A DNA stretch of 64,000 nt from Nitrososphaerota archaeon. Its GTDB lineage: Archaea; Thermoproteota; Nitrososphaeria; Nitrososphaerales; Nitrosopumilaceae. Of this stretch, positions 1 through 64,000 are shown one piece after another. Location of the stretch: assembly GCA_028866895.1 (NCBI GenBank), contig JAGWHF010000001.1:1-64000 (forward strand), in the 5' to 3' direction. Within the stretch, counting starts at the first letter, position 1. The number at the start of each line of letters is the position of its first letter. The translations under genes were made by a program, and so were the position numbers. The notes under the pieces were generated by a model. It made no database searches. It was not told where the DNA came from and saw nothing but the letters and a program-made list of their open reading frames with translations.

Positions 1-71
1 AACCTTGCGTCGATATGTTCTTGTCAGATTATCAGGCAACTAGAATCATCTCCATGATTGCATCGAGCACA

Positions 72-1250
72 TCAGGCCACCACCCCAAATGATGCAAGGA
101 CTGACGCAAACTCCTCCTCGAGCCTCCTCCCAGATGCCTCATCGTCCTTTGCCATTATGACAGGAGTCGAGACACCCTGCCACTCTGCAAGCTCCTCGAC
201 CTTTACTATCTGTGCCCACCTCCTGCCGTTTCTTATGTTTGTGACAAAAAGCACCATCGGGACCTCTAGTTTTCGCGCAAGCACAAGCTCAGGCTCGACA
301 TCCTTTGCAGATATTCTTCTTTGCATCCTCTTTGGTTCGTCAGTCAGAGTGTATGCCTTGTTGGAGCCGATAGCAACTATATCATCATACCGTATGATGT
401 AATCGGCTTGGCCTGGCCCGTTTGATTCTGTTACCTCAAACCCACGTCCTTCAAGATACCTTGCCATCTCGTGCTGCATCTCGATTCCTGTCGTTCTAGA
501 TGCCCTGCCGTCAAGCGGCGTAAGCTTGGTCTCAGTCAAACCTTCGTCCTCTTCCTTCACTTCTTTTGCAGCACCGAGTGCCTCTATCCTGGCTTCAAGA
601 ATCTTTTGATCTTCCCTAAGGTGATCCAGAACCACGACAAATGATACAACTATGTTGCTTAGACTCTCAGTATTCTTCTCCAAAAGCGTCTGCGTCTTCT
701 GACTCCTCTCCGCCACAGAGATCAACGCCTTTGCAGAGTCAGAGTCCTGTATGCAAGCCCTGGCAAGGTCGTTAAACCCTGAAATCATTTGCTTTGCTAT
801 ATTATCAAGACGTTTCATGTAAGAACCAACCTTGTCCTCTAGTAAGTGGTTCAGCTTGTTTTCAAGTCGTGATGCGTGCTCGAGGAGTCTGGGCTCTAGT
901 ATGCTCAGCGCAGTAAATGCTGCCTTATGTTCTGCATTTCTTGGTTCATAGACCTCCCGTCCTATTATTCCTCCAAAAATTACAAACGGCACGGAGAGAA
1001 AGTATGAGAATACTCCAAAGATGATCAGTATGATGGTGCCCCAGTCTGGATGGCCAAGCACCAAGCCTACAGGAATTCCTGCATGCGGCAGCAGGATGTA
1101 ACACAGGTAGCAGAGTGGATATATGCCCGTTGCAGGACCCAGAGCCTTGGCAAGCAGATGAACCGTTTCATTTGTCGAATTTTCTTTAAAGGCGCCTATC
1201 AGTACTGGCACTGCAAGTGTCATCGATACCAGTACGAGATCAAGTATCAT
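72..1250 (-). CDS. Membrane-anchored coiled-coil protein with nuclease-like C-terminal domain
   Basis: I do not recognise this 392-residue protein as a named family. The N-terminus (about residues 1-100) has three hydrophobic segments, which should anchor it in the membrane. Residues about 110-235 are charged and heptad-like, suggesting a coiled coil. The C-terminal part (about 250-370) reads like a PD-(D/E)XK-type fold: a predicted helix with GRGFEV, then GQADYIIRYDD, then a short strand with a lysine (AIGSNKAYTL), and a later strand VPMVLFVTN. The catalytic E/D-x-K is not clean, so enzyme activity is uncertain. The start is the ATG at 1250; the next gene diverges from it. An alternative is a non-catalytic sensor or structural protein that has kept the nuclease fold. 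Confidence 0.7.
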   Translation of the reverse strand: MILDLVLVSMTLAVPVLIGAFKENSTNETVHLLAKALGPATGIYPLCYLCYILLPHAGIPVGLVLGHPDWGTIILIIFGVFSYFLSVPFVIFGGIIGREVYEPRNAEHKAAFTALSILEPRLLEHASRLENKLNHLLEDKVGSYMKRLDNIAKQMISGFNDLARACIQDSDSAKALISVAERSQKTQTLLEKNTESLSNIVVSFVVVLDHLREDQKILEARIEALGAAKEVKEEDEGLTETKLTPLDGRASRTTGIEMQHEMARYLEGRGFEVTESNGPGQADYIIRYDDIVAIGSNKAYTLTDEPKRMQRRISAKDVEPELVLARKLEVPMVLFVTNIRNGRRWAQIVKVEELAEWQGVSTPVIMAKDDEASGRRLEEEFASVLASFGVVA

Positions 1251-1385
1251 GGAATGATGCCTCGATTTTTGTCAGTATACTGCGATACTATGATATGAGA
1301 TCCTTCACAATCCATAAAATGCTATAGCATGTTGTGCCATATCAAAAAAAGATGCACATAAAAAATTCATATAGTGATAGATATC

Positions 1386-2495
1386 ATGGACCAAAACCCT
1401 GACCCAGATGACAGGCTGAGGGGAAGGCCGCCTGGCAGGACCAGAAAGGTGATGAACGTATCCCTTGCAATTGACGTATACAATGCACTGATGAAGATAT
1501 CTGAAGGCCAGCGCTCCTCGTTTATCTCAGACGTGCTCAAGCCACTTACAAGCCAGTTTGACCCAGGACCATCATCCTATCTTGCACTCTCCCTCAAACA
1601 GCTTGTTGATTCTGCTATTTCCGAGTCCAAGAAGGAGAACGACTACCAGAAGCTTGCAGCAGTCAGCAGCCTTGCAAACGAGGTGATGCCCAAGCTGGAG
1701 CCCTACCTTGAGCTCTGCAAGGAGTCAGATTCAACACAAAGAGTTTCAGAGGAGCTCCCACAGGAGAGCAGTGAGATAGCTGGAATCGTTGACAGTATAA
1801 GAATTGCAAGAGCGCTCAAGAAGCTGGAATCCTTGCTGCAGAGCGCAGAAACAATCCACAGGGCAGTACCTTTGAGATACCATAATGAGCAGTATGAAAA
1901 AAGATTGGAGGAGACCAAGGTGGCATCAGAGGCAGTACGTCGCCTGCTTGGAAGATATGGTGATTACCTCACAGAAGAGCAGGTATTCAAGAACATTCCG
2001 CAAGGAGGCCCGGAAGAGTCTGGAATTTTAACAAAATTGAAAACCTTTGACCCAGAGGATGATTTTCGTAAGGGCCTTCCCATGCATGATATCGTCAAGG
2101 GTTGCCGGAAGGTTACGGAGGACGCAAAGCAGATCTTAGACGAGGAGACAAGAGGATTCGTCACGGATACCTGCTCCTTTGTTGATAATTCGGTTAGGAG
2201 ATCGTGGGGCGCTGGCATTGATATTCAGATGAGCTCATACAGTATACATCCAGAGAAGGGTACCTTTCTTGTTACTCTGTATAATCGTGGTCAATATGGT
2301 GCCTCAATACATGGTGTAAAATGCGACGGAGATGCTGTCACATTCCATGCAAGTCTAAAGTCGGGTAATCATCTACCTGCGCATGAAGAATCCGTGGTGG
2401 AGGTCCGACCCTGCATTGGTATATCAAAAAAGCCTACACATACGGTAACATTTGAGATTGAATTCCTCGAGTTCTCGTTTGAGCTTACAGCATAG
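1386..2495 (+). CDS. Hypothetical protein with AT-hook-like and ribbon-helix-helix-like N-terminus
   Basis: The family is not recognised. Residues 12-18 (RGRPPGR) match the GRP core of an AT-hook, and the next stretch (MNVSLAIDVYNALMKIS, then SSFISDVLKPL) has the strand-helix-helix look of a ribbon-helix-helix DNA-binding domain. The middle (about 60-200) is helical and charged. The C-terminal 90 residues look beta-rich (FLVTLYNRG, TVTFEIEFLEF), possibly a small Ig-like or sensor domain. A GTG at 1374 would add four residues; I prefer the ATG at 1386 because an A/T-rich TATA-like run lies about 23 nt upstream. It diverges from the membrane protein at 72-1250, so the two could be functionally linked. 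DNA binding is inferred from motif shape only. Confidence 0.7.
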   Translation: MDQNPDPDDRLRGRPPGRTRKVMNVSLAIDVYNALMKISEGQRSSFISDVLKPLTSQFDPGPSSYLALSLKQLVDSAISESKKENDYQKLAAVSSLANEVMPKLEPYLELCKESDSTQRVSEELPQESSEIAGIVDSIRIARALKKLESLLQSAETIHRAVPLRYHNEQYEKRLEETKVASEAVRRLLGRYGDYLTEEQVFKNIPQGGPEESGILTKLKTFDPEDDFRKGLPMHDIVKGCRKVTEDAKQILDEETRGFVTDTCSFVDNSVRRSWGAGIDIQMSSYSIHPEKGTFLVTLYNRGQYGASIHGVKCDGDAVTFHASLKSGNHLPAHEESVVEVRPCIGISKKPTHTVTFEIEFLEFSFELTA

Positions 2496-2691
2496 AATAG
2501 TATTACAAAAGGCCAAAGATTCCATCCGTACTTGTGTACTTTCATGCTTGATTTCTATTTTACGGAAGGTCTGCAATTACATGTGGAAAAAGCGCATAGA
2601 AAGACAGACCATAACAAATTGGGCTCATTCGTTTCTTAATTGAGTCTTGCGAGAATAAGGGAAAAATAATAAAACACGAACATACATTCAA

Positions 2692-2705
2692 GTCAAAAAT
2701 TTGAC
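2692..2705. promoter_or_regulatory. Short inverted repeat upstream of small ORF
   Basis: GTCAAA and TTTGAC are separated by two A residues, about 58 nt before the ATG of the 67-residue ORF and downstream of a TATA-like ATAAAATAA-free stretch. It could be an operator or a fortuitous AT-rich palindrome. Apart from this, 2496-2762 holds no gene I can support. Confidence 0.3.
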
Positions 2706-2762
2706 CTAATTCATAGTTTTTTCTCACACCTTGACGAATAAAATAAATCCAAATGAGTAGAC

Positions 2763-2966
2763 ATGGCTCAGACATTAAGAAGGTACCATGATTTAGATAA
2801 CAAGAAAAATAGCACCTGGAATAATCTTAAGAATGCATGGAGAAGCTATAATGCAGCAAAAATGAATGATGACAAGAAAAAGATGACTGAATTTGCAAAC
2901 AAAATAAGAACTCTTCAAAAGAATATGGGTGCAAAGCTATCCGAATTTCCTGAATTGGCTCCTTAG
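2763..2966 (+). CDS. Small charged helical hypothetical protein
   Basis: This 67-residue ORF starts at an ATG preceded by an AATAAAATAAA-type TATA-like run. The product is rich in K, N and aromatic residues (WNNLKNAWRSY) and looks all-helical, with no transmembrane segment or metal motif. It lies at the left edge of the AT-rich island, converging with the AbiEi-like gene. Base composition matches the island, which suggests it belongs to the acquired segment. No family is recognised, and the ORF could be non-coding; in-frame content without rare-looking codons and a plausible promoter are the only support. Confidence 0.45.
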   Translation: MAQTLRRYHDLDNKKNSTWNNLKNAWRSYNAAKMNDDKKKMTEFANKIRTLQKNMGAKLSEFPELAP

Positions 2967-2996
2967 AGTAAAAAGAAACTGTATTAACTTGATGTG

Positions 2997-3590
2997 TTAA
3001 TTGCCAAATTCTTTTGCTAATGCCTCCGCAATGTAAGCCTTATTCTCGCAATATAGATCTATGAGAGTTCTAACTTTCGATGTAATTTTTTTATTCTTTA
3101 TTGTTACAGGATTATCTTCAAAATCATATTTGTAAAGATAAACAGGAGTGTCTCCCCTTGCCAAAAATTTGATTTCATCCTCCAGAAAATGTTCCTCTGG
3201 TAAGTACGCATAGATTGCTGGGTCGGTAACTTGACCCTTATGTTCTTCTAATGCCGTATTCAAACAGAATATCGCCCCTCTCTCACTTAGATAATTGATA
3301 GTTTCCTCTCTTTTCATTGCTAATGAGAATCTATCATGCAATTCCATTTTCCTAAACTTGCTATAGAAACTAATTAGCTCAAGAGGCGAGGTAACTACAT
3401 ATTTCTTACCACCTTTCTTTGACGGTCCGGTTTGTGATACGTAACCTAATTGGACGAGTTGTTTTACAAATGAATTGACAGTGGCCCCGAATTTGATGCC
3501 CAAATAGTCTGCTATCTCACGCTGTCCAAATCCGTCATAGTGAGTCAGCATGTAGAACAACATTTTGTACCTTAGCGGAGTAAAATTCAA
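2997..3590 (-). CDS. AbiEi-like winged-helix transcriptional regulator / antitoxin
   Basis: The 197-residue protein has an N-terminal winged helix (about residues 5-70): FGQREIADYLGI and TVNSFVKQLVQLGYVSQ fit helix-turn-helix, and the GGKKYVV stretch fits the wing. The remainder has the pattern of AbiEi-type antitoxin C-terminal domains (AIFCLNTALEEH, then DPAIYAYLPEE, ending in SKVRTLIDLYCEN). In type IV AbiE systems AbiEi represses its own operon and counteracts the AbiEii nucleotidyltransferase. Here the matching AbiEii-like gene is at 5703-6854, on the opposite strand beyond a GHKL ATPase. The start is a TTG; an in-frame stop upstream excludes a longer form. The four-half-site dyad at 3592-3649 abuts the start codon, which strongly suggests autoregulation. 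The family assignment is from pattern only. Confidence 0.7.
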   Translation of the reverse strand: MNFTPLRYKMLFYMLTHYDGFGQREIADYLGIKFGATVNSFVKQLVQLGYVSQTGPSKKGGKKYVVTSPLELISFYSKFRKMELHDRFSLAMKREETINYLSERGAIFCLNTALEEHKGQVTDPAIYAYLPEEHFLEDEIKFLARGDTPVYLYKYDFEDNPVTIKNKKITSKVRTLIDLYCENKAYIAEALAKEFGN

Positions 3591-3591
3591 C

Positions 3592-3649
3592 TGATCTATG
3601 GTTAACTAAATGATCTATAAAAATAGATCAGTTAAAAGATAATAGATCA
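3592..3649. promoter_or_regulatory. Symmetric operator of four TGATCTAT half-sites
   Basis: TGATCTAT occurs at 3592-3599 and 3611-3618, and its reverse complement ATAGATCA at 3623-3630 and 3642-3649. Both the inner and the outer pair are centred on the same point, 3620.5, and half-sites on each side are 19 bp apart, close to two helical turns. The site covers the region where the TATA element of the minus-strand AbiEi-like gene (start 3590) must lie, and is about 140 bp before the GHKL start. It is the likely binding site of the winged-helix regulator. Confidence 0.75.
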
Positions 3650-3706
3650 TTAAATTACCAAATTATAATAATTTCGTGAACATAAATCAGGAAACGGTCA
3701 TGTTTT

Positions 3707-3774
3707 TCCGGACATAAAATTTAGATATATTTATCATGTGATATAATATCCGGAAAAGCATATTATATTCCGGA
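3707..3774. promoter_or_regulatory. Three TCCGGA boxes in the GHKL operon promoter
   Basis: TCCGGA occurs at 3707-3712, 3749-3754 and 3769-3774, spaced 42 and 20 bp apart, near multiples of the helical turn. The last lies in the palindrome TTCCGGAA, 15 nt before the ATG at 3789. In such AT-rich sequence three GC-cored hexamers stand out. They could be a second operator or the BRE/TATA neighbourhood of the plus-strand promoter (ATATAATAT at 3741-3749 is a TATA candidate). Confidence 0.5.
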
Positions 3775-3788
3775 ATTATATTCAATAC

Positions 3789-5702
3789 ATGACTAATTCA
3801 ATAGACGTGAATATCACTCCAGACAAGACGCTAATTCAAAAACTGGGATTGATAGGTTACAGAACAGAGCAGGCCATCGCAGAATTAGTTGATAATTCAA
3901 TTGATGCGAGGATTGAAAATACATCAGAGATAATTGAAGTAATTCTAAGTTTTGAAAATCGAACTGTTACTGTAAAGGATAATGGAATTGGAATGGACAA
4001 GGAAGATTTGACAAAGGCAATGACTATTGCAAAAGGAACAAAGGTTGATGGCAAATTAGGTAAATTTGGAATTGGAATGAAAAGTGCTTGCTCAGCACTT
4101 GGGAAAAACTTTACAATTGTAACATCAAAAAAAGATTCTAGAAAGGAATATTCAGTTGTATATGATGAAGACGAATGGTTATCCAACAAATCTCTATCAT
4201 GGACTAATTTTAAAATCACAGAACGTGAGCAAGAAAAAGACAAAGAGTGGAACGGTACAAAAATAGTAATTTCGAAATTGAAAGTACCGATTTATTCCAA
4301 TCAAGTAACAAATTTCAACGAAAGCTTTGGAATTAGATATGCACCATACATATTAGATGGACAAATTCAGCTTCGGATAAACACTACAGTATGTAAACCG
4401 CAAGAACCAGAAATAGTGGAAGGAACTAGAAGAGATATACACATCACACTGTTGGATGGTTCGACAATAAAGGGATATGTTGCATTACTAACAAAGAGGT
4501 CAATAAAGGGACATTACGGTATTCATCTATTCAAAAATAGCAGATTGATAAAAGCTTATGAAAAATTTGGATTTAAACCACACCCAGAAGTAGCAAAAAT
4601 AATAGGGAAACTAGATCTAGATTTTGTTCCAGTAAATTTTCACAAAAGCGCATTCATCGAAGATTCTCCAGAGTATCAGACTGCAGAAAGAGCATTTGCA
4701 AATGAAGAAAAGGTGCAACTAATCCTGAAAGAATCTAGAGCAAGAAATGAAACACAAGTTACCCCCAACATAGTTTTTGAATACATAGCTGGTGACGCGC
4801 CACCTCGTCAGCTTGACACTAGAATTACTGCGAAAGCAGGAAAACGGTTACTTGATGAGACAAATGACTTCACTCTTAAACTTGGAAATAACGATGTATC
4901 TATCTCATTCACAGATTCAACGACAGACTCCTTATACGAAATAAACTGGGTAGGGAATAAATTACTGGTTTCTATTAATAAGGATAATCAAATATTCAGT
5001 TATGTGCGTAATCCGCTATTTTTGATAGGACTAATAGCCACGGAAATAGAACTTATTGCAAAAGATCCAAAATTCTATCATGATTTCATAAAACAACGAA
5101 ATTCGAGATTAATGACATTCATAGATGATTGGAGGCGGAAAAAAGAGCCAGTATTTAGAGACCGTCAAGAACAATTGCCACAATTTGCTGGGTACGACCT
5201 TTCTAATGATCTTGCTACCATACACAGCGAATTAAAGAACAAATCTGAAAGCAAGTTTCAATTTACAGCATTATCCACCCTTGTAAGTTACCTCCATTAT
5301 TCCCTAGGAAAGAAAATTTACACCGTGTATACCTTACCTGGAAGTGGGATGTATTTGACTGATCTCTTATCTCAGATTGTTCCCGAAGACTTTGTTGTAA
5401 TCGATAATCCGAAGCCTCAAGACTTGACACTAATCTTGGATACCACTAAGAGTGATAAAATTATCGTGGTTCGTGAATATGCAGAGATCTATGGATCAAC
5501 AATAGCCTTGCCTGAAAAAGCATGGGTGGACCTTGTGAATGAAATTTATACACACAAAATACCTGTGCAAGAAACAGAACTAAAGTACATTCTCGAAGGA
5601 TTGATTGCAAGAAAACTTGTCGATCCAAGTAAGATATTATTGCTGTTGAAACATCAGAAAAAACTGGAAAAGGTAAAAACAATAATTGAGAAGGTTTTGT
5701 GA
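3789..5702 (+). CDS. GHKL (HSP90/MORC-like) ATPase, island gene
   Basis: The 637-residue protein opens with a clear GHKL nucleotide-binding domain. The N-box is around residues 30-40 (AIAELVDNSIDA), the G1 box is DNGIGM (64-69) and the G2 box is GKFGIGMKSA (91-100). A transducer-like segment follows to about residue 330 (RSIKGHYGIHLFKNSRLIKAYE), as in MORC, MutL and HSP90-type proteins, which dimerise on ATP. The C-terminal 200 residues are unfamiliar: about 490-600 contain FTALSTLVSYLHYSLGKKIY and a hydrophobic DKIIVVREYAEIYG strand. It has no kinase H-box, so it is not a sensor histidine kinase. Its TGA is directly followed by the GTG of the nucleotidyltransferase gene, so the two should be co-translated. 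Similar stand-alone GHKL ATPases occur in prokaryotic defence loci; a defence role here is inference. Confidence 0.85.
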   Translation: MTNSIDVNITPDKTLIQKLGLIGYRTEQAIAELVDNSIDARIENTSEIIEVILSFENRTVTVKDNGIGMDKEDLTKAMTIAKGTKVDGKLGKFGIGMKSACSALGKNFTIVTSKKDSRKEYSVVYDEDEWLSNKSLSWTNFKITEREQEKDKEWNGTKIVISKLKVPIYSNQVTNFNESFGIRYAPYILDGQIQLRINTTVCKPQEPEIVEGTRRDIHITLLDGSTIKGYVALLTKRSIKGHYGIHLFKNSRLIKAYEKFGFKPHPEVAKIIGKLDLDFVPVNFHKSAFIEDSPEYQTAERAFANEEKVQLILKESRARNETQVTPNIVFEYIAGDAPPRQLDTRITAKAGKRLLDETNDFTLKLGNNDVSISFTDSTTDSLYEINWVGNKLLVSINKDNQIFSYVRNPLFLIGLIATEIELIAKDPKFYHDFIKQRNSRLMTFIDDWRRKKEPVFRDRQEQLPQFAGYDLSNDLATIHSELKNKSESKFQFTALSTLVSYLHYSLGKKIYTVYTLPGSGMYLTDLLSQIVPEDFVVIDNPKPQDLTLILDTTKSDKIIVVREYAEIYGSTIALPEKAWVDLVNEIYTHKIPVQETELKYILEGLIARKLVDPSKILLLLKHQKKLEKVKTIIEKVL

Positions 5703-6854
5703 GTGTCTGCTACTAACTACCATTTTCGCGAATATCTAGATGGTGGTTTCATCAATACAATAAAAAATGATCATGGTTATACAGATAGTAGTATAATTGA
5801 GCAATTCATAATGGATTATGAAATACTTTTTCATTTGCTCAACGAAATACCTGACCTTGTAATAAAGGGAGGAATGTCTGTTCCTTTCCATATTCCAGAT
5901 AAAAAACTCAGAAGATTAAGCGTAGATATTGATGTCGTCACAAGTTTGGCAAAGGACAAAATAGAGTCTGCAATAGAAAAAGTGAGGCATAATACTAATG
6001 GATTATTCAATATTCCCCAGCCGTATATTCCACAATCTCCTAAAAGGAAATTACCACTACTAACATATTATGTACCATATACATCAAGTATTACAAATCA
6101 AACTAATCGAGTAAAGGTGGAAATTTTTTATGACTTTAAAGATGAATTACCACTCAAATCAATTGATAGTGGTACTGAATTAATTGGTTTCAAGTTGGAC
6201 TATCCATTACGAATCTTTAATCTAAACACCTTGATAGGTGATAAGATCACTACTTTGGGATTTAATACAATAGGATTACTTGAAGAAAAAAGATCTGATA
6301 CAATAAAGCACATCTATGATGTTGGAACGTTGATTAGATTAATAGAAAATCAAGCATCCGCTGAGAAACTGTTGGAAATCTTTCAACAGGTCGCTGCATA
6401 TGAAAATTCCTTTAATGATAAACAATACTCATATGCGGACATTATTGCTGACATTATATCATCATTGGATTCATTATTGATTCAAGGTGCGGGGTATTCA
6501 TTAGAGTCATCACATGAAGGAAGATATTGTACCTTCAAAACTCAGCTTTTACAGAAAGGCAATTCATACAATAAATTGAACCATGTAAGTGATATTCTTT
6601 TAATAAAATTACTCGCTTCTTATCTGCAATTATCAATTAATGGTAAAATCAGGCAGAAGGAAGTTGTCGATGGATTTTATGGAGATTTGACAAGATTCAA
6701 TTCTATTATCTCACAGGACGGACAACAAAAGAAACAGAGTAGAAAGAAAATAATCCAATCTTTTGATACTAGAACGAAGGGAGATTTTATCAACACAATA
6801 GCTCCCGCAGAGCAAGTTTTCTTGTTTAGCAGAATCGAAAATCTACAAAGTTAG
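5703..6854 (+). CDS. AbiEii-like nucleotidyltransferase toxin
   Basis: The 383-residue protein shows the DNA polymerase beta-type nucleotidyltransferase motifs of the AbiEii/AbiGii family: KGGMSV at 55-60, then RLSVDIDVV at 71-79 with the paired aspartates that bind metal. Later GDKITTLGF and RSDTIKHIYDVGTL fit the family's conserved lysine and (R)xxD(I/V)YD segments. Family members transfer nucleotides to RNA (for example tRNA acceptor ends in MenT-type relatives) and halt growth; the target here is unknown. The start is GTG with zero spacing from the GHKL stop, so the toxin is tied to the ATPase rather than to its expected antitoxin gene, which lies divergently at 2997-3590. Composition is AT-rich like the rest of the island. 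Confidence 0.8.
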   Translation: MSATNYHFREYLDGGFINTIKNDHGYTDSSIIEQFIMDYEILFHLLNEIPDLVIKGGMSVPFHIPDKKLRRLSVDIDVVTSLAKDKIESAIEKVRHNTNGLFNIPQPYIPQSPKRKLPLLTYYVPYTSSITNQTNRVKVEIFYDFKDELPLKSIDSGTELIGFKLDYPLRIFNLNTLIGDKITTLGFNTIGLLEEKRSDTIKHIYDVGTLIRLIENQASAEKLLEIFQQVAAYENSFNDKQYSYADIIADIISSLDSLLIQGAGYSLESSHEGRYCTFKTQLLQKGNSYNKLNHVSDILLIKLLASYLQLSINGKIRQKEVVDGFYGDLTRFNSIISQDGQQKKQSRKKIIQSFDTRTKGDFINTIAPAEQVFLFSRIENLQS

Positions 6855-6881
6855 GAAGTTGAGGACATATAAAGCCGCTAT

Positions 6882-6912
6882 ATTCTCGCCTCACAATATT
6901 TTAAGGAGGCTA
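6882..6912. repeat. Direct repeat copy 1 (candidate attachment site)
   Basis: This 31-bp segment matches 10118-10148 at 28 positions, in the same orientation. The conserved core is ATTCTCGCC and CACAATATTTTAA. It lies 27 nt after the nucleotidyltransferase stop and 30 nt before the integrase fragment, the position expected of an att site. A short GCCTC/GAGGC pair inside it could also form a weak hairpin, so a terminator is an alternative. Confidence 0.65.
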
Positions 6913-6942
6913 TAATGCTTAGGCTACGAGATTTTAATTCAG

Positions 6943-7395
6943 GTGGGTCGTATGGGTAACATAAACAAGAACCTGCTAGTCTATGATAAGTACGTAAAAT
7001 CAGAGACAACTAGAAACCAGTACAAGTATTTTTTCAAGAAGTTTCCAGAGTTGGCTAAAATAAAGAATGGAAGAGATCTGCTACAGCTCAAAGATTCATA
7101 CCTTCAGGAAATGATCGAAGACTATATCCTATATCTTAGAAAAAGGTCAAGCCCGAACTCTACGACTCCGATCACTGCAGGCTTGCGGTTATATTTTTCA
7201 ATGCATGATAAGGTTCTCAATTGGCAACGCATTCAAAAAATGATACCTGAAAAGGTCAAGAAGGCAGGATATAGTGCGTATCAGACTGAAGATATTCAAA
7301 AAATGCTGGAATTTAAAAAAAGGAAAAATCTAAATTATGTTCCAAAGAAACTTTCCTCCACTAACATGAGTACAGTAAATAATAATTCTATCTAG
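6943..7395 (+). pseudogene. Truncated tyrosine recombinase (integrase) N-terminal fragment
   Basis: The 150-residue product resembles the N-terminal SAM-like core-binding domain of archaeal tyrosine integrases: YDKYVKSETTRNQYKYFF, then EMIEDYILYLRKR, then KVKKAGYSAYQTEDIQKML, which is where the catalytic domain normally begins. It then ends after a low-complexity tail (NLNYVPKKLSSTN). The catalytic R...H-x-x-R...Y residues are absent, and nothing downstream to 7467 restores them. Start is GTG at 6943, or ATG at 6952. It is either a decayed integrase or a free DNA-binding fragment. Its place beside repeat copy 1 fits a relic of the element that brought in the HD and ImmA genes. Confidence 0.65.
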
Positions 7396-7467
7396 ACTGG
7401 AATTCTTCAAATAGCAAAGAATGTTCTAACAACAGAAAAACTCAAGTATAAAGATAAACTATAACAT

Positions 7468-9153
7468 ATGTTGACAGTTATACCGATGGATAAATTTACA
7501 GTAGATCGGAATTCTAAGGAGTGGATTCCGTCTGGCACGGAACTCGACGATCTGTTAAAACCGCTTAAAGTAATAAGAGATCCAATACATGGAGATATCA
7601 GACTTACAGAGTTAGAGTCAGCCGTAATTGATACAAGAGAATTTCAAAGATTACGAACTATTCAACAGCTTGGACCTTCATCTCTGGTATATAATGGAGC
7701 TACTCATACAAGATTTGATCATTCTATTGGAGCAGTTGACGTAACTCAATACATGATAAATAAAATTAACATTAACTCAAAACAATACCCTGACCATTTT
7801 CTTCCAGTAGATAACTATATCGTTCTTCTAGCCAGGCTTTATGCTCTTATTCATGATGTTGCTCATATTGCCTTTGGTCATACTCTGGAAGATGAAGGTA
7901 AATTATTCGATTCCCAATGGGATGATAATAAAAGGATAGATGTTTTTCTTGGGGAAAACTCCGAGATCGGAAAAAGAATAATTCAGTATGCAGGCTATAA
8001 GACATTACAGCATTTAAAGGAAATTCTTCTGGCCCATTCTGATGATGAGATACAGCGATTGGAATATCCTATTGTATGTGATATAGTGGGCAATACTATT
8101 TGTGCAGATTTGCTAGACTATTTGACTCGTGATATGTATTACTCTGGGCTTAAGGGTACATATGATAAAAGATTTCTGGATTACCTTACTGGACAAAAAT
8201 ACAATAACAAGTTAAGGCTGGTTATATCTTTGTTCAAACCCATGAAGGATGAATACAGGAGAGATGTTGTATCGGAAATAATGCATCTTTTAAGACTGAG
8301 GTATTCTTTGGCAGAAAGAATCTATTATCATCACACAAAGATTGCCGCATCAGCAATGCTGATTTCTGCGGTAAATATTGCTAAAATAAAAAATGAACAA
8401 TGGTTGATGGATGATCTATTCAATTTTGGAGATCAGGAACTACTTCATAAATTAGAAACCGATCAATCCTCTCCAGATGAGGTCAAGTTCATAATAAAAC
8501 AGTACCGTCGACGTAGTCTCTATAAGCCAATTTTTATCGCTTCCTATGGACAGGTAAAAGAAGGAGATTCATTCTCTTTGAAGAAAAAGGAAATTACTGA
8601 TGAGCTAGCAAAAGATCCCAAAAAGAGATATGATCTGGAGAGAAAATTAGAAAATGGGATTCTTCCACCTGGAAGTGTATTAATTTATTGTCCACCAAAA
8701 GGAATGGGTAGAAAAATAGCGGAGGCAAAAGTACAATGGAGAGGAAATATTATTCCACTCAAAGATGTAGACCATTATGGTATCGGTGAGGAAACTAGAA
8801 AAATAATGAAACAACATGAAGAGTTATGGAGATTGTATGTGTTTGTAACATCTGATTGTTATAATTGGCCTCAAATAACAAAGGTTGTTATGGATTTTAA
8901 TAAAGCAACAGGATTAAATCAAGAACTAGCTAGATTTGATATAGCCAAAAACGCTTCGCCACCTGCTCATGAAGAAGTTATCTATAGGCATATACTAGAA
9001 TACAAGAAAAAAAATAAACAAGATGTACCACCTGAAATAATACAATCAGTATTGGCTAGTGCAAATGCCCCTGTCCCAGGCCAAGAAATGCCAAAAATAT
9101 TAAATTATAATGAATTCGAAGAAATCGTCAAAGACCTAATCAAAAAGAAATGA
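7468..9153 (+). CDS. HD-domain phosphohydrolase (SAMHD1/dGTPase-like), island copy
   Basis: The 561-residue protein has the HD-hydrolase layout: VIRDPIHGDIRL, REFQRLRTIQQLG, then H85 in TRFDHSIG, the doublet H129-D130 in LIHDVAHIAFGH, and a distal aspartate in ADLLDYLTRD (about 214-222). Relatives such as SAMHD1 and dGTPases hydrolyse dNTPs, and several act against viruses by nucleotide depletion. The C-terminal 300 residues have no match I can name. The core paralogue at 44173-45420 shares the same motif order but is 146 residues shorter and GC-rich. An ATG at 7486 is an alternative start. The stop overlaps the next start (ATGA at 9150), so it is translationally coupled to the ImmA-like peptidase. 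Confidence 0.8.
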   Translation: MLTVIPMDKFTVDRNSKEWIPSGTELDDLLKPLKVIRDPIHGDIRLTELESAVIDTREFQRLRTIQQLGPSSLVYNGATHTRFDHSIGAVDVTQYMINKININSKQYPDHFLPVDNYIVLLARLYALIHDVAHIAFGHTLEDEGKLFDSQWDDNKRIDVFLGENSEIGKRIIQYAGYKTLQHLKEILLAHSDDEIQRLEYPIVCDIVGNTICADLLDYLTRDMYYSGLKGTYDKRFLDYLTGQKYNNKLRLVISLFKPMKDEYRRDVVSEIMHLLRLRYSLAERIYYHHTKIAASAMLISAVNIAKIKNEQWLMDDLFNFGDQELLHKLETDQSSPDEVKFIIKQYRRRSLYKPIFIASYGQVKEGDSFSLKKKEITDELAKDPKKRYDLERKLENGILPPGSVLIYCPPKGMGRKIAEAKVQWRGNIIPLKDVDHYGIGEETRKIMKQHEELWRLYVFVTSDCYNWPQITKVVMDFNKATGLNQELARFDIAKNASPPAHEEVIYRHILEYKKKNKQDVPPEIIQSVLASANAPVPGQEMPKILNYNEFEEIVKDLIKKK

Positions 9154-10073
9154 GTAATCAAAAATTAGGATTAGCCTTTGAAAGTCTTGCACAGAAGCTA
9201 GGATACAAATCTGAAAAACTCGGTAATATTGACGAACAAAGAAATCAAATACGAAGATTACTAGACTCGTATATTAATAATCTTCTTTGGAAAGCAAAAG
9301 AACTAACACCACCTATCAATCCAGAAAATATAGCACCGTTAGTAGGAGTGAGAGAAATAAGAAAAACCTTATGGCATTCAGATGGTTCTCTTATTCCTAG
9401 AAAAGATGGATTTGAAATCATAATAAATTCTCAAACAAAAAATGTGCGGCAACGTTCTGTATGTGCACACGAAATAGGACACACTTTTTTTTATAATTGG
9501 AATGATGGAACACCAACAAAAATTTTCTATGACATACCTTACTGGGAGGAAGAAGGCATGGTATATGAAATTGCTAGAAAAATATTGATACCAACTAATC
9601 TAATTACTAAAATGGTAAAATCTAGACACATTACTTTTCAAAATCTACAAGAAATGGCTCAGACTTTTGGAGTCTCTTATGAGTTCATTATTAGGCGATT
9701 GGGCGATCTGGATCTTCTGGACTCTGTTATTTTACTGATAGAAATTATTAATGAGAGCAAAACCGATTACAAATACAAAGTTAAAATCAAGAACAAACCA
9801 ACTTGGGATAAAAATAAATTAATTATTAATGGAGGTAAATTCATAGCTAAAAATGACAAACTTCATGATCTCCTCGATACAGTCTCTAAACAATCTAATC
9901 CAGAAATAATTCATAAAAAAATGGAGCTATCTAATTCTTCAAGTGATAAATTTCAAATAAGTATAGCCAAAATGGGAGGTACTAAACCTTACATTGTTGT
10001 ATTAATATCACCTGAACCAAAAGAAAACAAGCAGCTCAAACTGGATGATATGGCCTTAATCTCATCGAGTTAG
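9150..10073 (+). CDS. ImmA/IrrE-family metallopeptidase
   Basis: The 307-residue protein carries HEIGH at 107-111 after RSVCA, the zinc site of ImmA/IrrE peptidases, with a downstream glutamate in YEIARKILIPTNLI (about 139-152), the usual third-ligand helix. FQNLQEMAQTFGVSYEFIIRRL (about 165-187) matches the family's helix-turn-helix-like tail (LA..F.VS...A..RL). The last 110 residues are unassigned. Family members cleave repressors or regulators on DNA damage or signal input, as ImmA does for ImmR in ICEBs1. No Xre-type partner lies next to it; the coupled neighbour is the HD hydrolase, which it may regulate. The island ends just downstream, with repeat copy 2 at 10118. Confidence 0.8.
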   Translation: MSNQKLGLAFESLAQKLGYKSEKLGNIDEQRNQIRRLLDSYINNLLWKAKELTPPINPENIAPLVGVREIRKTLWHSDGSLIPRKDGFEIIINSQTKNVRQRSVCAHEIGHTFFYNWNDGTPTKIFYDIPYWEEEGMVYEIARKILIPTNLITKMVKSRHITFQNLQEMAQTFGVSYEFIIRRLGDLDLLDSVILLIEIINESKTDYKYKVKIKNKPTWDKNKLIINGGKFIAKNDKLHDLLDTVSKQSNPEIIHKKMELSNSSSDKFQISIAKMGGTKPYIVVLISPEPKENKQLKLDDMALISSS

Positions 10074-10117
10074 AACGGAATTTTTATAGCTTATAATTAC
10101 CCTAAAAAAGGCCTTAA

Positions 10118-10148
10118 ATTCTCGCCGCACAATATTTTAACGGGGCTA
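10118..10148. repeat. Direct repeat copy 2 (candidate attachment site)
   Basis: This is the partner of 6882-6912 (28 of 31 identical, same orientation), 45 nt after the ImmA-like stop. Together the copies bracket a 3.2-kb segment holding the integrase fragment, HD hydrolase and peptidase. The differences fall at the tenth position and in the GGAGG/CGGGG end. Confidence 0.65.
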
Positions 10149-10232
10149 AAAATCTACTCAAAATCAAATTATTGAGGTAGATTTAGAATCTAGGGAAGCA
10201 ATCGACTACCACATGTTACTTTGAATTCAAAA

Positions 10233-10403
10233 TCACCTCATAATTGTAGCTGGATTATTTGTACCCTGAACATTTGGCCATCTTTGTTTGTTGTATGTTG
10301 CACACTGTTTGATGATTTCAACGTACTCTTCCTTGATTAAATCGACCACATTCACACCACCTACAAGAATACCATAGCCAATTATAATCCTATTTGCTAT
10401 CAT
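10233..10403 (-). CDS. Possible 56-residue small ORF at the island edge
   Basis: An ATG on the minus strand at 10403 opens a 57-codon frame ending in TGA at 10233. The product begins MIANRIIIGYGILVGGVNVV and continues with a charged helix (DLIKEEYVEIIKQ) and a polar tail. No family is recognised. It has no clear TATA element at the right distance and could be a degraded remnant. The rest of 10074-10718 contains repeat copy 2, the composition switch from AT-rich to GC-rich near 10450-10500, and the promoter of the next gene, but no other gene I can support. Confidence 0.3.
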   Translation of the reverse strand: MIANRIIIGYGILVGGVNVVDLIKEEYVEIIKQCATYNKQRWPNVQGTNNPATIMR

Positions 10404-10718
10404 AGTATTTTATCGCTGAAAGATTAAGATTTGGAGTCTCAAAAAGGATAAAACCAAATTTTATAAACAAAAATTGGGAATGGGGTTTTTGCAGCCACCC
10501 ACAATGGCTTACTACATTACATTCCGTTCTCTCTGTCTCGGTCAACCTCTCTCGGCCCATTTTCTCTGTCTTTCCGGGCATCGTTGAGGTTAGAACAGCC
10601 TGTGTCCTTCCGGGCCGCTTTCTTCCACGACCATGAATGGAGGCGGTCTTCTTACCTTCCTTTTTTGCAATCTCGGGCAAGGGATCTCCTTTTATTATTT
10701 GGACCAATTACCAGAAGC

Positions 10719-12050
10719 GTGGAATCCTGCACCAGGTGCGGCGGCGATCTGAAACAAGGCACAAAAACCTGCACAAGATGCGGTGCCAACCCGGAGGCCC
10801 CGGCAAATCATCCGGATCAAAAAACGCCGGGTATCCCGGAAACCAGCCTGGAAGAATCCGTCGAGAGAATCTTCAGGGACAGGGGTTATGAGACTGCACT
10901 GCACCAGAAAATCAAGGGGCGGTCGGGCAGGGAGGAGGATCTTGATGTTGTTGCAAGGCGCGGGGGCGCATTGCTTGCAATTGATTGTAAAAATTATCCC
11001 CATGACAGGAAGGTCGGGCCCAAGGAGGTCGGGGATTTTATCTCAAAATTGGACGAACTTGGCATCAGCAGGGGGCTGCTTGTAACGTCGTCTGATTTTT
11101 CGCCAGACGCCGCCAGGCTTGCCAACAATAATCCCGGCCCAAGACAGCTAGACCTGTGGAACGGGGCCGAATTTCTCGAACAGTATCAAAGGGTAACCCA
11201 AGGCCGTGCGGACGCAAGTCTGCCGGTAATCGAGGGCAGCCTGCAGCCTGCGGGAACCTATGACGACTATGCCGCCCTGAAACTGAGGAACAGGGAAAGG
11301 GTGGTAACCAGAAGGCAGGACCTTGTCTTCCACCCCTATTTCATAGTGGAATTCGACCTGCACGAGCAGCTTTTCACCACAGGCAAGAAGCACGTCATCA
11401 AGAACTCGGGCAGGTATTTTATCGACGGGGTGTCAGAGGAGATACTCTTCCGCCAATCGGAAAACGGCAACGCAACCTACGATATCGACCCTGCGGAAAA
11501 GCAGATTGTAAGGGACTTGATGGGGCTGCAGCCGGCTACTGTAAAACTTCCCGCCGTGCCAGGCATCACAGTCTCCAAACTGGAGCCTGCCATGAGCAAC
11601 AGGGACGTCGAGTTTAGGATAAAGACCCTCATCGTCAGCGAAAATAAGACAGCCCCAAGGCACGGCCAGGACGGCTCCAATCGGGCCGGTGCTGAAAAGG
11701 ACACTCATTGCCCCCACATCAACTCCGTGGACGCCAGGTCGCACATGGTGTACGTCCCGATAATGAAAATCGAGTTTGAATCCAAGGGCCGCATCTATTC
11801 CAGAACCGTACTTCCCGCCTCTGGCGTGGTAACAAGGGACGAGATCGCCTTCTGCCCCAAGCCGGACCATAAAAAAAGCCAGACCGTCGCAGTCTGCGAC
11901 GCATGCGGGATTGCAGAATGCGAAAATGACATACTTTCAGATGGCAGGGGCGCCTACTACTGCAGGGACCATTTTCCGGCCGGGCAGGCCAAGGCTGACA
12001 AGGGCAAGTCCCTTGCAGGCAAGTTCAAGAACCTGCGGTTTGGAAAATAA
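10719..12050 (+). CDS. Zinc-ribbon Mrr-like restriction endonuclease-fold protein
   Basis: A zinc ribbon opens the protein (CTRCGGDLKQGTKTCTRCG, two CxxC pairs). Then comes a PD-(D/E)XK domain: EESVERIFRDRGYE, DLDVVARRGGALLAIDCKNY with D...D-x-K, and a helix KEVGDFISKLDELG, typical of Mrr-like and archaeal Holliday-junction-like nucleases. A third segment near the C-terminus has CDACGIAECEND and YYCRDHF, a second probable zinc site. I place the start at the GTG at 10719, giving 443 residues, because it lies directly before the ribbon and a TTTATTAT element lies about 25 nt upstream; the frame stays open upstream to 10584. It is the first GC-rich gene after the island. It may be DNA repair or a solitary restriction-type enzyme. 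Confidence 0.7.
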   Translation: MESCTRCGGDLKQGTKTCTRCGANPEAPANHPDQKTPGIPETSLEESVERIFRDRGYETALHQKIKGRSGREEDLDVVARRGGALLAIDCKNYPHDRKVGPKEVGDFISKLDELGISRGLLVTSSDFSPDAARLANNNPGPRQLDLWNGAEFLEQYQRVTQGRADASLPVIEGSLQPAGTYDDYAALKLRNRERVVTRRQDLVFHPYFIVEFDLHEQLFTTGKKHVIKNSGRYFIDGVSEEILFRQSENGNATYDIDPAEKQIVRDLMGLQPATVKLPAVPGITVSKLEPAMSNRDVEFRIKTLIVSENKTAPRHGQDGSNRAGAEKDTHCPHINSVDARSHMVYVPIMKIEFESKGRIYSRTVLPASGVVTRDEIAFCPKPDHKKSQTVAVCDACGIAECENDILSDGRGAYYCRDHFPAGQAKADKGKSLAGKFKNLRFGK

Positions 12051-12213
12051 ACAAAATTAATTTCGAGTCACCCCAGAAGGCTTTGCCCTACCCTGTCATA
12101 ATAGCGGCCAAATCGAGCCCTTGGTACGCCAAAACTGCGACAATAACACAGAACCGCAATGCATCGAGAACCTGCCGGTTCTTAACATCAGTCACAGACC
12201 AAAGGCCGTCAAC

Positions 12214-12807
12214 TCAGATCCAGAGGCCGCCAAGGCCGCCGTACCCCATGCCCCCGTAGCCCATACCCATCCCGTACATTCCCATGCCACCACCACCCAG
12301 CATGCCCATCATCAGCATCGAATCCATCATGGACCCCTGCGACTGCTGCTGGTGAAGCTGCCTGTGCTGCGCAAACTCGTCATCCGTGTTGAAGAGCATC
12401 CCGTCAAGGCTGCATATCTTCAGCGAGGGGTCTATCTTGTTGACTATTTGCTCCCAGAGCTTCTCCTCAAACTTGTGGGCCGAGTGGAGTTCCGCCGCCG
12501 TCGCAATCCCGATGGTTGCAAGCCCCTCCAGCGCGGGAATTGCCATGTCCCTTCCCCAGATTCCCGCATGCAGCTGGACCTCGAACTTTCCCTTGGTGCC
12601 TGATATTATAATGTCCACATCGCGTATCTTGCCCGTGATTATCCGCCCAACGCTTGACTTTTTGGCGTGAATGTCCCATAACCCCTCCCTGTTCTCGTCC
12701 GATGTAATCTTAAACTCCTGTGCCTGCAGCAATTCCTTGATATGCGAATAAACGTCGGCAGGATCAACGTCCCTCTCAACAAAACCGTGTTTCTTCAAAC
12801 TGTTCAA
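12214..12807 (-). CDS. Hypothetical protein with Gly/Met/Tyr-rich C-terminal tail
   Basis: The family is unknown. The folded part (about 150 residues) alternates strands and helices (GLWDIHAKKS, DVDIIISGTKGKFEVQLHAG, LATIGIATAAELHSAHKFEEKLWEQI), with a short amphipathic helix before the tail. Residues after QHRQLHQQQ are rich in Q, M, G and Y (MGMLGGGGMGMYGMGMG), a low-complexity tail of about 45 residues. An ATG at 12873 would extend the N-terminus by 22 basic residues. I prefer the TTG at 12807, since a CTTATTA element lies about 21-27 nt upstream on that strand. It is divergent from the flavin-binding protein at 12944. Confidence 0.65.
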   Translation of the reverse strand: MNSLKKHGFVERDVDPADVYSHIKELLQAQEFKITSDENREGLWDIHAKKSSVGRIITGKIRDVDIIISGTKGKFEVQLHAGIWGRDMAIPALEGLATIGIATAAELHSAHKFEEKLWEQIVNKIDPSLKICSLDGMLFNTDDEFAQHRQLHQQQSQGSMMDSMLMMGMLGGGGMGMYGMGMGYGGMGYGGLGGLWI

Positions 12808-12943
12808 TTCAGGGATATTTTGCAGCCTAATAAGTCTAGTTCTAATTCTCAGCGTGACCGGAGGATAGCTCAAGAGATCGACAGCCCCTCCGGGCTGCCA
12901 CCTCCGCCCATCCCCTTTTATCCCGACGCAGCCAACCTAACCC

Positions 12944-13342
12944 ATGGTAAAATTCACGCCAAAGGAGATCAAGTTCCTCAAGAAAAACGAGGGGTGCCGC
13001 GTCGCCACAAGCTCGGGCCGCATGCCCCACATAGCTCCCGTGACATACTACTTTGAGGACGGGTCCTTTTATTTTGCGACCGACTATGACACCAAAAAGT
13101 ACTCCAACCTCAAGAAGAACAGGAACATCGCCATCTCAGTCGACATTTACAGCCCCGGAAAGCACAAGGCAGTGGTGGTGCAGGGCACGGCCTCCTTCAT
13201 AGAGAAGGGCAGCGAGTTTGAGAGGCTGTACCGCATCTTCTACAAGAACTATGCCTGGGTGAGGGCCATGCCCTGGAAGGAGGGCGAGGCGCCGTTTGTA
13301 AGGGTAGTCCCGCAAAAGAAGGCAAGCTGGGGTATAGGCTAG
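12944..13342 (+). CDS. Pyridoxamine 5'-phosphate oxidase-like FMN/F420-binding protein
   Basis: The 132-residue protein has the split-barrel pattern of the PPOX superfamily: an N-terminal helix, then CRVATSSGRMPHIAPVTYYFEDGSFYFATD, then KYSNLKKNRNIAISVD, then AVVVQGTASFIEKGSEF. Length matches single-domain members. Such proteins bind FMN or F420 and act in small redox reactions; substrate cannot be told from sequence. The start ATG at 12944 is the only one before the barrel. Its stop overlaps by 4 nt the convergent LEA-like gene, a sign of a compact core region. Confidence 0.8.
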   Translation: MVKFTPKEIKFLKKNEGCRVATSSGRMPHIAPVTYYFEDGSFYFATDYDTKKYSNLKKNRNIAISVDIYSPGKHKAVVVQGTASFIEKGSEFERLYRIFYKNYAWVRAMPWKEGEAPFVRVVPQKKASWGIG

Positions 13343-13848
13343 CCCAAAAACGTGTCAAAATCCTTTGTGACAAGCGTGAGCGTGGACTCTACCGTCATGT
13401 CGCCCTTTGCCTCATACTTTACCGGCTCCCCCTTGAGTATGGAATCATAAACTGCCGAGATGGAGGGCGAGTCAATCATGTTGAAATCGTGGGTTATCGT
13501 CGTGTTGCCGCCTGGGAAGAGTGCTGGCCTTCCCGTCATGGGCACGTCCTCCACGCTGTAGTGGCCGCCGCCCAGGTCCTGGCCGTTTGCATACAGCTCG
13601 TAATTGATGGTCGAGATGGTGGATGTGACCGAGGTGGGGTTTGTAAGCATAAAGTCGACCTCCAGCTCCGCGCGGTTTTCTATCTTGTTGACGCTGAGTA
13701 CCTTCACGTTCTGCAGGTTGATGTCAACCTCCTGGAGCTGCGGCTGGAAAGAGTTTGCGTACATGATGATCCCAAGCATCATTCCCCCAAGTCCAATGAA
13801 TGCGGCAATAATCACGATCTTTCCTTTGCTGACCAACCCACAGCTCAA
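13339..13848 (-). CDS. LEA type 2-like membrane-anchored protein
   Basis: The 169-residue protein has an N-terminal hydrophobic helix (VIIAAFIGLGGMMLGIIMYA) and then a beta-sandwich of the LEA14/WHy type: VKVLSVNKIENRAELEVDFMLTNP is the characteristic strand pair, followed by STISTINYELYANGQDLG and NTTITHDFNM. These domains in archaea are thought to be extracytoplasmic and linked to stress, but the function is not established. A related protein of the same layout is at 46476-47036. Start is the ATG at 13848. Confidence 0.7.
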   Translation of the reverse strand: MSCGLVSKGKIVIIAAFIGLGGMMLGIIMYANSFQPQLQEVDINLQNVKVLSVNKIENRAELEVDFMLTNPTSVTSTISTINYELYANGQDLGGGHYSVEDVPMTGRPALFPGGNTTITHDFNMIDSPSISAVYDSILKGEPVKYEAKGDMTVESTLTLVTKDFDTFLG

Positions 13849-13933
13849 CTGTCCTGTTGATTTAAAAAACCTTTAGGCAGGCTGCAGCGAAATCATGACA
13901 ATAGATATTACAAGTTGACTTGGGTATAGACTC

Positions 13934-14428
13934 ATGCCGCTTTTTGACGCGCTGATGATGTGGGTCCATCTTGTAGCCGCCTCGATCTGGGTCGGCGGTT
14001 CCATCTTCATAGGGATTGTCTTTGCGCCGCTGCTCAAGACAATGTCCGATTCTGTCGCAGGCAGGCTGTCAATCATGATCCGCGTCGGCCGCAAGTTCAA
14101 CAAGATTGCAGTGCCGTCCCTGGTTGCCCTCATGGCAACCGGGATTTACAATTCAAGCAACCTGCTCCGCCACCCGAACCTCATACTTTCCACAACCTAC
14201 GGCCAGATACTTGTGGTAAAGGTCGCACTTGTCATCATCCTGCTCATTACGTTTGCAATACACGTGAGGCTCATTAGGACCGAGATAGAAAGCAGGATAG
14301 ATTCAGGCCAGGTCTCCGACCAGCTCCTGCAGAAGATCCGCTCAAGGATAATAACACTCGGAAGGATCACCGTCATAGTCTCTGTGGCCATACTGCTCAT
14401 GGCGGCCCTGCTACATTCCGGCATCTGA
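13934..14428 (+). CDS. CopD-family membrane protein
   Basis: The 164-residue protein has four hydrophobic segments. The first (MMWVHLVAASIWVGGSIF) carries the conserved H-x(6)-W-x-G pattern of the CopD/YcnJ copper-resistance domain; later ones are IAVPSLVALMATGIYN, ILVVKVALVIILLITFAIHVRL and VIVSVAILLMAALLH. Members are implicated in copper import, and copper is central to ammonia oxidation in this phylum, so a role in copper handling is plausible but inferred. Its last 18 nt overlap convergent rtcA. Confidence 0.7.
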   Translation: MPLFDALMMWVHLVAASIWVGGSIFIGIVFAPLLKTMSDSVAGRLSIMIRVGRKFNKIAVPSLVALMATGIYNSSNLLRHPNLILSTTYGQILVVKVALVIILLITFAIHVRLIRTEIESRIDSGQVSDQLLQKIRSRIITLGRITVIVSVAILLMAALLHSGI

Positions 14429-15439
14429 CATCCCGGCAATCCTGACCTCGTACCCCCCGTCAATCTTTCCAATCCCGTACCTGCAGCCGGTAATCTTTGA
14501 CGCCACAAAGAGGTTGGTCTCAAGGTGCTTGGTAATCCGGTCCACCCTGAAGACTGACGTCCCGCCTACAAGCGAGAGCGGGCAGACAAGCATGTCCGAG
14601 AGCGACGCGTCCACCCCGGGGCCCGATTGGAGAAACCTGCCTGCCACATCCCTCCCCATTCCCTCCATGCCTTTCTGGAATATGATGTCAGAACCTATGA
14701 CTGACGACTCGTCCTGGGAGAAAATCAGGATTGAGCACCCGCTGTCCGTTGCATCCTGGCTCCTTACGGCCTCTTCCATCCTGAAGCCGCCAGCCTCAAG
14801 TGCGGCCCTTGCATCTCCCGCCTCCGCCCCTACCTTCGCGCTTGGAATCCCGTGGTACGAGCAGAACATCCTTGCAGCCCGGGTTTCCCTCTTGACAAAT
14901 GATACCGGCCTTGCCTCCCTGCACGGAAGTATCTCAGCCTCCACCACCCCGCCCCCGCGGGGATAGTACCCCCTCCTCCTTACCTCCAGGCTGTATTCAA
15001 TCCCGATCCTTGCGAATGCCTCCCCCAGCACGAACTTTGTATAATCGGCAGTAGGGCTCCACGGAACATCAGTCCCGCCCCTGATCGAGATCTTCAGGCG
15101 CCTGCCTGAAAGCGATACTGCCGGTATCAGCACCTGGAGGATAAGCGGGATGCTCCCTGCAGTCCCCACGTCCTCCTCAAGTTCCATGTCCGCCCCTTCA
15201 GACGGTTCAAAGCGCAGGCTTGTGGAGTTTACATGCAGCCCCTCCACCCTTGCGTTGAATACCTTTGAGAGAATCTTTACCCCCAGCATGTGCTGCGGCC
15301 TCAGTCCCGGCACCTTCCTGTTCTTGCGTATGTTCTCAATCTCGACCGGCCTGCCCGTGATGGCAGACAGTGTTACCGCGCTGCGAATAATCTGGCCCCC
15401 GCCCTCCCCGAAGGAGCCGTCTATCCTAATTGGTTCCAT
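14411..15439 (-). CDS. rtcA: RNA 3'-terminal phosphate cyclase
   Basis: RtcA converts RNA 3'-phosphate ends to 2',3'-cyclic phosphates via adenylation. The 342-residue length is standard. It begins MEPIRIDGSFGEGGGQIIRS, the family's N-terminal signature, and carries RRGYYPRGGGVVEAEI (around 160-175), matching the RTC signature. The active-site histidine is expected in ITKHLETNLF, near the C-terminus. The ATG at 15439 gives the full N-terminus. No rtcB is adjacent. It stands alone on the minus strand, overlapping the convergent CopD gene. Confidence 0.93.
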   Translation of the reverse strand: MEPIRIDGSFGEGGGQIIRSAVTLSAITGRPVEIENIRKNRKVPGLRPQHMLGVKILSKVFNARVEGLHVNSTSLRFEPSEGADMELEEDVGTAGSIPLILQVLIPAVSLSGRRLKISIRGGTDVPWSPTADYTKFVLGEAFARIGIEYSLEVRRRGYYPRGGGVVEAEILPCREARPVSFVKRETRAARMFCSYHGIPSAKVGAEAGDARAALEAGGFRMEEAVRSQDATDSGCSILIFSQDESSVIGSDIIFQKGMEGMGRDVAGRFLQSGPGVDASLSDMLVCPLSLVGGTSVFRVDRITKHLETNLFVASKITGCRYGIGKIDGGYEVRIAGMSDAGM

Positions 15440-15536
15440 GCATTTTTGGGGATGCCCGATTCTAATTAACGGTATCCTGGGACCAATCCCGGTGACTGCC
15501 GGTGCCCATCATGAAAATTTGTCTGTACTTGGGGAG

Positions 15537-15620
15537 TAAGTCTACCGCTTCCGCCTTGGGCTGCAGCAGTAGACTGAAATGAGTTGATGCCAAAGTTATC
15601 TAAGCCTGTCCTATGGTTTT
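15537..15620. other. Intergenic hairpin and T-run; possible small RNA
   Basis: AGTCTAC at 15539-15545 can pair with GTAGACT at 15569-15575 around a 23-nt loop, and a T6 run follows at about 15613. Between them lies GAAATGAGTTGATGC, which recurs at about 49586-49600, also intergenic. No tRNA fold fits. It may be a small RNA or simply untranslated sequence between divergent rtcA and the next gene. Confidence 0.25.
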
Positions 15621-15671
15621 TTGGAACCTTCATAGCTTCCCGTACCAGTTATGTGCTAGACGAATTCTATA

Positions 15672-16127
15672 TTGCCAATACTTTTCACTGACAATGCCGT
15701 CCCTCCATTTGTGATCACTGGAATCCTTGGACGGCCACAATCAATGGGCCTACTCTGCAGGTCCATCTCAAGCAGGCTTGATACGGAAATGGTGGCCGTT
15801 CTAAACCGCAGCGGCAGGGCCGTTGAAATGATTGCCCGTGACGGCGGGCCGATTGCAAGCCTTGCCCCACACAAGAGGGAGATTCTGTTCATGGGATTTG
15901 CGCTCCAAGTCTCCATGAGCGGCGACTGTGACGATGAATTTGGCAAGGCTGCCACCATAATCATGAGAAGAGAAAAGATCTCAATCCTCTTATTCCAAGT
16001 CCCAGACCACGTGCTTGTAGTCATGACAGGCCCGCTGCTTGAGCCGGCCTCCGTTCAAAAAAAGATAATGGGGCTGATCCGTGACAGGGACGGAACTTCC
16101 ATCATGCCGGACCTGAAATCAGACTGA
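15672..16127 (+). CDS. Hypothetical Roadblock/profilin-like protein
   Basis: This 151-residue protein is not assigned to a named family. The pattern of alternating strands and amphipathic helices (RLDTEMVAVLNRSGRAVEMIARDG, then SGDCDDEFGKAATIIMRREKISILLFQVPDHVLVVMT) resembles Roadblock/LC7-type folds, which bind small GTPases or act as scaffolds. The start TTG at 15672 is uncertain; an internal start would shorten a region that looks folded. It is convergent with the AbrB-PhoU gene at 16149. Confidence 0.55.
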   Translation: MPILFTDNAVPPFVITGILGRPQSMGLLCRSISSRLDTEMVAVLNRSGRAVEMIARDGGPIASLAPHKREILFMGFALQVSMSGDCDDEFGKAATIIMRREKISILLFQVPDHVLVVMTGPLLEPASVQKKIMGLIRDRDGTSIMPDLKSD

Positions 16128-16148
16128 AGATTACCGCTTCTAAATTTG

Positions 16149-17201
16149 CTATTGGGAGACGTTCTCAGAGATCACGTCCTGTACTGTCTCGTTGATTACG
16201 GCCTCGGCAATGTCGCTTGAGTATTCCGCGGTCCTCCGTATGTCCTCTAGGACGAACTTGACCAGGCTTGAATATTTCTTGGACTCCTCCAGACTGTCTG
16301 TGAACTCCTTTTCCTTCTCGGCAATCTTGCGCGCAGTTGATGCCACCGCGTCTGCCAGCGCATAATCCCTCTTGTTGAGTGCCTGTATCGAGTCCTCGAA
16401 GACCTTGAGTGACTCCTCGCTAAGCCTTGTCACCTTCTGCAGCAGGACCGGTTCCAGCGTGGATTTCAGAAACCTTACCCTGCTTGCTATCGAGACTGCA
16501 TGATCCGCAACCCTCTCTATTGATTTTACGACTATCCTGTAGCTTATGCAGTCAGAGGGTTTTTTCAAGCCGATGTCGCGCAATATCCTCTCATGCTCTA
16601 CCGCCAGGGTCAGGTTTCGCAGGATATACAGGCTAAAGCGGTCAACCTCGTCATCAAGGTGGGTTATCTCCTCTCCCAGTTCCGCATCCATCTCCTTAAG
16701 TGCGTCAATTGCCTGCCTGTGCATCGTCGTCGTAAGCAAAAACATGCGCTTTAGCGCATCATTTATCGAGAGTTCCGGCAGGCTCGTCAGTATCTGGATT
16801 GTAAGTGATTCCGGGGTGGATTCCACTATCTCCGTGCCGATCATGTTCTTTCTGACAAGATCCCGTATTGCCTGCTTGTGCTCTATCTGGATTCTCCCCC
16901 CCTTGGAACGAAGCTCGATTATCTGGTAGCCGGAAAGATACATTGCAATCACCTTCCGCTGCACCGATTCCACGGACTCCTTCTGCCCGATGGCAGTCCT
17001 TGACTTCATAACCTTGGGTGCCTGGGCCGTTCCCGTAGGCAAGATTGAGAGCGACCGGTTGGAGTTCTTCATGATAGAGACAGGGTCCCCAGTCTTGAGG
17101 TTGAGCTCGTCAATCCATTTCTTTGGAAGCGAGAGGACATAGGTCGATCCCCCGACAAGCTGCAGCTTTCTTACCTCCCTTTCATTTAGCAGTTCGACCA
17201 A
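16149..17201 (-). CDS. AbrB-PhoU phosphate uptake regulator
   Basis: Residues 8-58 form an AbrB/SpoVT-type swapped-hairpin DNA-binding domain (VRKLQLVGGSTYVLSLPK, then LNLKTGDPVSIM). The remainder holds two PhoU-like helical repeats with the metal-binding acid/H pattern (HLDDEVDRFSLYILRN, SIERVADHAVSIASR). Archaeal AbrB-PhoU fusions are thought to control phosphate transport genes. It is divergent from pstC, and the palindromic element at 17256-17273 lies between them, so it may bind there. Start is TTG at 17201. A paralogue is at 35065-36039. Confidence 0.85.
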   Translation of the reverse strand: MVELLNEREVRKLQLVGGSTYVLSLPKKWIDELNLKTGDPVSIMKNSNRSLSILPTGTAQAPKVMKSRTAIGQKESVESVQRKVIAMYLSGYQIIELRSKGGRIQIEHKQAIRDLVRKNMIGTEIVESTPESLTIQILTSLPELSINDALKRMFLLTTTMHRQAIDALKEMDAELGEEITHLDDEVDRFSLYILRNLTLAVEHERILRDIGLKKPSDCISYRIVVKSIERVADHAVSIASRVRFLKSTLEPVLLQKVTRLSEESLKVFEDSIQALNKRDYALADAVASTARKIAEKEKEFTDSLEESKKYSSLVKFVLEDIRRTAEYSSDIAEAVINETVQDVISENVSQ

Positions 17202-17255
17202 CGCCTTCTCTATACTTGATATAATTAAAGCGGTTGCCCCTTATTTCTATTTAGA

Positions 17256-17273
17256 ACTATATAGTACTATAGT
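17256..17273. promoter_or_regulatory. Palindromic element between phoU-type regulator and pst operon
   Basis: Two palindromes adjoin: ACTATATAGT (17256-17265) and ACTATAGT (17266-17273), and TATAGTACTATA also reads as a palindrome across the join. It is 55 nt from the regulator start and 71 nt from the pstC ATG. CTATATAGT recurs at 20681-20689 upstream of pstS, suggesting a shared phosphate-regulon operator; a plain TATA box is the alternative. Confidence 0.5.
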
Positions 17274-17343
17274 CGGATATGAAACTTAAGAAATTATGGT
17301 CGAACCTCTGATATTGCCAGCAGATTCCAGATAAAACGTATTG

Positions 17344-18312
17344 ATGGAATCCGTTAAGCTAAAGGGGGGTTCTGCCAGTCTTGACAAGGTCTTCAAGATA
17401 GGAGTCACAATAGCTGCAATGTACGTGCTTGTTGTGGTAGTTTTGATAGCAGTGCAGCTTGGCAGCGGCTCGTACCAGATATGGGCCAAGGAGGGCATCT
17501 CATTTCTTACGGGGTCCGATTGGAACGCCGTCCATGGGAGGGAGTCGTTCGGTGCCGCACCATATATCGCCGGCACCTTCGTCACCGCAGGCCTTGCCAT
17601 GTTGATCGGCCTTCCGGTCAGCATCGGCATTGCGATGTTTCTCTCCGAACTTGCCCCGAAATTCCTGCGCACCGCCCTGTCCTTTGTGGTGGAACTCTTG
17701 GCAGCTGTCCCCAGCGTGATTTACGGACTATGGGGCCTGTTCATCCTCCGTGACTATCTGAGGAACTGGATAGAGGCCCCAATCAGCAGCACCTTGGGCA
17801 ACAATGTGTGGTTCCTCTCTGGGACTCCCTTTGGGCTTGATGTCTTCACAGCAAGCATAGTGCTTGCCATAATGATAATCCCCACCATCGCCTCGATCTC
17901 AAGGGAGATAATGATTGCCGTCCCAAACAGCCAGAGGGAGGCGGCCTACATGCTTGGCGCCACGAAATGGGAGGTCTTCAAGATGGCCGTTATCCCGTAC
18001 TCAAAGTCAGGCCTTGTAGGTGCTTCTATACTGGGGCTGGGACGGGCGGTCGGCGAAACAATGGCAGTAACGATGCTGATTGGAAACGCCACCGGCCCCA
18101 GCGCATTCCCGTCATCCCTGTTCTCGCCCGGCCAGACGATGTCGAGCATAATAGCAAACGAATTTGCCGAGGCAAGCCAGGGAACACTCCACATGGCGGC
18201 ACTTATCGGGATCGGGCTGATTCTCTTTGTCATTGCACTTTCCATCAACGTTGTTGCGCAGCTGCTGGTTTCCAAGGTGGTAAAGGCCCACGAGGGGGCG
18301 ATAATCGCATGA
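17344..18312 (+). CDS. pstC: Phosphate ABC transporter permease PstC
   Basis: PstC is one of the two membrane subunits of the high-affinity phosphate importer. The 322-residue protein has about six hydrophobic segments; the first is ITIAAMYVLVVVVLIAV-like at residues 20-45. The inner-membrane ABC permease coupling loop is seen as EAAYMLGATKWEVFKMAVIPYSKSG. AVPSVIYGLWGLF is typical of PstC. I take the ATG at 17344, one codon after a TTG. The stop overlaps pstA's start (ATGA at 18309), so the two are coupled. Confidence 0.93.
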   Translation: MESVKLKGGSASLDKVFKIGVTIAAMYVLVVVVLIAVQLGSGSYQIWAKEGISFLTGSDWNAVHGRESFGAAPYIAGTFVTAGLAMLIGLPVSIGIAMFLSELAPKFLRTALSFVVELLAAVPSVIYGLWGLFILRDYLRNWIEAPISSTLGNNVWFLSGTPFGLDVFTASIVLAIMIIPTIASISREIMIAVPNSQREAAYMLGATKWEVFKMAVIPYSKSGLVGASILGLGRAVGETMAVTMLIGNATGPSAFPSSLFSPGQTMSSIIANEFAEASQGTLHMAALIGIGLILFVIALSINVVAQLLVSKVVKAHEGAIIA

Positions 18313-19220
18313 TTACCGTAGAGCAAAGGGCTGAATTTAGAAAGCACTTCAGGGACAACATCTCAAGCCGGCTCATTACCGACAAGATTGTAAAAGGGGT
18401 AGTACTTGGGTGCGTGGTGCTTGCGATAGTCCCGCTGGCAAGCATACTTTTCGAGGTTACAAAAAACGGCGCCCCCGTCCTCAGCATAGACTTTCTCACC
18501 CAGATTCCTGGCGCCGTAGGCTCAAGCGATGTGGGGGGAATCGGGCCTGCAATCCAAGGGACGCTGCTGCTAATCGGAATGTCAAGCCTGATAGGAATTC
18601 CCGTGGGGGTCTTGTCCGGAATCTTCCTCTCCGAGTACGGGAACAACAGGCTCGGCCAAACAATCAGGTTTTTCAACGACGTCCTGGCGGAATTTCCAAC
18701 CATAGTAATCGGACTTTTCGCCTTCATGGTAATAGTGGTCACCTTCGGCTATTTCTCCATCATGGCCGGAACGTTTGCCCTGTCCATCATCATGCTGCCC
18801 ATCATAACAAGGACCACGGAGGAATCACTCAAGCTCGTGCCAGTCACCTACAGGGAGGCGGGTTATGCCCTTGGAATCAACCGGATGACGATAATCTTCA
18901 GGATTCTGCTGTCAAGCGCCAAGAGTGGCCTGATTACCGGAGTGATGCTGTCTGTGGCGCGAATCGGCGGCGAGACAGCCCCGCTCATATTTACAATCCT
19001 TGGCAGCAGCGACTTTTTTGCAGGCTTTGCCCAGCCCATGGACGCATTACCGCTGAGAATCTGGAGGCTTTCCTTCCTGCCATATGATAGCTCGATAGCG
19101 CAGGGCTGGGGCGCCGCCCTTGTCCTAATCTTGATAGTACTCTCGCTCAACATAGGCATCAGGTACTTGTTCCTACGCCGGCGCGGCGGCGGAAGGTTCA
19201 GGATCGTGGCAGGTGGGTAG
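18309..19220 (+). CDS. pstA: Phosphate ABC transporter permease PstA
   Basis: This is the second membrane subunit, 303 residues from the ATG at 18309 that overlaps pstC's TGA. Hydrophobic segments include [20 protein letters not shown] and [20 protein letters not shown]. The coupling loop is [25 protein letters not shown], and [14 protein letters not shown] matches PstA. The frame is also open upstream to 17967, but that part only shadows pstC. The ending, with an Arg-rich tail, lies 1 nt before the pstB ATG. Confidence 0.93.
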
Positions 19221-19221
19221 G

Positions 19222-20028
19222 ATGGAAGCATTGACCAAGACTCCAAACGCAGGGCGGTCCTTCCAGGAACCGAGATACAAGCTGGTGGCGGAAAATATCG
19301 TGGCCACCTACAACGGCGTAGAGGCCGTAAAGAACGTAAGCATGAAGTTCAGGGAGAGGGCGGTGACCGCGCTGATAGGCCCTTCCGGATGCGGAAAGAC
19401 AACGTTCCTTAGGTGCCTCAACAGGATGCACGAGCTTTCAAAGGGCGCCAAGGTGACAGGAAGGGTGCTGCTGGACGGCCAGGACCTGTACTCCAGCAGG
19501 GAGGACGCCATAATCCACAGGAGGAAGATCGGCATGGTATTCCAGAAACCAAACCCCTTCCCCACGATGTCGATTTATGACAACGTGGCTGCAGGCCTGA
19601 AGTTAAACGGCGTGAAGGACAGGAAGGTGCTCGACCAGATAGTCCAGGGCTGCCTTGAGATGGTCTACCTCTGGGACGAGGTAAAGCACGACCTGAAGAA
19701 GCCCGGGATGAGCCTTTCGGGGGGCCAGCAGCAGCGCCTCTGCATAGCACGCGCGCTTGCCATTCAGCCGGAGGTCCTGCTGATGGACGAGCCCGCATCT
19801 GCGCTTGACCCAATTGCCACCCAGAAGATAGAGGAGATGATAACAGAGCTGAAAAAAGAATACGCCATAATCATAGTCACGCATAACATGCAGCAGGCAG
19901 TGAGGATCTCCGATTTCACCGGTTTTATGTACCTTGGAAGCCTTGTCGAGTTCGGGGATACCAAGCAGATCTTCGAGAATCCAAAGAACGAGACGACGGC
20001 CAAGTATGTGCAGGGGCAGTTTGGCTAG
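19222..20028 (+). CDS. pstB: Phosphate ABC transporter ATPase PstB
   Basis: PstB powers phosphate import. The 268-residue protein has Walker [10 protein letters not shown], the ABC signature [15 protein letters not shown] and Walker [14 protein letters not shown], with the PstB-type [11 protein letters not shown] after Walker A. I use the ATG at 19222, just after the pstA stop, rather than a GTG at 19213 inside pstA. The next gene, phoU, begins at the base after its stop. Confidence 0.95.
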
Positions 20029-20655
20029 TTGACCCGGCTCATCGATCCGCACCTGAAGAAACTAGCCATGCTGATGGAAAAGATGGGCTCCCTTGCCCTC
20101 CAGTCCACCAACATGTCGCTGGACTCGTACCTTGAGGGAAAGAACGTGCGGCAGGAGGCCCACAAACTGTCCCAGGAAATCCTGGCCCTCTATGACGAGG
20201 TGGGCGATCTTACCTTTGACATGATGCTCAGATACCAGCCGGTTGCAAGCGATTTTCGGCTGATAAGATCGTGCCTTGAGGTCTCCTACGGGTTTACCAG
20301 GTTCAGCCGTTATGCATATGATATCACGGCCGTCCGCGACATGTTCGGTGACCTCTCAGAATGCAAAAACGACGTCATCTACACTCTTTCAGGGGAGATA
20401 AAGCACATGATAAACCTCGCAGTTCAGTCCTTTGCAACGCTTGACCTTGAGAAGGCAAGGCAGCTTAGGACGGACGAGGACCTGGTGGACAAGTATTACA
20501 GCAAGCACCTCCCGATGCTTATCAACTCAAAGAACATCAAGTGTGCTCTTGCGGATGCCCTGGTCCTGAGGTACCTTGAGAGGATAGCCGACCATGCCGC
20601 ATTCATGGGCGAGTCGGTAAACTATATCGTTACCGGAGAAAGGCATTTCCGCTAA
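20029..20655 (+). CDS. phoU: PhoU-family phosphate regulator
   Basis: The 208-residue protein is a two-repeat PhoU: three-helix bundles with E-x-x-x-D metal patterns (SQEILALYDEVGDLTFDMML, RYLERIADHAAFMGESVNYIV). It lacks the AbrB domain of the regulator at 16149 and so should act on the transporter, as bacterial PhoU does with PstB. It starts with TTG directly after the pstB stop, which fixes it as part of the pstCAB-phoU operon. PstS follows after about 100 nt with its own promoter. Confidence 0.88.
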   Translation: MTRLIDPHLKKLAMLMEKMGSLALQSTNMSLDSYLEGKNVRQEAHKLSQEILALYDEVGDLTFDMMLRYQPVASDFRLIRSCLEVSYGFTRFSRYAYDITAVRDMFGDLSECKNDVIYTLSGEIKHMINLAVQSFATLDLEKARQLRTDEDLVDKYYSKHLPMLINSKNIKCALADALVLRYLERIADHAAFMGESVNYIVTGERHFR

Positions 20656-20680
20656 ATGACTACAGGCGAGAGTACCCGAT

Positions 20681-20749
20681 CTATATAGTTAGCATACCCT
20701 ATGGATTATTACGTAATCTATTCTGAACAGATGTAAATAATTACGCAAT
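20681..20749. promoter_or_regulatory. pstS promoter with repeated boxes
   Basis: CTATATAGT at 20681-20689 matches the element before pstC. ATTACGTAAT (20708-20717) and ATTACGCAAT (20740-20749) are near-identical boxes 32 bp apart, about three helical turns, the second 6 nt before the pstS ATG. They suggest a dedicated operator for phosphate-controlled expression. Confidence 0.5.
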
Positions 20750-20755
20750 CCCGTT

Positions 20756-21955
20756 ATGTTGATGAAAACAACCTTGTTAGCCGCAGCATTCATGCTGCTG
20801 CTGATAGTACCGGCAAGCACGCTGCACGCAAACGCTCAGACAAGTGGTCAGTCCTATTCGATCACGGGCGCGGGATCAACGTTCATCTTTCCCTTGATGG
20901 ATACCTGGCGGGTGCAATACAACAACCTGCACTCCAACATCAAGCTAAACTACCAGTCAATAGGTAGCGGGGCGGGAATCAACCTGCTTGAGAAGAAGAC
21001 CGTCGATTTTGCGGCGTCTGACGCTCCGTTGCAGCCTGACGAGGAGGCAAAAGCTCCGGGAGTACTGACCATCCCGGACTCGCTGGGTGGGATTACCATA
21101 TCCTATAATATTCCGGGAGTCGCCAAGGGCCTGAAACTGACCGGCCCGGTAATTGCAAAGATCTTCATGGGGACCATTACGACCTGGAACGATCCAGCAA
21201 TTACCCAGCTCAATCCGGGAATAAACCTTCCAAACCAGAAGATCCTCATCGCGCACAGGGCGGATGGATCTGGCACCACCTACGCATTCACCGACTACCT
21301 GTCCAAGGTAAGCACTGACTGGAAGAACCAGGTAGGCCAAGGCAAGGTGGTACCATGGCCCGTAGGTACGGGAGCCCAAGGAAACGCCGGAGTAGCGGAC
21401 ATTGTCAAGACAACCCCGTATGCATGCGGGTATGTCGAACTGGCATATGCATACCAGAACAACTTTACATATGCCTACGTCCAGAACGCGGACGGCAATG
21501 CATATGTCGAGCCAACGATAGCCTCTGTAGCAGCCGACGCCGCCCAAGCGGGATCAAACCTGCCGCCAGCAGACGGCGACTGGAGCAAGGTTTCCATAGT
21601 GAACCAGCCCGGTGCCAACTCGTATCCGATATCTACCCTGACATACATCATGGTCTACAAGGATATGGGCCAGATAAGTGGCGAGACGCCTGGCAGGGCA
21701 GCCCAAGTGGTGGACTTTTTGAACTGGATAATCGGCGACGGGCAACAGTACGCCACGTCCCTTCTGTACGTCCCCCTTCCTGATTCAATCAAGAAGATAG
21801 ACCAGCAGGGACTTGCCGAGATACAGTTCAACGGCTCAGCAGTAAGCGCTGTACCGGAATTCGGACCGGTGGCTGCACTCGTCCTAGCAGTCGCTGTGGG
21901 GTCCATAATACTGGTATCCTCAAGGACTGGCCTGAAGCTTGCGCCAAAACTCTAG
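20756..21955 (+). CDS. pstS: Phosphate-binding protein PstS with PEFG-type C-terminal anchor
   Basis: PstS captures phosphate outside the cell. The 399-residue protein starts with a signal peptide (LLAAAFMLLLIVPASTLHANA). The binding-site pattern is GAGSTFIFPLMDTW, IGSGAGINLL, FAASDAPL and later HRADGSGTTYAFTDYLS. At about residue 367 is PEFGP, then a hydrophobic stretch and a short basic end. This is the PEFG-CTERM sorting signal of Nitrososphaerota, thought to be processed by an archaeosortase. It has its own promoter after phoU and a T-rich terminator region just downstream. Confidence 0.93.
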   Translation: MLMKTTLLAAAFMLLLIVPASTLHANAQTSGQSYSITGAGSTFIFPLMDTWRVQYNNLHSNIKLNYQSIGSGAGINLLEKKTVDFAASDAPLQPDEEAKAPGVLTIPDSLGGITISYNIPGVAKGLKLTGPVIAKIFMGTITTWNDPAITQLNPGINLPNQKILIAHRADGSGTTYAFTDYLSKVSTDWKNQVGQGKVVPWPVGTGAQGNAGVADIVKTTPYACGYVELAYAYQNNFTYAYVQNADGNAYVEPTIASVAADAAQAGSNLPPADGDWSKVSIVNQPGANSYPISTLTYIMVYKDMGQISGETPGRAAQVVDFLNWIIGDGQQYATSLLYVPLPDSIKKIDQQGLAEIQFNGSAVSAVPEFGPVAALVLAVAVGSIILVSSRTGLKLAPKL

Positions 21956-21963
21956 AATATCTC

Positions 21964-21980
21964 CTTTTTTATTTTTATTT
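21964..21980 (+). terminator. T-rich terminator after pstS
   Basis: A run of T6, T5 and T3 broken by single A residues follows the pstS stop within about 10-25 nt. Archaeal transcription ends at such poly-T tracts, and aCPSF1 (encoded in this window) acts at them. Confidence 0.6.
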
Positions 21981-22094
21981 GACATACAATGTAAATTATA
22001 GGCTCATGGGAAGGACCGTACAATTATAGAGCATACGGCAACTATTTGCGCCAGGTTAAAGACCCATCACGTGCTTCCAAAAGGTGGTGACCAA

Positions 22095-22280
22095 ATGCCG
22101 GACAAGATATGCCGTACATGCGGCGAGGAGCTGATGGCCTATTCACAGTGCTCAGGATGCAAGAGGGCAATACAGCAAATCTGTATCAGGTGCGGGAGAA
22201 GGACTGTCGAGCGAATCCACACGGCCTGCTTCCCTCAACTGCATGCATCTGCCCAGACTGCAAAGGCAGCCGCCACATAG
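22095..22280 (+). CDS. Small double zinc-ribbon protein
   Basis: The 61-residue product has three CxxC pairs (CRTCG, CSGCK, CIRCG) and a further Cys at TACF, so it should bind one or two zinc ions. The rest is an Ala-rich tail. An ATG at 22095 lies 5-12 nt after GGTGGTGA, a plausible ribosome site; a GTG at 22071 would add eight residues of no clear value. It may be an RNA- or transcription-related ribbon. It precedes nadM by 90 nt on the same strand. Confidence 0.6.
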   Translation: MPDKICRTCGEELMAYSQCSGCKRAIQQICIRCGRRTVERIHTACFPQLHASAQTAKAAAT

Positions 22281-22369
22281 GCTCCCGCCATCTGGAAAAC
22301 CTGCAGGGAGCATCCAATCCCGGCTATCCATACGCAAAGAATTTTAAATAATCTGCCAAAGTCTTTGCG

Positions 22370-22870
22370 ATGAATGGCCTCTTGATAGGCAGGTTCCAGC
22401 CGTTCCACATTGGACACCTCGCGGCAGTAAAGTTTGCGCTCTCACGGGTGGAAAAGCTCTGGATAGGCATCGGCAGCTCAAACAGGAGCAACGAGAAGAG
22501 GAACCCCTTCACTGCGGACGAGAGGAGGCAGATGATTCTCGGGTCCATTGATGAGGATATCCGGAGGCGGGTCGAGATCTACAATGTCCCCGACATTGGC
22601 GACCATGAGCGGTGGACGTACCATGTCGACTCGATCGTACCAAGATACGACGTGGTGTTCTCAAACGACGACTTTACCCTCTCGCTCTACAGGAAAAGGG
22701 GCGTGGAGGTGGTCGAGGTGCCTCTGCTGCAAAGGGAGACCGTTTCCGGCACAAACATAAGGGAAATGATTGCGGCCGGGCGGGACTGGGGCGAACTTGT
22801 ACCCGAGGGAACAAGGAAGGTGCTTCTGGGCATTGGCGCACAAAAGAGGCTGCTTGACATCCCCGCCTAA
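22370..22870 (+). CDS. nadM: Nicotinamide-nucleotide adenylyltransferase (NadM)
   Basis: NadM joins NMN and ATP to form NAD. The 166-residue protein begins MNGLLIGRFQPFHIGHLAAV, with the nucleotidyltransferase motif GRFQPFHxGH, then NPFTADERRQMI and the C-terminal SGTNIREMI box. Length and motifs match archaeal NadM closely. The ATG at 22370 lies 3 nt before the signature strand. A TTTTAAATAAT-type TATA element is about 25 nt upstream. Confidence 0.93.
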   Translation: MNGLLIGRFQPFHIGHLAAVKFALSRVEKLWIGIGSSNRSNEKRNPFTADERRQMILGSIDEDIRRRVEIYNVPDIGDHERWTYHVDSIVPRYDVVFSNDDFTLSLYRKRGVEVVEVPLLQRETVSGTNIREMIAAGRDWGELVPEGTRKVLLGIGAQKRLLDIPA

Positions 22871-22966
22871 AGCCTGGAGAGTTTCAAACCCGTGATGGGT
22901 ACGAGGGACGCGCCAAATGGCAGCCAACCAAATTTTATTATCCCCGGCAGGTGTGCTGGGTACAGT

Positions 22967-23041
22967 GCGCACGTTGCACAGCTTGGATAGTGCGGTCGCT
23001 TCCGGAGCGACAGGTCGTGGGATCGAAGCCTTCCGTGCGCA
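22967..23041 (+). tRNA. tRNA-Arg (anticodon CCG)
   Basis: A 75-nt cloverleaf fits. The acceptor is GCGCACG paired with CGTGCGC, with discriminator A at 23041. The D-stem is GCAC/GTGC around an AGCTTGGATA loop. The anticodon stem is GTCGC/GCGAC with loop TTCCGGA, so the anticodon is CCG, reading CGG (Arg). The T-arm is odd: its loop is ATCGAAG rather than TTCRANY, and the 50-64 pair is T-T. No CCA is encoded. A TTTTATTAT box lies about 31 nt upstream and a T5 run follows at 23046-23052. Nothing else is seen in 22871-23176. Confidence 0.75.
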
Positions 23042-23176
23042 TCCTGTATTTTTCCACCCCCGTATCGTTGCGATCAAGCATCGGACGGCAGCTGCAATCC
23101 GTCCCGCGGAGCTCCCATCATCGGCTGACTGTAGTTATAAATAATGGTCAATAATTTTAGGGAATGGAGAATTTAT

Positions 23177-24319
23177 TTGGAATATCTGGTAATGCTGCCG
23201 GGCCCCACGAACGTCCCGGAGAGGGTGACGCGTGCCATGTTCACCCACATGATAAACCACAGGAGCAAGGATTTCGTAAAGCTTTACACTGATACGGTCG
23301 AAAAGACCCAGAAGGTATTTGACACGCAGGGCGATGTAGTCGCCCTGAGCGCCTCTGGGACGGGGGCGGTCGAGGCCTCTGTCGTCAACATGGTAAAAAA
23401 AGGCGACAAGGTGATAATTCCGGTCAACGGCGAATTCAGCAGCCGGCTTGCAACCATGCTAGAGTGGGCGGGTGCCACCGTTGTGAAGCTGCAGACCCCG
23501 TTTGGCCAGAATGCGAGCCTCGAGCAGGTAAAGGAGGCATTTGACAATAACAAGGATGTAAAGGCATTCTACGTGGTATGGAACGAGACCTCCACCGGTA
23601 CCATGGTGAGGTACCTTGACAAGATCTCAGGCCTTACCGCAAGAAACGACTCGTTCTTCGTAGTGGACGGCGTATCTATAGTGGGAGGCGAGGAACTCCA
23701 CATGGACAAGTGGGGAATAGACGTATGCGTTACCGGCGCACAAAAGGCGCTTGCAGCCCCACCCGGGATATCCCCGATCGCCGTGAGCCCCAAGGCAAAA
23801 AAGCACATGATTGCAAACCCGCCGCCGACCTTCTACTTCAACATGGCAAGATACTTCAAGTATTATGATGAAAACAAGGAGACCCCGTTCACCCCAGCCA
23901 TACCGCTCCTCTACGCATACCGTGAGGCGCTTGACATGATACTTGAGGAGGGGATGGAAAAGAGGATACAAAGGCACAGGGTGTGCTCCGATGCCTTTTA
24001 CAGCGGCCTCAGCTCGCTTGGCCTCACCCCGTTTGCAAAGGAGGACGCCCGCTCGACGGTCGTCATCGCGCTCAACTACCTGCAGGGACTTGACGACAAG
24101 ACCTTCAGGGGGACGCTCTCAGAAAAATTCCGCGTCCTTGTTGCAGGCGGCTTTGGCGAGCTCAAGGGCAAGGTCTTCAGGGTGGGATGCATGGGCGAGG
24201 TAAACAAGTACCACGTAATGAGGACAATCTCCGCTATTCACTCGACCCTTGACATGATGGGCCACAAGACAAATCCAGAGGCACTCAAGGTAGCTGAGGA
24301 AAAACTAAAGGCGCTCTGA
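23177..24319 (+). CDS. Class V aminotransferase (serine/alanine-glyoxylate type)
   Basis: The PLP enzyme begins MEYLVMLPGPTNVPERV, as family members do. ALSASGTGAVEASV is the cofactor-phosphate site, VVDGVSIVGGEEL carries the PLP aspartate, and the Schiff-base lysine is in CVTGAQKALAAPPG. The product is 380 residues. It transfers amino groups among alanine, serine, glyoxylate and pyruvate; the exact pair is not decidable. The frame is open from an ATG at 23144, but that ATG falls on a TTATAAATA element, so I use the TTG at 23177, which suits the family's N-terminus. Confidence 0.88.
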   Translation: MEYLVMLPGPTNVPERVTRAMFTHMINHRSKDFVKLYTDTVEKTQKVFDTQGDVVALSASGTGAVEASVVNMVKKGDKVIIPVNGEFSSRLATMLEWAGATVVKLQTPFGQNASLEQVKEAFDNNKDVKAFYVVWNETSTGTMVRYLDKISGLTARNDSFFVVDGVSIVGGEELHMDKWGIDVCVTGAQKALAAPPGISPIAVSPKAKKHMIANPPPTFYFNMARYFKYYDENKETPFTPAIPLLYAYREALDMILEEGMEKRIQRHRVCSDAFYSGLSSLGLTPFAKEDARSTVVIALNYLQGLDDKTFRGTLSEKFRVLVAGGFGELKGKVFRVGCMGEVNKYHVMRTISAIHSTLDMMGHKTNPEALKVAEEKLKAL

Positions 24320-24357
24320 AACCGTCTTATAACTTATATAAGGAACAAAGAGGATCG

Positions 24358-25113
24358 ATGACGTTGGCTTTCCAGAAAGGCACGCTGATACTGGTTGACT
24401 ATACTGCCAAGGTCAAGGACACAAACCAGGTATTCGAGACCACGCGCGAAAGTGACGCAAAGTCAGGTTCCATCTTTGATGCAAACCTCAAGTACCAGCC
24501 AAGGCTCGTCTCAGTCGGCGAGTCCTGGGTGCTCAAGGGACTCGATGACGCCCTGCTTGCAGCAAGTGCTGGCGAGAAGCTCACAGTCGAGGTGCCCCCG
24601 GAGAAGGGATTCGGAGAACGGGACACGTCAAAGGTCAGGATGATACCATTGAGAAAGCTCGGAGACGACGCAGACAAGGTCTCAGTCGGCGATACCATCG
24701 AGCTTGACGACAGGACGGGAATCATCAGGTTCATAGGCTCCGGGAGGGTGCAGGTAGATTTCAACCACAGGTTTGCAGGCAAGACGATTCTTTACGACGT
24801 AAACGTGGTCAAGTCGCTTGACACCGACCAGGACAAGGTCATGGGGCTGCTGAAGAGGAGGTTTCCGCTGGAAGAGTCCAAGCTCAAGTTCGAGATAAAG
24901 GGAACGCAGCTCGACGTCAGCATTCCGGACGAGGCGATGATGATGGAGGGCCTCCAGGTGGTCAAGCGCGCGCTTGGCAACGAGATATTCAAGTTTGTTA
25001 CAAAGCTCGACAAGATAAACTTCATCGAATCATATGCAAAGGCAAAGCCGCAGGAAAAGCCGGCAGAACAAAAGGCCCCTGAGGCAAAGCCTGCCCAGCC
25101 AAAGGCAGCCTAA
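24358..25113 (+). CDS. FKBP-type peptidyl-prolyl isomerase (SlyD-like)
   Basis: The 251-residue protein has the FKBP fold with an inserted flap: GTLILVDYTAKVKDTNQVFETT, LVSVGESWVLKGLDDALLAAS, VEVPPEKGFGERD, then a SlyD-type insert and FNHRFAGKTILYDVNVV. A further C-terminal domain (about 160-230) and a Lys/Pro/Glu/Ala-rich tail follow. It assists folding of nascent or stress-damaged proteins in the cytoplasm. A TTATATA element lies about 20 nt before the ATG. The stop overlaps by 4 nt the convergent G1P dehydrogenase gene. Confidence 0.9.
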   Translation: MTLAFQKGTLILVDYTAKVKDTNQVFETTRESDAKSGSIFDANLKYQPRLVSVGESWVLKGLDDALLAASAGEKLTVEVPPEKGFGERDTSKVRMIPLRKLGDDADKVSVGDTIELDDRTGIIRFIGSGRVQVDFNHRFAGKTILYDVNVVKSLDTDQDKVMGLLKRRFPLEESKLKFEIKGTQLDVSIPDEAMMMEGLQVVKRALGNEIFKFVTKLDKINFIESYAKAKPQEKPAEQKAPEAKPAQPKAA

Positions 25114-26150
25114 AGGACGCCCGTACTCTTTGCAAGTGCAAGCGCCTTCTTCTCGGTCATCTTGACCTCGCTTAATACCGTGTATCTTTCAGGCCTCAGC
25201 GACTGCGCAATTGAAAGCGCCCTTGCCAGAATCTCGGGCGAAAGCCCGATCTCCCTTGCCTTGGTGGGGGCCCCCACGTTCTTCAGCATCCTGATTATCT
25301 TCCTCCAGTCCTGGCCCTGCAGCTTTGCGATCAGAATCGCCCCTATCCCGCATTTTTCCCCGTGCAGCCCCACGCACGGCTGCAAATAGTCCACCGCATG
25401 CGAGAACAGGTGCTCCGCCCCCGAGCACGGCCTGCTTGATCCCGCGATGCAGGCTGCAACGCCCGAGCTTATCAGCGCCTCCACTATCATCCTCACGTCC
25501 GGCTTTTTCTTGAAATTCCTCGAATTGTCAATCACAATCTTTGCACTCATGGAAGCCAGGTTGGCCGCATACGTCCCAAAGTACTCCCCGACCCTGTCCC
25601 TTGCAAGCTCCCAGTCACGCACAGCCGTCACCTTTGCCATCAGGTCGCCGCAGCCGCTGGCGATCAGCCTGTGCGGCGCCTTCTTCAGTATCTCAATGTC
25701 CACAAAGACCCCGAGCGGGGCCGTTGCAACTATCGAATACGGCCTGTCCCCGCGCAGGGAGACAAACGGGCTTGCAATCCCGTCATGCGACGCCGACGTC
25801 GGGACGCTCACAAAGGATTTCTTCAGCTTGAATGCGATCATCTTTGCAATGTCGACCGACCTTCCCCCCCCGATACCTACTATGAGGTCGCTGTCATCAT
25901 TTTTTATCTCAAGCAGCGTCCTGTCCACCGCCCCTACGTCATTGCTCCTGCTAAGGTGCCACACCTTCCTGACCTTCGACCTTTCAAGCGACTTGGAGAC
26001 CCTCGCGAACGTGATTTTTTTTACCTGATCGCCCGAAACAAGGGAAATCTTTCTGGGATTTGCAAGGTCTGACAGGAATTTTCCAATATCACCGATGTTT
26101 TTCTCGCCTACTACTATCTGCCTTGGCAGCTCCATGACATGGGAAGGCAT
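25110..26150 (-). CDS. egsA: Glycerol-1-phosphate dehydrogenase
   Basis: EgsA makes sn-glycerol 1-phosphate from DHAP, setting the stereochemistry of archaeal lipids. The 346-residue protein has the NAD(P) site IVGIGGGRSVDIAKM and PTSASHDGIASPF. The metal-binding histidines fall in SGAEHLFSHAVDYL and CVGLHGEKCGIGAI. The start ATG at 26150 gives five residues before a second ATG. It is divergent from the proteasome gene and convergent with the FKBP. Confidence 0.93.
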   Translation of the reverse strand: MPSHVMELPRQIVVGEKNIGDIGKFLSDLANPRKISLVSGDQVKKITFARVSKSLERSKVRKVWHLSRSNDVGAVDRTLLEIKNDDSDLIVGIGGGRSVDIAKMIAFKLKKSFVSVPTSASHDGIASPFVSLRGDRPYSIVATAPLGVFVDIEILKKAPHRLIASGCGDLMAKVTAVRDWELARDRVGEYFGTYAANLASMSAKIVIDNSRNFKKKPDVRMIVEALISSGVAACIAGSSRPCSGAEHLFSHAVDYLQPCVGLHGEKCGIGAILIAKLQGQDWRKIIRMLKNVGAPTKAREIGLSPEILARALSIAQSLRPERYTVLSEVKMTEKKALALAKSTGVL

Positions 26151-26255
26151 GAGTTTTTCCTCAAACCTCGCTATTTATCGATATCCTGCTGCAATACAAA
26201 GTTATTTAAAGCGGTGCGGCCCTAGTCAATGTATCTCTAGTTAGGAGGATGTTAT

Positions 26256-26888
26256 TTGTCAGAATACATTGAACAACACACATTTCATGGGACAACCACG
26301 GTAGGAATAGCATGCACGGACGGGGTGGTGCTGTGCGCGGACATGAGGGCAAGCGCAGGATATTTCATAGCAAATAACAACACGATGAAGATACAACGGA
26401 TTGACAACCATGCCGGAATGACAATAGCTGGAGGGGTTGCCGATGCCCAGAACGTGACCGACATGCTACGGTACCACTGCAACATCCACAGGATAGAGAA
26501 GGGGGAGTATCTCCCGGTAAAATCAATTGCAAGGCTTGCATCCCTGATATTCTTCCAGAACAGGTACTACCCGTTCATTGCCGATATCCTCGTAGGAGGA
26601 TACGACAAGCAGGGGCCGTCGCTATACAACATAGACATGTTCGGTTCTCTTGACAAGAAGAATTACGTCACGACGGGAAGCGGATCCCCGGTAGCATACG
26701 GCTTGCTTGAGAGCGAGTACCGCGACGGGCTTACGGTGGAGGAAGGCAAGGTGGTCGCGCTGCGCGCAGTAAAGGCTGCCATTACCAGGAACATCGGAAC
26801 TGGTGACGGGATTAACGTTGCGATAATAGACAAGCAGGGATACCGCCTCTTGACGAAGGAACAGAAGAAGGCCATTATTACGCTCTAA
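26256..26888 (+). CDS. psmB: 20S proteasome beta subunit
   Basis: This is the catalytic ring subunit of the archaeal proteasome. The 210-residue precursor has a short propeptide ending in HG, followed by TTTVGIACTDGVVLCADMRAS. Cleavage at G|T exposes the nucleophilic threonine. Lysine and aspartate of the active site lie in MKIQRI and NIDMFGS. The start is TTG, preceded by GGAGG about 7 nt upstream, and a TTATTTAAA element lies about 50 nt upstream. aCPSF1 follows after 8 nt, so the two are probably co-transcribed. The alpha subunit is not in the window. Confidence 0.93.
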   Translation: MSEYIEQHTFHGTTTVGIACTDGVVLCADMRASAGYFIANNNTMKIQRIDNHAGMTIAGGVADAQNVTDMLRYHCNIHRIEKGEYLPVKSIARLASLIFFQNRYYPFIADILVGGYDKQGPSLYNIDMFGSLDKKNYVTTGSGSPVAYGLLESEYRDGLTVEEGKVVALRAVKAAITRNIGTGDGINVAIIDKQGYRLLTKEQKKAIITL

Positions 26889-26896
26889 GTGATTTA

Positions 26897-28828
26897 ATGC
26901 AAAGAAAACAGCAGCAAAGAGAGGTCTCGCCATTACCCAACATCATGGGCACCATACTCCAGAGTATACCAAAGGATGCGGAGGTGACCAAGATAGAGTA
27001 CGAGGGCCCAAGGATCGCCATCTACACCAAGAATCCCCGGTACCTGATGGAACACAATGATGTGATTTCCAACATGGTCAACGTCATCAAGAAGAGGATC
27101 GTCGTCAGGACCGAGAAATCCATCAGGAAGACGGAGGAGGAGGCGCGCGAGATCCTCGTCCAGATGCTTCCAAAGGATACGGAGCTCAAGGGCACCTTTT
27201 TTGACACCGCGACGGGCGAGCTGACAGTCGAGGTAAAGCACCCCTGGCTTTTGAATAACAACCCCTCCTTTAACCTGGTGGAGCTTGTCTCAAAGACGGG
27301 CTGGCGCGTCAGGATAAGAAAGTCCACTGCCATCCAGTCCCAGACCCTCCAGACAATCAACTACAACCTGAAGATATCCTCAACTGAAAGAAGCAAGCAC
27401 CTGCAGCAGGTGGGTGAGCAGATCTTCCGCCCGAAGCTGTCCGAGGACGCCGAGGTCTCGCTTACAACCCTTGGCGGCTTCAGCCAGGTCGGAAGGTCGT
27501 GCATGCTCCTGACCACCCATGAGAGCAAGGTGCTTATCGACTGCGGCGTGAACCCGGGAGCCAGGAGCCCGATGGAGGCGTTCCCGCGGCTTGACTGGAC
27601 AAACATTACGCTTGACGAGCTTGACGCCGTGGTCATCAGCCATGCCCACCTGGACCACACGGGCTTCCTTCCGGTCCTGTTCAAATACGGCTACAAGGGG
27701 CCGGTCTACTGCACGGAACCCACCCTTCCCATGATGAACCTCATACAGCTTGACGCCATCAAGGTGGCCGCTGCACAGGGAAAGGTCCCGATGTATTCAG
27801 AGAGGGATGTCAAGCAGATAATGAAGCAGACCATCCCGCTTTCATACGGTACCGTTACCGACATCTCGCCTGACATCAAGCTGGTCTTTTCCAATGCAGG
27901 CCACATCCTGGGGTCGGCCTCGTGCCATTTCCACATTGGAAACGGAAACCACAACTTTGTCTATACCGGCGATCTAAAGTATGGCAAGTCCATGCTGTTT
28001 GAGAGCGCGTCGTGGAACTTCCCGAGGGTCGAGACGCTGCTCATCGAGAGCACCTACGGTGCAAAGGAAGACATACAGGCAACAAGGGAGGAGGTGGAAT
28101 CCGCATTTATCAGGTCTGTCAACGAGACGCTGCGCAACGGAGGCAAGGTGCTCATCCCGATTCCGGCAGTGGGACGCGCACAGGAGCTTATGATGGTAAT
28201 CGACCAATACATGAAGGCCGGACAGCTGATGGAGGCCCCGGTCTTTACCGAGGGCATGATCTCGGAGGCGACCGCAATCCACGAGGCCTTTCCCGAATAC
28301 CTCGCTCGCGACCTGAGGGAGAAGATACTTAGCACCGAGGAGAACCCGTTTGAATCAGAATACTTTACAAACATAGAGCACTCCGATGCCAGGGAGGAGC
28401 CGCTGCGCGAGGGGCCCTGCATCATAATGGCCACGTCCGGCATGCTCGAAGGCGGGCCGGTACTTGAGTACTTTAAGAACATCGCGCCAGTCCAGAAGAA
28501 CAAGATCCTGTTCGTCTCATACCAGGTCAACGGCACGCTCGGAAGGAGGGTCCTTGACGGATCAAGGCAGGTCTCCGTTGTCGCAAGGGACGGGAAGATC
28601 GAGGTGATTAACATAAACTGCGCCACCGAAAAACTTGACGGCTTTAGCGGACACAGCGACTACAACCAGCTGATGTCCTTTGTGCACAAGCTCAGGCCGA
28701 AGCTCCGGAGGGTGATTGTAAACCACGGCGAGAGAAGAAAGTCCGAGAATCTTGCAAGCTCGATTCACAGGATGTTCAGGATTGCGACGATATGTCCGCA
28801 AGTGCAGGAAGGCATACGGCTACTTTAG
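26897..28828 (+). CDS. KH-domain beta-CASP ribonuclease aCPSF1 (FttA)
   Basis: aCPSF1 cleaves RNA 3' ends and terminates archaeal transcription. The 643-residue protein has an N-terminal KH pair (about 1-145), then a metallo-beta-lactamase domain with HAHLDHTG (about residue 250), GHILGSASC and YTGDLKYG. The beta-CASP insert contains PAVGRAQELM, and the C-terminal metal ligands fall in GFSGHSDY and VNHGE. The ATG at 26897 follows psmB by 8 nt. Proximity to psmB links protein turnover and mRNA processing genes. Its end overlaps by 9 nt the convergent SepF gene. Confidence 0.95.
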   Translation: MQRKQQQREVSPLPNIMGTILQSIPKDAEVTKIEYEGPRIAIYTKNPRYLMEHNDVISNMVNVIKKRIVVRTEKSIRKTEEEAREILVQMLPKDTELKGTFFDTATGELTVEVKHPWLLNNNPSFNLVELVSKTGWRVRIRKSTAIQSQTLQTINYNLKISSTERSKHLQQVGEQIFRPKLSEDAEVSLTTLGGFSQVGRSCMLLTTHESKVLIDCGVNPGARSPMEAFPRLDWTNITLDELDAVVISHAHLDHTGFLPVLFKYGYKGPVYCTEPTLPMMNLIQLDAIKVAAAQGKVPMYSERDVKQIMKQTIPLSYGTVTDISPDIKLVFSNAGHILGSASCHFHIGNGNHNFVYTGDLKYGKSMLFESASWNFPRVETLLIESTYGAKEDIQATREEVESAFIRSVNETLRNGGKVLIPIPAVGRAQELMMVIDQYMKAGQLMEAPVFTEGMISEATAIHEAFPEYLARDLREKILSTEENPFESEYFTNIEHSDAREEPLREGPCIIMATSGMLEGGPVLEYFKNIAPVQKNKILFVSYQVNGTLGRRVLDGSRQVSVVARDGKIEVININCATEKLDGFSGHSDYNQLMSFVHKLRPKLRRVIVNHGERRKSENLASSIHRMFRIATICPQVQEGIRLL

Positions 28829-29098
28829 GTCGTATTCTGCTCTCCAGATCTTCACGCCCGACGGGGTAACGATAATCCTTTCCTCCCCGAGCCTGGCAAT
28901 GTCCGCGTCATTTGCCTTTGCGATGCTGTATATCTCCTCCACCGTCTTCCTCAGCTCGTCCACATTTTTCTGCGCCAGCGGCGTTACCCTGAGGACCAGG
29001 ATCATCCCCTTTTTAATGTCGTCCTTTACGGTATGAATGTCGCTGTAATCCCTAAGGGTGATAGCTTTGAGGTAGGTGGGGGCCTTTTGTGCCTGCAT
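28820..29098 (-). CDS. sepF: SepF-like cell division protein
   Basis: The 92-residue protein matches the SepF/DUF552 core: KAITLRDYSDIHTVKDDIKKG, ILVLRVTPLAQ, ELRKTVEEIYSIAKANDADIARLGEERIIVTPSGVKIW. In archaea SepF tethers FtsZ to the membrane, and in species using Cdv division its role is less clear. The N-terminal amphipathic membrane helix is short or absent here (MQAQKAPTYL), so membrane binding is uncertain. It converges with aCPSF1 and lies downstream of the PP-loop gene on the minus strand. Confidence 0.8.
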   Translation of the reverse strand: MQAQKAPTYLKAITLRDYSDIHTVKDDIKKGMILVLRVTPLAQKNVDELRKTVEEIYSIAKANDADIARLGEERIIVTPSGVKIWRAEYDLK

Positions 29099-29168
29099 GC
29101 TTGGTATGCAAATATCTCCCTCAAAAATGCTTTGCAGTCAACTGCAATTCACAGACTAGCTTGCTCGA

Positions 29169-30173
29169 CTAAATTCTGTATTGTAGGTACTGCTGTTCCT
29201 CAATCATTTCGGCAGGCGCCTCCCATTTCTGCCCGTTTTTCTCCAAAATCGCCCTGCCGGGGGACTCTTTTGGGGCATCCGAATAACGGAAGGTAATATC
29301 CGAGGCGACCCTGAGGCTTGCCTCTGAATCCTCGCCGCGCAACAGCGATACCGGCCCGACATGATCCTTTGTCTCCATCAGGACGTCTCCCGGAAGTGCA
29401 AGCGCCCTTAGCATCTCGTTCTCATCCTTGTTCCTGCCGACGACCAGTTTCGTCCCTGCATCAAATCTGAAATGCCTTCCTATCTTCAGCAGGTCAATGT
29501 CGTTTGTCGTTGGAGTCGCTGTATGCTTGAAGAGGTCCTTTGCCCTGATTGCAAACTTTGGATCCGTCAGCAGGCAGCCGCCTCCAGCATTCGGAGGGTC
29601 GATGAATCCAAACTCCCTTGCCATCCGCAGCTGTTCCTTCCTCGACCTTCCGCGAATCATTCCGAGGTCCTCACGTTTTATGATCCCCTTCTCCTCCGGC
29701 TCCGTCTTTGGGAGGAGAGCCCCGGAAAGCGGCCTGACTATCCTTCCATCAAGCCCGGCCTCCTTTTCTATCGTGCGCAGTGCGGGCGCATGCTGCGACA
29801 TGGGGCGCTGCCCCAGGACCTCGCCTGATATTACAAATTCAGCTCCAATCTCCTCCATCACCTTCTTTCCAGCCTTGAACATCATTGACCTGCAATCAAT
29901 GCAAGGGTTCATCCCTGAGCCAAAGCCGTACTTTGGATTCTTTAGCATCTCAATGTAATCGTCCCCGAGATAGACAGTCCTAAGCTCGACGTTTAACATG
30001 TCTGCAGTCTCGCGGATCTCAAAACCGCATCCCCTTCCACAATCGAAATCACAAAACGGCGTCTTGATTGCCACGGCGGTAACATCAAACCCCTGCTTTT
30101 GCATCATCTTTACGGCCAGCCTGCTGTCAAGGCCTCCGGAGAGCAGGGCTACAACTTTCTTTTTCTCCTCCAT
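29169..30173 (-). CDS. PP-loop ATP pyrophosphatase, tRNA thiolation-like
   Basis: The 334-residue protein has the PP-loop LLSGGLDSRLAV near the N-terminus and a cysteine-rich stretch (CDFDCGRGCGFE, later CIDCRSM) that may hold a metal or sulfur. The middle (GAEFVISGEVLGQRPMSQ) is typical of the MnmA/ThiI-like group, and the C-terminal half resembles the extra domain seen in proteins annotated as thiouridylases. Role: probably sulfur transfer to tRNA, not proven. The frame is open to 30392, but the ATG at 30173 opens the PP-loop domain and leaves a 47-nt divergent promoter with the M24 gene. Confidence 0.8.
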   Translation of the reverse strand: MEEKKKVVALLSGGLDSRLAVKMMQKQGFDVTAVAIKTPFCDFDCGRGCGFEIRETADMLNVELRTVYLGDDYIEMLKNPKYGFGSGMNPCIDCRSMMFKAGKKVMEEIGAEFVISGEVLGQRPMSQHAPALRTIEKEAGLDGRIVRPLSGALLPKTEPEEKGIIKREDLGMIRGRSRKEQLRMAREFGFIDPPNAGGGCLLTDPKFAIRAKDLFKHTATPTTNDIDLLKIGRHFRFDAGTKLVVGRNKDENEMLRALALPGDVLMETKDHVGPVSLLRGEDSEASLRVASDITFRYSDAPKESPGRAILEKNGQKWEAPAEMIEEQQYLQYRI

Positions 30174-30220
30174 AGGACGAAAACTCCCACTCCAATATCT
30201 AAACCTTCCAACAGAAATAA

Positions 30221-31309
30221 ATGATGAATAGTCCGGATCTGACAATGATGCAAACCCGCAGGAAAAACCTCCTGAAATTCTGCAACGGGCTGGGATGCGA
30301 CACCCTCGTCGCATTCGAGCCTGAAAACCTGTATTACATGACGGGATTTTGGGGAGAGGCCATCGGCATACTTGACAAGGACGGCGCCACAATCATAGCG
30401 CCGGAACTCGAGGTGGGCCGGGCAAGGGAGGAATCCGTGGGATGCAGGGTGGTGGCCTCAGAAAGGGGAAAAGGCGCAATATCGTCCCTTGTCGAGGCTG
30501 TCAAGAAAAGTAAGATCTGTACCGATACAAACAATTACGATATCATAAGGTCGCTTAAGAAAAGTGTCCCGAGGGTCAGGCCTACGACCGGGCCGTTTTA
30601 CCAGGCGCGCCAGATAAAGGACCGCGACGAGATTGCCGTCCTGAAGAAATGCTCCGCCATACTCGACGAGATGTACGGGCTGTGCGTGGATGAGATAAGG
30701 GAGGGCGTGTCCGAGATGGAACTGCAGGCCGTACTGATGTCCTATGCCATGGAAAGGGGGGCCTTTGCCACCGGTTACAAGTCAACACTCCAGCCCCTTA
30801 TCATCGCCGGCGGCCCAAACAGCGCCCTGCCGCATGCCCAGGTGACTCAACGGCGGTTTGAGGACGGCGACATGATAGTAGTAGACCTTACTCTGAGGCA
30901 CATGGGATATGTTTCCGATGCAACAAGGACCTTCGGTCTCGGCTCCATATCCAATGAGGCAAGAAAGGTCTACGAGATAGTCAGGAGATCGCAGGAGGCG
31001 GGGCTGCGGGCCGCACGGGCCGGGGTCCCCTGCAGGTCGGTTGACAACACATGCAGGAAGATAATCGCAAGGAGGGGGTACGGCAAGTTCTTTATACATT
31101 CAACGGGCCACGGCATCGGCCTTGAGGTGCACGAGGTCCCAAATCTGGGCCCTTCAAGCCAGGCGGTCCTTTCAAGGAACATGGCTGTGACGGTGGAGCC
31201 TGGGATCTACCTGCCAGGCAGGTTCGGGGTGAGGATAGAGGACTCTCTGATTGTGGGACAAAAGGCCCAAGTCCTGCACAAGTTTCCAAAGGACCTCATC
31301 GTACTCTGA
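30221..31309 (+). CDS. M24-family metallopeptidase (Xaa-Pro dipeptidase-like)
   Basis: The 362-residue protein has the creatinase-like N-domain (NLLKFCNGLGCDTLVAFEPENLYYMTGFWGE) and the pita-bread C-domain. Metal ligands are in VVDLTLRHMGYVSDATRTF (two Asp), HSTGHGIGLEVHE, VTVEPGIY and RIEDSLIV. It should remove N-terminal residues before proline or cleave X-Pro dipeptides. The start is ATG at 30221, with a second ATG one codon later. It is convergent with coaBC, 2 nt apart. Confidence 0.9.
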   Translation: MMNSPDLTMMQTRRKNLLKFCNGLGCDTLVAFEPENLYYMTGFWGEAIGILDKDGATIIAPELEVGRAREESVGCRVVASERGKGAISSLVEAVKKSKICTDTNNYDIIRSLKKSVPRVRPTTGPFYQARQIKDRDEIAVLKKCSAILDEMYGLCVDEIREGVSEMELQAVLMSYAMERGAFATGYKSTLQPLIIAGGPNSALPHAQVTQRRFEDGDMIVVDLTLRHMGYVSDATRTFGLGSISNEARKVYEIVRRSQEAGLRAARAGVPCRSVDNTCRKIIARRGYGKFFIHSTGHGIGLEVHEVPNLGPSSQAVLSRNMAVTVEPGIYLPGRFGVRIEDSLIVGQKAQVLHKFPKDLIVL

Positions 31310-31311
31310 GC

Positions 31312-32553
31312 TCAGGATCCCGCCGCATTGAGGAACCTTCTTGCAATCCCTTCCGCTATAAAGCGCGCGATCTTTTCCTTGTCCTTGCGGCCTGACGCCG
31401 CCTGGCTTGTGGCATCAACGAGAAAGACGCTGTTCTGTCCCGGATTTTTTTTGTATCTTGCCCCAATGTCGTTTGCAACAATGAGGTCGGCCCCGGATTC
31501 CGCCATCTTCCTGCGCGACAGGGCTACAAGCTGCCTTACCGGAACGTCGGTCTCCGCCTTGAATCCCACAAGGAACACCCCCTTCTGCACCCTCTTGATC
31601 TCGTCAATTATCTTTGGAGCCCTCCTCAGCCTCACGGTAATCTCCCTTGCATTGCTCTTTATCTTCTTCCTGCTTGGCGTCTCCACACTGTAGTCCGAGA
31701 CCGCCGCGGCCAGTATCACGATGTCAAACTTCCTGCGCAACTCGCGCCTTACCGCCTCCAGCATCTCCCTGCCAGTCTCCACCCTTACCACGCTTGCCTC
31801 CCTTGGGGGCTGCTCGCTGCCCGGGCCGTAGATGAGCGTGACTTTGGCACCTCGTGAGGCAAGTTCCCTCGCAAGAAGAACGCCGGTCCTGCCCGAGCTC
31901 CTGTTCGTTATCACGCGCACGGGGTCGATGTACTCCAGTGTGGGACCTGCAGTCATCAGCACCCTCCTGCCACGCAGGAGGCCGGGCACCCCGAATTTTT
32001 TCAGGACAAAGTCCAGTACCTGCTCGGGCTCGGCAGCCTTTGCCTTGCCCTCGACGAACTGCGGGGCCATGAAGATCACCCTGTCCCTTAGAAACCCGAT
32101 ATTTCGTGCCACCGCGGGATTCTCATACATCGCCTGGTGCATCGCAAGCGAGATTATTATCGGGATCTTGGAGCCGAATCCCACGCTTAGGACAGTCGAG
32201 ATGGGGGTGTCGTCTATCCCATGCGCAAGCTTTCCCAGCGTGTTGGCGGTGCACGGATACACCACGATGAGGTCCGACCTCTTGTAATCTGCAAGCTTGA
32301 TGTGCTCGAGATCGCCTGTCAGTTTTGTAACGACGTCGTTACCTGTGGCCCACTTGAAGTAGCTTGGCCTGATGAGGCCTGTCGCCGCCCTGCTTGCAAC
32401 GCACGTGACGTCCGCACCGTGCCGCATCAGCAGCCTTGCAAGCTCGATTGCCTTGTATGCTGCAACGCTTCCTGAAACGCAGAGGACAATCCTCCTGCCG
32501 GCAAGCCCGGATCCGCCGGACCCTACTATGTCAAGTGATGGATGGTCACGCAA
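31312..32553 (-). CDS. coaBC: Bifunctional phosphopantothenoylcysteine decarboxylase/synthetase
   Basis: CoaBC forms 4'-phosphopantetheine from phosphopantothenate and cysteine. The N-domain (CoaC) is a flavoprotein: LCVSGSVAAYKAIELARLL, PCTANTLGKLAHGIDDTP. The C-domain (CoaB) has LMTAGPTLEYIDPVRVITN and SSGRTGVLLARELASRGA, then KIKSNAREITVRLRRAPKII. Length 413 is normal. It is last in an overlapping minus-strand operon of pantoate kinase, phosphopantothenate synthetase, panB and coaBC, overlapping panB by 8 nt. Confidence 0.94.
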   Translation of the reverse strand: MRDHPSLDIVGSGGSGLAGRRIVLCVSGSVAAYKAIELARLLMRHGADVTCVASRAATGLIRPSYFKWATGNDVVTKLTGDLEHIKLADYKRSDLIVVYPCTANTLGKLAHGIDDTPISTVLSVGFGSKIPIIISLAMHQAMYENPAVARNIGFLRDRVIFMAPQFVEGKAKAAEPEQVLDFVLKKFGVPGLLRGRRVLMTAGPTLEYIDPVRVITNRSSGRTGVLLARELASRGAKVTLIYGPGSEQPPREASVVRVETGREMLEAVRRELRRKFDIVILAAAVSDYSVETPSRKKIKSNAREITVRLRRAPKIIDEIKRVQKGVFLVGFKAETDVPVRQLVALSRRKMAESGADLIVANDIGARYKKNPGQNSVFLVDATSQAASGRKDKEKIARFIAEGIARRFLNAAGS

Positions 32554-33379
32554 TTTCCTTCTTCAACCTTTCAAGCTCAGATCTTTCCATCGAAAAGCAG
32601 TGCTCGCCCGAGGGGAACCTCCCGCTCACAATGTCGTTGCGGTACGCTGCAACAGCCTTGACTATCTCCGCTGAGAGCTCCATGTACCTTTTGGCAAACT
32701 TTGGCTTGATCTTCTCATACAACCCCAGGACGTCGTGGATTACAAGCACCTGCCCGTCGCATTCAGGCCCCGACCCTATGCCTATGGTGGGAATCCTGAC
32801 GGAATCCGTTATTATCTTGGAAACCTCCCTTGTGACCATCTCAAGCGCGATTGAAAATGCCCCCGCCTCCTCAAGCGCCCTTGCATTCCTTATCAGCGCA
32901 AGCGCGCCATCCTTTGTCTTTGCCTGCACCTTGTATCCCTCCTGCAGGGTTGTCGTCTGCGGCTGGAACCCGATATGTCCCATGACGGGGATGCCTATCT
33001 CCACAATCGACCTTACAGTGTCCGCAATCTCCGCCCCGCCCTCAAGCTTGACCGCGTCCGCCCCGCACCTGATGAGCCTGCCCGCATTCTCTATCGCCTG
33101 TGATCTGCTTGCCTGGTACGACATGAACGGCATGTCAGCCACCACCAGCGCATTCTGCCTTCCCCTGCCCACCGCCTCGGTAAAAAAGCACATCTGTTCC
33201 ATGGTGACCGGAATCGTGTTCTCATATCCCAGCATGACCATGCCGCCGCTGTCGCCCACAAGCAGCACGTCCACGCCCCCCCTGTCGCACAGCTGGGCCG
33301 TGGTAAAATCATACGATGTGACCACCGAGATCTTCTTCAAACCCTTCATCGAGACAATGTCCCTTACGGACTTATGCAT
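32546..33379 (-). CDS. panB: Ketopantoate hydroxymethyltransferase
   Basis: PanB makes ketopantoate from ketoisovalerate and methylene-tetrahydropterin. The 277-residue protein has VLLVGDSGGMVMLGYENTIPVT (metal-binding Asp) and GHIGFQPQTT. The start is the ATG at 33379 (MHKSVRDIV), five codons after an alternative ATG, because the former overlaps the upstream gene by only 8 nt. It sits in the CoA operon. PanE, the ketopantoate reductase, is not in the window. Confidence 0.94.
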   Translation of the reverse strand: MHKSVRDIVSMKGLKKISVVTSYDFTTAQLCDRGGVDVLLVGDSGGMVMLGYENTIPVTMEQMCFFTEAVGRGRQNALVVADMPFMSYQASRSQAIENAGRLIRCGADAVKLEGGAEIADTVRSIVEIGIPVMGHIGFQPQTTTLQEGYKVQAKTKDGALALIRNARALEEAGAFSIALEMVTREVSKIITDSVRIPTIGIGSGPECDGQVLVIHDVLGLYEKIKPKFAKRYMELSAEIVKAVAAYRNDIVSGRFPSGEHCFSMERSELERLKKEIA

Positions 33380-34139
33380 CCGACATCCTCCCAAGGTTCT
33401 TTTTTATCGCAAGCACGGAATCGCTGAGGTTCTTCCTGTTGTCAAACCTTCCCCCCCTTCCATGACCGCGCCTTCCTGCGGCCTTGCAGGCAGCTACAAG
33501 CAGGCCCATTCCCCTAGTCACGTTGTCGACAATGGTGACATCCGCTGCCTGCGCGGTGCGCGACATCGGGTTGAGGTCAAAGGTTATCACCTTCTTTCCA
33601 AACTTTTTTAGCGCCAATGTCCTGTCCCCGTCCTCGAGGGGGACCAGAATCACGTCCCCGATGAATATTCCCCGCTCGTCCACCACCCTTCTCGCACTGT
33701 CAAGCCTTGGGATTTGCCTTGAGAACCTCTCGTCGAGGCCCAGTATCTCTGCAGCTCCGTTCTCCCTGAGGACGCCTGCTATGGCCCTCTTCCTCTTTCT
33801 GCTTGCATAAAACAGGTTGACCTCGATCTTTGCGCCGATGACCCTTGCAAGGGAGACTATCTCCTTTGGGCAGAGCGCCGCAAAGTTTCCGTTCACCGAG
33901 ATGACGGGATGCCTGGCCTCGACAAGCATCCGCGCAGCCGCCCTTATTGCCATCCTCGAGGCCCTCGAGGTCCTCTCGCCTATGAGGTAGTCGAACATCT
34001 CGCCCCTGCCATGTGCAAGAAGTCCCTCTTCCACCACGAGGCCGTCCCTGTAGCCGCGCACCAGCCTCTCACGAATGTGTAGCGAGACTGCCCTTGGGTG
34101 GGTTCTTGGAATCAGCAAGCGTGCTACCTTGCCCCGCAC
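33372..34139 (-). CDS. 4-phosphopantoate-beta-alanine ligase (phosphopantothenate synthetase)
   Basis: This archaeal enzyme joins 4-phosphopantoate to beta-alanine, replacing bacterial PanC/CoaA. The 255-residue protein has IPRTHPRAVSLHIRERLV near the start, SVNGNFAALCPKEIVSLA, NLFYASRKRKRAI and GDRTLALKKFGKKVITFDLNP, all typical. Its N-terminus overlaps the pantoate kinase gene by 16 nt, and its end overlaps panB. It was formerly annotated as DUF137 in many genomes. Confidence 0.92.
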   Translation of the reverse strand: MRGKVARLLIPRTHPRAVSLHIRERLVRGYRDGLVVEEGLLAHGRGEMFDYLIGERTSRASRMAIRAAARMLVEARHPVISVNGNFAALCPKEIVSLARVIGAKIEVNLFYASRKRKRAIAGVLRENGAAEILGLDERFSRQIPRLDSARRVVDERGIFIGDVILVPLEDGDRTLALKKFGKKVITFDLNPMSRTAQAADVTIVDNVTRGMGLLVAACKAAGRRGHGRGGRFDNRKNLSDSVLAIKKNLGRMSDA

Positions 34140-35002
34140 TTGTCGATCTCTGTCCTTATGATTATCCCGTCATGATACTTTTCGAGTATTCGCAGTACTT
34201 CTGGCTCCCTCTGCCTTGGAATCAGCGTAAATACAGTCTCCCCAAACATTGCAATCCCGCACTTGTATCCCTCCCGCTGCAGGTCGTCAATCACCTGCTG
34301 CATCCTTGGCGTTATGACTCCGACATACCTTGCAAATTCAAGCGACATGTCTAGGAACTCCATCTGGTCCCTCGACCTCAGGAGCCGCGCCACCATCTTG
34401 CCCCCGAGGCCGTTTACCTTTGAGAGCTCCGTCCTGATGAATTCCTTCGTGGAAACTGGCGAGAAGCAGACCACGATGGCAGTAAAATCCGTGTGGATCT
34501 TTTTGAGGCTGCCTATCCCCGGGGCGCCGTACTTTGTCCTTATCTCAAATCCTCCATGGTACGACGACAGCACGGTTCCAAGCCCCGTCTTGCAGTGGAT
34601 CTCCGCGTTATGGGCTATCTGCCCTACCTGGGTCCTTGAGAGGTTCGTTCCAAGCGCCCTGTTCAGCGCAAACGCAAGGCTGAGCGCAACCGCGCCACTT
34701 GAGCCAAGGCCGTAGCCTACCGGGATCTCGGCATGGTGTACGATATCAAGAAAACGGTTGCCCTCCACCATCTTCAGGAACTCCCTTGCAACAAATTCAG
34801 AGACCTGGGTGTTGCCTGACCTGTATCCAGTGGTGGTGATTTGAAACCCCCTCCGGTCAGTCGTTACCTTTACCCTTGTCGTGACCCCCTTCTTTATGCA
34901 AAATCCTGCACCGATGGATCCCTTGAATTCGGGCCTCTCCGGCTCCACCTGCGCCTTGAAGAATCCCGTTATGTGCCCCGGTGCAAAGGCTTCGGCCTGC
35001 AT
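34124..35002 (-). CDS. Pantoate kinase (GHMP family)
   Basis: Pantoate kinase makes 4-phosphopantoate, the first step of the archaeal CoA route. The 292-residue protein starts MQAEAFAPGHITGFF and has the GHMP ATP loop PVGYGLGSSGAVALSLAFAL. The C-terminal part includes CGIAMFGETVFTLI, where a GHMP motif 3 glycine-rich loop sits. It is first in the minus-strand CoA operon, diverging from the AbrB-PhoU gene at 35065. Confidence 0.92.
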   Translation of the reverse strand: MQAEAFAPGHITGFFKAQVEPERPEFKGSIGAGFCIKKGVTTRVKVTTDRRGFQITTTGYRSGNTQVSEFVAREFLKMVEGNRFLDIVHHAEIPVGYGLGSSGAVALSLAFALNRALGTNLSRTQVGQIAHNAEIHCKTGLGTVLSSYHGGFEIRTKYGAPGIGSLKKIHTDFTAIVVCFSPVSTKEFIRTELSKVNGLGGKMVARLLRSRDQMEFLDMSLEFARYVGVITPRMQQVIDDLQREGYKCGIAMFGETVFTLIPRQREPEVLRILEKYHDGIIIRTEIDKCGAR

Positions 35003-35064
35003 GATTAATTTAAATTTTAGAAAAAATATAAAAATAGTGATTATATTATTTATATCAGTATAAA
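35003..35064. promoter_or_regulatory. AT-only divergent promoter region
   Basis: The 62-bp spacer is almost entirely A/T in a GC-rich neighbourhood. TTTAAATTTT serves the CoA operon side and TTATTTATAT at about 35046-35055 the plus-strand regulator side, each close enough for leaderless transcripts. Confidence 0.6.
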
Positions 35065-36039
35065 TTGACTAAATTCATCAGGCGCCTGCAGAAAGTGGGA
35101 AGCAGCATACTGGTCTCGCTTCCAGTGGAATGGGTGGTTGCAAACAGGCTCGGGAAGAGCGACGAGGTGGAGCTTGAGACGGGCACCAACAGCATCTCGA
35201 TAACCCCGACCGGGAACAGCAGGCCGCCAAAGGAGGTGGTAATCGAATACCCTCTGTCAAAACAGGAGAACATAAGCGCGGACGTGACCGGGGCCTACCT
35301 TCTGGGCTATGACATCATAAAGATAAAGGGCAGGTCGGCAATCTCGGTTGAGGACAGGGAGAGGATCCGGGGACTGATGCGCCGTCTGGTGGGAATGGAG
35401 ATCGTCGACGAGGACTCTACGAACCTAAACGTCCAGTTCCTGCTTGACGCCACCACGATGAGCCCTGACAAGATACTCAAGAGGATGGGCTCTATTGCCC
35501 TTGCCCTGTTCCGCGATACGGCAAACTCGCTGGTATCAGACGACAGGACGGTGCTGCAGACAATCCCCAGCAGGGACGACGAGATTGACAGGCAGTACTT
35601 TCTGCTTGTCAGGCTGATACGTAGCGCCCTTGTTGACAGGCGGCTTGCAACCGCCTTTAACCTGGGAAACATTGACATCCTGGATTACAGGGTGGCAGCA
35701 AACGTGATGGAGACCGCGGGCGACACGATAGTTGAGCTTGCAAACTCCATCCAGGACATCACCACCTCGAAGGCCGACTCGAAGAGACTCCACTCGCTTG
35801 CAATGGAGATAGAGTACATCCATGAGAAATCCATAACCTCATTTGTCGAGAACAACAGGCTGCTTGCAATAGAGGCAATAAGGTCATTTCGAGAGTACCA
35901 GAAAAGAATCTCCGAATTAAGATCACATGGATCGAAGAACCATCTCTCCATCCAGTTCTTGGATCTTGTCTATACTCTCGAAAAACTTGCAAGATGCTGG
36001 GCCGACATTGCCGATCTTGTAAAGCCAGTCTACACCTAG
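35065..36039 (+). CDS. AbrB-PhoU regulator, second copy
   Basis: The 324-residue protein has an N-terminal AbrB-type hairpin (FIRRLQKVGSSILVSLPVEWV, then LGKSDEVELETGTNSISI) and two PhoU-like repeats (SRDDEIDRQYFLLVRLIRSAL, LEKLARCWADIADLVKP). It parallels the protein at 16149, though repeats have lost some acidic residues, and it lies by the CoA operon rather than by a phosphate transporter. It may regulate another phosphate-responsive set. Starts with TTG at 35065. The stop overlaps the convergent Nudix gene by 4 nt. Confidence 0.82.
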   Translation: MTKFIRRLQKVGSSILVSLPVEWVVANRLGKSDEVELETGTNSISITPTGNSRPPKEVVIEYPLSKQENISADVTGAYLLGYDIIKIKGRSAISVEDRERIRGLMRRLVGMEIVDEDSTNLNVQFLLDATTMSPDKILKRMGSIALALFRDTANSLVSDDRTVLQTIPSRDDEIDRQYFLLVRLIRSALVDRRLATAFNLGNIDILDYRVAANVMETAGDTIVELANSIQDITTSKADSKRLHSLAMEIEYIHEKSITSFVENNRLLAIEAIRSFREYQKRISELRSHGSKNHLSIQFLDLVYTLEKLARCWADIADLVKPVYT

Positions 36040-36542
36040 GACTTTTTCTTCATGGAATAGGTCAGGACTGCGCAGATTGTCTTTGAATCCGTGATCCTGC
36101 CTGAAAGTATCATCCTTACAAGCTTCTTGAGGTCCATCTTTACAACTGATATTATCTCGTCGTCATCGAGGTTGAGGCCGGAGACAATTTCTAGCCCCGA
36201 TGCCAAGAAGCAGTGGATTACCTCCGTGTTGTAGCCTATCGACGGGTAGAACTTTACAAGCGGCACCATCTTCCTTGCCTTGTGGCCGGTCTCTTCGAGG
36301 AGCTCCCTTGACGCGCATTTTTTTGGCGACTCGCCCCTGTCCATGGTGCCTGCCGGGATCTCAAGGACAAACCCGTGGGGAAACCTGTGCTGCTTTACCA
36401 GTAGGACCTTCCCGTTCTCCACCGCCAGTATGGCGGCAGCTCCCGGGTGCTCGATGACCTCCCTCTTCACCCTGCGCCCCCTTATCGATACATCATAAAT
36501 GCTCAGTGAGAGCACCCTTCCCTTGTAAATCGGCTTGCGCAT
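36036..36542 (-). CDS. Nudix hydrolase (ADP-ribose pyrophosphatase-like)
   Basis: The Nudix box is complete (G-x5-E-x7-RELLEETG: GTMDRGESPKKCASRELL then EETG). VKQHRFPHGFVLEIPAG before it and PSIGYNTEVIHCFLA after it are the ADP-ribose pyrophosphatase pattern. It likely clears ADP-ribose or a similar sugar nucleotide. I use the ATG at 36542 (MRKPIYKGRVL), giving 168 residues; six extra residues are possible from 36560. It lies downstream of the Lrp-type gene. Confidence 0.88.
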   Translation of the reverse strand: MRKPIYKGRVLSLSIYDVSIRGRRVKREVIEHPGAAAILAVENGKVLLVKQHRFPHGFVLEIPAGTMDRGESPKKCASRELLEETGHKARKMVPLVKFYPSIGYNTEVIHCFLASGLEIVSGLNLDDDEIISVVKMDLKKLVRMILSGRITDSKTICAVLTYSMKKKS

Positions 36543-36566
36543 TGATGCTGCTGGAGCCAAAATAAG

Positions 36567-37481
36567 TTATGAATGTATCTGGGATGCAAGGTGCAATTTC
36601 TTGGACTTTCTTGCATCCTCGATTGTGTCCCTGACCCATTTTTGCGGAAAATTGATCTCCTTGGGTATGAAGAGATCCACCGATTGGATTCCCTCAACAT
36701 CGTGAACCCGCTCGCCAAGCTCGTCAATCTTGTAAATGTTGTCGCCATAGAAGAAGAGCACTATCTTGTCAAGGTGGACAAACGGCTTTTGGAGGAAGAA
36801 ACTGCCGAACCTCTCCTCCAGCACCGGCAGGGTCCGCCTCACGTTCTCGACTGATACTAGGATTGCAAACGGGATGTACCCGCCCATCTTTCTTGGGTTG
36901 TAAATCAGGGTGAACTGGATTGCCTCGTCATTTTGAAGCTTCTCAAGCGACCTTGCAACTGTCTTGCTTGAAAAACCGGAAACCTTCGCGATCTCCTCCA
37001 TCCTCATCCTGGGATCACTTAGCAGTATGTCGATTATTGCAATGTCGGTCTTTGTCAGGTCCGACCTTATCCCGCGGTTCTTGGCCTCAAATATGCTCAA
37101 CACCCTGACATCCCTCAGTATGTTCTTTGCAACCTCCATGAAGCGCTCCGGGTCGCCCCTTACCACTATGCTGCATACCGTGATTCCCCCCACGCACGGC
37201 ACTACAAAGAATGGCTCCCCGACAAGCCGTATCTTGCTTATGATCTCCTGCAAGTCCTTTCCAAGCACGACAAAATAGAGGACGCTGTATCCCAGGACCG
37301 GCGGTTCTATCTTCAGCGCAAAATTGCCGATTACCCCTTCCTTTATCATCTTCTTCACCCTTGATTTTACGGCAACCCCTGATATCCCGATCTCCTTTCC
37401 TATCTGGCTGTCTGGGCTGCGGCAGTTGTTGAGCAGCCTGGAGAGGATCTCTACATCTAATTTGTCTATTCTTTTCATCAA
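36567..37481 (-). CDS. Lrp/AsnC-family regulator with two HTH units
   Basis: The 304-residue protein is a double-length Lrp type. The first HTH is at residues 5-55 (DKLDVEILSRLLNNCRSPDSQIGKEIGIS, then RVKKMIKEGVIGNFAL), followed by an RAM-like domain. The second HTH is at about 145-195 (KTDIAIIDILLSDPRMRMEEIAKVSGFSSKTVARSLEKL), with another RAM-like part. Such tandem proteins occur in this phylum. Target unknown; it is divergent from the ABC exporter operon at 37573, which it may control. Confidence 0.85.
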   Translation of the reverse strand: MMKRIDKLDVEILSRLLNNCRSPDSQIGKEIGISGVAVKSRVKKMIKEGVIGNFALKIEPPVLGYSVLYFVVLGKDLQEIISKIRLVGEPFFVVPCVGGITVCSIVVRGDPERFMEVAKNILRDVRVLSIFEAKNRGIRSDLTKTDIAIIDILLSDPRMRMEEIAKVSGFSSKTVARSLEKLQNDEAIQFTLIYNPRKMGGYIPFAILVSVENVRRTLPVLEERFGSFFLQKPFVHLDKIVLFFYGDNIYKIDELGERVHDVEGIQSVDLFIPKEINFPQKWVRDTIEDARKSKKLHLASQIHS

Positions 37482-37572
37482 ATCTGTTCTTTCATTCGGA
37501 TATAGAACAATTATGTATATAATTGTCGTGTTCTTTAATAAAAATCTGACAAAATATTAAATATACGACTAA

Positions 37573-38784
37573 TTGGTGATCATCGTGGATTACAGGGCCC
37601 AGATAGGCATCAGGTTCATTACAAGGCGCAAGGGGAGCCTGATAGCTGCCTGCCTTGCAATCGCAATAGCAATCCTCGTCGTACAGGTAAACTCTGTGAT
37701 CTTTCAAGGCCTTTACGATGCAATTGTACGGGATCTTGTGAATTACCGCTTTGGCAACGTCTTTATCTCAAAGAGGGGGGACTTTATCGACCGCAACGCG
37801 TTTATGCTTGTGAACTGGCTCGACAGGATTCCATACGTCGAGGGAGCCGCCCCGCGGCTTGATTATTCTGCATTGTCGTTAAACTCTACAGTCAACGGCC
37901 AGCTCATCCAGGATCTCAACGCACCCGTACCGGTGATTGGGGTCGATCCTGCGTGGGACAAGGAGGCGTCCACGCTCTATCAGACGGTACAGGGCCAGTA
38001 CGTCTCATTCAGGGACTCCATCGTCCTCGGCGCGCTTGTTGACAGGGATCTGGGTTATCCAAAGATAGGGGACACAGTAAAGCTGCGGTTCAAGGACCAG
38101 TTTGGAAACGACGTACTGAAAAGATTTGTGATCGTGGGAATTTCCAAGACTGCGGGAAGCGAGGGCAATGACAACGGGGTGATAATCAACATCGATACAC
38201 TCAGGGAGATCATGCAGAGGCCCTACCAGAGCTCCGAGATCATCGTGAGGCTAAACAACCCCTCCAAGGCGGAATATGTCAAGGATCTCTTCCTCAGCGC
38301 ATTCCCCTCAAATGCCGACAGGTTCAAGGCCCAGACGATAGAGGAGGCTGCCGAGGTACAGCTTGCAGGCTTTAGGTCGGGAATCGCCCTCATCAATCTG
38401 GTCGGCCTTTTCGGCATGATATCGTCGGCATTCGGGGTCGTAACAATACAGATGATGCAGGTGACAAGCAAGACCAGGGACATAGGCGTCATGAGGGCCA
38501 TCGGTTCCAAGAGGAAGGACATACTGCTCGTTTTCATCTTCCAGGGAATAGTGATAGGGGCCATAGGGGCGGCCATTGGCACCGGCATGGCACTTGCCTA
38601 CACGACATATGCCAAGGAGACCCACATGACATTCAACGGCAGCCTGGCACTTGAAGTAAAATACAACTGGACAAGCCTGGCCCAGACGGACCTTATGGCG
38701 TTCATCCTTGCAATCGTGGCATCCATCTACCCTGCATTCAAGGCAACAAAACTTCAACCAGTGGAGGCGATCAGGACTGCCTGA
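37573..38784 (+). CDS. MacB/FtsX-type ABC transporter permease
   Basis: The 403-residue protein has the MacB/LolC layout: an N-terminal helix after RRKGSLIAACLAIAIAILVVQV, a large external domain (about 50-260) and three C-terminal helices (LVGLFGMISSAFGVVTI, DILLVFIFQGIVIGAIGAAIGTG, DLMAFILAIVASIYPAF). MRAIGSKRKDI is the usual cytoplasmic coupling segment. Starts at TTG 37573, GTG 37576 or GTG 37585 are all possible. Its stop is 4 nt before the ATPase gene. Together they probably export or extract an envelope component. Confidence 0.87.
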   Translation: MVIIVDYRAQIGIRFITRRKGSLIAACLAIAIAILVVQVNSVIFQGLYDAIVRDLVNYRFGNVFISKRGDFIDRNAFMLVNWLDRIPYVEGAAPRLDYSALSLNSTVNGQLIQDLNAPVPVIGVDPAWDKEASTLYQTVQGQYVSFRDSIVLGALVDRDLGYPKIGDTVKLRFKDQFGNDVLKRFVIVGISKTAGSEGNDNGVIINIDTLREIMQRPYQSSEIIVRLNNPSKAEYVKDLFLSAFPSNADRFKAQTIEEAAEVQLAGFRSGIALINLVGLFGMISSAFGVVTIQMMQVTSKTRDIGVMRAIGSKRKDILLVFIFQGIVIGAIGAAIGTGMALAYTTYAKETHMTFNGSLALEVKYNWTSLAQTDLMAFILAIVASIYPAFKATKLQPVEAIRTA

Positions 38785-38788
38785 TTCC

Positions 38789-39475
38789 GTGCTGGAGGTG
38801 CTCAACCTGGAAAAGACCTACGGCGAGGGTGAGACCAAGGTAAAGGCGCTGCAAAACATCAATTTTACGGTACGAAGGGGAGAGTTCATGCTTATAGTGG
38901 GCAGCTCGGGCTCGGGGAAGACCACGCTGCTCAACATGATAGGCCTCCTTGACAGGCCTACGCGCGGCAAGGTCATAATAGACGGCGTGGACACCACGGC
39001 CCTCAACGACAACGATCTCTCCGCCTTTAGGAATTCCAAGCTGGGCTTTATCTTCCAGTTCTCCAACCTGCTGCCCGACCTTACGGTGCTTGAGAACGTC
39101 GTCCTCCCTCGGAAGATCCAGGGGACGCTTGCGGGCGCAGAGGACGAGGCAAGACAGCTGCTAAAGACAGTCGGGCTTGAATCACAGGTGGACAAGTTTG
39201 CAAACAAGGTCTCTGGAGGGCAGGCCCAGAGGGCCGCGATAACAAGGTCGCTGATAAACAAGCCAGCCGTCGTACTGGCGGACGAGCCGACGGGCAGCCT
39301 CGACTCTGTATCAGCAGAGATGACAGTCCAGCTTCTCAAGTCCTTGAACAGGAAGCTCAACCAGACCTTCATCATAGTAACACATGACCGGCCGCAGTTT
39401 GGGGATGTGGATAAAATAATAACAGTAAAAGATGGCAGGATTGTAGAAGGCGAATTGGAGGCAAACCAGCCATGA
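38789..39475 (+). CDS. LolD/MacB-type ABC transporter ATPase
   Basis: Walker A is GSSGSGKTT, the signature is VSGGQAQRAAITRSL, and Walker B is VVLADEPTGSLDS, the sequence typical of LolD/MacB ATPases. The frame is open into the permease gene; the GTG at 38789, four bases after its stop, is the proper start and gives 228 residues (MLEVLNLEKTYGEGETK). Its stop overlaps the secreted-protein gene (ATGA at 39472), so three genes form one unit. Confidence 0.92.
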   Translation: MLEVLNLEKTYGEGETKVKALQNINFTVRRGEFMLIVGSSGSGKTTLLNMIGLLDRPTRGKVIIDGVDTTALNDNDLSAFRNSKLGFIFQFSNLLPDLTVLENVVLPRKIQGTLAGAEDEARQLLKTVGLESQVDKFANKVSGGQAQRAAITRSLINKPAVVLADEPTGSLDSVSAEMTVQLLKSLNRKLNQTFIIVTHDRPQFGDVDKIITVKDGRIVEGELEANQP

Positions 39476-41133
39476 CAATAAAGACAATCCTCATCCTGGC
39501 GGCATTTCTTGCAGGACAGATGGTCATCCCAATCTATGCCCAGAGTGCTCCGGAAATGACCCAGCCTGGCGAGTCCCCGTTCGAGCACGGCTACAACGAC
39601 GTCAAGTTCCTTGATGCCTACTTTGGCTACCCGAACCAGAAGATCGAGGTCCAGCCTGGAGACCAGAACGTCCCGCTGACAATACTGTTTTCAAACGTCG
39701 GGACCGAGGACATTGCGGGAATCCGGGCGCTGCTGAGCCTTCCAATCGGCTTCTCGGCCGCAACCCCGCTGGTCGAGGGCCTTATCGAGGCCGATACCTC
39801 GCAGGCCGCAACGGCCGGCAGCTCATTTACGCTAACCTTCTATGTCAACCTCGACAAGTCGCTCCAGGTGCATGACTACTCGGGCACCGTCAAGCTTACC
39901 TACAGCAGGGTAAGGGAGAACGGCGTACACCAGGCCTTTTACGACTTTAACTTCAAGGTAACCGGCAGGAGCGTGCTGAACATGAATGCGGAGAACCCGT
40001 TCATCCAGCCGGCTTCAAACAACCAGGTGACAGTCAAAGTGTCTGACAACGGTACGGCCCCGATAAACAACGTCGACATCTCGCTTAACCCGCTTGTCGG
40101 GACCAACGCCTCTGGAGATCTATCCAACCTACAAAATGTAGTAATAGACCAGCGCCACTGGAATGTCGGCACTGTCCAGGCAGGCATGTCGAAGACCTTC
40201 TCCTTTAACGCATTCATACCGCAGGACATCGCAGGCCAGAGCCTCCACGTGCCGCTGACCGTGACATATTTTGACGGGCAGGGCAACCAGATCACCAAGG
40301 ACCGTACAGTTGACCTCATCGTAGGCCCTGCCAACTCCAATTTCAACATAAAGCTCTCAACGCCATCCTACATCATGATGGGGGTAATGCAGAACCTCAC
40401 GGTTGGACTGGAGAATCTCTCACCCTCCAAGATATCAAACGTCGCAATCACGATCACCCCAAGCTCGTCCGACCTGAGGATCCTCGATGACCCCAGGTGG
40501 TACGTGAACGAGATACCTCCGCTGACCAGTACAGATTTGAGAATACCGGTATTTGCAGACCAGAACATTGCCAACCAGGCCGTGAACTTTGACGTAAACA
40601 TGCAGTATACAAAGGACGGCTCTACTGTAATAGAGAGCCAGAGCTTTGCAAGCTACATCAGGCCCGTAATCGACGTATCGGTGTACGGCGTGCAGGAGTC
40701 CGAGATTGCCGGCCAGAAGATGATCATAGGCAACGTGCTCAACGAGGGAAACATCAAGGGCCAGTTTGCGATAGTGACAATTGACCCGCTGGAGGGGTCC
40801 ACCATAAAGGAGGCCACGCAGTACATCGGCGACATTGACATCGACGCGCCTACGCCTTTCAACGTGCCGGTCCAATCCACCACCGGCCACCTGTCGGGGG
40901 ACCAGCGGGTGCTAGTCACACTTACCTACAAGGACACCCTGCTGCAACCCCACACGCTGACCCAGACGGACACGATCTCATTTGGAAAACCCGCTCCGGA
41001 GACGGGCGGGAACCTGTCCCAGCTCCAGCTCGTCATCCTTGTCGCAATAGCGGCGGGAATAGGGGGCATTGTGTTCAAGATCAAGAAAAAGCCGAGGGAA
41101 GCAATAGAGACCAAGGTTCCTGAAGCAAGCTAA
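39472..41133 (+). CDS. Secreted, membrane-anchored beta-sandwich protein partner of ABC exporter
   Basis: The 553-residue protein has a signal peptide (TILILAAFLAGQMVIPIYAQ) and several immunoglobulin-like repeats of the S-layer/CARDB kind (VPLTILFSNVGTEDIAGI, QVTVKVSDNGTAPINNVDISL, NLTVGLENLSPSKISNVAITI, MIIGNVLNEGNIKGQFAIVTI). A C-terminal helix (LVILVAIAAGIGGIVF) and a basic tail anchor it. It has no PEFG motif. Being translationally coupled to the ATPase gene, it should be the periplasmic-side part of the exporter or its regulator. Confidence 0.82.
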   Translation: MTIKTILILAAFLAGQMVIPIYAQSAPEMTQPGESPFEHGYNDVKFLDAYFGYPNQKIEVQPGDQNVPLTILFSNVGTEDIAGIRALLSLPIGFSAATPLVEGLIEADTSQAATAGSSFTLTFYVNLDKSLQVHDYSGTVKLTYSRVRENGVHQAFYDFNFKVTGRSVLNMNAENPFIQPASNNQVTVKVSDNGTAPINNVDISLNPLVGTNASGDLSNLQNVVIDQRHWNVGTVQAGMSKTFSFNAFIPQDIAGQSLHVPLTVTYFDGQGNQITKDRTVDLIVGPANSNFNIKLSTPSYIMMGVMQNLTVGLENLSPSKISNVAITITPSSSDLRILDDPRWYVNEIPPLTSTDLRIPVFADQNIANQAVNFDVNMQYTKDGSTVIESQSFASYIRPVIDVSVYGVQESEIAGQKMIIGNVLNEGNIKGQFAIVTIDPLEGSTIKEATQYIGDIDIDAPTPFNVPVQSTTGHLSGDQRVLVTLTYKDTLLQPHTLTQTDTISFGKPAPETGGNLSQLQLVILVAIAAGIGGIVFKIKKKPREAIETKVPEAS

Positions 41134-41166
41134 AGTTATTATTTAGAAGACTGCCAGTTTTGGGGT

Positions 41167-41559
41167 ATGGCTTCGGATGAGATCGAAGTCCCAAAAGAGA
41201 TCCGTCCCTTCATGATGGAGGGAGCTGAAGAAACAAACTTGGGCCAGAAAAATGGAGCCATCAGGCAATTCCGTTATGGAAATTTACACATCAGGGAGTA
41301 TGATGACAAGTATCTTGTCCACATGGACAAGGTGGACCCAAGAAACGATCCCCTCGGCCACCTGATACACGACGCGCCGGAATTCCTGGTGGGGATGGCA
41401 AGCGCCTACTTTTGCGGAAAGAGGATTGCATCCGAGGTGTACAAGCTGCAAAAAAACAGGCCCTTTGCGGCAGTAGGGGCCGGCGTGGCAGGGCTGCTGG
41501 CCTCCGCAGTAACAGGATATCTGGGATATTCGCTTGCCAAGAAGCTGAAAGATCTCTAG
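41167..41559 (+). CDS. Hypothetical protein with C-terminal membrane helix
   Basis: The family is unknown. Residues 1-65 are polar (FRYGNLHIREYDDKYLVHMDKVDPRND), then a helical part with GMASAYFCGKRIASEV and a hydrophobic C-terminus (AAVGAGVAGLLASAVTGYLGYSLA) that would insert in a membrane. It precedes the UbiB kinase by 5 nt on the same strand, suggesting they act together at the membrane. Confidence 0.65.
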   Translation: MASDEIEVPKEIRPFMMEGAEETNLGQKNGAIRQFRYGNLHIREYDDKYLVHMDKVDPRNDPLGHLIHDAPEFLVGMASAYFCGKRIASEVYKLQKNRPFAAVGAGVAGLLASAVTGYLGYSLAKKLKDL

Positions 41560-41564
41560 GAGTC

Positions 41565-43124
41565 GTGGCCGCAATCTCAAAATATAGAACACTCCGCACC
41601 TTCCTCAAACTCCTGCCCCTGGTCCTTGCCCTCAGAAAGGACAGAAGGGAGTGGGTAAGGAGGGAAGGAAAGAACGTAAACTTTTCCAGATACCAAAGGA
41701 ACGCGCGCAATGCGCTCAGGACGTTTGTCTCAATGGGGCCGGTCTACATCAAGCTAGGCCAATGGCTCTCATCAAGGGCGGACATACTTCCGCAGCCGTA
41801 TCTTGAGGAGCTCTCAAAGCTTCAGGACGAGGTACCTGCTGCCCCATTTGAGAGGGTCAGGCCGATAATAGAAAAGGATCTTGGCCCCATCGAAAGGACG
41901 TTTGAATTCATCGATGAAAACGCCATATCCGGAGCCTCATTGGGGCAGGTGTACCGTGCCAGAATCAGCGGCAGGGAGGTAATCGTAAAGGTCAGGCGCC
42001 CCGACATTGAGAAGGTCGTGGAACAGGATATCAGGGTCCTGAAGAAAATCGTGCCGTTTGCAATGAAGTTCGTAGACCCAAACCTGCGCTATTCCGCAGA
42101 GGCCATGCTCTCGCAATTCATAGAGACGATGCACGAGGAGATGGACTATACCATAGAAGCGCAGAACCTCAAGGCCATCCGGAGAAACTTCCGGGACTAT
42201 TCAAAGGTTGTAATCCCGTCCGTGTTGGACGGCTATTCCAGCAAGAACATACTTACGATGGAGTACATTCCGGGAATCAAGATTACAAACGTAAAGGCGC
42301 TTGACGAGGCGGGAATCGACAGGGAACAGCTTGTCATACGTGCGCACAAGGTCTTCTTTACAATGCTGCTTCGGCATGAGCTGTTCCACGCCGACCCGCA
42401 CCCGGGAAACATATCGGTGACAAACGACGGCTCGCTCATACTGTATGATTTCGGAATGGTGGGCAGGCTTGACGCGCAAACCCGCCTGAAGCTCATACGC
42501 CTCTACCTTGCCCTCGTGGAAAAGGATGCGGCAAGGACAGTAAACGCCATGGACGACCTTGGCATGCTGATGCCGGGCTACGACAGGGGCATAATCGAGC
42601 AGGGGATAGGACTGTCCATCCAGGCCATGTATGGGACAAAGGTGGACAGGATGGAGGTCCGCGCGCTCATGGACCTTGCCAACAAGACCATGAGCCGGTT
42701 CCCGTTCAAGCTGCCCAAGCATCTTGCCCTCTACATGCGCATGGCGTCGATACTTGAGGGGATCTACCTCACGCACAAGGTGAAGTTCCGGTTCATCAGC
42801 GTCCTGCAGAACATCCTGCAAGAAGAGGACGTGATCAAGGAGGCCTACATTGAGGAGATCAAGCTCTCGTTTGGCAGGTTTGTAAAATCTGTGGAGGCAG
42901 GGATTGCAGTACTGCCCGAGATCAGGAGGTTCATCGAGGATACGAAGAGGATGCGGGAAAACCCCCCGAAACCCAAGAACACGCTTCTTGCGGGCAGCAT
43001 ACTTGCGTCAGCAATCTTCGTCGGCTCGACCATCCTCTATTCTGACAGCATGATAATCGGGCAGGCAGGGATGGCGGGTTCCGCAATAATCATGGCCATA
43101 ACCGTGGCTCTGAGGGGACGCTAG
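41565..43124 (+). CDS. UbiB/ABC1 (ADCK) atypical kinase
   Basis: The 519-residue protein has the ABC1 features: KLGQWLSSRADILPQPYLEELSKLQDEVP (KxGQ motif), SGASLGQVYRARI (A/S-rich loop), VIVKVRRPDIEK (ATP lysine), HADPHPGNISV and YDFGMVGRL (catalytic and metal Asp). Two membrane helices end it (TLLAGSILASAIFVGSTILY, MIIGQAGMAGSAIIMAIT). Members support quinone or isoprenoid lipid metabolism; in archaea the substrate is unknown. The frame is open to 41412, but the GTG at 41565, five bases after the preceding stop, is the natural start. Confidence 0.9.
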   Translation: MAAISKYRTLRTFLKLLPLVLALRKDRREWVRREGKNVNFSRYQRNARNALRTFVSMGPVYIKLGQWLSSRADILPQPYLEELSKLQDEVPAAPFERVRPIIEKDLGPIERTFEFIDENAISGASLGQVYRARISGREVIVKVRRPDIEKVVEQDIRVLKKIVPFAMKFVDPNLRYSAEAMLSQFIETMHEEMDYTIEAQNLKAIRRNFRDYSKVVIPSVLDGYSSKNILTMEYIPGIKITNVKALDEAGIDREQLVIRAHKVFFTMLLRHELFHADPHPGNISVTNDGSLILYDFGMVGRLDAQTRLKLIRLYLALVEKDAARTVNAMDDLGMLMPGYDRGIIEQGIGLSIQAMYGTKVDRMEVRALMDLANKTMSRFPFKLPKHLALYMRMASILEGIYLTHKVKFRFISVLQNILQEEDVIKEAYIEEIKLSFGRFVKSVEAGIAVLPEIRRFIEDTKRMRENPPKPKNTLLAGSILASAIFVGSTILYSDSMIIGQAGMAGSAIIMAITVALRGR

Positions 43125-43508
43125 CTATTCTATCGAGATGCTCTTTCCGGTCTTTATTGGAATTGTAAGGGTCAGCACCCCGTCCTGATACTTGGCGGAC
43201 GCCCCGACATCCTCCTCTTCCTTGACCCTCATCGGCAGCCTGATCTTCTTGTCTATCACGTTGGGCCTCTGGCGCCATATGATGGTGCCGTCCTCAATGG
43301 TCTCCCTCTTTGCATTAATGGAAAGCATGTGGCCGTGAATCCTTACCTTGATGTCCTTCTTGTTAAATCCCGGCATGTCGACTGAAACTACCAGGTTGTC
43401 ATTCTGGATTACCACGTCCACCGGCGGAAGGACGAACTCGTAGAATTCCCTGGACTTGTTTCCTATCTCTCTCATTACTTCCTTGACCATGTAGTATCCC
43501 AGGCCCAT
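43125..43508 (-). CDS. Hsp20/alpha-crystallin small heat-shock protein
   Basis: The 127-residue protein has the alpha-crystallin domain: PPVDVVIQNDNLVVSVDMPGFNKKDI, then VRIHGHMLSINAKRETI and YQDGVLTLTIPI, ending with the I-x-I motif. It holds unfolding proteins in oligomers. Its 3' end abuts the UbiB stop, convergent. The ATG at 43508 is taken; an inner ATG six codons later is possible. Confidence 0.92.
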   Translation of the reverse strand: MGLGYYMVKEVMREIGNKSREFYEFVLPPVDVVIQNDNLVVSVDMPGFNKKDIKVRIHGHMLSINAKRETIEDGTIIWRQRPNVIDKKIRLPMRVKEEEDVGASAKYQDGVLTLTIPIKTGKSISIE

Positions 43509-43589
43509 TGACTATTTAACGGCAATTTTGGTTATTAAACCTTGGGCAAATTTACAAATTTTATCTACAGCCCCCCTCAATAGATTCCA

Positions 43590-44171
43590 ATGATCATAGT
43601 AATAGAGGGATTCGACCAGGCCGGAAAGATGACCCAGTCAAAACTTTTGCATAAATTCCTGAAGGCAAGGAACATCAAATCCAAAATATTCAGTTTTCCA
43701 GACTACCGTACCCCGATAGGGAGGGAGATTCGCAGGTATCTTGGAGGGAGCAGGCCCTTTCCGCCCCAGGTAATCCACTGCCTCCTTGCGGCAAACAGGT
43801 GGGAGAAGTCAAAGGAAATCGGCGACGCCCTCAAGGAAAATGACGTGCTGATAATGAACAGATACTACCAATCAAACCTCGTTTACGGAATAGTAAACGG
43901 GCTTGATATTGACTGGCTGCAAAACCTGGACAGGGGGCTGCCCAAGGAGGACCTTGTAATCCTCCTTGATGTGGAGCCAAGCGACTCGTTCTCCCGCAAG
44001 AGTGACAGGCGCGACAAGTTTGAGGAAAACCTCGAGTTTGCCGGCAAGATCACGCGCACGTACAGGAGTCTTGCCAAGGAGTTCGGCTGGAAGGTTGTGA
44101 ATGCCTCGCGTCACAAGCAGCAGGTGCACCAGGATGTAAGGGAGATCGTCGAAAAATACGTAGCGAAATGA
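43590..44171 (+). CDS. tmk: Thymidylate kinase
   Basis: Tmk makes dTDP. The 193-residue protein has the P-loop EGFDQAGKMTQ, the TMK-type FPDYRTPIGREIRRYL, and the DR(Y/x)xxS variant NRYYQSNLVYG, followed by LLDVEPSDSFSRKSDRRDKFE in the lid. The residue after the P-loop lysine is Met instead of Ser/Thr, which is unusual for Walker A. The ATG at 43590 follows the minus-strand Hsp20 by 81 nt. It is upstream of the HD and UMP kinase genes on the same strand. Confidence 0.88.
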   Translation: MIIVIEGFDQAGKMTQSKLLHKFLKARNIKSKIFSFPDYRTPIGREIRRYLGGSRPFPPQVIHCLLAANRWEKSKEIGDALKENDVLIMNRYYQSNLVYGIVNGLDIDWLQNLDRGLPKEDLVILLDVEPSDSFSRKSDRRDKFEENLEFAGKITRTYRSLAKEFGWKVVNASRHKQQVHQDVREIVEKYVAK

Positions 44172-44172
44172 G

Positions 44173-45420
44173 ATGGCAAAAAAATACCTCCAGATAGTTG
44201 ATCCGATTCACGGCTTCATCAATGTCTACAACCACGAGGTCCCCGTGATAGACTGTCCTGTCTTCCAGAGGCTCCGCAGGATAAGGCAGCTTGCGGGCGC
44301 GCACCTGGTCTATCCGGGCGCACAGCATTCAAGGTTCGAACACTCGCTTGGAACGATGCACATAGCAGGACTTGCGTCCATGATGCTGGAAGAAAAGGGG
44401 CAGCTGGACTCGGACATGGTGGACAACCTAAGGCTGTCGGCCCTTTTGCATGACATTGGCCATGGTCCCTTCTCGCACCTCTTTGAGGAGGTGCTCAACA
44501 AAAAACGGAAGATCTCGCATGAAAAAATCGGCGAGAGCCTCATCCTGAAATCAGAGATCGGGGACCTCATATCAGGAGGGGGATTTGACAGGAAGTTCGT
44601 GGGCAAGCTGGCTTTTGGCAACTCGAAATTCCCGTTCATGAACGAGATAATTTCCGGCGGCCTCAGCGCGGACATGATGGACTACCTCCTCAGGGACGGC
44701 TATTTCACCGGGGCCGAGCATGCAAGAATTGACTTCAAGAGAATAATTAACTCGCTTGACGTGTACAAGGGCAAGCTCTCCCTTGACAAATCCGCGCTGC
44801 GTTCCTTTGAATCGATGATGATATCAAGATACCAGATGTTCAGGGCAGTCTACTTCCACAAGACCGTGAGGGCCGCGGAGGTGATGCTGCTCGAATCAAT
44901 GCTGCTTGCGGACGGGGAGCTTGGCCTGGCAACAGACGACATACAAAAATACGTGCAGCTGACAGACGAGCTTGTCATAGGCAGGCTCGTCTCCCTGCCT
45001 AGGAACGGATCCGACCTCAGGGAGGCAGGCCGGCTTGCACTGGACTATCAGGAGAGGCGCCTGCTAAAATGCGTATATGAGAAGATCTACATGAAACCCA
45101 GAATGGGAAGGGTCGTGCCGGAGAAATTGCGCTCTGAAATCGCGAAATCCGCCAAGGTGGGCGAGAACGAGGTCTTCGTGGACGTTTCAAAGACCCCGTC
45201 GATTCCCCTCACGCCATCAAAGAAGGAGTCCAAGTCCATCATCCTCACCTCGTCCGGAGGGACCGGGCCCGGGGAGGCCTACGAGCTGCCGATATCCGAG
45301 ATCCCGCTGGTATCTGCAATCTCGGGATTCATGGATATCCTTAGAATCTACACAAGGCAGCAGTTTAGAAAAAAGGTTGAAATGGCAGCACAAGACATCC
45401 TTGGTGAAAGCAGGCAATGA
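44173..45420 (+). CDS. HD-domain phosphohydrolase, core copy
   Basis: The 415-residue protein has [23 protein letters not shown]57 in [11 protein letters not shown], the doublet H93-D94 in [12 protein letters not shown] and [15 protein letters not shown]. This is the dNTPase/SAMHD1-like group. It begins 1 nt after the tmk stop and ends overlapping pyrH (ATGA at 45417). Embedded between two nucleotide kinases, it probably adjusts nucleotide pools in normal growth. It is a relative of the island copy at 7468-9153. Confidence 0.88.
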
Positions 45421-46094
45421 GGAAAAGGATAGTCATCAAGCTTTCAGGCAGCCTATTTGGCCTGGAGGACACAAAGACGCTCAAGCAATTTGCCGAGCTT
45501 TTTGTCCGGTCAAGCAAGATCTGCCAGCCGATAATTATCGCCGGTGGAGGCAAGATAGCGAGGCACTACATCTCGCATGCACGGTCTTCGGGGGCAGACG
45601 AGTCGACCCTTGATGAGATCGGCATCGAGGTCTCAAGGCTCAACGCCAAGCTCCTCATCTTCGCCCTTCAGGCAAGCGCATACCCGCACCCGCCCACCAA
45701 CCTAAAGGAGGTTGCAAACGCGGCCGACAGCGGACTGATAGTAGTTACGGGGGGACTGCATCCGGGACAGAGCACTAATGCCACCGCGGCCCTGATTGCA
45801 GAGAAGGTTAGGGCAGCTACCTTCCTCAATGCAACCGACGTGGACGCAGTTTATGATTCCGATCCACGCAAAAACAGGAATGCAAAAAAATTCAGAAAGA
45901 TCCCGTTAAAGAAGCTCCGCGGAATGCTGGTCCAGCAGGAGTCGGTGGCAGGCGGCTACGACCTCATGGACATAGTGGCCCTCAAGGTAATCGAGCGCTC
46001 AAAGATAAAAACCAGGATTCTCAAGGCCGACGTCAGGACCCTTGAGAAGGCGATCAAGGGAAGCCCCGAAGGCACTGAGATCACACTAGTTTGA
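45417..46094 (+). CDS. pyrH: UMP kinase
   Basis: PyrH makes UDP from UMP. The 225-residue protein has the archaeal UMP kinase pattern: [65 protein letters not shown]. It overlaps the HD gene's stop by 4 nt, making tmk-HD-pyrH one operon. The 3' end overlaps by 14 nt the minus-strand 104-residue gene. Confidence 0.93.
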
Positions 46095-46395
46095 CGTCGC
46101 CCTTGAACTCGGGGACCCCTGCGGCCACGGCCTTTTGCAGGATCTCCCTTGCCTGCTCCTCCGTGAGAATCTTTGACTGGGCCTTGGCATACCCTTCCTC
46201 ATCCACTATAACGGCAACCCACCCCTCGGTCTTCATAACCGCCGCAACAAGCTCCTTCTCTCCAACGGGAACAAAGACCCCGGCTGATTTCTTGACAGTC
46301 AGGGTGAGCATGGCAAAACCTGCGTGCTCAAAAAGGGTCATCTGGGACTTTCTTGCCCTGTCTTGGCCGATTCTTATGGCCTGGTGATACTGCAT
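46081..46395 (-). CDS. Small hypothetical protein
   Basis: The 104-residue protein is unrecognised. It contains an EEYxxAx-type stretch ([32 protein letters not shown]), and the first half is hydrophobic and beta-like ([20 protein letters not shown]). The internal Met/Leu starts are possible. It converges with pyrH and is divergent from the LEA-like gene at 46476. Confidence 0.5.
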
Positions 46396-46475
46396 GGATT
46401 CCAGTCGACAAGCTTTTCCTTTAAGCGTTTTTCAAGTCAAGGTTTATTTGAAGATCAGGCAAAGGTATCCTGTAA

Positions 46476-47036
46476 TTGAATTCAAAAATACTGCTGGGAG
46501 GAGTCGTTGCCCTGTTTGCAATTTTTGTCATGGTGTTTGCCTTCCTTCCCACCTCCGGCGTCATGAAGAGCCTGGTGCCTGCAGGAACGGTCGTGCCCAC
46601 ATCGCTTACCGCCGTTTCGACCGAGATCAAACCGATCACTGTATTGTACAACGGAACTTCCATTACCAATTCAAGCTATACGGATGCGCAGCTGAGGACG
46701 GCCTTTTACGTGGTCAATCCCAACGACGCCACGCTGATACTTGAGGCGATAGACTACAAAATATATGCGGACGGAGTGATGGTAGGACACGGCTCGATAG
46801 GACAGCGATTTCAAGGCAGCTGGGACAGCTCCTACTATTACCCCCTCATTGCCGGAAGTGCTCAAACCATCAGCGGGACGGCCAACCTAAAGAACACGGG
46901 AAACTACCCGACAGTCTGGTCTGCGCTGGAAAAGAACACGGCAAAGATAAGCATCTCAGGATCCGTTTATTACGCCACAAAGACCGCCTTTAGCGGCCAT
47001 GACTACGCGCAGACCTTCAACTTTACCAACCCATAG
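46476..47036 (+). CDS. LEA type 2-like membrane-anchored protein, second copy
   Basis: The 186-residue protein has an N-terminal helix (ILLGGVVALFAIFVMVFAF) and a beta-sandwich like the protein at 13339: FYVVNPNDATLILEAIDYKIYADG, SAQTISGTANLKN, KISISGSVYYATKT. It probably sits on the outer side of the membrane. Starts with TTG at 46476. The next gene converges 2 nt from the stop. Confidence 0.62.
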   Translation: MNSKILLGGVVALFAIFVMVFAFLPTSGVMKSLVPAGTVVPTSLTAVSTEIKPITVLYNGTSITNSSYTDAQLRTAFYVVNPNDATLILEAIDYKIYADGVMVGHGSIGQRFQGSWDSSYYYPLIAGSAQTISGTANLKNTGNYPTVWSALEKNTAKISISGSVYYATKTAFSGHDYAQTFNFTNP

Positions 47037-47038
47037 TC

Positions 47039-47614
47039 CTAGCGGAACTGCGGGTTGTACCGGGACCGCACGAACTTCACCAGATAAACGAATCCCAGGA
47101 CTATCCAGGCCAGAATCATCAGCGACCACGCAAACACTATGATCTGGCTGAGGCTGATGTTATACTGCGCCATCACTGACATCACCTGGGCGGGCAGTAT
47201 CCTGTCAAGCTGGAAGAGGGGAAACAGGTAAGGATTTACGCTTTGGTTGATTGGCAGTGTGTCCCCGAGTATCTTTACAACTGCATGCCACCCAAAAAAG
47301 AACGTCACAAAAAAGAACACCGCCTTCCGGCCGATTGCCTTTTTGTAGCCGCGCTTTTCGTACCTTTCCAGCTTCTGTCTCACCCGGCCAAGCTCCGTCT
47401 TCAACTCCTCGACGGACTGTTGCTGGGATGATCTCCTCCTTGACGGTTCTATGTACATGGAAATCAGGGACTCTAGGTACTTCCTGTCGGAGATGTAGAG
47501 CGGCCTGCCGTCCTGGAGCATGCTGAGAATGTAGTTGAGCCTCCCGCCATCTCCCTTCCTGGCGTCTATCAAGTACATCACATGCTCTATTAATTCCTCG
47601 TTAATCGTTACCAC
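47039..47614 (-). CDS. Two-helix membrane protein with cytoplasmic coiled coil
   Basis: The 191-residue protein is unassigned. Residues about 60-95 are a charged helix (SVEELKTELGRVRQKLERYEKRG), then KAVFFFVTFFFGWHAVVKIL and IIVFAWSLMILAWIVLGFVYLV form two membrane segments, with a short basic tail. It resembles other small proteins of this phylum that carry an N-terminal helical-bundle region (YLIDARKGDGGRLNYILSML). Function unknown. Confidence 0.6.
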   Translation of the reverse strand: MVTINEELIEHVMYLIDARKGDGGRLNYILSMLQDGRPLYISDRKYLESLISMYIEPSRRRSSQQQSVEELKTELGRVRQKLERYEKRGYKKAIGRKAVFFFVTFFFGWHAVVKILGDTLPINQSVNPYLFPLFQLDRILPAQVMSVMAQYNISLSQIIVFAWSLMILAWIVLGFVYLVKFVRSRYNPQFR

Positions 47615-47791
47615 CCTTCCTCTGTGCGGGAGACTGCCATGCCAATTTTAGATAAATTTGTCTATTAGGGCAGGAAAGACCACCCATCTTGACTGGCGGA
47701 TGAATTGCCTTTGACAACCAACCGGCCAGAAATGCGGGAAACCCGCAAGATACAAACAACGCACACGGATGGCAGGGCAGAACACCCGCTC

Positions 47792-48478
47792 TCACTTCAT
47801 TTTCTTTAGTAGGTTTATGATGGGCTCTTTTTCCGCGGGCGACAGCGACGAAAAGCCCTCCAGCAACTCACGCTGGACCGCAAGCGATTCATCAAGGGCC
47901 CTCTTTATGCCCTCGCTGTCAAACGGGACCAGGCTGTCAATCCTCCCCTCGCTGTATGACTCCACGTATTTTCTAAGGAGGGACGACACGAAATTCGGCG
48001 CCACCCTTAGGAGTGTCAGGACGGAGTTCCTGAGGTCCTTGTCCTTTGAGCTGGAGCTTTTCTCAAAGAACTCGCTCATTATGCTGAGCCTCTCCCTTCC
48101 CATTTCTGAAAGGGAGGCTGCCACGAGCAACCCTCCTTCCGTCAGCCGATAGTACGGTACGCCCTGCTCCTGAAGCGCCTTGGGACCGCGCTTTATGGGC
48201 AGCCTGCCCGACTCCTCGACAATCTCAAGGGGCAGAAGAATCTCGTCGAGATCCCTGAAGATTCCGGAATAGATGTTCTGCCAGGTAGTCCCGTTCTTTT
48301 CAGCCAGCCTGTGCGCTATTGCGGTCCTTGTCTTCTTTGTAGGCAGTGTTTCGATGGCAAGATGCATGATTATGCCGCGCTGTCGCATGGCCTCCCCGGT
48401 GAACTCCCGGCTCTTTGTCTTGAAGGTCTGGAATACGGACAGTCTGGGGGCGGCCTTCTTGATCTTTGTCATCATCAC
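47792..48478 (-). CDS. Winged-helix-like hypothetical regulator
   Basis: The 228-residue protein has a winged-helix look in its first half: QRGIIMHLAIETLPTKKTRTAIAHRLAEKNGTTWQNIYSGIFRDLDEIL, then LPIKRGPKALQEQGVPYYRLTEGG. The rest is helical. It contains no obvious ligand domain. The region 47615-47791 upstream, and 48479-48738 beyond it, hold no other gene; both look like regulatory sequence. Confidence 0.6.
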   Translation of the reverse strand: MMMTKIKKAAPRLSVFQTFKTKSREFTGEAMRQRGIIMHLAIETLPTKKTRTAIAHRLAEKNGTTWQNIYSGIFRDLDEILLPLEIVEESGRLPIKRGPKALQEQGVPYYRLTEGGLLVAASLSEMGRERLSIMSEFFEKSSSSKDKDLRNSVLTLLRVAPNFVSSLLRKYVESYSEGRIDSLVPFDSEGIKRALDESLAVQRELLEGFSSLSPAEKEPIINLLKKMK

Positions 48479-48738
48479 TAACCTGACGCTTCTAGGATGG
48501 ACAGACTCCGCAAATTAATACTATTATAATTCAGAATAATCATTTTGTGATATTATCATACTTTACATAGATATAAGAATTTACGATTTTAAAACAGCGG
48601 GCCAGGCCGAATCTTTTACCTTCAAGCCGGTGGGTTGCAAAAAAATTCCGGACATCTGCAGGTTTCCCATGTTCTTTTGCGGGCGTCTGGCAATGCAATA
48701 TATGAAATACCCTTGCAGCGCATGTTGTTGGTGATACC

Positions 48739-49515
48739 ATGCTAAAATCTCCCGAGGAACTTGCAAGAATGCTTGATCTTGGCAACTGCATCATAGTGGA
48801 CTGCAGACCTTACAAGGAGTATGAAGGGGGCCATGTTCCGGGCGCAGTAAACGTCGATTTCTTCCAGTACCACTGGATTGACACTACGAAGGAGGGTTTG
48901 AAGGCATTTGAGAAGCAGATGCAAACTCTTTTCTCATTTATGGGGGTCACAAGCAAGGCAACAGTGGTATTTTATGAGGAGGTCTCCGGGATGGGCGCCG
49001 CACGCGGCGTCTGGCTCCTGAGGTCTTTTTCACATGAAAATGCGTTCATGTTAAACGGGGGGTTTGGCAAATGGAAGTCCCTCGGCCTGCCAGTTGAGAC
49101 CCGGACAAACGGCTTCAAACCGTCCAAATTCTCGGGAAAAATTGACGCAAAGATGCTCGTCGGGTTCGAGCACGTAAGAAAACGCCTAGGGAAGGCGGTA
49201 CTTGTCGATACAAGGACGAAGGACGAGTACGAAGGCAGGGTGGCAAGGGCCGCAAGAAAGGGACGAATCCCCGGGGCCGTCAACATAGACTGGACGCTCA
49301 ACATAAACGAGGACGGCACCATGAAGACCGTCCAGGAACTTGAAAAACTGTACAAATTCCAAAAGGAGGACGAGATAATAACATACTGCCAGGGCGGCTA
49401 CCGGGCTGCCAACTCTTTTGTCGCCCTCAAGCTGCTGGGATTCAAAAACATCAAGGTGTACCTCGGCTCGTGGGGCGAGTGGGGAAACAGGCTTGAACTC
49501 CCCGCGGAGGGCTGA
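48739..49515 (+). CDS. Two-domain rhodanese (thiosulfate sulfurtransferase)
   Basis: The 258-residue protein has two rhodanese domains. The first (CIIVDCRPYKEYEGGHVPGAVN) lacks an obvious active-site Cys loop, and the second has VLVDTRTKDEYEGRVARAA then the catalytic loop CQGGYRA with Cys217. It moves sulfane sulfur to cyanide or thiols. Start is the ATG at 48739, with a TATATGAAATA element about 35 nt upstream. It is directly before the A-ATPase operon but has its own promoter. Confidence 0.9.
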   Translation: MLKSPEELARMLDLGNCIIVDCRPYKEYEGGHVPGAVNVDFFQYHWIDTTKEGLKAFEKQMQTLFSFMGVTSKATVVFYEEVSGMGAARGVWLLRSFSHENAFMLNGGFGKWKSLGLPVETRTNGFKPSKFSGKIDAKMLVGFEHVRKRLGKAVLVDTRTKDEYEGRVARAARKGRIPGAVNIDWTLNINEDGTMKTVQELEKLYKFQKEDEIITYCQGGYRAANSFVALKLLGFKNIKVYLGSWGEWGNRLELPAEG

Positions 49516-49615
49516 CTTTCCACGACTTGCAACTTCGCAGACGGATGTACGATGATCGCACCATGCAGTTTCTTATTTTTTTGAAGAAATGAGTTGATGC
49601 TTTGCAAGAATTAGA

Positions 49616-49623
49616 TTAATATA
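49616..49623 (+). promoter_or_regulatory. TATA box of A-ATP synthase operon
   Basis: TTAATATA is centred about 28 nt upstream of the atpK ATG at 49648, the spacing expected of a leaderless transcript. Upstream in the same gap are a T-rich tract (49574-49582), which may terminate the rhodanese transcript, and GAAATGAGTTGATGC at about 49586-49600, shared with 15576-15590. Confidence 0.65.
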
Positions 49624-49647
49624 TCCTCACCAAATGAGCCATACCTG

Positions 49648-49992
49648 ATGGTACTGAACAAGCGTTCTAAATTATCGCTTATCATCATAACAGCGGGTTT
49701 GACAATCGGTTTGTCGACATTCTTTACTACGCATGCGGCCTTTGCAGCAGGGGCGGCCACTTCTAATGGGGACCTGACGAAACCATTGCTTGCGGTGGCA
49801 GCCGCAATTGCGATTGCAGGAGGCCTCATAGGTACTGGCAACGCGCAACAAGGAATCGGAGCTGCAGGCATGGGTATCATAGCAGAGAAACCGGAGAAGT
49901 TCGGGCAGGTGCTGTTCTTCTTCGTCATTCCCGAGACGTTATGGATCATCGGATTCGTATTGGGAATTATCCTACTGCTTGGTATCCTGTAG
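49648..49992 (+). CDS. atpK: A-type ATP synthase subunit K (c-ring proteolipid)
   Basis: Subunit K forms the rotating ion ring. The 114-residue protein has a leader-like extension (about 1-34, ending AFAAGA) before the two-helix hairpin: LLAVAAAIAIAGGLIGTGNAQQGIGAAGM and FGQVLFFFVIPETLWIIGFVLGIILL. The ion-binding Glu is residue 96 in PETLW. The extension looks like a cleavable signal peptide, which would set the hairpin orientation. It opens the operon K-E-C-F-A-B-D-H-I. Confidence 0.92.
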   Translation: MVLNKRSKLSLIIITAGLTIGLSTFFTTHAAFAAGAATSNGDLTKPLLAVAAAIAIAGGLIGTGNAQQGIGAAGMGIIAEKPEKFGQVLFFFVIPETLWIIGFVLGIILLLGIL

Positions 49993-50003
49993 TGGTTTCA
50001 ATA

Positions 50004-50558
50004 ATGAGCATCGAGACCTTCCTCCTTGAGATAGAGAATAGAAAGAAGAGAGAGTTGGAAAGCCTCGACAAGGACCTGGCAGAAAAGAAATCAAAGCTCC
50101 AATCCGAACTTGATATCACCGTAAGGGAGATACAAGAAAAGTTTGCCCAGGAGGCAAAGACCAAGTCCGAGAGGGAGTATGCAAGGATAATCGAGGCGGC
50201 AAGGCTTCAGGCCAAAAAGATAATCTTTGATGCCATCAATGCCAACATGCAGTCGGCCTTTGACGTCATCATGAAAGAGATCGAGAATTACTCCAGGGGA
50301 CCACAATACAAAAAGGCCTTGGAAAGCATGGTGGACAGCTCAAAAAGGAAGCTCGGGCAGAACGTGGTGGTCCATTGCAGGGATGAGGACAGGACCACCC
50401 TGAAGGAAATGGGAGTATCAATAGGAACGACGATCAAGACCCTCGGCGGCATAATAGCAGAAAACAAGGAAGGGACAAAAGAGCTGGACCTTACCTTTGA
50501 GGAGCTTCTTCGAACACATGAGGACCAGATTAAGGGTTTCCTTGCGGAGAGAATGTAG
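50004..50558 (+). CDS. atpE: A-type ATP synthase subunit E
   Basis: Subunit E is the peripheral stalk. From the ATG at 50004 the 184-residue protein begins with a long coiled coil (ETFLLEIENRKKRELESLDKDLAEKK and EREYARIIEAARLQAKKIIFDAINANM), then a globular C-terminus with VVVHCRDEDRTTL and GGIIAENKEGTKELDLTFEELL. The frame is open to 49941 inside atpK, but that is a shadow. It ends one base before atpC. Confidence 0.9.
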   Translation: MSIETFLLEIENRKKRELESLDKDLAEKKSKLQSELDITVREIQEKFAQEAKTKSEREYARIIEAARLQAKKIIFDAINANMQSAFDVIMKEIENYSRGPQYKKALESMVDSSKRKLGQNVVVHCRDEDRTTLKEMGVSIGTTIKTLGGIIAENKEGTKELDLTFEELLRTHEDQIKGFLAERM

Positions 50559-51626
50559 TTGCCGACATCGCAGTATGCATCTTCCTTTGGCCGCCTTCAA
50601 GCAATCTCCCTGAACTTCCTTCCTGCAGAAACGGTACAGAATCTTATCAAGGCAAAGGATGAGGGCGAGATGGTAAAGATTCTCGAGCCTACGTGGTACG
50701 GTACCGAGGTTGAGAAGGCGGCGACCCTGTTCAAGGATTCGAGCCTTCTGGAGGTCGCGCTCAACAGGCAGCTGGTAAGGGTAAACAAGATAGCACTGGA
50801 GGCAACCCCATTCAACGGCAAGTCTGCGGTACGTGCCTATCTCTCCAAGTGGGATATTTACAACATAGAGCTGATACTTTCCTCAAAAAGCATGAACAGG
50901 CCCGTGACGGAGGTAGAGTCGTTCCTGGTGTCAAGCAGGAATGTTCCGGCCGGAATCTCCGCAGGCAACATATCGCATGACGAGATGAAGGTCATCCTCT
51001 CACAAAACAACGTCGAGGGCGTCGTAAACCAGCTGGTAAAGTACAGCTATGGCCCACTCCTAATGCAGAACTTGGAGGTCTACCAGAAGACCGGGGACCT
51101 GGGGCCAATGATGTCTGCCCTCCAGGCCCGCTACTATCAGAACCTGCTTGAATCCCTCAAGTTCTTCCAGGGCGACGAGGGACTGATCCGGGGCTTCGTC
51201 AGGGCCGAGATCGACAAGCGAAACATCCTGAACCTCCTCAAGGCAAAGGAGGCAGGCCTTGAGAGGGACATACTCAACAAGCACGTGATAGACGGGGGAA
51301 TGATTTCAAGAAACGAGATCCTGGACATCTATGGCGCCAAGGACGTCTCCGAAATAGTAGGGAGGGTGGAGAACAGGTTCATGCTGGTCAACGCGCTTGC
51401 CCAGTACAAGAAATCAAAAAGCCTGATTGACTTTGAAGTTGCGTTGGATAAATTCATAAATTCCGAATACGTTAACAAATTGAAAAATATTGCACTTTCC
51501 ATTGGGACGATTTTCTACTTTATCATCAAGATGGAACAGGAGCGCGAAAACATCAAAAGAATCGCTTACGGCAAGCGCTACAACCTCTCCTCGGAATACA
51601 TCACATCGCTGTTGCTGGTGGAATGA
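50559..51626 (+). CDS. atpC: A-type ATP synthase subunit C
   Basis: Subunit C (AC39 type) couples the ring to the central stalk. The 355-residue protein is three helical repeats, with YASSFGRLQAISLNFLPAE, IYNIELILSSKS, RAEIDKRNILNLLKAKEAG and a C-terminal KMEQERENIKRIAYGKRYNL, which is typical. It starts with TTG at 50559, right after the atpE stop. atpF follows 3 nt later. Confidence 0.9.
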   Translation: MPTSQYASSFGRLQAISLNFLPAETVQNLIKAKDEGEMVKILEPTWYGTEVEKAATLFKDSSLLEVALNRQLVRVNKIALEATPFNGKSAVRAYLSKWDIYNIELILSSKSMNRPVTEVESFLVSSRNVPAGISAGNISHDEMKVILSQNNVEGVVNQLVKYSYGPLLMQNLEVYQKTGDLGPMMSALQARYYQNLLESLKFFQGDEGLIRGFVRAEIDKRNILNLLKAKEAGLERDILNKHVIDGGMISRNEILDIYGAKDVSEIVGRVENRFMLVNALAQYKKSKSLIDFEVALDKFINSEYVNKLKNIALSIGTIFYFIIKMEQERENIKRIAYGKRYNLSSEYITSLLLVE

Positions 51627-51629
51627 GTA

Positions 51630-51965
51630 ATGTCGACACAATCTCAAGCAAGCGGTAAAATCGCCGTTGTGGGCGAACGCGAGCTCGTAATAGGATACCG
51701 CCTCCTCGGAATCGAGGATACATTTGAAGCAGGCGGCGAAGAGGCAAGCAGGACCATACAGGAGTTGTTTTTGTCTGGAAAACACAGCCTCATAATTGCA
51801 AGCGACGCGGTACGAAATTCGCTTCCCGCCGTTTTTCGCAAGAAGATCGAGGCCTCAATAGAGCCCCTCGTCTTGTTCATGCCGGCAATGGAGGGAAACA
51901 TTCAAGAGGAGTCAATTGCGGCACTGGCAAAGAGAGTGTTAGGAATAAGTATCCCCTCGAGTTGA
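51630..51965 (+). CDS. atpF: A-type ATP synthase subunit F
   Basis: Subunit F is part of the central stalk and affects ATP hydrolysis. The 111-residue protein has the Rossmann-like pattern KIAVVGERELVIGYRLLGIEDTFEA, HSLIIASDAVRNSLP and PLVLFMPAMEG of this family. Its N-terminal MSTQSQASG is poorly conserved-looking. It lies between atpC and atpA. Confidence 0.9.
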   Translation: MSTQSQASGKIAVVGERELVIGYRLLGIEDTFEAGGEEASRTIQELFLSGKHSLIIASDAVRNSLPAVFRKKIEASIEPLVLFMPAMEGNIQEESIAALAKRVLGISIPSS

Positions 51966-51974
51966 TGATGGTAA

Positions 51975-53738
51975 ATGGCTGATGGAATAATTTCAAGAAT
52001 TTCGGGCCCGGTAGTCATCGCCAGTGGACTTGAGGGCGCACAAATGTTTGATGTCGTCCGCATAGGCGAGATGGGGCTTGTTGGCGAGATAATCAGGCTT
52101 GAGGGAAACAAGGCAACGGTCCAAGTTTACGAGGACACAACGGGTCTCCGTCCAGGCGAGAAGGTGATCAACACGAAAAGGCCGCTGTCGATGCAGCTTG
52201 GGCCCGGCCTGCTTACCTCGATTTATGACGGGATACAGAGGCCCCTTGACGTCCTGAGGGAACAGAGCGGCGACTTTATCAGCAGGGGAAAGGTAATCCC
52301 CGCACTAGATCAGACGAAAAAGTGGGATTTTGTCCCGCTGAAGAAGAAGGGAGACCACGTTTCCCCGGGCGAGATAATTGGCGAGGTGCAAGAGACCCCT
52401 CTCATCATGCACAAGATAATGGTCCCGCACAACGTAGAGGGCCAGCTCTCCGACATCTCGGAGGGACAGTTTACGGTAAACGACATTGTTGCAACGGTTC
52501 AAAACGGCTCCAAGACTGACATCGGACTTTCAAGCTGGTGGACAGTCAGGACCCCGAGGCCTGTACTGAAGAAGCTACCTCCTGAGGAGCCTCTCCTGAC
52601 AGGGCAGAGGGTCCTCGATACATTCTTCCCGGTGGCAAAGGGAGGGACGGCGGCAATTCCTGGCCCCTTTGGAAGCGGTAAGACGGTAACACAGCAGCAG
52701 CTTGCCAAGTGGGCAGACAGCAACGTCATAGTCTATGTGGGCTGCGGCGAAAGGGGCAACGAGATGACCGAGGTGCTTTCCACATTCCCAAAGCTCGAGG
52801 ATCCAAAGTCAAAGAGGCCCCTGATGGAGCGTACAATCCTGGTTGCAAATACCTCAAACATGCCTGTTGCCGCAAGGGAGGCAAGCATCTACACCGGAAT
52901 CACCATGGGCGAATATTACCGTGACATGGGCTATGGTGTCGCACTGATGGCTGACAGCACCTCCAGGTGGGCAGAGGCATTAAGGGAAATTTCCGGCAGG
53001 CTTGAGGAGATGCCGGGCGAGGAGGGATACCCAGCATACCTTGGAAGGAGGCTGGCAGAATTTTACGAGCGGGGAGGCAAGGCAATTGTTATTTCTCCAG
53101 AGGAGCGCGTAGGCTCGCTCACACTGGTCGGGGCAGTTTCCCCCCCTGGAGGCGACTTTTCCGAACCCGTGTCGCAAAACACGCTGAGGGTGACCAGGGT
53201 CTTCTGGGCGCTTGACGCAAGCCTTGCATCAAGGAGGCACTTTCCGTCCATCAACTGGCTTACAAGCTACTCCTTGTATGCCGACGGAATGGGAGACTGG
53301 TACAAGAAGAATGTTGCAGCCCAGTGGATTGCGCTGAGGAAGGAGGCGCTCGAGATCCTCCAGAGAGAGTCCGAGTTGCAGGAAATCGTGCAGCTTGTCG
53401 GCTATGACGCACTTCCTGAACCGGAGAAGGGAGTGCTTGATACTGCAAGGTCGATAAGGGAGGACTACCTGCAGCAGAGCGCCTATGACGACGTTGATAC
53501 TTACACATCAATCAGGAAGCAGTTCCTCATGCTTTCCGCAATCATTGAATTTGGAAGGATGGAGGCCGACGCAATCAAGAAGGGAATAACATCTACCAAG
53601 ATAGGTGCTTTGGAGTCAAGAAAGTTGATATCGAAGATAAAGTGGACAAAGGAAGACCAGGTGGAACAGCTGGTCAAAGACTTCCAAAACAAGATGCAGC
53701 AGGAATTCAGCAGCCTGCTTGTGGAGGTGGCACACTAG
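51975..53738 (+). CDS. atpA: A-type ATP synthase catalytic subunit A
   Basis: Subunit A binds and turns over ATP. The 587-residue protein has Walker [12 protein letters not shown] (about residues 232-242), [13 protein letters not shown], and the [21 protein letters not shown] motif. A bulge domain (about 115-200) typical of A/V enzymes precedes the nucleotide domain. Its start ATG lies 9 nt after the atpF stop, and atpB follows directly. Confidence 0.96.
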
Positions 53739-55130
53739 ATGTCCACCATATCATACAAGACCGTCGATAAGATTGCAGGCCCGCTCATGTTTGTACAGGG
53801 GGTAGAGAATGCCGCCTACGGCGAGATGGTGGAGATAAAGCTGGTAAACGGCGAGAGGAGGCAGGGGCAGGTGCTTGATACCAGGCAGGGCCTTGCAGTA
53901 GTCCAGGTCTTCGGCCCTACGCTGGGGCTCAACGTGGGCGGAACCTCCGCAAAGTTTCTCGGCGAGACCGCGCAGCTCTCAGTCTCAGACGACATGCTCG
54001 GAAGGGTCTTCGACGGGCTTGGAAACCCGAGGGACAACGGCCCCAAGATAGTATCCAAGCACAAGGTAGACCTGGTAGGCTCCGGCATCAACCCATATTC
54101 CAGGGAAGAACCCTCGGAGTTCATCCAGACGGGCATGTCCAACATTGATGCCATGAACACCCTCGTCAGAGGCCAGAAACTTCCCGTATTTTCAGGTGCA
54201 GGCCTCCCACACAACCTGCTAGCAGCCCAGATAGCAAGACAGGCAAAGGTACTCAGCGCATCGGAGAACTTTTCAGTCGTTTTTGCCGCCATGGGAATAA
54301 CAAGCGAGGAGGCAAACTTTTTCGTCAAGCAGTTCGAGGAGAGCGGGGCGCTGGGCAGGACAGCACTGTTCCTAAACCTGTCCTCCGATCCATCGATGGA
54401 ACGTTTGCTGACGCCGCGACTCGCCCTTACCACTGCAGAATACCTTGCCTATGAGAGGGAGATGCACGTCCTTGTAATAATGACCGACATGACAAACTAC
54501 TGTGAGGCGCTCAGGGAGATCTCGGCCGCAAGGGAAGAGGTTCCTGGCAGAAGAGGTTACCCCGGTTACATGTATACCGACCTTGCATCACTTTACGAAA
54601 GGGCGGGAAAAATCAAGGGCAGGCACGGCTCTGTAACCCAAATTCCAATCCTGACCATGCCTGCAGATGACATCACCCACCCAATCCCGGACCTTACAGG
54701 ATACATCACCGAGGGACAGATTGTCATGAGCAGGGATCTCCACAGGGCGGACATTCACCCGCCAGTGGATGTCCTGACCAGCCTTTCCCGTCTGATGAAC
54801 CAGGGAATCGGGAAGGGAAGGACAAGGGAAGATCACCGAAGCCTTGCAGACCAGCTATATTCTACATATGCCCAAGGAAAGGACGCAAGGGCGCTTGCAG
54901 CCATCGTAGGCGAGGAGGCCCTGAGCGATCTCGACAGGAAATTCCTGAAGGTTGCCAACAACTTTGAAAGAAGGTTTGTCAACCAGGGCATGGACGAGAA
55001 CAGGTCGATCGAGCAGACGCTCGACATAGGCTGGGAGCTTCTAGGCGACCTGTCTGATTCCGAGTTAAACCGCATCAAGCCCGAATTTATCGAAAAATAC
55101 AGGAAGAGGACGAGCCAGGGTGGTACCTAG
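53739..55130 (+). CDS. atpB: A-type ATP synthase non-catalytic subunit B
   Basis: Subunit B is the partner of A in the hexamer. The 463-residue protein has a degenerate P-loop ([19 protein letters not shown]), as expected, with [36 protein letters not shown] as the family's marker. Start ATG directly follows the atpA stop. atpD begins 2 nt after its end. Confidence 0.95.
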
Positions 55131-55132
55131 GA

Positions 55133-55801
55133 TTGCCGTCCGCAATTAACATCAGACCAACCAGGCTCGAATACATTCGCACAAAAAAGAGGATAAAGAT
55201 AGCACAGAAGGGACTCAAGCTCCTCAAGCTCAAGAGGCAGGCACTCATTCTGGAGTTCTTCAACACCAGCAAGACCGCGGCATCACTGAGGGGGGCCCTG
55301 CAGGCAGAACTGATAAAAGGATACCACAGCATCAAGATGGCTGAGATGCTTGCTGGGGCGATGAGGCTTGAAAACGAGGCAATGAAGATCCCACAGCTTA
55401 AACAACTTGAGATTACCTCAAAGAACGTCATGGGAGTCAAGATACCAAGAATAGGCGGAGGACACGGGGCAAGCGTTCTTGTGGAGCACCTGCTGGAACT
55501 TCCGCCTTCAATAAACGAGGCGATAAAGGCATTCCAAAACGTGCACAAGATGGTCCTTGAGGTTGCAGAAAAAGAAACCGCCCTGAGAAAGCTCCTCTTG
55601 GAGATAGAAAAGACAAAGCGCAAGTCAAATGCCATAGAAAACGTATTCATACCAAGGCTGCAGGCAGCAGTCAAGTTCATCACATTCAGGCTGGACGAGA
55701 TGGAACGTGACACCTTTATCATGCTAAAGACTGTCAAGCGGAAGATGGGCGAGAGGGAGCAGGAGGCCCAGCTGAAAAAGGAGAACGAGATAATTGCATA
55801 G
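55133..55801 (+). CDS. atpD: A-type ATP synthase subunit D
   Basis: Subunit D is the central-shaft coiled coil. The 222-residue protein begins IRPTRLEYIRTKKRIKIAQKGLKLLKLKRQALI and ends in another long helix (TALRKLLLEIEKTKRKSNAIENVFIP). Starts with TTG at 55133. The last 8 nt overlap a 41-codon small ORF. Confidence 0.92.
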   Translation: MPSAINIRPTRLEYIRTKKRIKIAQKGLKLLKLKRQALILEFFNTSKTAASLRGALQAELIKGYHSIKMAEMLAGAMRLENEAMKIPQLKQLEITSKNVMGVKIPRIGGGHGASVLVEHLLELPPSINEAIKAFQNVHKMVLEVAEKETALRKLLLEIEKTKRKSNAIENVFIPRLQAAVKFITFRLDEMERDTFIMLKTVKRKMGEREQEAQLKKENEIIA

Positions 55802-55919
55802 CTTCAAGAATGAACAGCAGAGAAGGCTCTTCCTGATAATGAGGGTGTTCAGGATGGGGAATATCTTCGCCACCGTTGCACTGGCGGTTTATGCCGGAAG
55901 CCACTTTTTGGGGTTTTGA
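55794..55919 (+). CDS. Small 41-residue membrane-type ORF in the ATP synthase operon
   Basis: A TTG at 55794 overlapping atpD opens a 41-codon frame that ends at 55919, 4 nt before the atpH ATG. The product starts MHSFKNEQQRRLFLIM and continues with an apolar segment (NIFATVALAVYAGSHFLGF), so it would have one membrane helix with a basic N-side. An inner ATG at 55839 gives 26 residues. It fills the only sizeable gap in an otherwise gapless operon. I recognise no family. Small subunit of the stator or membrane sector is the best guess, unproven. Confidence 0.5.
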   Translation: MHSFKNEQQRRLFLIMRVFRMGNIFATVALAVYAGSHFLGF

Positions 55920-55923
55920 GATA

Positions 55924-56247
55924 ATGTCGACATCAGAAAAATACGTCAACTCTCTCAGGCAGATAAAGGAGGCGGAGGACAGGACCCAGGCCCAGATAGA
56001 GGAGCACAAGAGAAAGGTTTCCGAGGAGCTGAGGGATTTTGAAGACCACGTTACAAGGACGATAGCCTCCACAAAGAGCGAGGCTGAGAAGCTTGTAGAG
56101 TCAAGCACGGAACAGTCGCGAAAAAATGCCTCGGTCGAGACCAAGAAGATAATTGATGAGGCCGCCGAAAAATCAAAGGCCGTCTCAGCCAAGATTGACG
56201 GCCAGGCAGTCCAGAAGATAATTGACATCCTGCTAAAAGAGGTATAG
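55924..56247 (+). CDS. atpH: A-type ATP synthase subunit H
   Basis: Subunit H pairs with E in the peripheral stalk. The 107-residue protein is one long charged helix (RQIKEAEDRTQAQIEEHKRKV, AEKLVESSTEQSRKNASVET, SAKIDGQAVQKIIDILLKEV). The ATG at 55924 (MSTSEKYVNSL) is the real start; the frame is open to 55876 without merit. atpI follows 2 nt later. Confidence 0.85.
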   Translation: MSTSEKYVNSLRQIKEAEDRTQAQIEEHKRKVSEELRDFEDHVTRTIASTKSEAEKLVESSTEQSRKNASVETKKIIDEAAEKSKAVSAKIDGQAVQKIIDILLKEV

Positions 56248-56249
56248 GC

Positions 56250-58268
56250 TTGGTTCTAAAACCCGTTCCCATGGCAAAAATCGCAGTGCTTGGGCTGCGG
56301 AAGGACAGGAGGACCGTGGTCTCCATACTTCATGACCTTAACGCAGTACAGATAGAACCGCTTTCAAAGGACATCACTACGCTGCTGCGCAACGAGAGGG
56401 AGGACGGAGAGTACAGGCGTGTTTCCGACCAGCTGCTCAGGATGAGGGCACTCAAGGTTGCCCTGCCGCCAATCCAGGTCACCCAGTGCCAGCGATTTGG
56501 CTCGGTCGAGCAGCTCTTGGAGGCTGCCAGGTCGGTAGACGTTGACGAAAAGGTCGCCTCGCTTGAGAGGGAAAAGGAGAACCTCCTGACAAGCCTCAGG
56601 GAGCTTCGCAACCATATCAAGCTAGTTGAGGAATTTTCATTTTTCCCGGATGACTTTGACGTGCTGCAGCTTTCGACGGCGCGCTCCTATTTTGGTAGGG
56701 TGGATCAGAAGAATTTTGCAGGGTTCAAGAAGGCCCTTGAGGTAAACAGCCAGGACTACCTGCTGTATCCACGGGAGGGAAAGGACGAGACCAAGATCAT
56801 CCTGGTCACCTTCCCGAGCTTCCCGCCGCACGCACTTGCTACCGTGATTCAGGAGTACAACGTCAGGCTGGAGCCTGTCCCGAAGCTCAAGGGGAGGGCC
56901 GCGGAACTTCTCCAGAACCTCAGGAACGAGCAGGCCGAAACCGAGCGGAAAATAAGCGATGCCGACAGGCGGCTGGCGGAAATCTCGTCCAAGCACTATG
57001 TTGACATCACCTGCATCGAGGAGCAGCTTGACATCGAGAACAGGAAGCTCGAGGTGGTGGACAATCTGGGGGTAACGTCTGATTCTTTTGCGCTTGAAGG
57101 ATGGATTCCAAAATCAACCGTAAGCCACTTGAGGGAAGGCTTTGATCAGCATGTAAAGGGCACGCTGCTTTTCGAGCTTGAAACCGAAGACAACCCGCCG
57201 ACCCTCTTTGACAATCCAAAGAGGTTCCGCCTCTTCGAGTCATTCATCAGGTTCTATTCACTGCCGGAGGGCAGGGAGTTTGATCCCACTCTGATCTTCG
57301 GCCTGCTCTTTCCGGTCTTCTACGGCATGATGATCGGGGACTTTGGCTACGGCCTCGTAATCCTCCTCGTCTCAAGGTGGGTGATAAGAAGGGTGGAGGG
57401 AGGAAAGAAGAACGTAAACATCATGCCTACGCCGCTGAGAAAGTTTGCGCTGACCATACTCAAGCCCCGGCAGATGGTCAAGCTTGCCAAGGCGATGACG
57501 CCGGGCGCAATCATTGCTATGATCCTCGGGTTCACCTTCAACCTCTATTTTGGATTCCACCTCAACGGGTATCTTTTCAGCTATCTGAACACCACGTTCG
57601 GCCTGCACCTGCCTGCAAGCGGCGCGATATTCGACCCGATAACTGGGCTGAGAAAGCTCCTGCTAGTCGCCGGCTACATAGGGCTTGGAATGGTCACCTT
57701 CGGCCTGATCCTTGGCATCCTCAACGCAATAAGGGAGGGCGAAAAGAAACACGCCATAGGCAAGGCAGGATGGATGCTTTTTGGATGGGGCGTCGTCCTC
57801 ACCGGCCTCGCACTGCTGCACCACCAGCATGTGAATCCAATTCATCATGTACAAGGAATAGGATATGTCGGCCTGATGCTGGGCGGGATAGGCCTGATGT
57901 TCTACGGCGAGGGCGTAAGGGCGGTGATGGAACTCCCCTCAATAATAAGCCACATCCTGTCTTATACCAGAATCGTAGGAATACTGCTTGCATCCGTCAT
58001 CCTTGCTGACGTCATTGACTTTATTTTCACAAGGGCACTCCACCATACACTACCCTTCATAGTGCTCGGTACAATCATAATATTCATCGGGCACATCTTC
58101 AACATCATCATAGGCGTCTTCGAGCCCGGCATCCAGGGGGCAAGGCTCATCTACGTGGAGTTTTTCTCAAAGTTTTACCACGGCAACGGCAGGCCGTTCA
58201 GGCCGTTTGGGACCTCCAGAAGGTTCACCTATGACCAGTACGAGCTGAAGGCCAAGGCAAAGAAGTAG
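56250..58268 (+). CDS. atpI: A-type ATP synthase membrane subunit I (a)
   Basis: Subunit I holds the ion channel. The 672-residue protein has a cytosolic half with coiled coil (VDEKVASLEREKENLLTSLREL and ERKISDADRRLAEISS) and a membrane half starting around residue 340 (FGLLFPVFYGMMIGDFGYGLVILLVS), with about seven helices. SHILSYTRIVGILLASVI carries the essential Arg. Start is TTG at 56250, or ATG at 56271 (MAKIAVLGL), which may be truer. Last gene of the operon. Confidence 0.93.
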   Translation: MVLKPVPMAKIAVLGLRKDRRTVVSILHDLNAVQIEPLSKDITTLLRNEREDGEYRRVSDQLLRMRALKVALPPIQVTQCQRFGSVEQLLEAARSVDVDEKVASLEREKENLLTSLRELRNHIKLVEEFSFFPDDFDVLQLSTARSYFGRVDQKNFAGFKKALEVNSQDYLLYPREGKDETKIILVTFPSFPPHALATVIQEYNVRLEPVPKLKGRAAELLQNLRNEQAETERKISDADRRLAEISSKHYVDITCIEEQLDIENRKLEVVDNLGVTSDSFALEGWIPKSTVSHLREGFDQHVKGTLLFELETEDNPPTLFDNPKRFRLFESFIRFYSLPEGREFDPTLIFGLLFPVFYGMMIGDFGYGLVILLVSRWVIRRVEGGKKNVNIMPTPLRKFALTILKPRQMVKLAKAMTPGAIIAMILGFTFNLYFGFHLNGYLFSYLNTTFGLHLPASGAIFDPITGLRKLLLVAGYIGLGMVTFGLILGILNAIREGEKKHAIGKAGWMLFGWGVVLTGLALLHHQHVNPIHHVQGIGYVGLMLGGIGLMFYGEGVRAVMELPSIISHILSYTRIVGILLASVILADVIDFIFTRALHHTLPFIVLGTIIIFIGHIFNIIIGVFEPGIQGARLIYVEFFSKFYHGNGRPFRPFGTSRRFTYDQYELKAKAKK

Positions 58269-58386
58269 GGAGACGGCTTTCCCTCCTGGTCGCGGGATTT
58301 GAGCGCAATCCGCCGCTTCCAATCTGGAATCGCAATTTCTTGGAAAATTCCCCACCTCTTATGAGCAGAACGGCGCATCGTAATGC

Positions 58387-58617
58387 ATGACAGAACCGCG
58401 TGAATGCGAGGCCCCCGATGCCATCCGTGTGAGAGCGGCAATCGGAAAAATTCTGATTTCTGTTGACCAACATACATTGGAGGAGATAAAGGGGAAATTA
58501 GAGGAACTTGACATTGACATGGAGTACTGCTGCGAGCATCCCGACGTCCTGTGCTCCATCCTGAAGATAGCAAAGGGCACGTCATACCTTGATCTGATAA
58601 GGTCGGTATCAGGCTGA
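58387..58617 (+). CDS. Small hypothetical protein
   Basis: The 76-residue protein is unrecognised. It has a charged amphipathic helix (TLEEIKGKLEELDIDMEYCCEHPDVLCSILKIAKG) and four cysteines in the middle (Cys-Cys and a later Cys), which could bind a metal. The ATG at 58387 follows a weak TATA-like run. It lies between the ATP synthase operon and pyrI, which converges. Confidence 0.5.
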   Translation: MTEPRECEAPDAIRVRAAIGKILISVDQHTLEEIKGKLEELDIDMEYCCEHPDVLCSILKIAKGTSYLDLIRSVSG

Positions 58618-58689
58618 CAGCAGGGATTCGTGAACAATTATCGCCCGCATCTGGAGGACAGGCAGCCAAGATCTGGGGGGCCAGAGCCC

Positions 58690-59151
58690 TCAATAGTACT
58701 TTAGGTCGTTTACATCTAGTATCCTTGTGCAAAACCTGCACCTGAGCACCAGGCCGGTCTTGTCTACCACATCCATCACGGGATCAATGTCCTCGTCGCT
58801 GTTTGATATGCAGTCCGGATTTGAGCACCGGAATATCCTCTCAATCTCGTTGGGCAGGGCAACGCGCCTTTTTTCCACAAGCTTGTATTCCTTTATTATG
58901 TTGACGGTTGCCTTTGGCGAGATGAGCGCAAGCTTGTTTGTATCCGAGTCGTGCAGGAACCTGTTTTCCACCTTTATGATGTCCTTCTTTGAAACCTTTG
59001 AGCTTGGGACATTAAGCGCTATCGTGATCACGTTTCCGTCCTTGCCGTCTATGCCGAGTGCGCTTAGCACCTTGAGGCCCCTGCCTGCCTCTATGTGATC
59101 TATGACGGTACCATTTTTGATCTTACGGACTATCAGGTCTGACTCTGACAT
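58690..59151 (-). CDS. pyrI: Aspartate carbamoyltransferase regulatory subunit
   Basis: PyrI gives allosteric control of PyrB. The 153-residue protein has VRKIKNGTVIDHIEAGRGLKVLSAL, the nucleotide-effector domain, and a C-terminal zinc site with CSNPDC and CRFC. The frame is open to 59214, but the ATG at 59151 (MSESDLIVRK) gives the usual length and leaves a 42-nt promoter with pyrB. It is divergent from pyrB, not in the common pyrBI order. Confidence 0.92.
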   Translation of the reverse strand: MSESDLIVRKIKNGTVIDHIEAGRGLKVLSALGIDGKDGNVITIALNVPSSKVSKKDIIKVENRFLHDSDTNKLALISPKATVNIIKEYKLVEKRRVALPNEIERIFRCSNPDCISNSDEDIDPVMDVVDKTGLVLRCRFCTRILDVNDLKYY

Positions 59152-59193
59152 TGGAATAGTTTTTGTACCACCACTATATAACAGTGAACTGCG
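59152..59193. promoter_or_regulatory. Shared divergent promoter of pyrI and pyrB
   Basis: The spacer is 42 nt. CTATATA at 59174-59180 is a self-complementary TATA element 23-29 nt before the pyrI start and 14-20 nt before the pyrB start. The geometry suits pyrI best; pyrB may use a weaker box nearer 59160. Confidence 0.55.
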
Positions 59194-60126
59194 ATGAGCA
59201 ATACCTTTTTTCAAAAAGATATTGTCTCAGTACGCGATTTTGACAGGGAAAAATTCGAGGAGGTTTTCAAGGCAACAGACAAGGTAATCGAGATGAACCC
59301 GAACGAGAGGAGGGAGCTGGCAAGGGGCAAGACCCTGGGCTACCTTTTCTTTGAGCCAAGCACCAGGACGAGGCTTAGCTTTGAGGCGGCCATGGCGTCA
59401 CTTGGGGGGACATCCATAGGGATAGCCGACGCATCTTCGTCCTCTGCAAAGAAGGGCGAGAGCCTGGCGGACACCGTAAGGATAATGTCACTTTACTCGG
59501 ACGTGGTCGTCCTTCGCCACCAGCTAGACGGCTCAAGCAGGTTTGCGGCCGAGGTCTCGGAGAGGCCGCTTATCAACGCAGGCAGCGGCACGGAGGAGCA
59601 TCCCACGCAGGCAATCCTTGATCTTTACACGATACGGAAGGAAAAGGGCAGGATTGACGGCCTCAAGATAGGCATTGTGGGCGACCTGAAGTACGGCAGG
59701 ACTGTGTACTCGCTCCTTTATGCACTCGGCAACTACCGGGCCAATGTCAGGCTGATCTCGCCCCCATCCCTGAAGGTCCGTTCCGACTCGACATACGAGA
59801 TCAGGAAGAAACTGGCGTACACTGAAGCAACTGATCTTGAGGAAAACCTGACAGACCTTGACGTCGTATACGTGACCCGGATACAAAAGGAGCGTTTTGC
59901 CGACATGGAGGAATACGTAAAGGTAAAGGGCAGCTACAAGTTGGGCCCCGAGCTCCTAAAGAAGATGAAAGACGACGTAATAATCATGCATCCACTGCCG
60001 CGCCTCGACGAGATATCGCACAAGCTTGACTCGACGCCCAACGCAAAATACTTCAACCAGGCAAAGTACGGCAAGGATGCGCGTGCCGCACTGCTCGCAC
60101 TTGTCCTCAACGAGAAGGGAATCTAG
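59194..60126 (+). CDS. pyrB: Aspartate carbamoyltransferase catalytic subunit
   Basis: PyrB makes carbamoyl aspartate in pyrimidine synthesis. The 310-residue protein has the carbamoyl phosphate loop FFEPSTRTRLSFEAAMASLGG, the HQLDGSSRF and ERPLINAGSGTEEHPTQAILDL segments, and HPLPRLDEI near the end. Length is standard. Start is the ATG at 59194. The 3' end abuts the minus-strand secreted protein. Confidence 0.95.
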   Translation: MSNTFFQKDIVSVRDFDREKFEEVFKATDKVIEMNPNERRELARGKTLGYLFFEPSTRTRLSFEAAMASLGGTSIGIADASSSSAKKGESLADTVRIMSLYSDVVVLRHQLDGSSRFAAEVSERPLINAGSGTEEHPTQAILDLYTIRKEKGRIDGLKIGIVGDLKYGRTVYSLLYALGNYRANVRLISPPSLKVRSDSTYEIRKKLAYTEATDLEENLTDLDVVYVTRIQKERFADMEEYVKVKGSYKLGPELLKKMKDDVIIMHPLPRLDEISHKLDSTPNAKYFNQAKYGKDARAALLALVLNEKGI

Positions 60127-61302
60127 CTATCGTACTATTCCCGCCCGCTGGAGGTACTTTATCTCGTCAACTATGGTTTGCGGGGGAACATTCTTGTATA
60201 TCATAAAGCCTACGCTTGTCTTTACCCACGGTGGAATGTAGGTACCATGGATTCCAAGGACCTGGAGTAGTTTGGAATCTGAAATGGTATAGGTTGAGAA
60301 TCCCGCCCATGCACCAAGGGCGGACTTGGCGTCAAGGTAAAAGTACTTGTCATTGTCCGGGGTGTAAACGGGGTTGAAGCCTGAGATCACCACCTTCTGC
60401 TGGCCGTAGGGAACGTTGAATGCAACATGCCAGTTTCCTGAATCCGTATCCTGGCTTGTCAGCGATCTTGCCTCCCTGCCGTTGATGAGTACCTTGAAAT
60501 CCCCGTTGCTTGAATTCTTGGGGAACATAAAGTCGGCCGGATATGTAATCTGCCAGGGGTTTGAGGCATCAAGAGACAACTCTGTGTTTCCCGGCCCGAA
60601 TTTCTGGTTTGTAAAGTAAACAATTGAAAGGACGCTAAAGTAGAACGGCCTGCCCTTCAGCTGCGTTGACATCCCTACCACGTTATCGGTTCCAGGGATG
60701 AAGCAGCTGTAATAGTACACATCCTTTGCAACTGCCGGATCTGGATACATTGCAAACTCTGCCCTGCCCCCGGGGGAAATGGCTGGTATTGTCCATGCGC
60801 TCTGCACCTCGTCAAGATAATCGTTCCTCCTGTCATGTACAAGGGCAAAGACATCGATGTCATGTACCGTAGTGTTGCCAGTATTTGCGATGAACCCTGT
60901 CAGGTGCCCGTCCGGGAATTTTACCAGGGTCCTGTCGTAGTCTACTGCCAGATTCAACGGCCTGCCGTTTGTGTCAAAGAACGCGACGTCTGGCTTTTGA
61001 AGGACAGGACTTCCTCCCTCCACCTGCGGAAAGATGAACCTGAAGGGCATGTCGTCCAACGGGTATATCATGGGAAGAATACGTGACTCGGAAAACGCGT
61101 AGCTTCCATTGGAGACTGTCACCCCCACCCTTGCTATCACCGGCGTGCTCTGCGTGTTTCTTACAAAGCCGTACACTGCATACTTGCCGTCATGATCAAA
61201 ATAGCCCGCAAAAGCCTTGTCGGGCACGTACACCTCCGCACTGGCTGGATGGGACAGGATGCCTGCTAGGACAAGGAGGGGGACGATGTAAAATATTTTC
61301 AT
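60127..61302 (-). CDS. Secreted protein with thaumarchaeal C-terminal repeat-like domain
   Basis: The 391-residue protein has a signal peptide (IFYIVPLLVLAGILSHPASA) and two beta-rich parts with Ig-like strands (YAVYGFVRNTQSTPVIARVGVT, HLTGFIANTGNTTVHDIDVFALV). The end (IPPWVKTSVGFMIYKNVPPQTIVDEIKYLQRAGIVR, split here by strand breaks) has the IPxWVK...I..YLxxxGI pattern common on secreted proteins of this phylum. Function unknown; an envelope protein is likely. Start is the ATG at 61302. Confidence 0.75.
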   Translation of the reverse strand: MKIFYIVPLLVLAGILSHPASAEVYVPDKAFAGYFDHDGKYAVYGFVRNTQSTPVIARVGVTVSNGSYAFSESRILPMIYPLDDMPFRFIFPQVEGGSPVLQKPDVAFFDTNGRPLNLAVDYDRTLVKFPDGHLTGFIANTGNTTVHDIDVFALVHDRRNDYLDEVQSAWTIPAISPGGRAEFAMYPDPAVAKDVYYYSCFIPGTDNVVGMSTQLKGRPFYFSVLSIVYFTNQKFGPGNTELSLDASNPWQITYPADFMFPKNSSNGDFKVLINGREARSLTSQDTDSGNWHVAFNVPYGQQKVVISGFNPVYTPDNDKYFYLDAKSALGAWAGFSTYTISDSKLLQVLGIHGTYIPPWVKTSVGFMIYKNVPPQTIVDEIKYLQRAGIVR

Positions 61303-61337
61303 GGCAGTATCCCAGCTACATCTAATTTGAACCTAGC

Positions 61338-61721
61338 CTACATCGCGACAAGCCTGACATCTTCCATCTTCCTGTTTATCTTGAAATCCTTTGTCATGGT
61401 GCCAATCTTCTCCGCATCACCGTGCAGCAGAAAGAGTTCCATGCATTTGTTCCCGTCCACCTTGCTGTGCAGGTGGGTGCCGATGAGATCCTCGTGGTTG
61501 TGCTTGATTCCGGTGACAACCTGCTCGGACTCCTCGTCATGTATTACCATCAGTATGGCATGGATGGTGCCAGAAAGATTCGACCTCTGTTTTTCCTCCG
61601 AGACCAGGTTCCTAATGCCAGCCCTGATGATCTCGGATCTCCCGGAAAATCCCATTGTCTTTTGCAGCTTGTCAATCTCTGAAAGAATCTCATCATTGAG
61701 GGAGATTGAGACAATCGGCAT
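61338..61721 (-). CDS. NikR-like metal-responsive ribbon-helix-helix regulator
   Basis: The 127-residue protein has the RHH DNA-binding N-terminus (PIVSISLNDEILSEIDKLQ, then GFSGRSEIIRAGIRNLV) and an ACT-like metal domain with HNHEDLIGTHLHSKV and NKC, close to the NikR H...HxH...C ligand set but with the final Cys two residues farther. The family senses nickel. Here it faces a zinc/manganese-type importer, so its metal is uncertain. It is divergent from the transporter across the operator at 61731-61794. Confidence 0.8.
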   Translation of the reverse strand: MPIVSISLNDEILSEIDKLQKTMGFSGRSEIIRAGIRNLVSEEKQRSNLSGTIHAILMVIHDEESEQVVTGIKHNHEDLIGTHLHSKVDGNKCMELFLLHGDAEKIGTMTKDFKINRKMEDVRLVAM

Positions 61722-61730
61722 GCCTTTTTT

Positions 61731-61794
61731 ATTATTAACTATCTTATAAGTTTAGCAATAAAAATTATTAACAAATTATATATTTATTAATAAT
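61731..61794. promoter_or_regulatory. Metal regulator operator with repeated ATTATTAA half-sites
   Basis: ATTATTAA is at 61731-61738 and 61764-61771, and its complement TTAATAAT at 61787-61794. The latter two form an inverted repeat with a 15-bp spacer, close to the 16-bp spacing of NikR operators, and flank TATATATTT (61777-61785), the likely TATA of the importer operon. Binding there would block transcription. Confidence 0.55.
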
Positions 61795-61811
61795 TGTTGG
61801 ATAGTCTTGGT

Positions 61812-62780
61812 GTGAAAAAAAAGGCGGCGATAGGGTCGGGAATAGCAGCCATGGCAGTAGTGGTTACCGTGATGAGCACGACCGGTTTTTTCCATGATTC
61901 AAGCCATCCTGCCGTTGGAGGCCCTCCGGACCGTCCCGGACTTGGCACAATGCAAGCCAGGATGAAGATAGTGGCGGCAGAAAATTTCTGGGGCAGTCTG
62001 GCCTCCCAGATTGGAGGTTCGCATGTGCAGGTGATAAGCATCGTATCAGATCCCAACGCAGATCCGCATGAGTATGAGACCAGCACTGCCGACGCCCAGG
62101 CAGTTGCGGACGCAAACTATGTGATTGTAAATGGGGCAGGCTATGACAACTGGGCGATAAAAATTATCAATGCGGAGGGCAATCCAAACCAAAAGATCCT
62201 CGACGTGGCAAGCCTTCTGGGAAAGAAGGAGGGGGACAACCCCCACTTTTGGTACGACCCGGCATACGTGAACCAGACGGTACGGCAGATGTATTCGGAT
62301 CTTGTCTCCATGGATCCCCCTGACAGGGAATATTACGGGCGGCAGTATGCCGACCTGAATTCATCACTGGGGCAGTATGATACTCGCATCGGCGAGATCA
62401 AAAGGCAGTTTTCGGGAGCGCATGTTGCCGCAACCGAGGACATTTTCGTTTATCTGGCAAATGCTACAGGCCTTGACCTGATATCACCCCCGGAATTTAT
62501 GGGGGCCGTTGCGGAAGGAAACGAGCCGCCTGCGCGAAGCGTAGTAGAATTCCAGAAACAGCTCCAGGACAGGGGCGAAAATGTTTCAGTCCTGGTGTAC
62601 AACAAGCAGACCGTGACGCCGCTTACCCAGGTAATCAAGTCCATGGCGGTGCGGCAAGGCATCCCCGTTGTCGGCCTGACCGAAACTATACAGCCACCTG
62701 GCCTGCCGTTTCAGGACTGGATGAATGCCGAGATTGTCTCCCTGCAGGACGCGCTCAATTCAAAGGCCCAGGTTCGTTGA
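61812..62780 (+). CDS. ZnuA/TroA-like metal-binding lipoprotein or secreted protein
   Basis: This is the substrate-binding part of a metal ABC importer. It has an N-terminal membrane or signal helix (AAIGSGIAAMAVVVTVMSTTGFF), then IVAAENFWGSLASQIGG, DPNADPHEYETSTADAQAV with the metal His, NPHFWYDPAYV with a second His, and the EDIFVYLANATG and VGLTETIQPPG segments. The fourth ligand may be Glu or Asp. I choose the GTG at 61812 (MKKKAAIG), 27-35 nt after the TATA element; TTG at 61794 is an alternative. The ATPase follows 6 nt later. Confidence 0.88.
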   Translation: MKKKAAIGSGIAAMAVVVTVMSTTGFFHDSSHPAVGGPPDRPGLGTMQARMKIVAAENFWGSLASQIGGSHVQVISIVSDPNADPHEYETSTADAQAVADANYVIVNGAGYDNWAIKIINAEGNPNQKILDVASLLGKKEGDNPHFWYDPAYVNQTVRQMYSDLVSMDPPDREYYGRQYADLNSSLGQYDTRIGEIKRQFSGAHVAATEDIFVYLANATGLDLISPPEFMGAVAEGNEPPARSVVEFQKQLQDRGENVSVLVYNKQTVTPLTQVIKSMAVRQGIPVVGLTETIQPPGLPFQDWMNAEIVSLQDALNSKAQVR

Positions 62781-62786
62781 TCTGAT

Positions 62787-63602
62787 ATGGACTACAAAGA
62801 TCCCAAGACCAGCAATGCGCCAGATGAGATCCTCAGGGCTGAAAATCTAGCCGCGGGATATCCTGGCAAGATTGTATGGCAGGGCGCCAACTTCAGTTTT
62901 GTACGCGGGGAGTTTGTAGCAATCATCGGACCCAACGGGGCCGGAAAGACGCTCCTTATCCGCCTGCTCCTTGGCCTGAAGCAGCCTAGCAAGGGGACTA
63001 TCACAGTCCTAAACCTGCCCCCCCGACGGGGCAACCCGAAGATAGGATACGTACCGCAACGCCACTTGGTCGACAACGATACCAACATAGAATGCGTCGA
63101 ACTTGTAAGGCTGGCATACTCCGGTAACCGGTGGGGCATCGGCATGGAGTCCGGCAAGGAAAGAAAGATCGCACTTGAGGCGCTCGAGGCAGTCGGTGCG
63201 TCCGAGCTTGCACACCAGCCGCTAAATGCCCTGTCTGGAGGCGAACTGCAGCGCATATTTTTGGCGGAGGCGCTAGTTAGCGACCCGGAGATCCTGCTGC
63301 TTGACGAGCCGCTGTCAAACCTTGACATCCGGCGTGCACGGGAGCTTGTACAACTTGTCAACAAGGTCGTCCGCACGCGCAATGTCACCGCCCTGCTTGT
63401 TGCACATGACATAAACCCGCTCCTGCCGTTCCTCGACAAGGTCGTCTACATTGCCAACGGCAAGGCTGCTACCGGGATACCAAAGGACGTCCTTACATCG
63501 GAATCACTTTCCGCCCTGTACGGCGTCCACATCGAGGTCATCAGGGATTCCAGGGGAAACATTGCAATCATAGGAATTGAGGACCATCATGGTGACGAAT
63601 AG
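62787..63602 (+). CDS. ZnuC-like metal ABC transporter ATPase
   Basis: The 271-residue protein has Walker A GPNGAGKTLLIRLLLGL, Q-loop VPQRH, signature LSGGELQRIFLAEAL and Walker B ILLLDEPLSNLD. It matches the ZnuC/MntB group. Its stop overlaps the permease gene by 14 nt, indicating coupling. Confidence 0.9.
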   Translation: MDYKDPKTSNAPDEILRAENLAAGYPGKIVWQGANFSFVRGEFVAIIGPNGAGKTLLIRLLLGLKQPSKGTITVLNLPPRRGNPKIGYVPQRHLVDNDTNIECVELVRLAYSGNRWGIGMESGKERKIALEALEAVGASELAHQPLNALSGGELQRIFLAEALVSDPEILLLDEPLSNLDIRRARELVQLVNKVVRTRNVTALLVAHDINPLLPFLDKVVYIANGKAATGIPKDVLTSESLSALYGVHIEVIRDSRGNIAIIGIEDHHGDE

Positions 63603-64000
63603 CAACATCTTCAACCCAAACCTCGTGTCTGATCTGCAGCAGATGTTCCAGTACCAGTTCATGCAACATGCGTTTGAGGCCGGGACCATAGTTGCAATAA
63701 TCGCCGGGATCGTGGGCTACTTTGTAGTCCTCCGCCGTTCCGCATTTGCCTCCCATGCCCTCTCGCACATAGGTTTTGCGGGGGCCGCAGGTGCCGTCCT
63801 CATGGGAGCAAACCCGATATTCGGCCTGCTCACCTTTACCTGCGGGGGAGGGGTCGGCATGGCTGTCCTTGGACCCCGTGCCGTAAACAGGGACGTGCAG
63901 ATAGGCACGATTCTTGCCTTCATGCTCGGACTCGGAGTCCTGTTCATCAGCCTGTATACGGGCTACGCCACCGAGGCATACTCCATCCTCTTCGGGGAGA
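63589..64000 (+). CDS. ZnuB-like metal ABC transporter permease (cut by window end)
   Basis: The ATG at 63589 opens a frame that has no stop before base 64000, so only the first 137 codons are seen. The product has QYQFMQHAFEAGTIVAIIAG, IVGYFVVLRRSAFASHALSHIGFAGAA and the start of a further helix (IGTILAFMLGLGVLFISLY), typical of the ABC-3 family. It overlaps the ATPase gene by 14 nt. Confidence 0.9.
   Translation, partial: MVTNSNIFNPNLVSDLQQMFQYQFMQHAFEAGTIVAIIAGIVGYFVVLRRSAFASHALSHIGFAGAAGAVLMGANPIFGLLTFTCGGGVGMAVLGPRAVNRDVQIGTILAFMLGLGVLFISLYTGYATEAYSILFGE

Follow-up and report, generated by a model that had tools for sequence, protein, structure and literature searches.

The locus examined here raises the question of what a GHKL ATPase gene is doing directly upstream of an AbiEii-type nucleotidyltransferase (NTase) gene in an archaeal genome, and which neighbouring genes belong with the pair. 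The window that we analysed is a stretch of 64,000 nucleotides from a member of the Nitrosopumilaceae, an archaeal group that probably consists of ammonia oxidisers. An initial annotation had proposed a three-gene unit of AbiEi, ATPase and AbiEii with a divergent regulator. The three open reading frames lie where it placed them: the divergent gene P0001 (2997-3590, minus strand, 197 aa), the ATPase gene (3789-5702, plus strand, 637 aa) and the NTase gene (5703-6854, plus strand, 383 aa). The stop codon of the ATPase gene touches the start codon of the NTase gene (TGA immediately followed by GTG), as had been described. The operon contains these two genes only, with no SFII helicase or restriction gene inside it. 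The three genes had also been described as AT-rich relative to their flanks. GC content is indeed 34% here versus 53% downstream, and contigs sampled elsewhere in the genome have 43-53%. The AT-rich region reaches beyond the three genes, extending over ~2.5-10.3 kb and taking in three further ones. From the sequence comparisons below, the system appears to be a two-gene unit (a predicted ATPase-antitoxin and an NTase) rather than a three-gene one.

Both operon proteins belong to the families to which they had been assigned. The ATPase protein, MORC-like with a fused AbiEi-type antitoxin domain, matches the Pfam families HATPase_c_3 (E 6e-23), HATPase_c and Morc6_S5, and its profile matches MORC4, MORC3 and MORC2 structures (best E 2e-18). 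Full-length relatives within the family share 32-48% identity. The GHKL ATP-binding domain (3858-4172, plus strand, aa 24-128) carries the N-box residues E32 and N36, DxGxGM (D64-M69) and GxFGxGxK (G91-K98), motifs that are invariant across 14 NTase-paired ATPases; G156-T157 lies downstream of them. Across 18 ATPases, E32, N36, D64, G68, G91, G94, G96, K98 and G156 are invariant and T157 nearly so. K286, the putative catalytic lysine of the S5-like domain (4494-4694, plus strand, aa ~236-302), is likewise invariant in the 18. The Morc6_S5 score is sub-threshold for the window copy and above the cut-off for the copy at locus L081. The protein therefore combines GHKL motifs N, G1, G2 and G3 with an S5 domain bearing a basic residue, the features that define MORC and paraMORC proteins. 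The N-terminal ~320 residues are GHKL-S5, and Pfam detects no wHTH in the 18 ATPase members. The GHKL N-terminus also resembles MzaB of the MZA system (PADLOC 1.6e-9, NCBIfam 8e-13), but only ~120 residues align (aa 16-139), with 47.6 bits versus a curated cut-off of 850. We rejected membership of MZA given this partial match and the lack of any other Mza gene among the window genes scanned. The NTase, the predicted toxin, matches AbiEii (Pfam E 2.8e-12, PADLOC E 3.6e-26). Its motifs I (G56-G57), II (R71/D75/D77), III (K181) and IV (D206) are invariant in 18 sequences; the conserved columns do not include the arginine of AbiEii motif III.

The C-terminal part of the ATPase protein had been regarded as unassigned. 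We found that residues ~470-635 (5196-5693, plus strand) correspond to the Pfam domain DUF6577, which forms the C-terminus of wHTH AbiEi-type antitoxins. Comparison of the ATPase C-terminus with a stand-alone wHTH-DUF6577 AbiEi protein by hhalign gave 98.9%, and wHTH-AbiEi profiles match it with E 4e-17 (E 1e-16 in the genome search). Pfam matches to DUF6577 itself were obtained for 6 of the 18 ATPase relatives (best E 2.9e-7). A comparison with the COG5340 AbiEi family, whose C-terminal domain is the one examined experimentally, matched in the wHTH part alone and gave no homology between that domain and DUF6577. Single-sequence AlphaFold models of the antitoxin domain alone (pLDDT 47) and of P0001 (pLDDT 51) were too poor for fold searches. 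In AbiE, the C-terminal domain of AbiEi alone is enough for neutralisation (PMC3985639), and we infer by homology that the ATPase-borne domain is a toxin-neutralising one that would act on the NTase.

The ATPase is present in 18 of the 250 genomes of the family. The initial annotation had looked to the neighbours of GHKL homologues for support, and its expectation held for the NTase, which lies immediately downstream at 15 of the 19 loci with readable downstream sequence (14 recognised by an NTase open reading frame, the fifteenth, L168, by tblastn); the divergent wHTH gene recurs at none. Where the start is clear, the ATPase stop and the NTase start overlap, touch or lie a few bases apart. 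At the other four loci (L079, L082, L165 and L083, itself truncated) the ATPase stands without the NTase, so it may have other roles or partners. An HD protein considered as a candidate partner was dropped as uninformative, being a diverged paralogue of a gene that is almost universal.

Within this phylum, wHTH-DUF6577 antitoxins are encoded upstream of same-family NTases, the two adjoining at L139, L140, L084, L183-L186 and L180. ATPase-linked and wHTH-linked members split on one branch both in the NTase tree (100/99) and in the antitoxin-domain tree (96/96), a pattern fitting a single domain swap. The conventional AbiEi directly upstream of AbiEii appears to be replaced by the ATPase-DUF6577 protein. 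Toxin and antitoxin distances correlate with each other (Mantel r 0.80, p 2e-4, uncorrected for shared ancestry). Several copies have defence genes nearby, including DNA methylases, a piece of a Type ISP restriction enzyme, PDC-S33, PDC-S46 and a PD-T4-4-like gene. Three scans of viral contigs returned no viral relatives, and tblastn against phages and plasmids gave similarity to the N-terminal GHKL part only, with no match covering 80% of the query. No bacterial full-length fusions were found in plasmids or in one scan of genome contigs; the latter was run with short peptides taken from a single sequence and carries little weight, and its 66 loci match the GHKL part only.

A palindrome, TCCGGAA-N12-TTCCGGA (3749-3774), covers what is presumed to be the operon's core promoter and is a candidate autoregulatory operator; it was absent from the initial annotation. 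It occurs once in the genome, and an extra TTCCGGA copy is found at 3706-3712. Relatives have an equivalent promoter element whose arms vary between loci yet remain complementary. Because palindromes sought locus by locus were mostly not significant against dinucleotide shuffles, we used a covariation test anchored on GAA-N10-12-TTC, in which 32 of 44 pairs were complementary versus 17 expected (p = 5e-5). Such co-varying arms suggest autoregulation with drifting specificity.

Our preferred reading, which we consider probable, is of a type IV (AbiE-like) toxin-antitoxin or abortive-infection operon whose antitoxin has acquired a MORC-like GHKL-S5 ATPase in place of its winged-helix half. It shares with AbiE (AbiEi/AbiEii; MenA/MenT) an AbiEii-family NTase with motifs I-IV, an AbiEi C-terminal domain, by homology, directly upstream of the toxin and translationally coupled to it, and an inverted repeat at the promoter. 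It differs in that the antitoxin carries a ~450-aa MORC-like ATPase instead of a wHTH. The most likely function is then ATPase-gated toxin-antitoxin activity or abortive infection of type IV. The C-terminal DUF6577 domain would neutralise the NTase while the ATPase dimer senses infection, or the state of DNA or stress, through its ATP cycle; after sensing, neutralisation would cease, and the freed NTase would nucleotidylate tRNA or another target and arrest growth. The operon would be autoregulated via the palindrome, with the ATPase-antitoxin protein as a possible regulator. More tentatively, the locus may represent a distinct toxin-antitoxin class, in which a MORC-type ATP-driven clamp serves as antitoxin, senses foreign or damaged DNA and neutralises AbiEii, and its dimer reads the fast-diversifying palindrome over its own promoter. 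In the literature searched we found no described system with a GHKL ATPase-AbiEii operon, in line with the initial annotation. Prokaryotic MORC and paraMORC proteins of restriction systems share the GHKL and S5 domains, the ATP-binding motifs and the S5 lysine (Iyer 2008, PMC2292703), whereas here there is no helicase or nuclease operon, an antitoxin domain is fused and the partner is an NTase; the main text of that study makes no mention of nucleotidyltransferases or toxins.

Other explanations differ in what they make of the neighbouring gene and of the ATPase. P0001, a MarR-like wHTH protein, had been taken for an AbiEi-like antitoxin or repressor of the operon. It is close and divergent, and its relatives adjoin AbiEii-like NTases, which is its sole link to AbiE. 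We regard this three-gene module as very unlikely: P0001 has no match to AbiEi families in Pfam, PADLOC or NCBIfam (hhalign to AbiEi, 1.8%), it is absent from all other ATPase-NTase loci, the NTases of its relatives are not similar to the operon toxin by BLAST, and the ATPase protein already carries an antitoxin domain. The large operator ascribed to the gene is borne out by TGATCTAT/ATAGATCA repeats at its start (3592-3649), probably its own operator, which are separate and different from the palindrome at the ATPase promoter. Since its relatives pair with a different NTase, we judge P0001 to be a bystander outside the system, apparently an orphan member of another wHTH/NTase pair. Least credible of all is a functionless, decayed or chance neighbourhood, the last of which the initial annotation had named as its refutation. 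The patchy distribution and the loss of the NTase from some copies would fit it, but recurrence contradicts it for the ATPase-AbiEii pair, and catalytic residues are invariant despite mean pairwise identities of 27-48%. The two copies in genome G058 also differ by dN 0.13 versus dS 0.66 (dN/dS was saturated in every tested pair except one).

If the two genes do form a unit, the ATPase need not be an antitoxin. It could activate the NTase on infection, the AbiEi-derived domain being a docking site only. In WonAB, toxicity requires the ATPase partner rather than being neutralised by it (PMC12137116). Also in favour, defence modules fused to GHKL or paraMORC ATPases are known in VcSduA (GHKL-Shedu) and in Ymh HEPN proteins; there the fusion is to an effector nuclease or RNase, whereas here it is to an antitoxin domain and the toxin is separate. 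We think an activator rather unlikely, as the supposed docking domain comes from an antitoxin family and the persistence of the ATPase without the NTase is expected of an antitoxin outliving its toxin. Still less probable is that the GHKL domain works as a kinase, transferring phosphate to toxin or antitoxin upon DNA damage, rather than as a MORC/MutL-type ATPase switch. CapK/VapK GHKL kinases do control immune operons and a VapC-type toxin-antitoxin system in an ssDNA-responsive manner (PMC13373217), and the C-terminal domains of AbiEi and MenA4 have been described as kinase-type (PMC10435456). VapKSC likewise places a GHKL-family protein within a toxin-antitoxin operon, but it comprises three genes, a kinase-STAS pair and a PIN toxin, with no AbiEi/AbiEii and no MORC-type S5. 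No STAS domain was detected here by Pfam. The protein has an S5 domain with an invariant lysine, and its best profile matches are to MORC ATPases, both of which favour ATP hydrolysis over a SpoIIAB-type serine kinase.

If the preferred reading of an ATPase-gated AbiE-like operon is true, an energy-using sensor has been placed inside a toxin-antitoxin pair, which would suggest what prompts an AbiE system to fire, the question still open there. It would also offer a mechanism for Pfam DUF6577, and the diversifying operator would give a direct route to the protein region that reads DNA. The locus would also provide an instance, in archaea, of a MORC-like ATPase with a role beyond restriction systems.

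The GHKL protein (637 aa; 3789-5702, + strand) is encoded directly upstream of an AbiEii-type nucleotidyltransferase (NTase, 383 aa; 5703-6854, + strand), and the stop and start codons are in contact (TGA, then GTG), as the initial annotation described. Its gene is present in a single copy in the genome. In profile searches, the best structure matches of the GHKL protein were MORC4, MORC3 and MORC2 (E 2e-18 to 4e-8), followed by HtpG and other Hsp90 chains. Pfam detected HATPase_c_3 in 18 out of 18 GHKL relatives and Morc6_S5 in 10 out of 18. The residues of the N, G1, G2 and G3 motifs (E32/N36, D64-G68-M69, G91/F93/G94/G96/K98 and G156/T157) and K286 of the S5 domain are unchanged in 14 out of 14 NTase-paired ATPases. 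The same residues are kept in the wider set (n = 18), where T157 alone is nearly invariant. Judging from its sequence, the GHKL protein is probably an active ATPase of the MORC type.

The C-terminus of this protein, considered unassigned in the initial annotation, is by homology an antitoxin-type domain. Residues ~455-635 match ~260-300-aa proteins from other families of the phylum, which carry DUF6577 (9/9) and an AbiEi_4 winged helix (7/9); eight of the nine have directly 3′ an NTase from the family of the window NTase (L139, L140, L084, L180 and L183-L186). Profile-profile comparison of the C-terminus with two DUF6577 proteins gave 98.9% probability over 161 columns. A DUF6577 Pfam match was found in 6 out of 18 GHKL relatives and exceeds the cut-off in one (locus L081). 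For AbiE, neutralisation takes no more than the AbiEi C-terminal domain, and repression requires the winged helix-turn-helix (wHTH) (PMC3985639). Together, the DUF6577 homology, the NTase directly downstream and this sufficiency argue that the ATPase protein occupies the antitoxin position and bears an antitoxin-type domain, the GHKL-S5 region apparently standing in place of the antitoxin's wHTH. A PDB search revealed no homology of DUF6577 to the experimentally tested COG5340 AbiEi C-terminal domain, matching AbiEi (6y8q) weakly and in the winged helix only.

We found the ATPase-antitoxin fusion in 18 of the 250 genomes searched in the archaeal family, spread over 6 of 22 genera; in this search, no other member of the window's own genus carried it. 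An NTase ORF is present in 14 of the 19 loci with readable downstream sequence (the window, L078, L080, L081, L072, L136, L137, L158, L164, L166, L167, L169, L170 and L171), and tblastn revealed an NTase at L168 (54-55% identity to L166). No NTase follows the ATPase at L079, L082, L165 or the truncated L083. Where NTase starts are clear, they overlap, touch or lie a few bases from the ATPase stop. The proposed GHKL-AbiEii association thus recurs, and the ATPase-NTase operon is real. NTase distances correlate with those of the ATPase (N-terminal part, Mantel r 0.77; antitoxin domain, 0.80; p 2e-4), as either coevolution or common ancestry could produce. GHKL-linked and wHTH-linked members split on one branch in both the NTase tree (support 100/99) and the antitoxin-domain tree (96/96), both read as unrooted, a pattern that a single swap would be expected to give. 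Defence genes adjoin several copies: two DNA methylases at L137, a methylase at L083, PDC-S33 and the C-terminal piece of a Type ISP restriction enzyme at L081, and a PD-T4-4-like ATPase at L168. One genome (G058) has two ATPase-antitoxin copies ~20 kb apart, and its L079 copy, which lacks the NTase, lies between two PDC-S46 defence proteins. In G063, a 136-aa ORF without a family match (L082:3401-3811) overlaps the ATPase-antitoxin gene in the NTase's place and is a possible alternative partner.

Mutation of AbiEii motifs I-IV removes toxicity (PMC3985639), and the residues invariant in 18 NTases of both architectures (G56-G57, R71/D75/D77, K181 and D206) correspond to these motifs. The motif III arginine (R180 in that AbiEii) is missing from the conserved columns of the 18. 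MenT relatives add to tRNA 3′ ends (PMC10435456); by analogy, our best guess is that the window NTase, the predicted toxin, would extend tRNA 3′ ends.

The initial annotation placed a divergent MarR-like wHTH gene (P0001, 197 aa; 2997-3590, - strand) in a three-gene unit as the AbiEi partner. We rejected this arrangement because the antitoxin domain is fused to the ATPase and P0001 is missing from all other ATPase-NTase loci. That P0001 has an operator of its own probably holds: separate repeats lie at 3592-3649. Four members of its group were found, the other three (39-46% identical; G016, G024 and G090) each overlapping an NTase of ~180-260 aa (GGWAVW...RDxD; one cut by a contig end) at L100:5141-6516, L101:5178-6343 and L102:4313-5646. 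These NTases match AbiEii below the Pfam threshold and have no significant BLAST similarity to the window NTase, and there is no trace of such a partner near P0001. Given its own repeats, its absence from other loci and the different NTases of its relatives, P0001 is best read as the orphan of a different wHTH/NTase pair. This second pair in the archaeal family also looks undescribed.

In 11 loci, GAA-N11-12-TTC precedes the ATPase start at a fixed spacing (55-65 nt ahead of the TPD codons), with a TATA-like interior (GAAAAAGnnTTAAATTC); the exact form is absent from the remaining loci. The arms vary (CCG/CGG in the window, CTA/TAG in three loci, TGC/GCA, CGC/GCA, GTA/TAC and others). Scoring solely bases outside the GAA/TTC anchor, we observed 32 of 44 complementary pairs within loci compared to 17.2 with arms randomly re-paired (p 5e-5, related loci being non-independent). 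Locus by locus, the palindromes mostly fall short of significance; taken jointly, the loci support but do not prove a candidate operator with co-varying arms. The window palindrome (TCCGGAA-N12-TTCCGGA, 3749-3774) has no second occurrence in the genome. It could instead act as an RNA hairpin, provided that the transcript begins upstream of it.

The wHTH, GHKL and NTase genes do share the AT-richness reported initially, lying in a stretch (~2.5-10.3 kb) of 34% GC versus 53% downstream. Because an integrase-like fragment, an HD protein and an M78 peptidase lie there too, composition fails to set the three genes apart. The HD protein (HD_assoc_2, 561 aa) and the M78/ImmA-type peptidase (307 aa; PADLOC capP match, 8.6e-15) overlap at 7468-10073 and may form an accessory or defence unit of their own; the former has a near-universal HD paralogue from which it has diverged, and the resident copy of that paralogue lies at ~44.2-45.4 kb. 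The 150-aa ORF at 6943-7395, integrase-like by eye, had no integrase family in Pfam, and BLAST against the integrases compared gave nothing significant (best E 0.29); it may be a leftover of the element that delivered the island. A short ORF (2840-2965, ending ...SEFPELAP) resembles by eye an 80-aa protein in L102 (7166-7408), a likeness unconfirmed by tblastn.

From the observed architecture, recurrence and covariation, we infer each functional step of an ATPase-gated toxin mechanism. Most likely, a GHKL-S5 dimer would keep the NTase inactive via the AbiEi-type domain, and the operon would repress itself through the palindrome. Infection or DNA state would alter the ATP cycle and end neutralisation, and the released NTase would stop growth. 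In the literature searched, with few subscription journals or bioRxiv preprints, "GHKL ATPase" never occurs together with AbiEii, DUF6577 is mentioned nowhere and no described system combines GHKL with AbiEi/AbiEii. GHKL-Shedu (VcSduA), paraMORC-HEPN fusions, the kinase-controlled toxin-antitoxin system VapKSC and WonAB are related designs, but none includes this combination. Elsewhere in the same archaeal family, GHKL proteins of ~590-612 aa (L085, L143 and L144) adjoin DEAD-like helicases and HKD/PLD-like proteins, neighbourhoods that by eye resemble the restriction operons with MORC proteins described in Iyer 2008. Correcting the three-gene arrangement leaves a more coherent unit: the ATPase-NTase operon appears to be a new AbiE variant, in which a MORC-like ATPase is fused to the antitoxin.

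Follow-up and report, generated by a model that had tools for sequence, protein, structure and literature searches.

The segment from 6900 to 10148 is very probably an integrated element, small (3.2 kb) and now stranded in the chromosome, from a thaumarchaeal tyrosine-recombinase family. It lies in the window (the whole 64,000-nt stretch analysed), which is the start of contig C11 in a 2.26-Mb genome of 95 contigs; the host is an ammonia-oxidising archaeon of a genus near Nitrosotalea, with Candidatus Nitrosotalea sp. and Thaumarchaeota MAGs among its congeners. Direct-repeat att sites at both ends of the segment match sites used by the same integrase family. What is new here is an integrase-dead element from a family known to integrate at the tRNA-Arg 5' flank, where integrase-less one-gene inserts are found in congeners. 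The integrase gene breaks off at codon 123, ahead of the catalytic domain; the element therefore cannot excise itself, and remobilisation would require an integrase acting in trans.

The element occupies part of an AT-rich block (~2.5-10.45 kb, about 30-39% GC) set between a left neighbourhood of 44-49% GC and a right one of 50-60%. This foreign block reaches leftwards to about 2.5 kb, beyond the left repeat. There is no tRNA at the window integration site. Comparison with 20 congener loci showed synteny lost left of 12.9 kb, and searches by synteny from the right flank (the RtcA side) and by the flanking genes found no empty copy of this exact locus; because of that loss, and because the contig begins at position 1, an empty site could be observed only at the tRNA-Arg sister locus. 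Two features follow the element on its right: a possible small gene of about 57 aa, judged by eye, on the minus strand at 10227-10403, and, at 10584-12050, a protein resembling Mrr-type restriction endonucleases, which matches a zinc ribbon weakly, occurs in only 3 of 121 family genomes and has a second copy in the window's genome (C76).

Direct repeats and the integrase stub

The repeats at 6882-6912 and 10118-10148 are identical at 28 of 31 positions in the same orientation, as the earlier note had said, and recomputation extends the similarity to 37/45 (82%) between 6871-6915 and 10107-10151, at a spacing of 3236. Markov shuffles of the AT-rich 8 kb (n = 12) gave best ungapped 31-mer pairs of 22-24 matches, with a maximum of 24/31. 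Within the window, the repeat pattern has exactly two occurrences, against an expectation of 0 from 100 shuffles. The genome-wide search that had been proposed earlier, with many copies at gene ends in mind, returned exactly two copies in the 2.26-Mb genome at up to 3 mismatches. The distances described before were also borne out, with 30 nt separating the left repeat from the GTG of the integrase frame and 44 nt lying between the ImmA stop and the right repeat. Sequences that loosely match the repeat at other loci in three genomes (G169, G148, G079) were rejected, having no core after them. At other loci of the wider integrase family, the sequence upstream of the integrase holds no comparable repeat (best scores 11-13 versus 22 here), except at two loci (L076 in G166, L077 in G188); there, 29-bp near-palindromic repeats TTTAGACTACTGGATTGCAGTTGACTAAA adjoin an integrase of this family that is truncated at its N terminus, which may be a further stranded element.

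The integrase relic (6943..7395, plus strand) is homologous to its relatives up to residue 123 (7312) and ends in an unrelated 27-residue tail. Over residues 1-123 it shares 73% amino acid identity with the intact 368-aa integrase of the congener G172 (L066), a protein with matches to PF00589 and to PHROG integrases; the relic itself has no Pfam integrase match and is recognised through full-length relatives that have one. At the DNA level the two align from 6900 to 7312 with 76.5% identity and sharp ends on both sides, and the P' arm or integrase leader (6913..6955, plus strand) agrees with that of the G172 element at 39/43 positions. The left end of the homology falls inside the left repeat, at the point where G172 runs on into tRNA-Arg(TCG), and the right end falls where the PF00589 catalytic domain of the G172 relative is about to begin. 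Thus the integrase N-terminal fragment of the earlier note holds, while the decay that it had invoked gives way to one sharp truncation.

Empty and occupied tRNA-Arg(TCG) flanks

The tRNA-Arg(TCG) 5' flank was compared in 28 genomes of the genus, the window's genome included. The flank is empty in 22 of them, with 41-42 nt from the tRNA 5' end to the start of a conserved gene (aminotransferase-like, from a translation judged by eye); the empty attB, AAGAATTTAACGGGGCTAAATATCTGTCTAGG or a close variant, lies between the two. Four genomes (G172, G103, G079, G160) have an occupied flank. After GGCTA, the G172 sequence switches to TAATGCTT and an intact integrase. The same switch is seen in G103 and G079, with inserts of 895 and 1027 bp respectively, followed by a return via TATACG-GGCTA to AAATAT-TGTCTAGG and the conserved gene; these two are precise insertions, with the core at both ends. 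Both inserts (L171, G079:C24, about 250-1300; L173, G103:C87, reverse complement, about 220-1140) lack an integrase; each holds a single methyltransferase gene, the two genes being homologous and oppositely oriented. In G160 the contig breaks off after the occupied junction. The window genome's own tRNA-Arg(TCG) lies elsewhere on the window's contig and, like the G123 locus, has a 61-bp insert; this insert (L161, G000:C11:181827; L154, G123) contains a second core and an arm TTGAAAGTATTATACGGGGCT, and resembles a minimal footprint left by this system.

The two window repeats can be read against these sites. The left repeat (6871..6915, plus strand) corresponds to an integrase-proximal att junction, consisting of a P-type arm, the core and the start of the P' arm: the 13-bp att core TTTAAGGAGGCTA (6900..6912, plus strand) is followed by TAATGCTT, the occupied-junction signature, so that this copy reads TTTAAGGAGGCTATAATGCTTAGG, an occupied junction. 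The right repeat (10107..10151, plus strand) corresponds to a distal att junction of P arm and core. It reads TTTAACGGGGCTAAAAATCT, with 15 nt exact to the empty core plus a B'-like stretch, and matches the far junction; within 10136..10156 (plus strand), the core TTTAACGGGGCTA precedes the B'-like AAAAATCT, and TTTAACGGGGCTAAA is an exact match to the congeners' empty attB core. The match of AAAAATCT to AAATATCT is 7/8, a level reached at 0.09% of island positions. Left of the core, the arm of the window repeats is TTCTCGCC..CACAATA, and 35 nt of the right copy (arm and core) align without gaps at only 23/35 to the G079 and 25/35 to the G103 distal junction.

The exact occupied-junction pattern has 5 occurrences in 250 family genomes, namely the four tRNA-Arg loci and the window; a sixth match, in G093, has one mismatch. 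A scan of ~85,000 species genomes gave those same four as its only thaumarchaeal matches, and no free attP forms were found in viral contigs. The occurrence of this pattern at four tRNA-Arg loci and in the window is the main evidence, from sequence comparison, for reading the repeats as att sites; the attL/attR layout suggested earlier is thereby upheld, with the same core and arms forming empty and occupied sites in congeners.

The left neighbour and rival readings

The AT-rich block continues to the left of the element with a MORC-like GHKL ATPase (PF13589, 5.8e-23) and an AbiEii nucleotidyltransferase (3.6e-26), encoded as a pair at 3789..6854 on the plus strand, which stops 16 nt before the left repeat. 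Eleven other thaumarchaeal loci conserve the pair, which has the look of a two-gene defence module; a brief literature search found no published description of it. In the same block, on the minus strand at 2997..3590, lies the gene of an AbiEi-like wHTH protein; the G172 element encodes a protein that shares 41% identity with it and matches AbiEi profiles. The MORC-AbiEii pair is a probable tandem element ending at the left repeat, which itself is probably a hybrid junction of two tandem elements, not a plain chromosome/element junction. The left copy looks like the neighbour's distal end because the empty tRNA-Arg sites have no arm left of the core, whereas the G079 and G103 distal junctions carry a related one: outside the core, the arm likeness is 13/22 nt for G079 (shuffle frequency 0.003) and 14/22 for G103 (0.0002). 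We therefore envision that an earlier MORC-AbiEii element already had its distal end at the left copy when the integrase joined attP to a TTTAACGGGGCTAAA-containing site by recombination, which would have placed two elements in tandem; a later deletion would then have fused the integrase stub to the cargo. Small, integrase-carrying, direct-repeat-bounded cryptic integrated elements are known from Thaumarchaeota (Krupovic et al. 2019; PMC6563490), down to the 2.6 kb of NitUzo-E2, the smallest in that survey, and tandem integration at one site has been described among them (PMC6563490). The window element is likewise small and bounded by direct repeats, but its integrase is truncated. The surveyed tRNA-targeting elements use the tRNA 3' end in all but one case, 5'-side integration having been seen once (PMC6563490), whereas the window's family uses the tRNA-Arg 5' flank.

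Neither a third repeat copy nor any other junction marking the left end of the tandem neighbour was found, so that a plain single integration is a possible, if doubtful, account: plain attL and attR of one element, at a chromosomal site where about 31 bp happened to coincide with attP; the MORC-AbiEii genes would then belong to the host or to an unrelated island. Archaeal integration typically involves tens of bp that are identical between attP and attB (PMC6563490, PMC8371274). Against this reading, the congeners' empty tRNA-Arg sites lack the left arm while the distal junctions of other elements carry a similar one; the repeat similarity goes on for 29 nt left of the core (24/29 between the window's two copies); and the left neighbour is itself AT-rich, a conserved and mobile-looking pair. 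It is unlikely that related integrases still move the cassette in trans as a non-autonomous unit, in the manner of the one-gene inserts of G079 and G103. Those integrase-less inserts do share its core and junction type at tRNA-Arg in two congeners, and full-length integrases of the wider family are resident elsewhere in this genome (C33, C44), but these resident enzymes share just 44% identity with the relic, and the window junction is missing upstream of them. Moreover, the three mismatches between the repeats suggest age, and the one-gene inserts may have lost an integrase after arrival.

The two remaining rivals fare worse. That the repeats are repeated terminators, as the earlier note had offered as an alternative, or promoters or regulator-binding sites, is very improbable: a stop codon precedes each copy, the left one contains a short inverted repeat, GCCTC/GAGGC, and the congeners' core lies within the probable tRNA-Arg promoter region, but there are only two copies in the genome, they fold no better than shuffles (z -0.85 and -0.58), they have no T tract and no match in the terminator scan, no plus-strand gene starts just after the right copy, and the G172 element homology switches on inside the repeat. 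It is hardly credible that a suicidal, SSV-type integration split the integrase into int(N) and int(C) at opposite ends. The homology ends sharply and there is no C-terminal or other integrase piece anywhere in the window, which makes the gene a truncated stub; furthermore, the att core is located outside the gene, upstream of it, and the integrated relative in G172 keeps an intact gene. An integron or gene cassette array was rejected as well, since no IntI-type gene was seen in the relic's thaumarchaeal family and the repeats do not fold beyond the level of shuffles.

Cargo and significance of the probable stranded element

Between the att sites of the stranded element lie two plus-strand genes, whose translational coupling, noted earlier, was verified as a 4-nt overlap. 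The first (7468..9153) encodes a 561-aa HD-domain phosphohydrolase (PF01966/PF19276), SAMHD1/dGTPase-like, with matches to SAMHD1 and 9mr6 chains down to 3e-23 and to the PADLOC dGTPase profile at 0.0014; its HD (H129-D130) and H..E (H138, E141) motifs are intact. It is distinct from a ~423-aa HD protein that is present in 179 of 200 family genomes and 22 of 22 genera. The second (9150..10073) encodes a 307-aa M78 (ImmA/IrrE-type) metallopeptidase (PF06114, 1.1e-9) with HEIGH at residue 107, for which the best PADLOC profile is CapP (8.6e-15). A weak HTH_3 match within the peptidase (0.013) is below cut-off, and there is no HTH repressor gene between the att sites. Single-sequence structure models of the two proteins (mean pLDDT 44 and 38) were too poor for use.

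At 1e-6 the 399 other class genomes hold no ImmA homologue, and HD-ImmA pairs were not found elsewhere in class genomes, a GTDB pattern scan, phages, plasmids or viral contigs. In bacterial and phage records the HD neighbours are non-M78 in 5 of 6 cases, the sixth record having no annotation; in Phaeobacter, the second gene, coupled to the HD gene, is an unrelated one.

Two known systems invite comparison. Clover uses a dNTPase phage-defence effector that is controlled by a partner enzyme (PMC12265719); like its CloA, the window protein belongs to the HD dNTPase family, with an HD motif and H..E dyad, and has a second, possibly regulatory gene alongside (PMC12265719). Its partner, however, is an M78 peptidase and not a CloB-type nucleotidyltransferase, the AbiEii nucleotidyltransferase sitting beyond the left att site, and the window hydrolase is a predicted enzyme. 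IrrE-type peptidases are described as sensors of DNA damage, and the window peptidase shares the HExxH peptidase domain of the CapP and PprI/IrrE (M78) proteins (PMC10904395); it differs from CapP-CapH in having an HD hydrolase as partner and no cognate repressor gene alongside. From the Clover dNTPase and the IrrE-type peptidase precedents we tentatively suggest that the hydrolase could be an effector that acts on replicating invaders by depleting dNTPs, with the peptidase as its damage-sensing regulator, although we hold this for somewhat less than probable; a defence role for the HD-ImmA pair, which resembles a stress or antiviral module and in which the earlier note had seen an antiviral or SOS-like flavour, is suggested by family resemblance. 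The pair is a candidate dNTPase defence module under a different kind of regulation.

The core, the arms, the empty and occupied sites and the full-length integrase of a defined integration system are now all named, which makes the specificity of one thaumarchaeal integrase directly testable. A bolder and rather improbable generalization is that of an archaeal cassette family, many of its members integrase-less, sharing one integrase-specific core and moved in trans to the tRNA-Arg(TCG) 5' flank and similar sites, with HD-ImmA, MORC-AbiEii and methyltransferases as cargo; this would be a cassette economy outside integrons. In any case, the att-bounded integrase-less inserts raise the question of whether non-autonomous integrative cassettes may let ammonia-oxidising archaea trade individual defence or modification genes.
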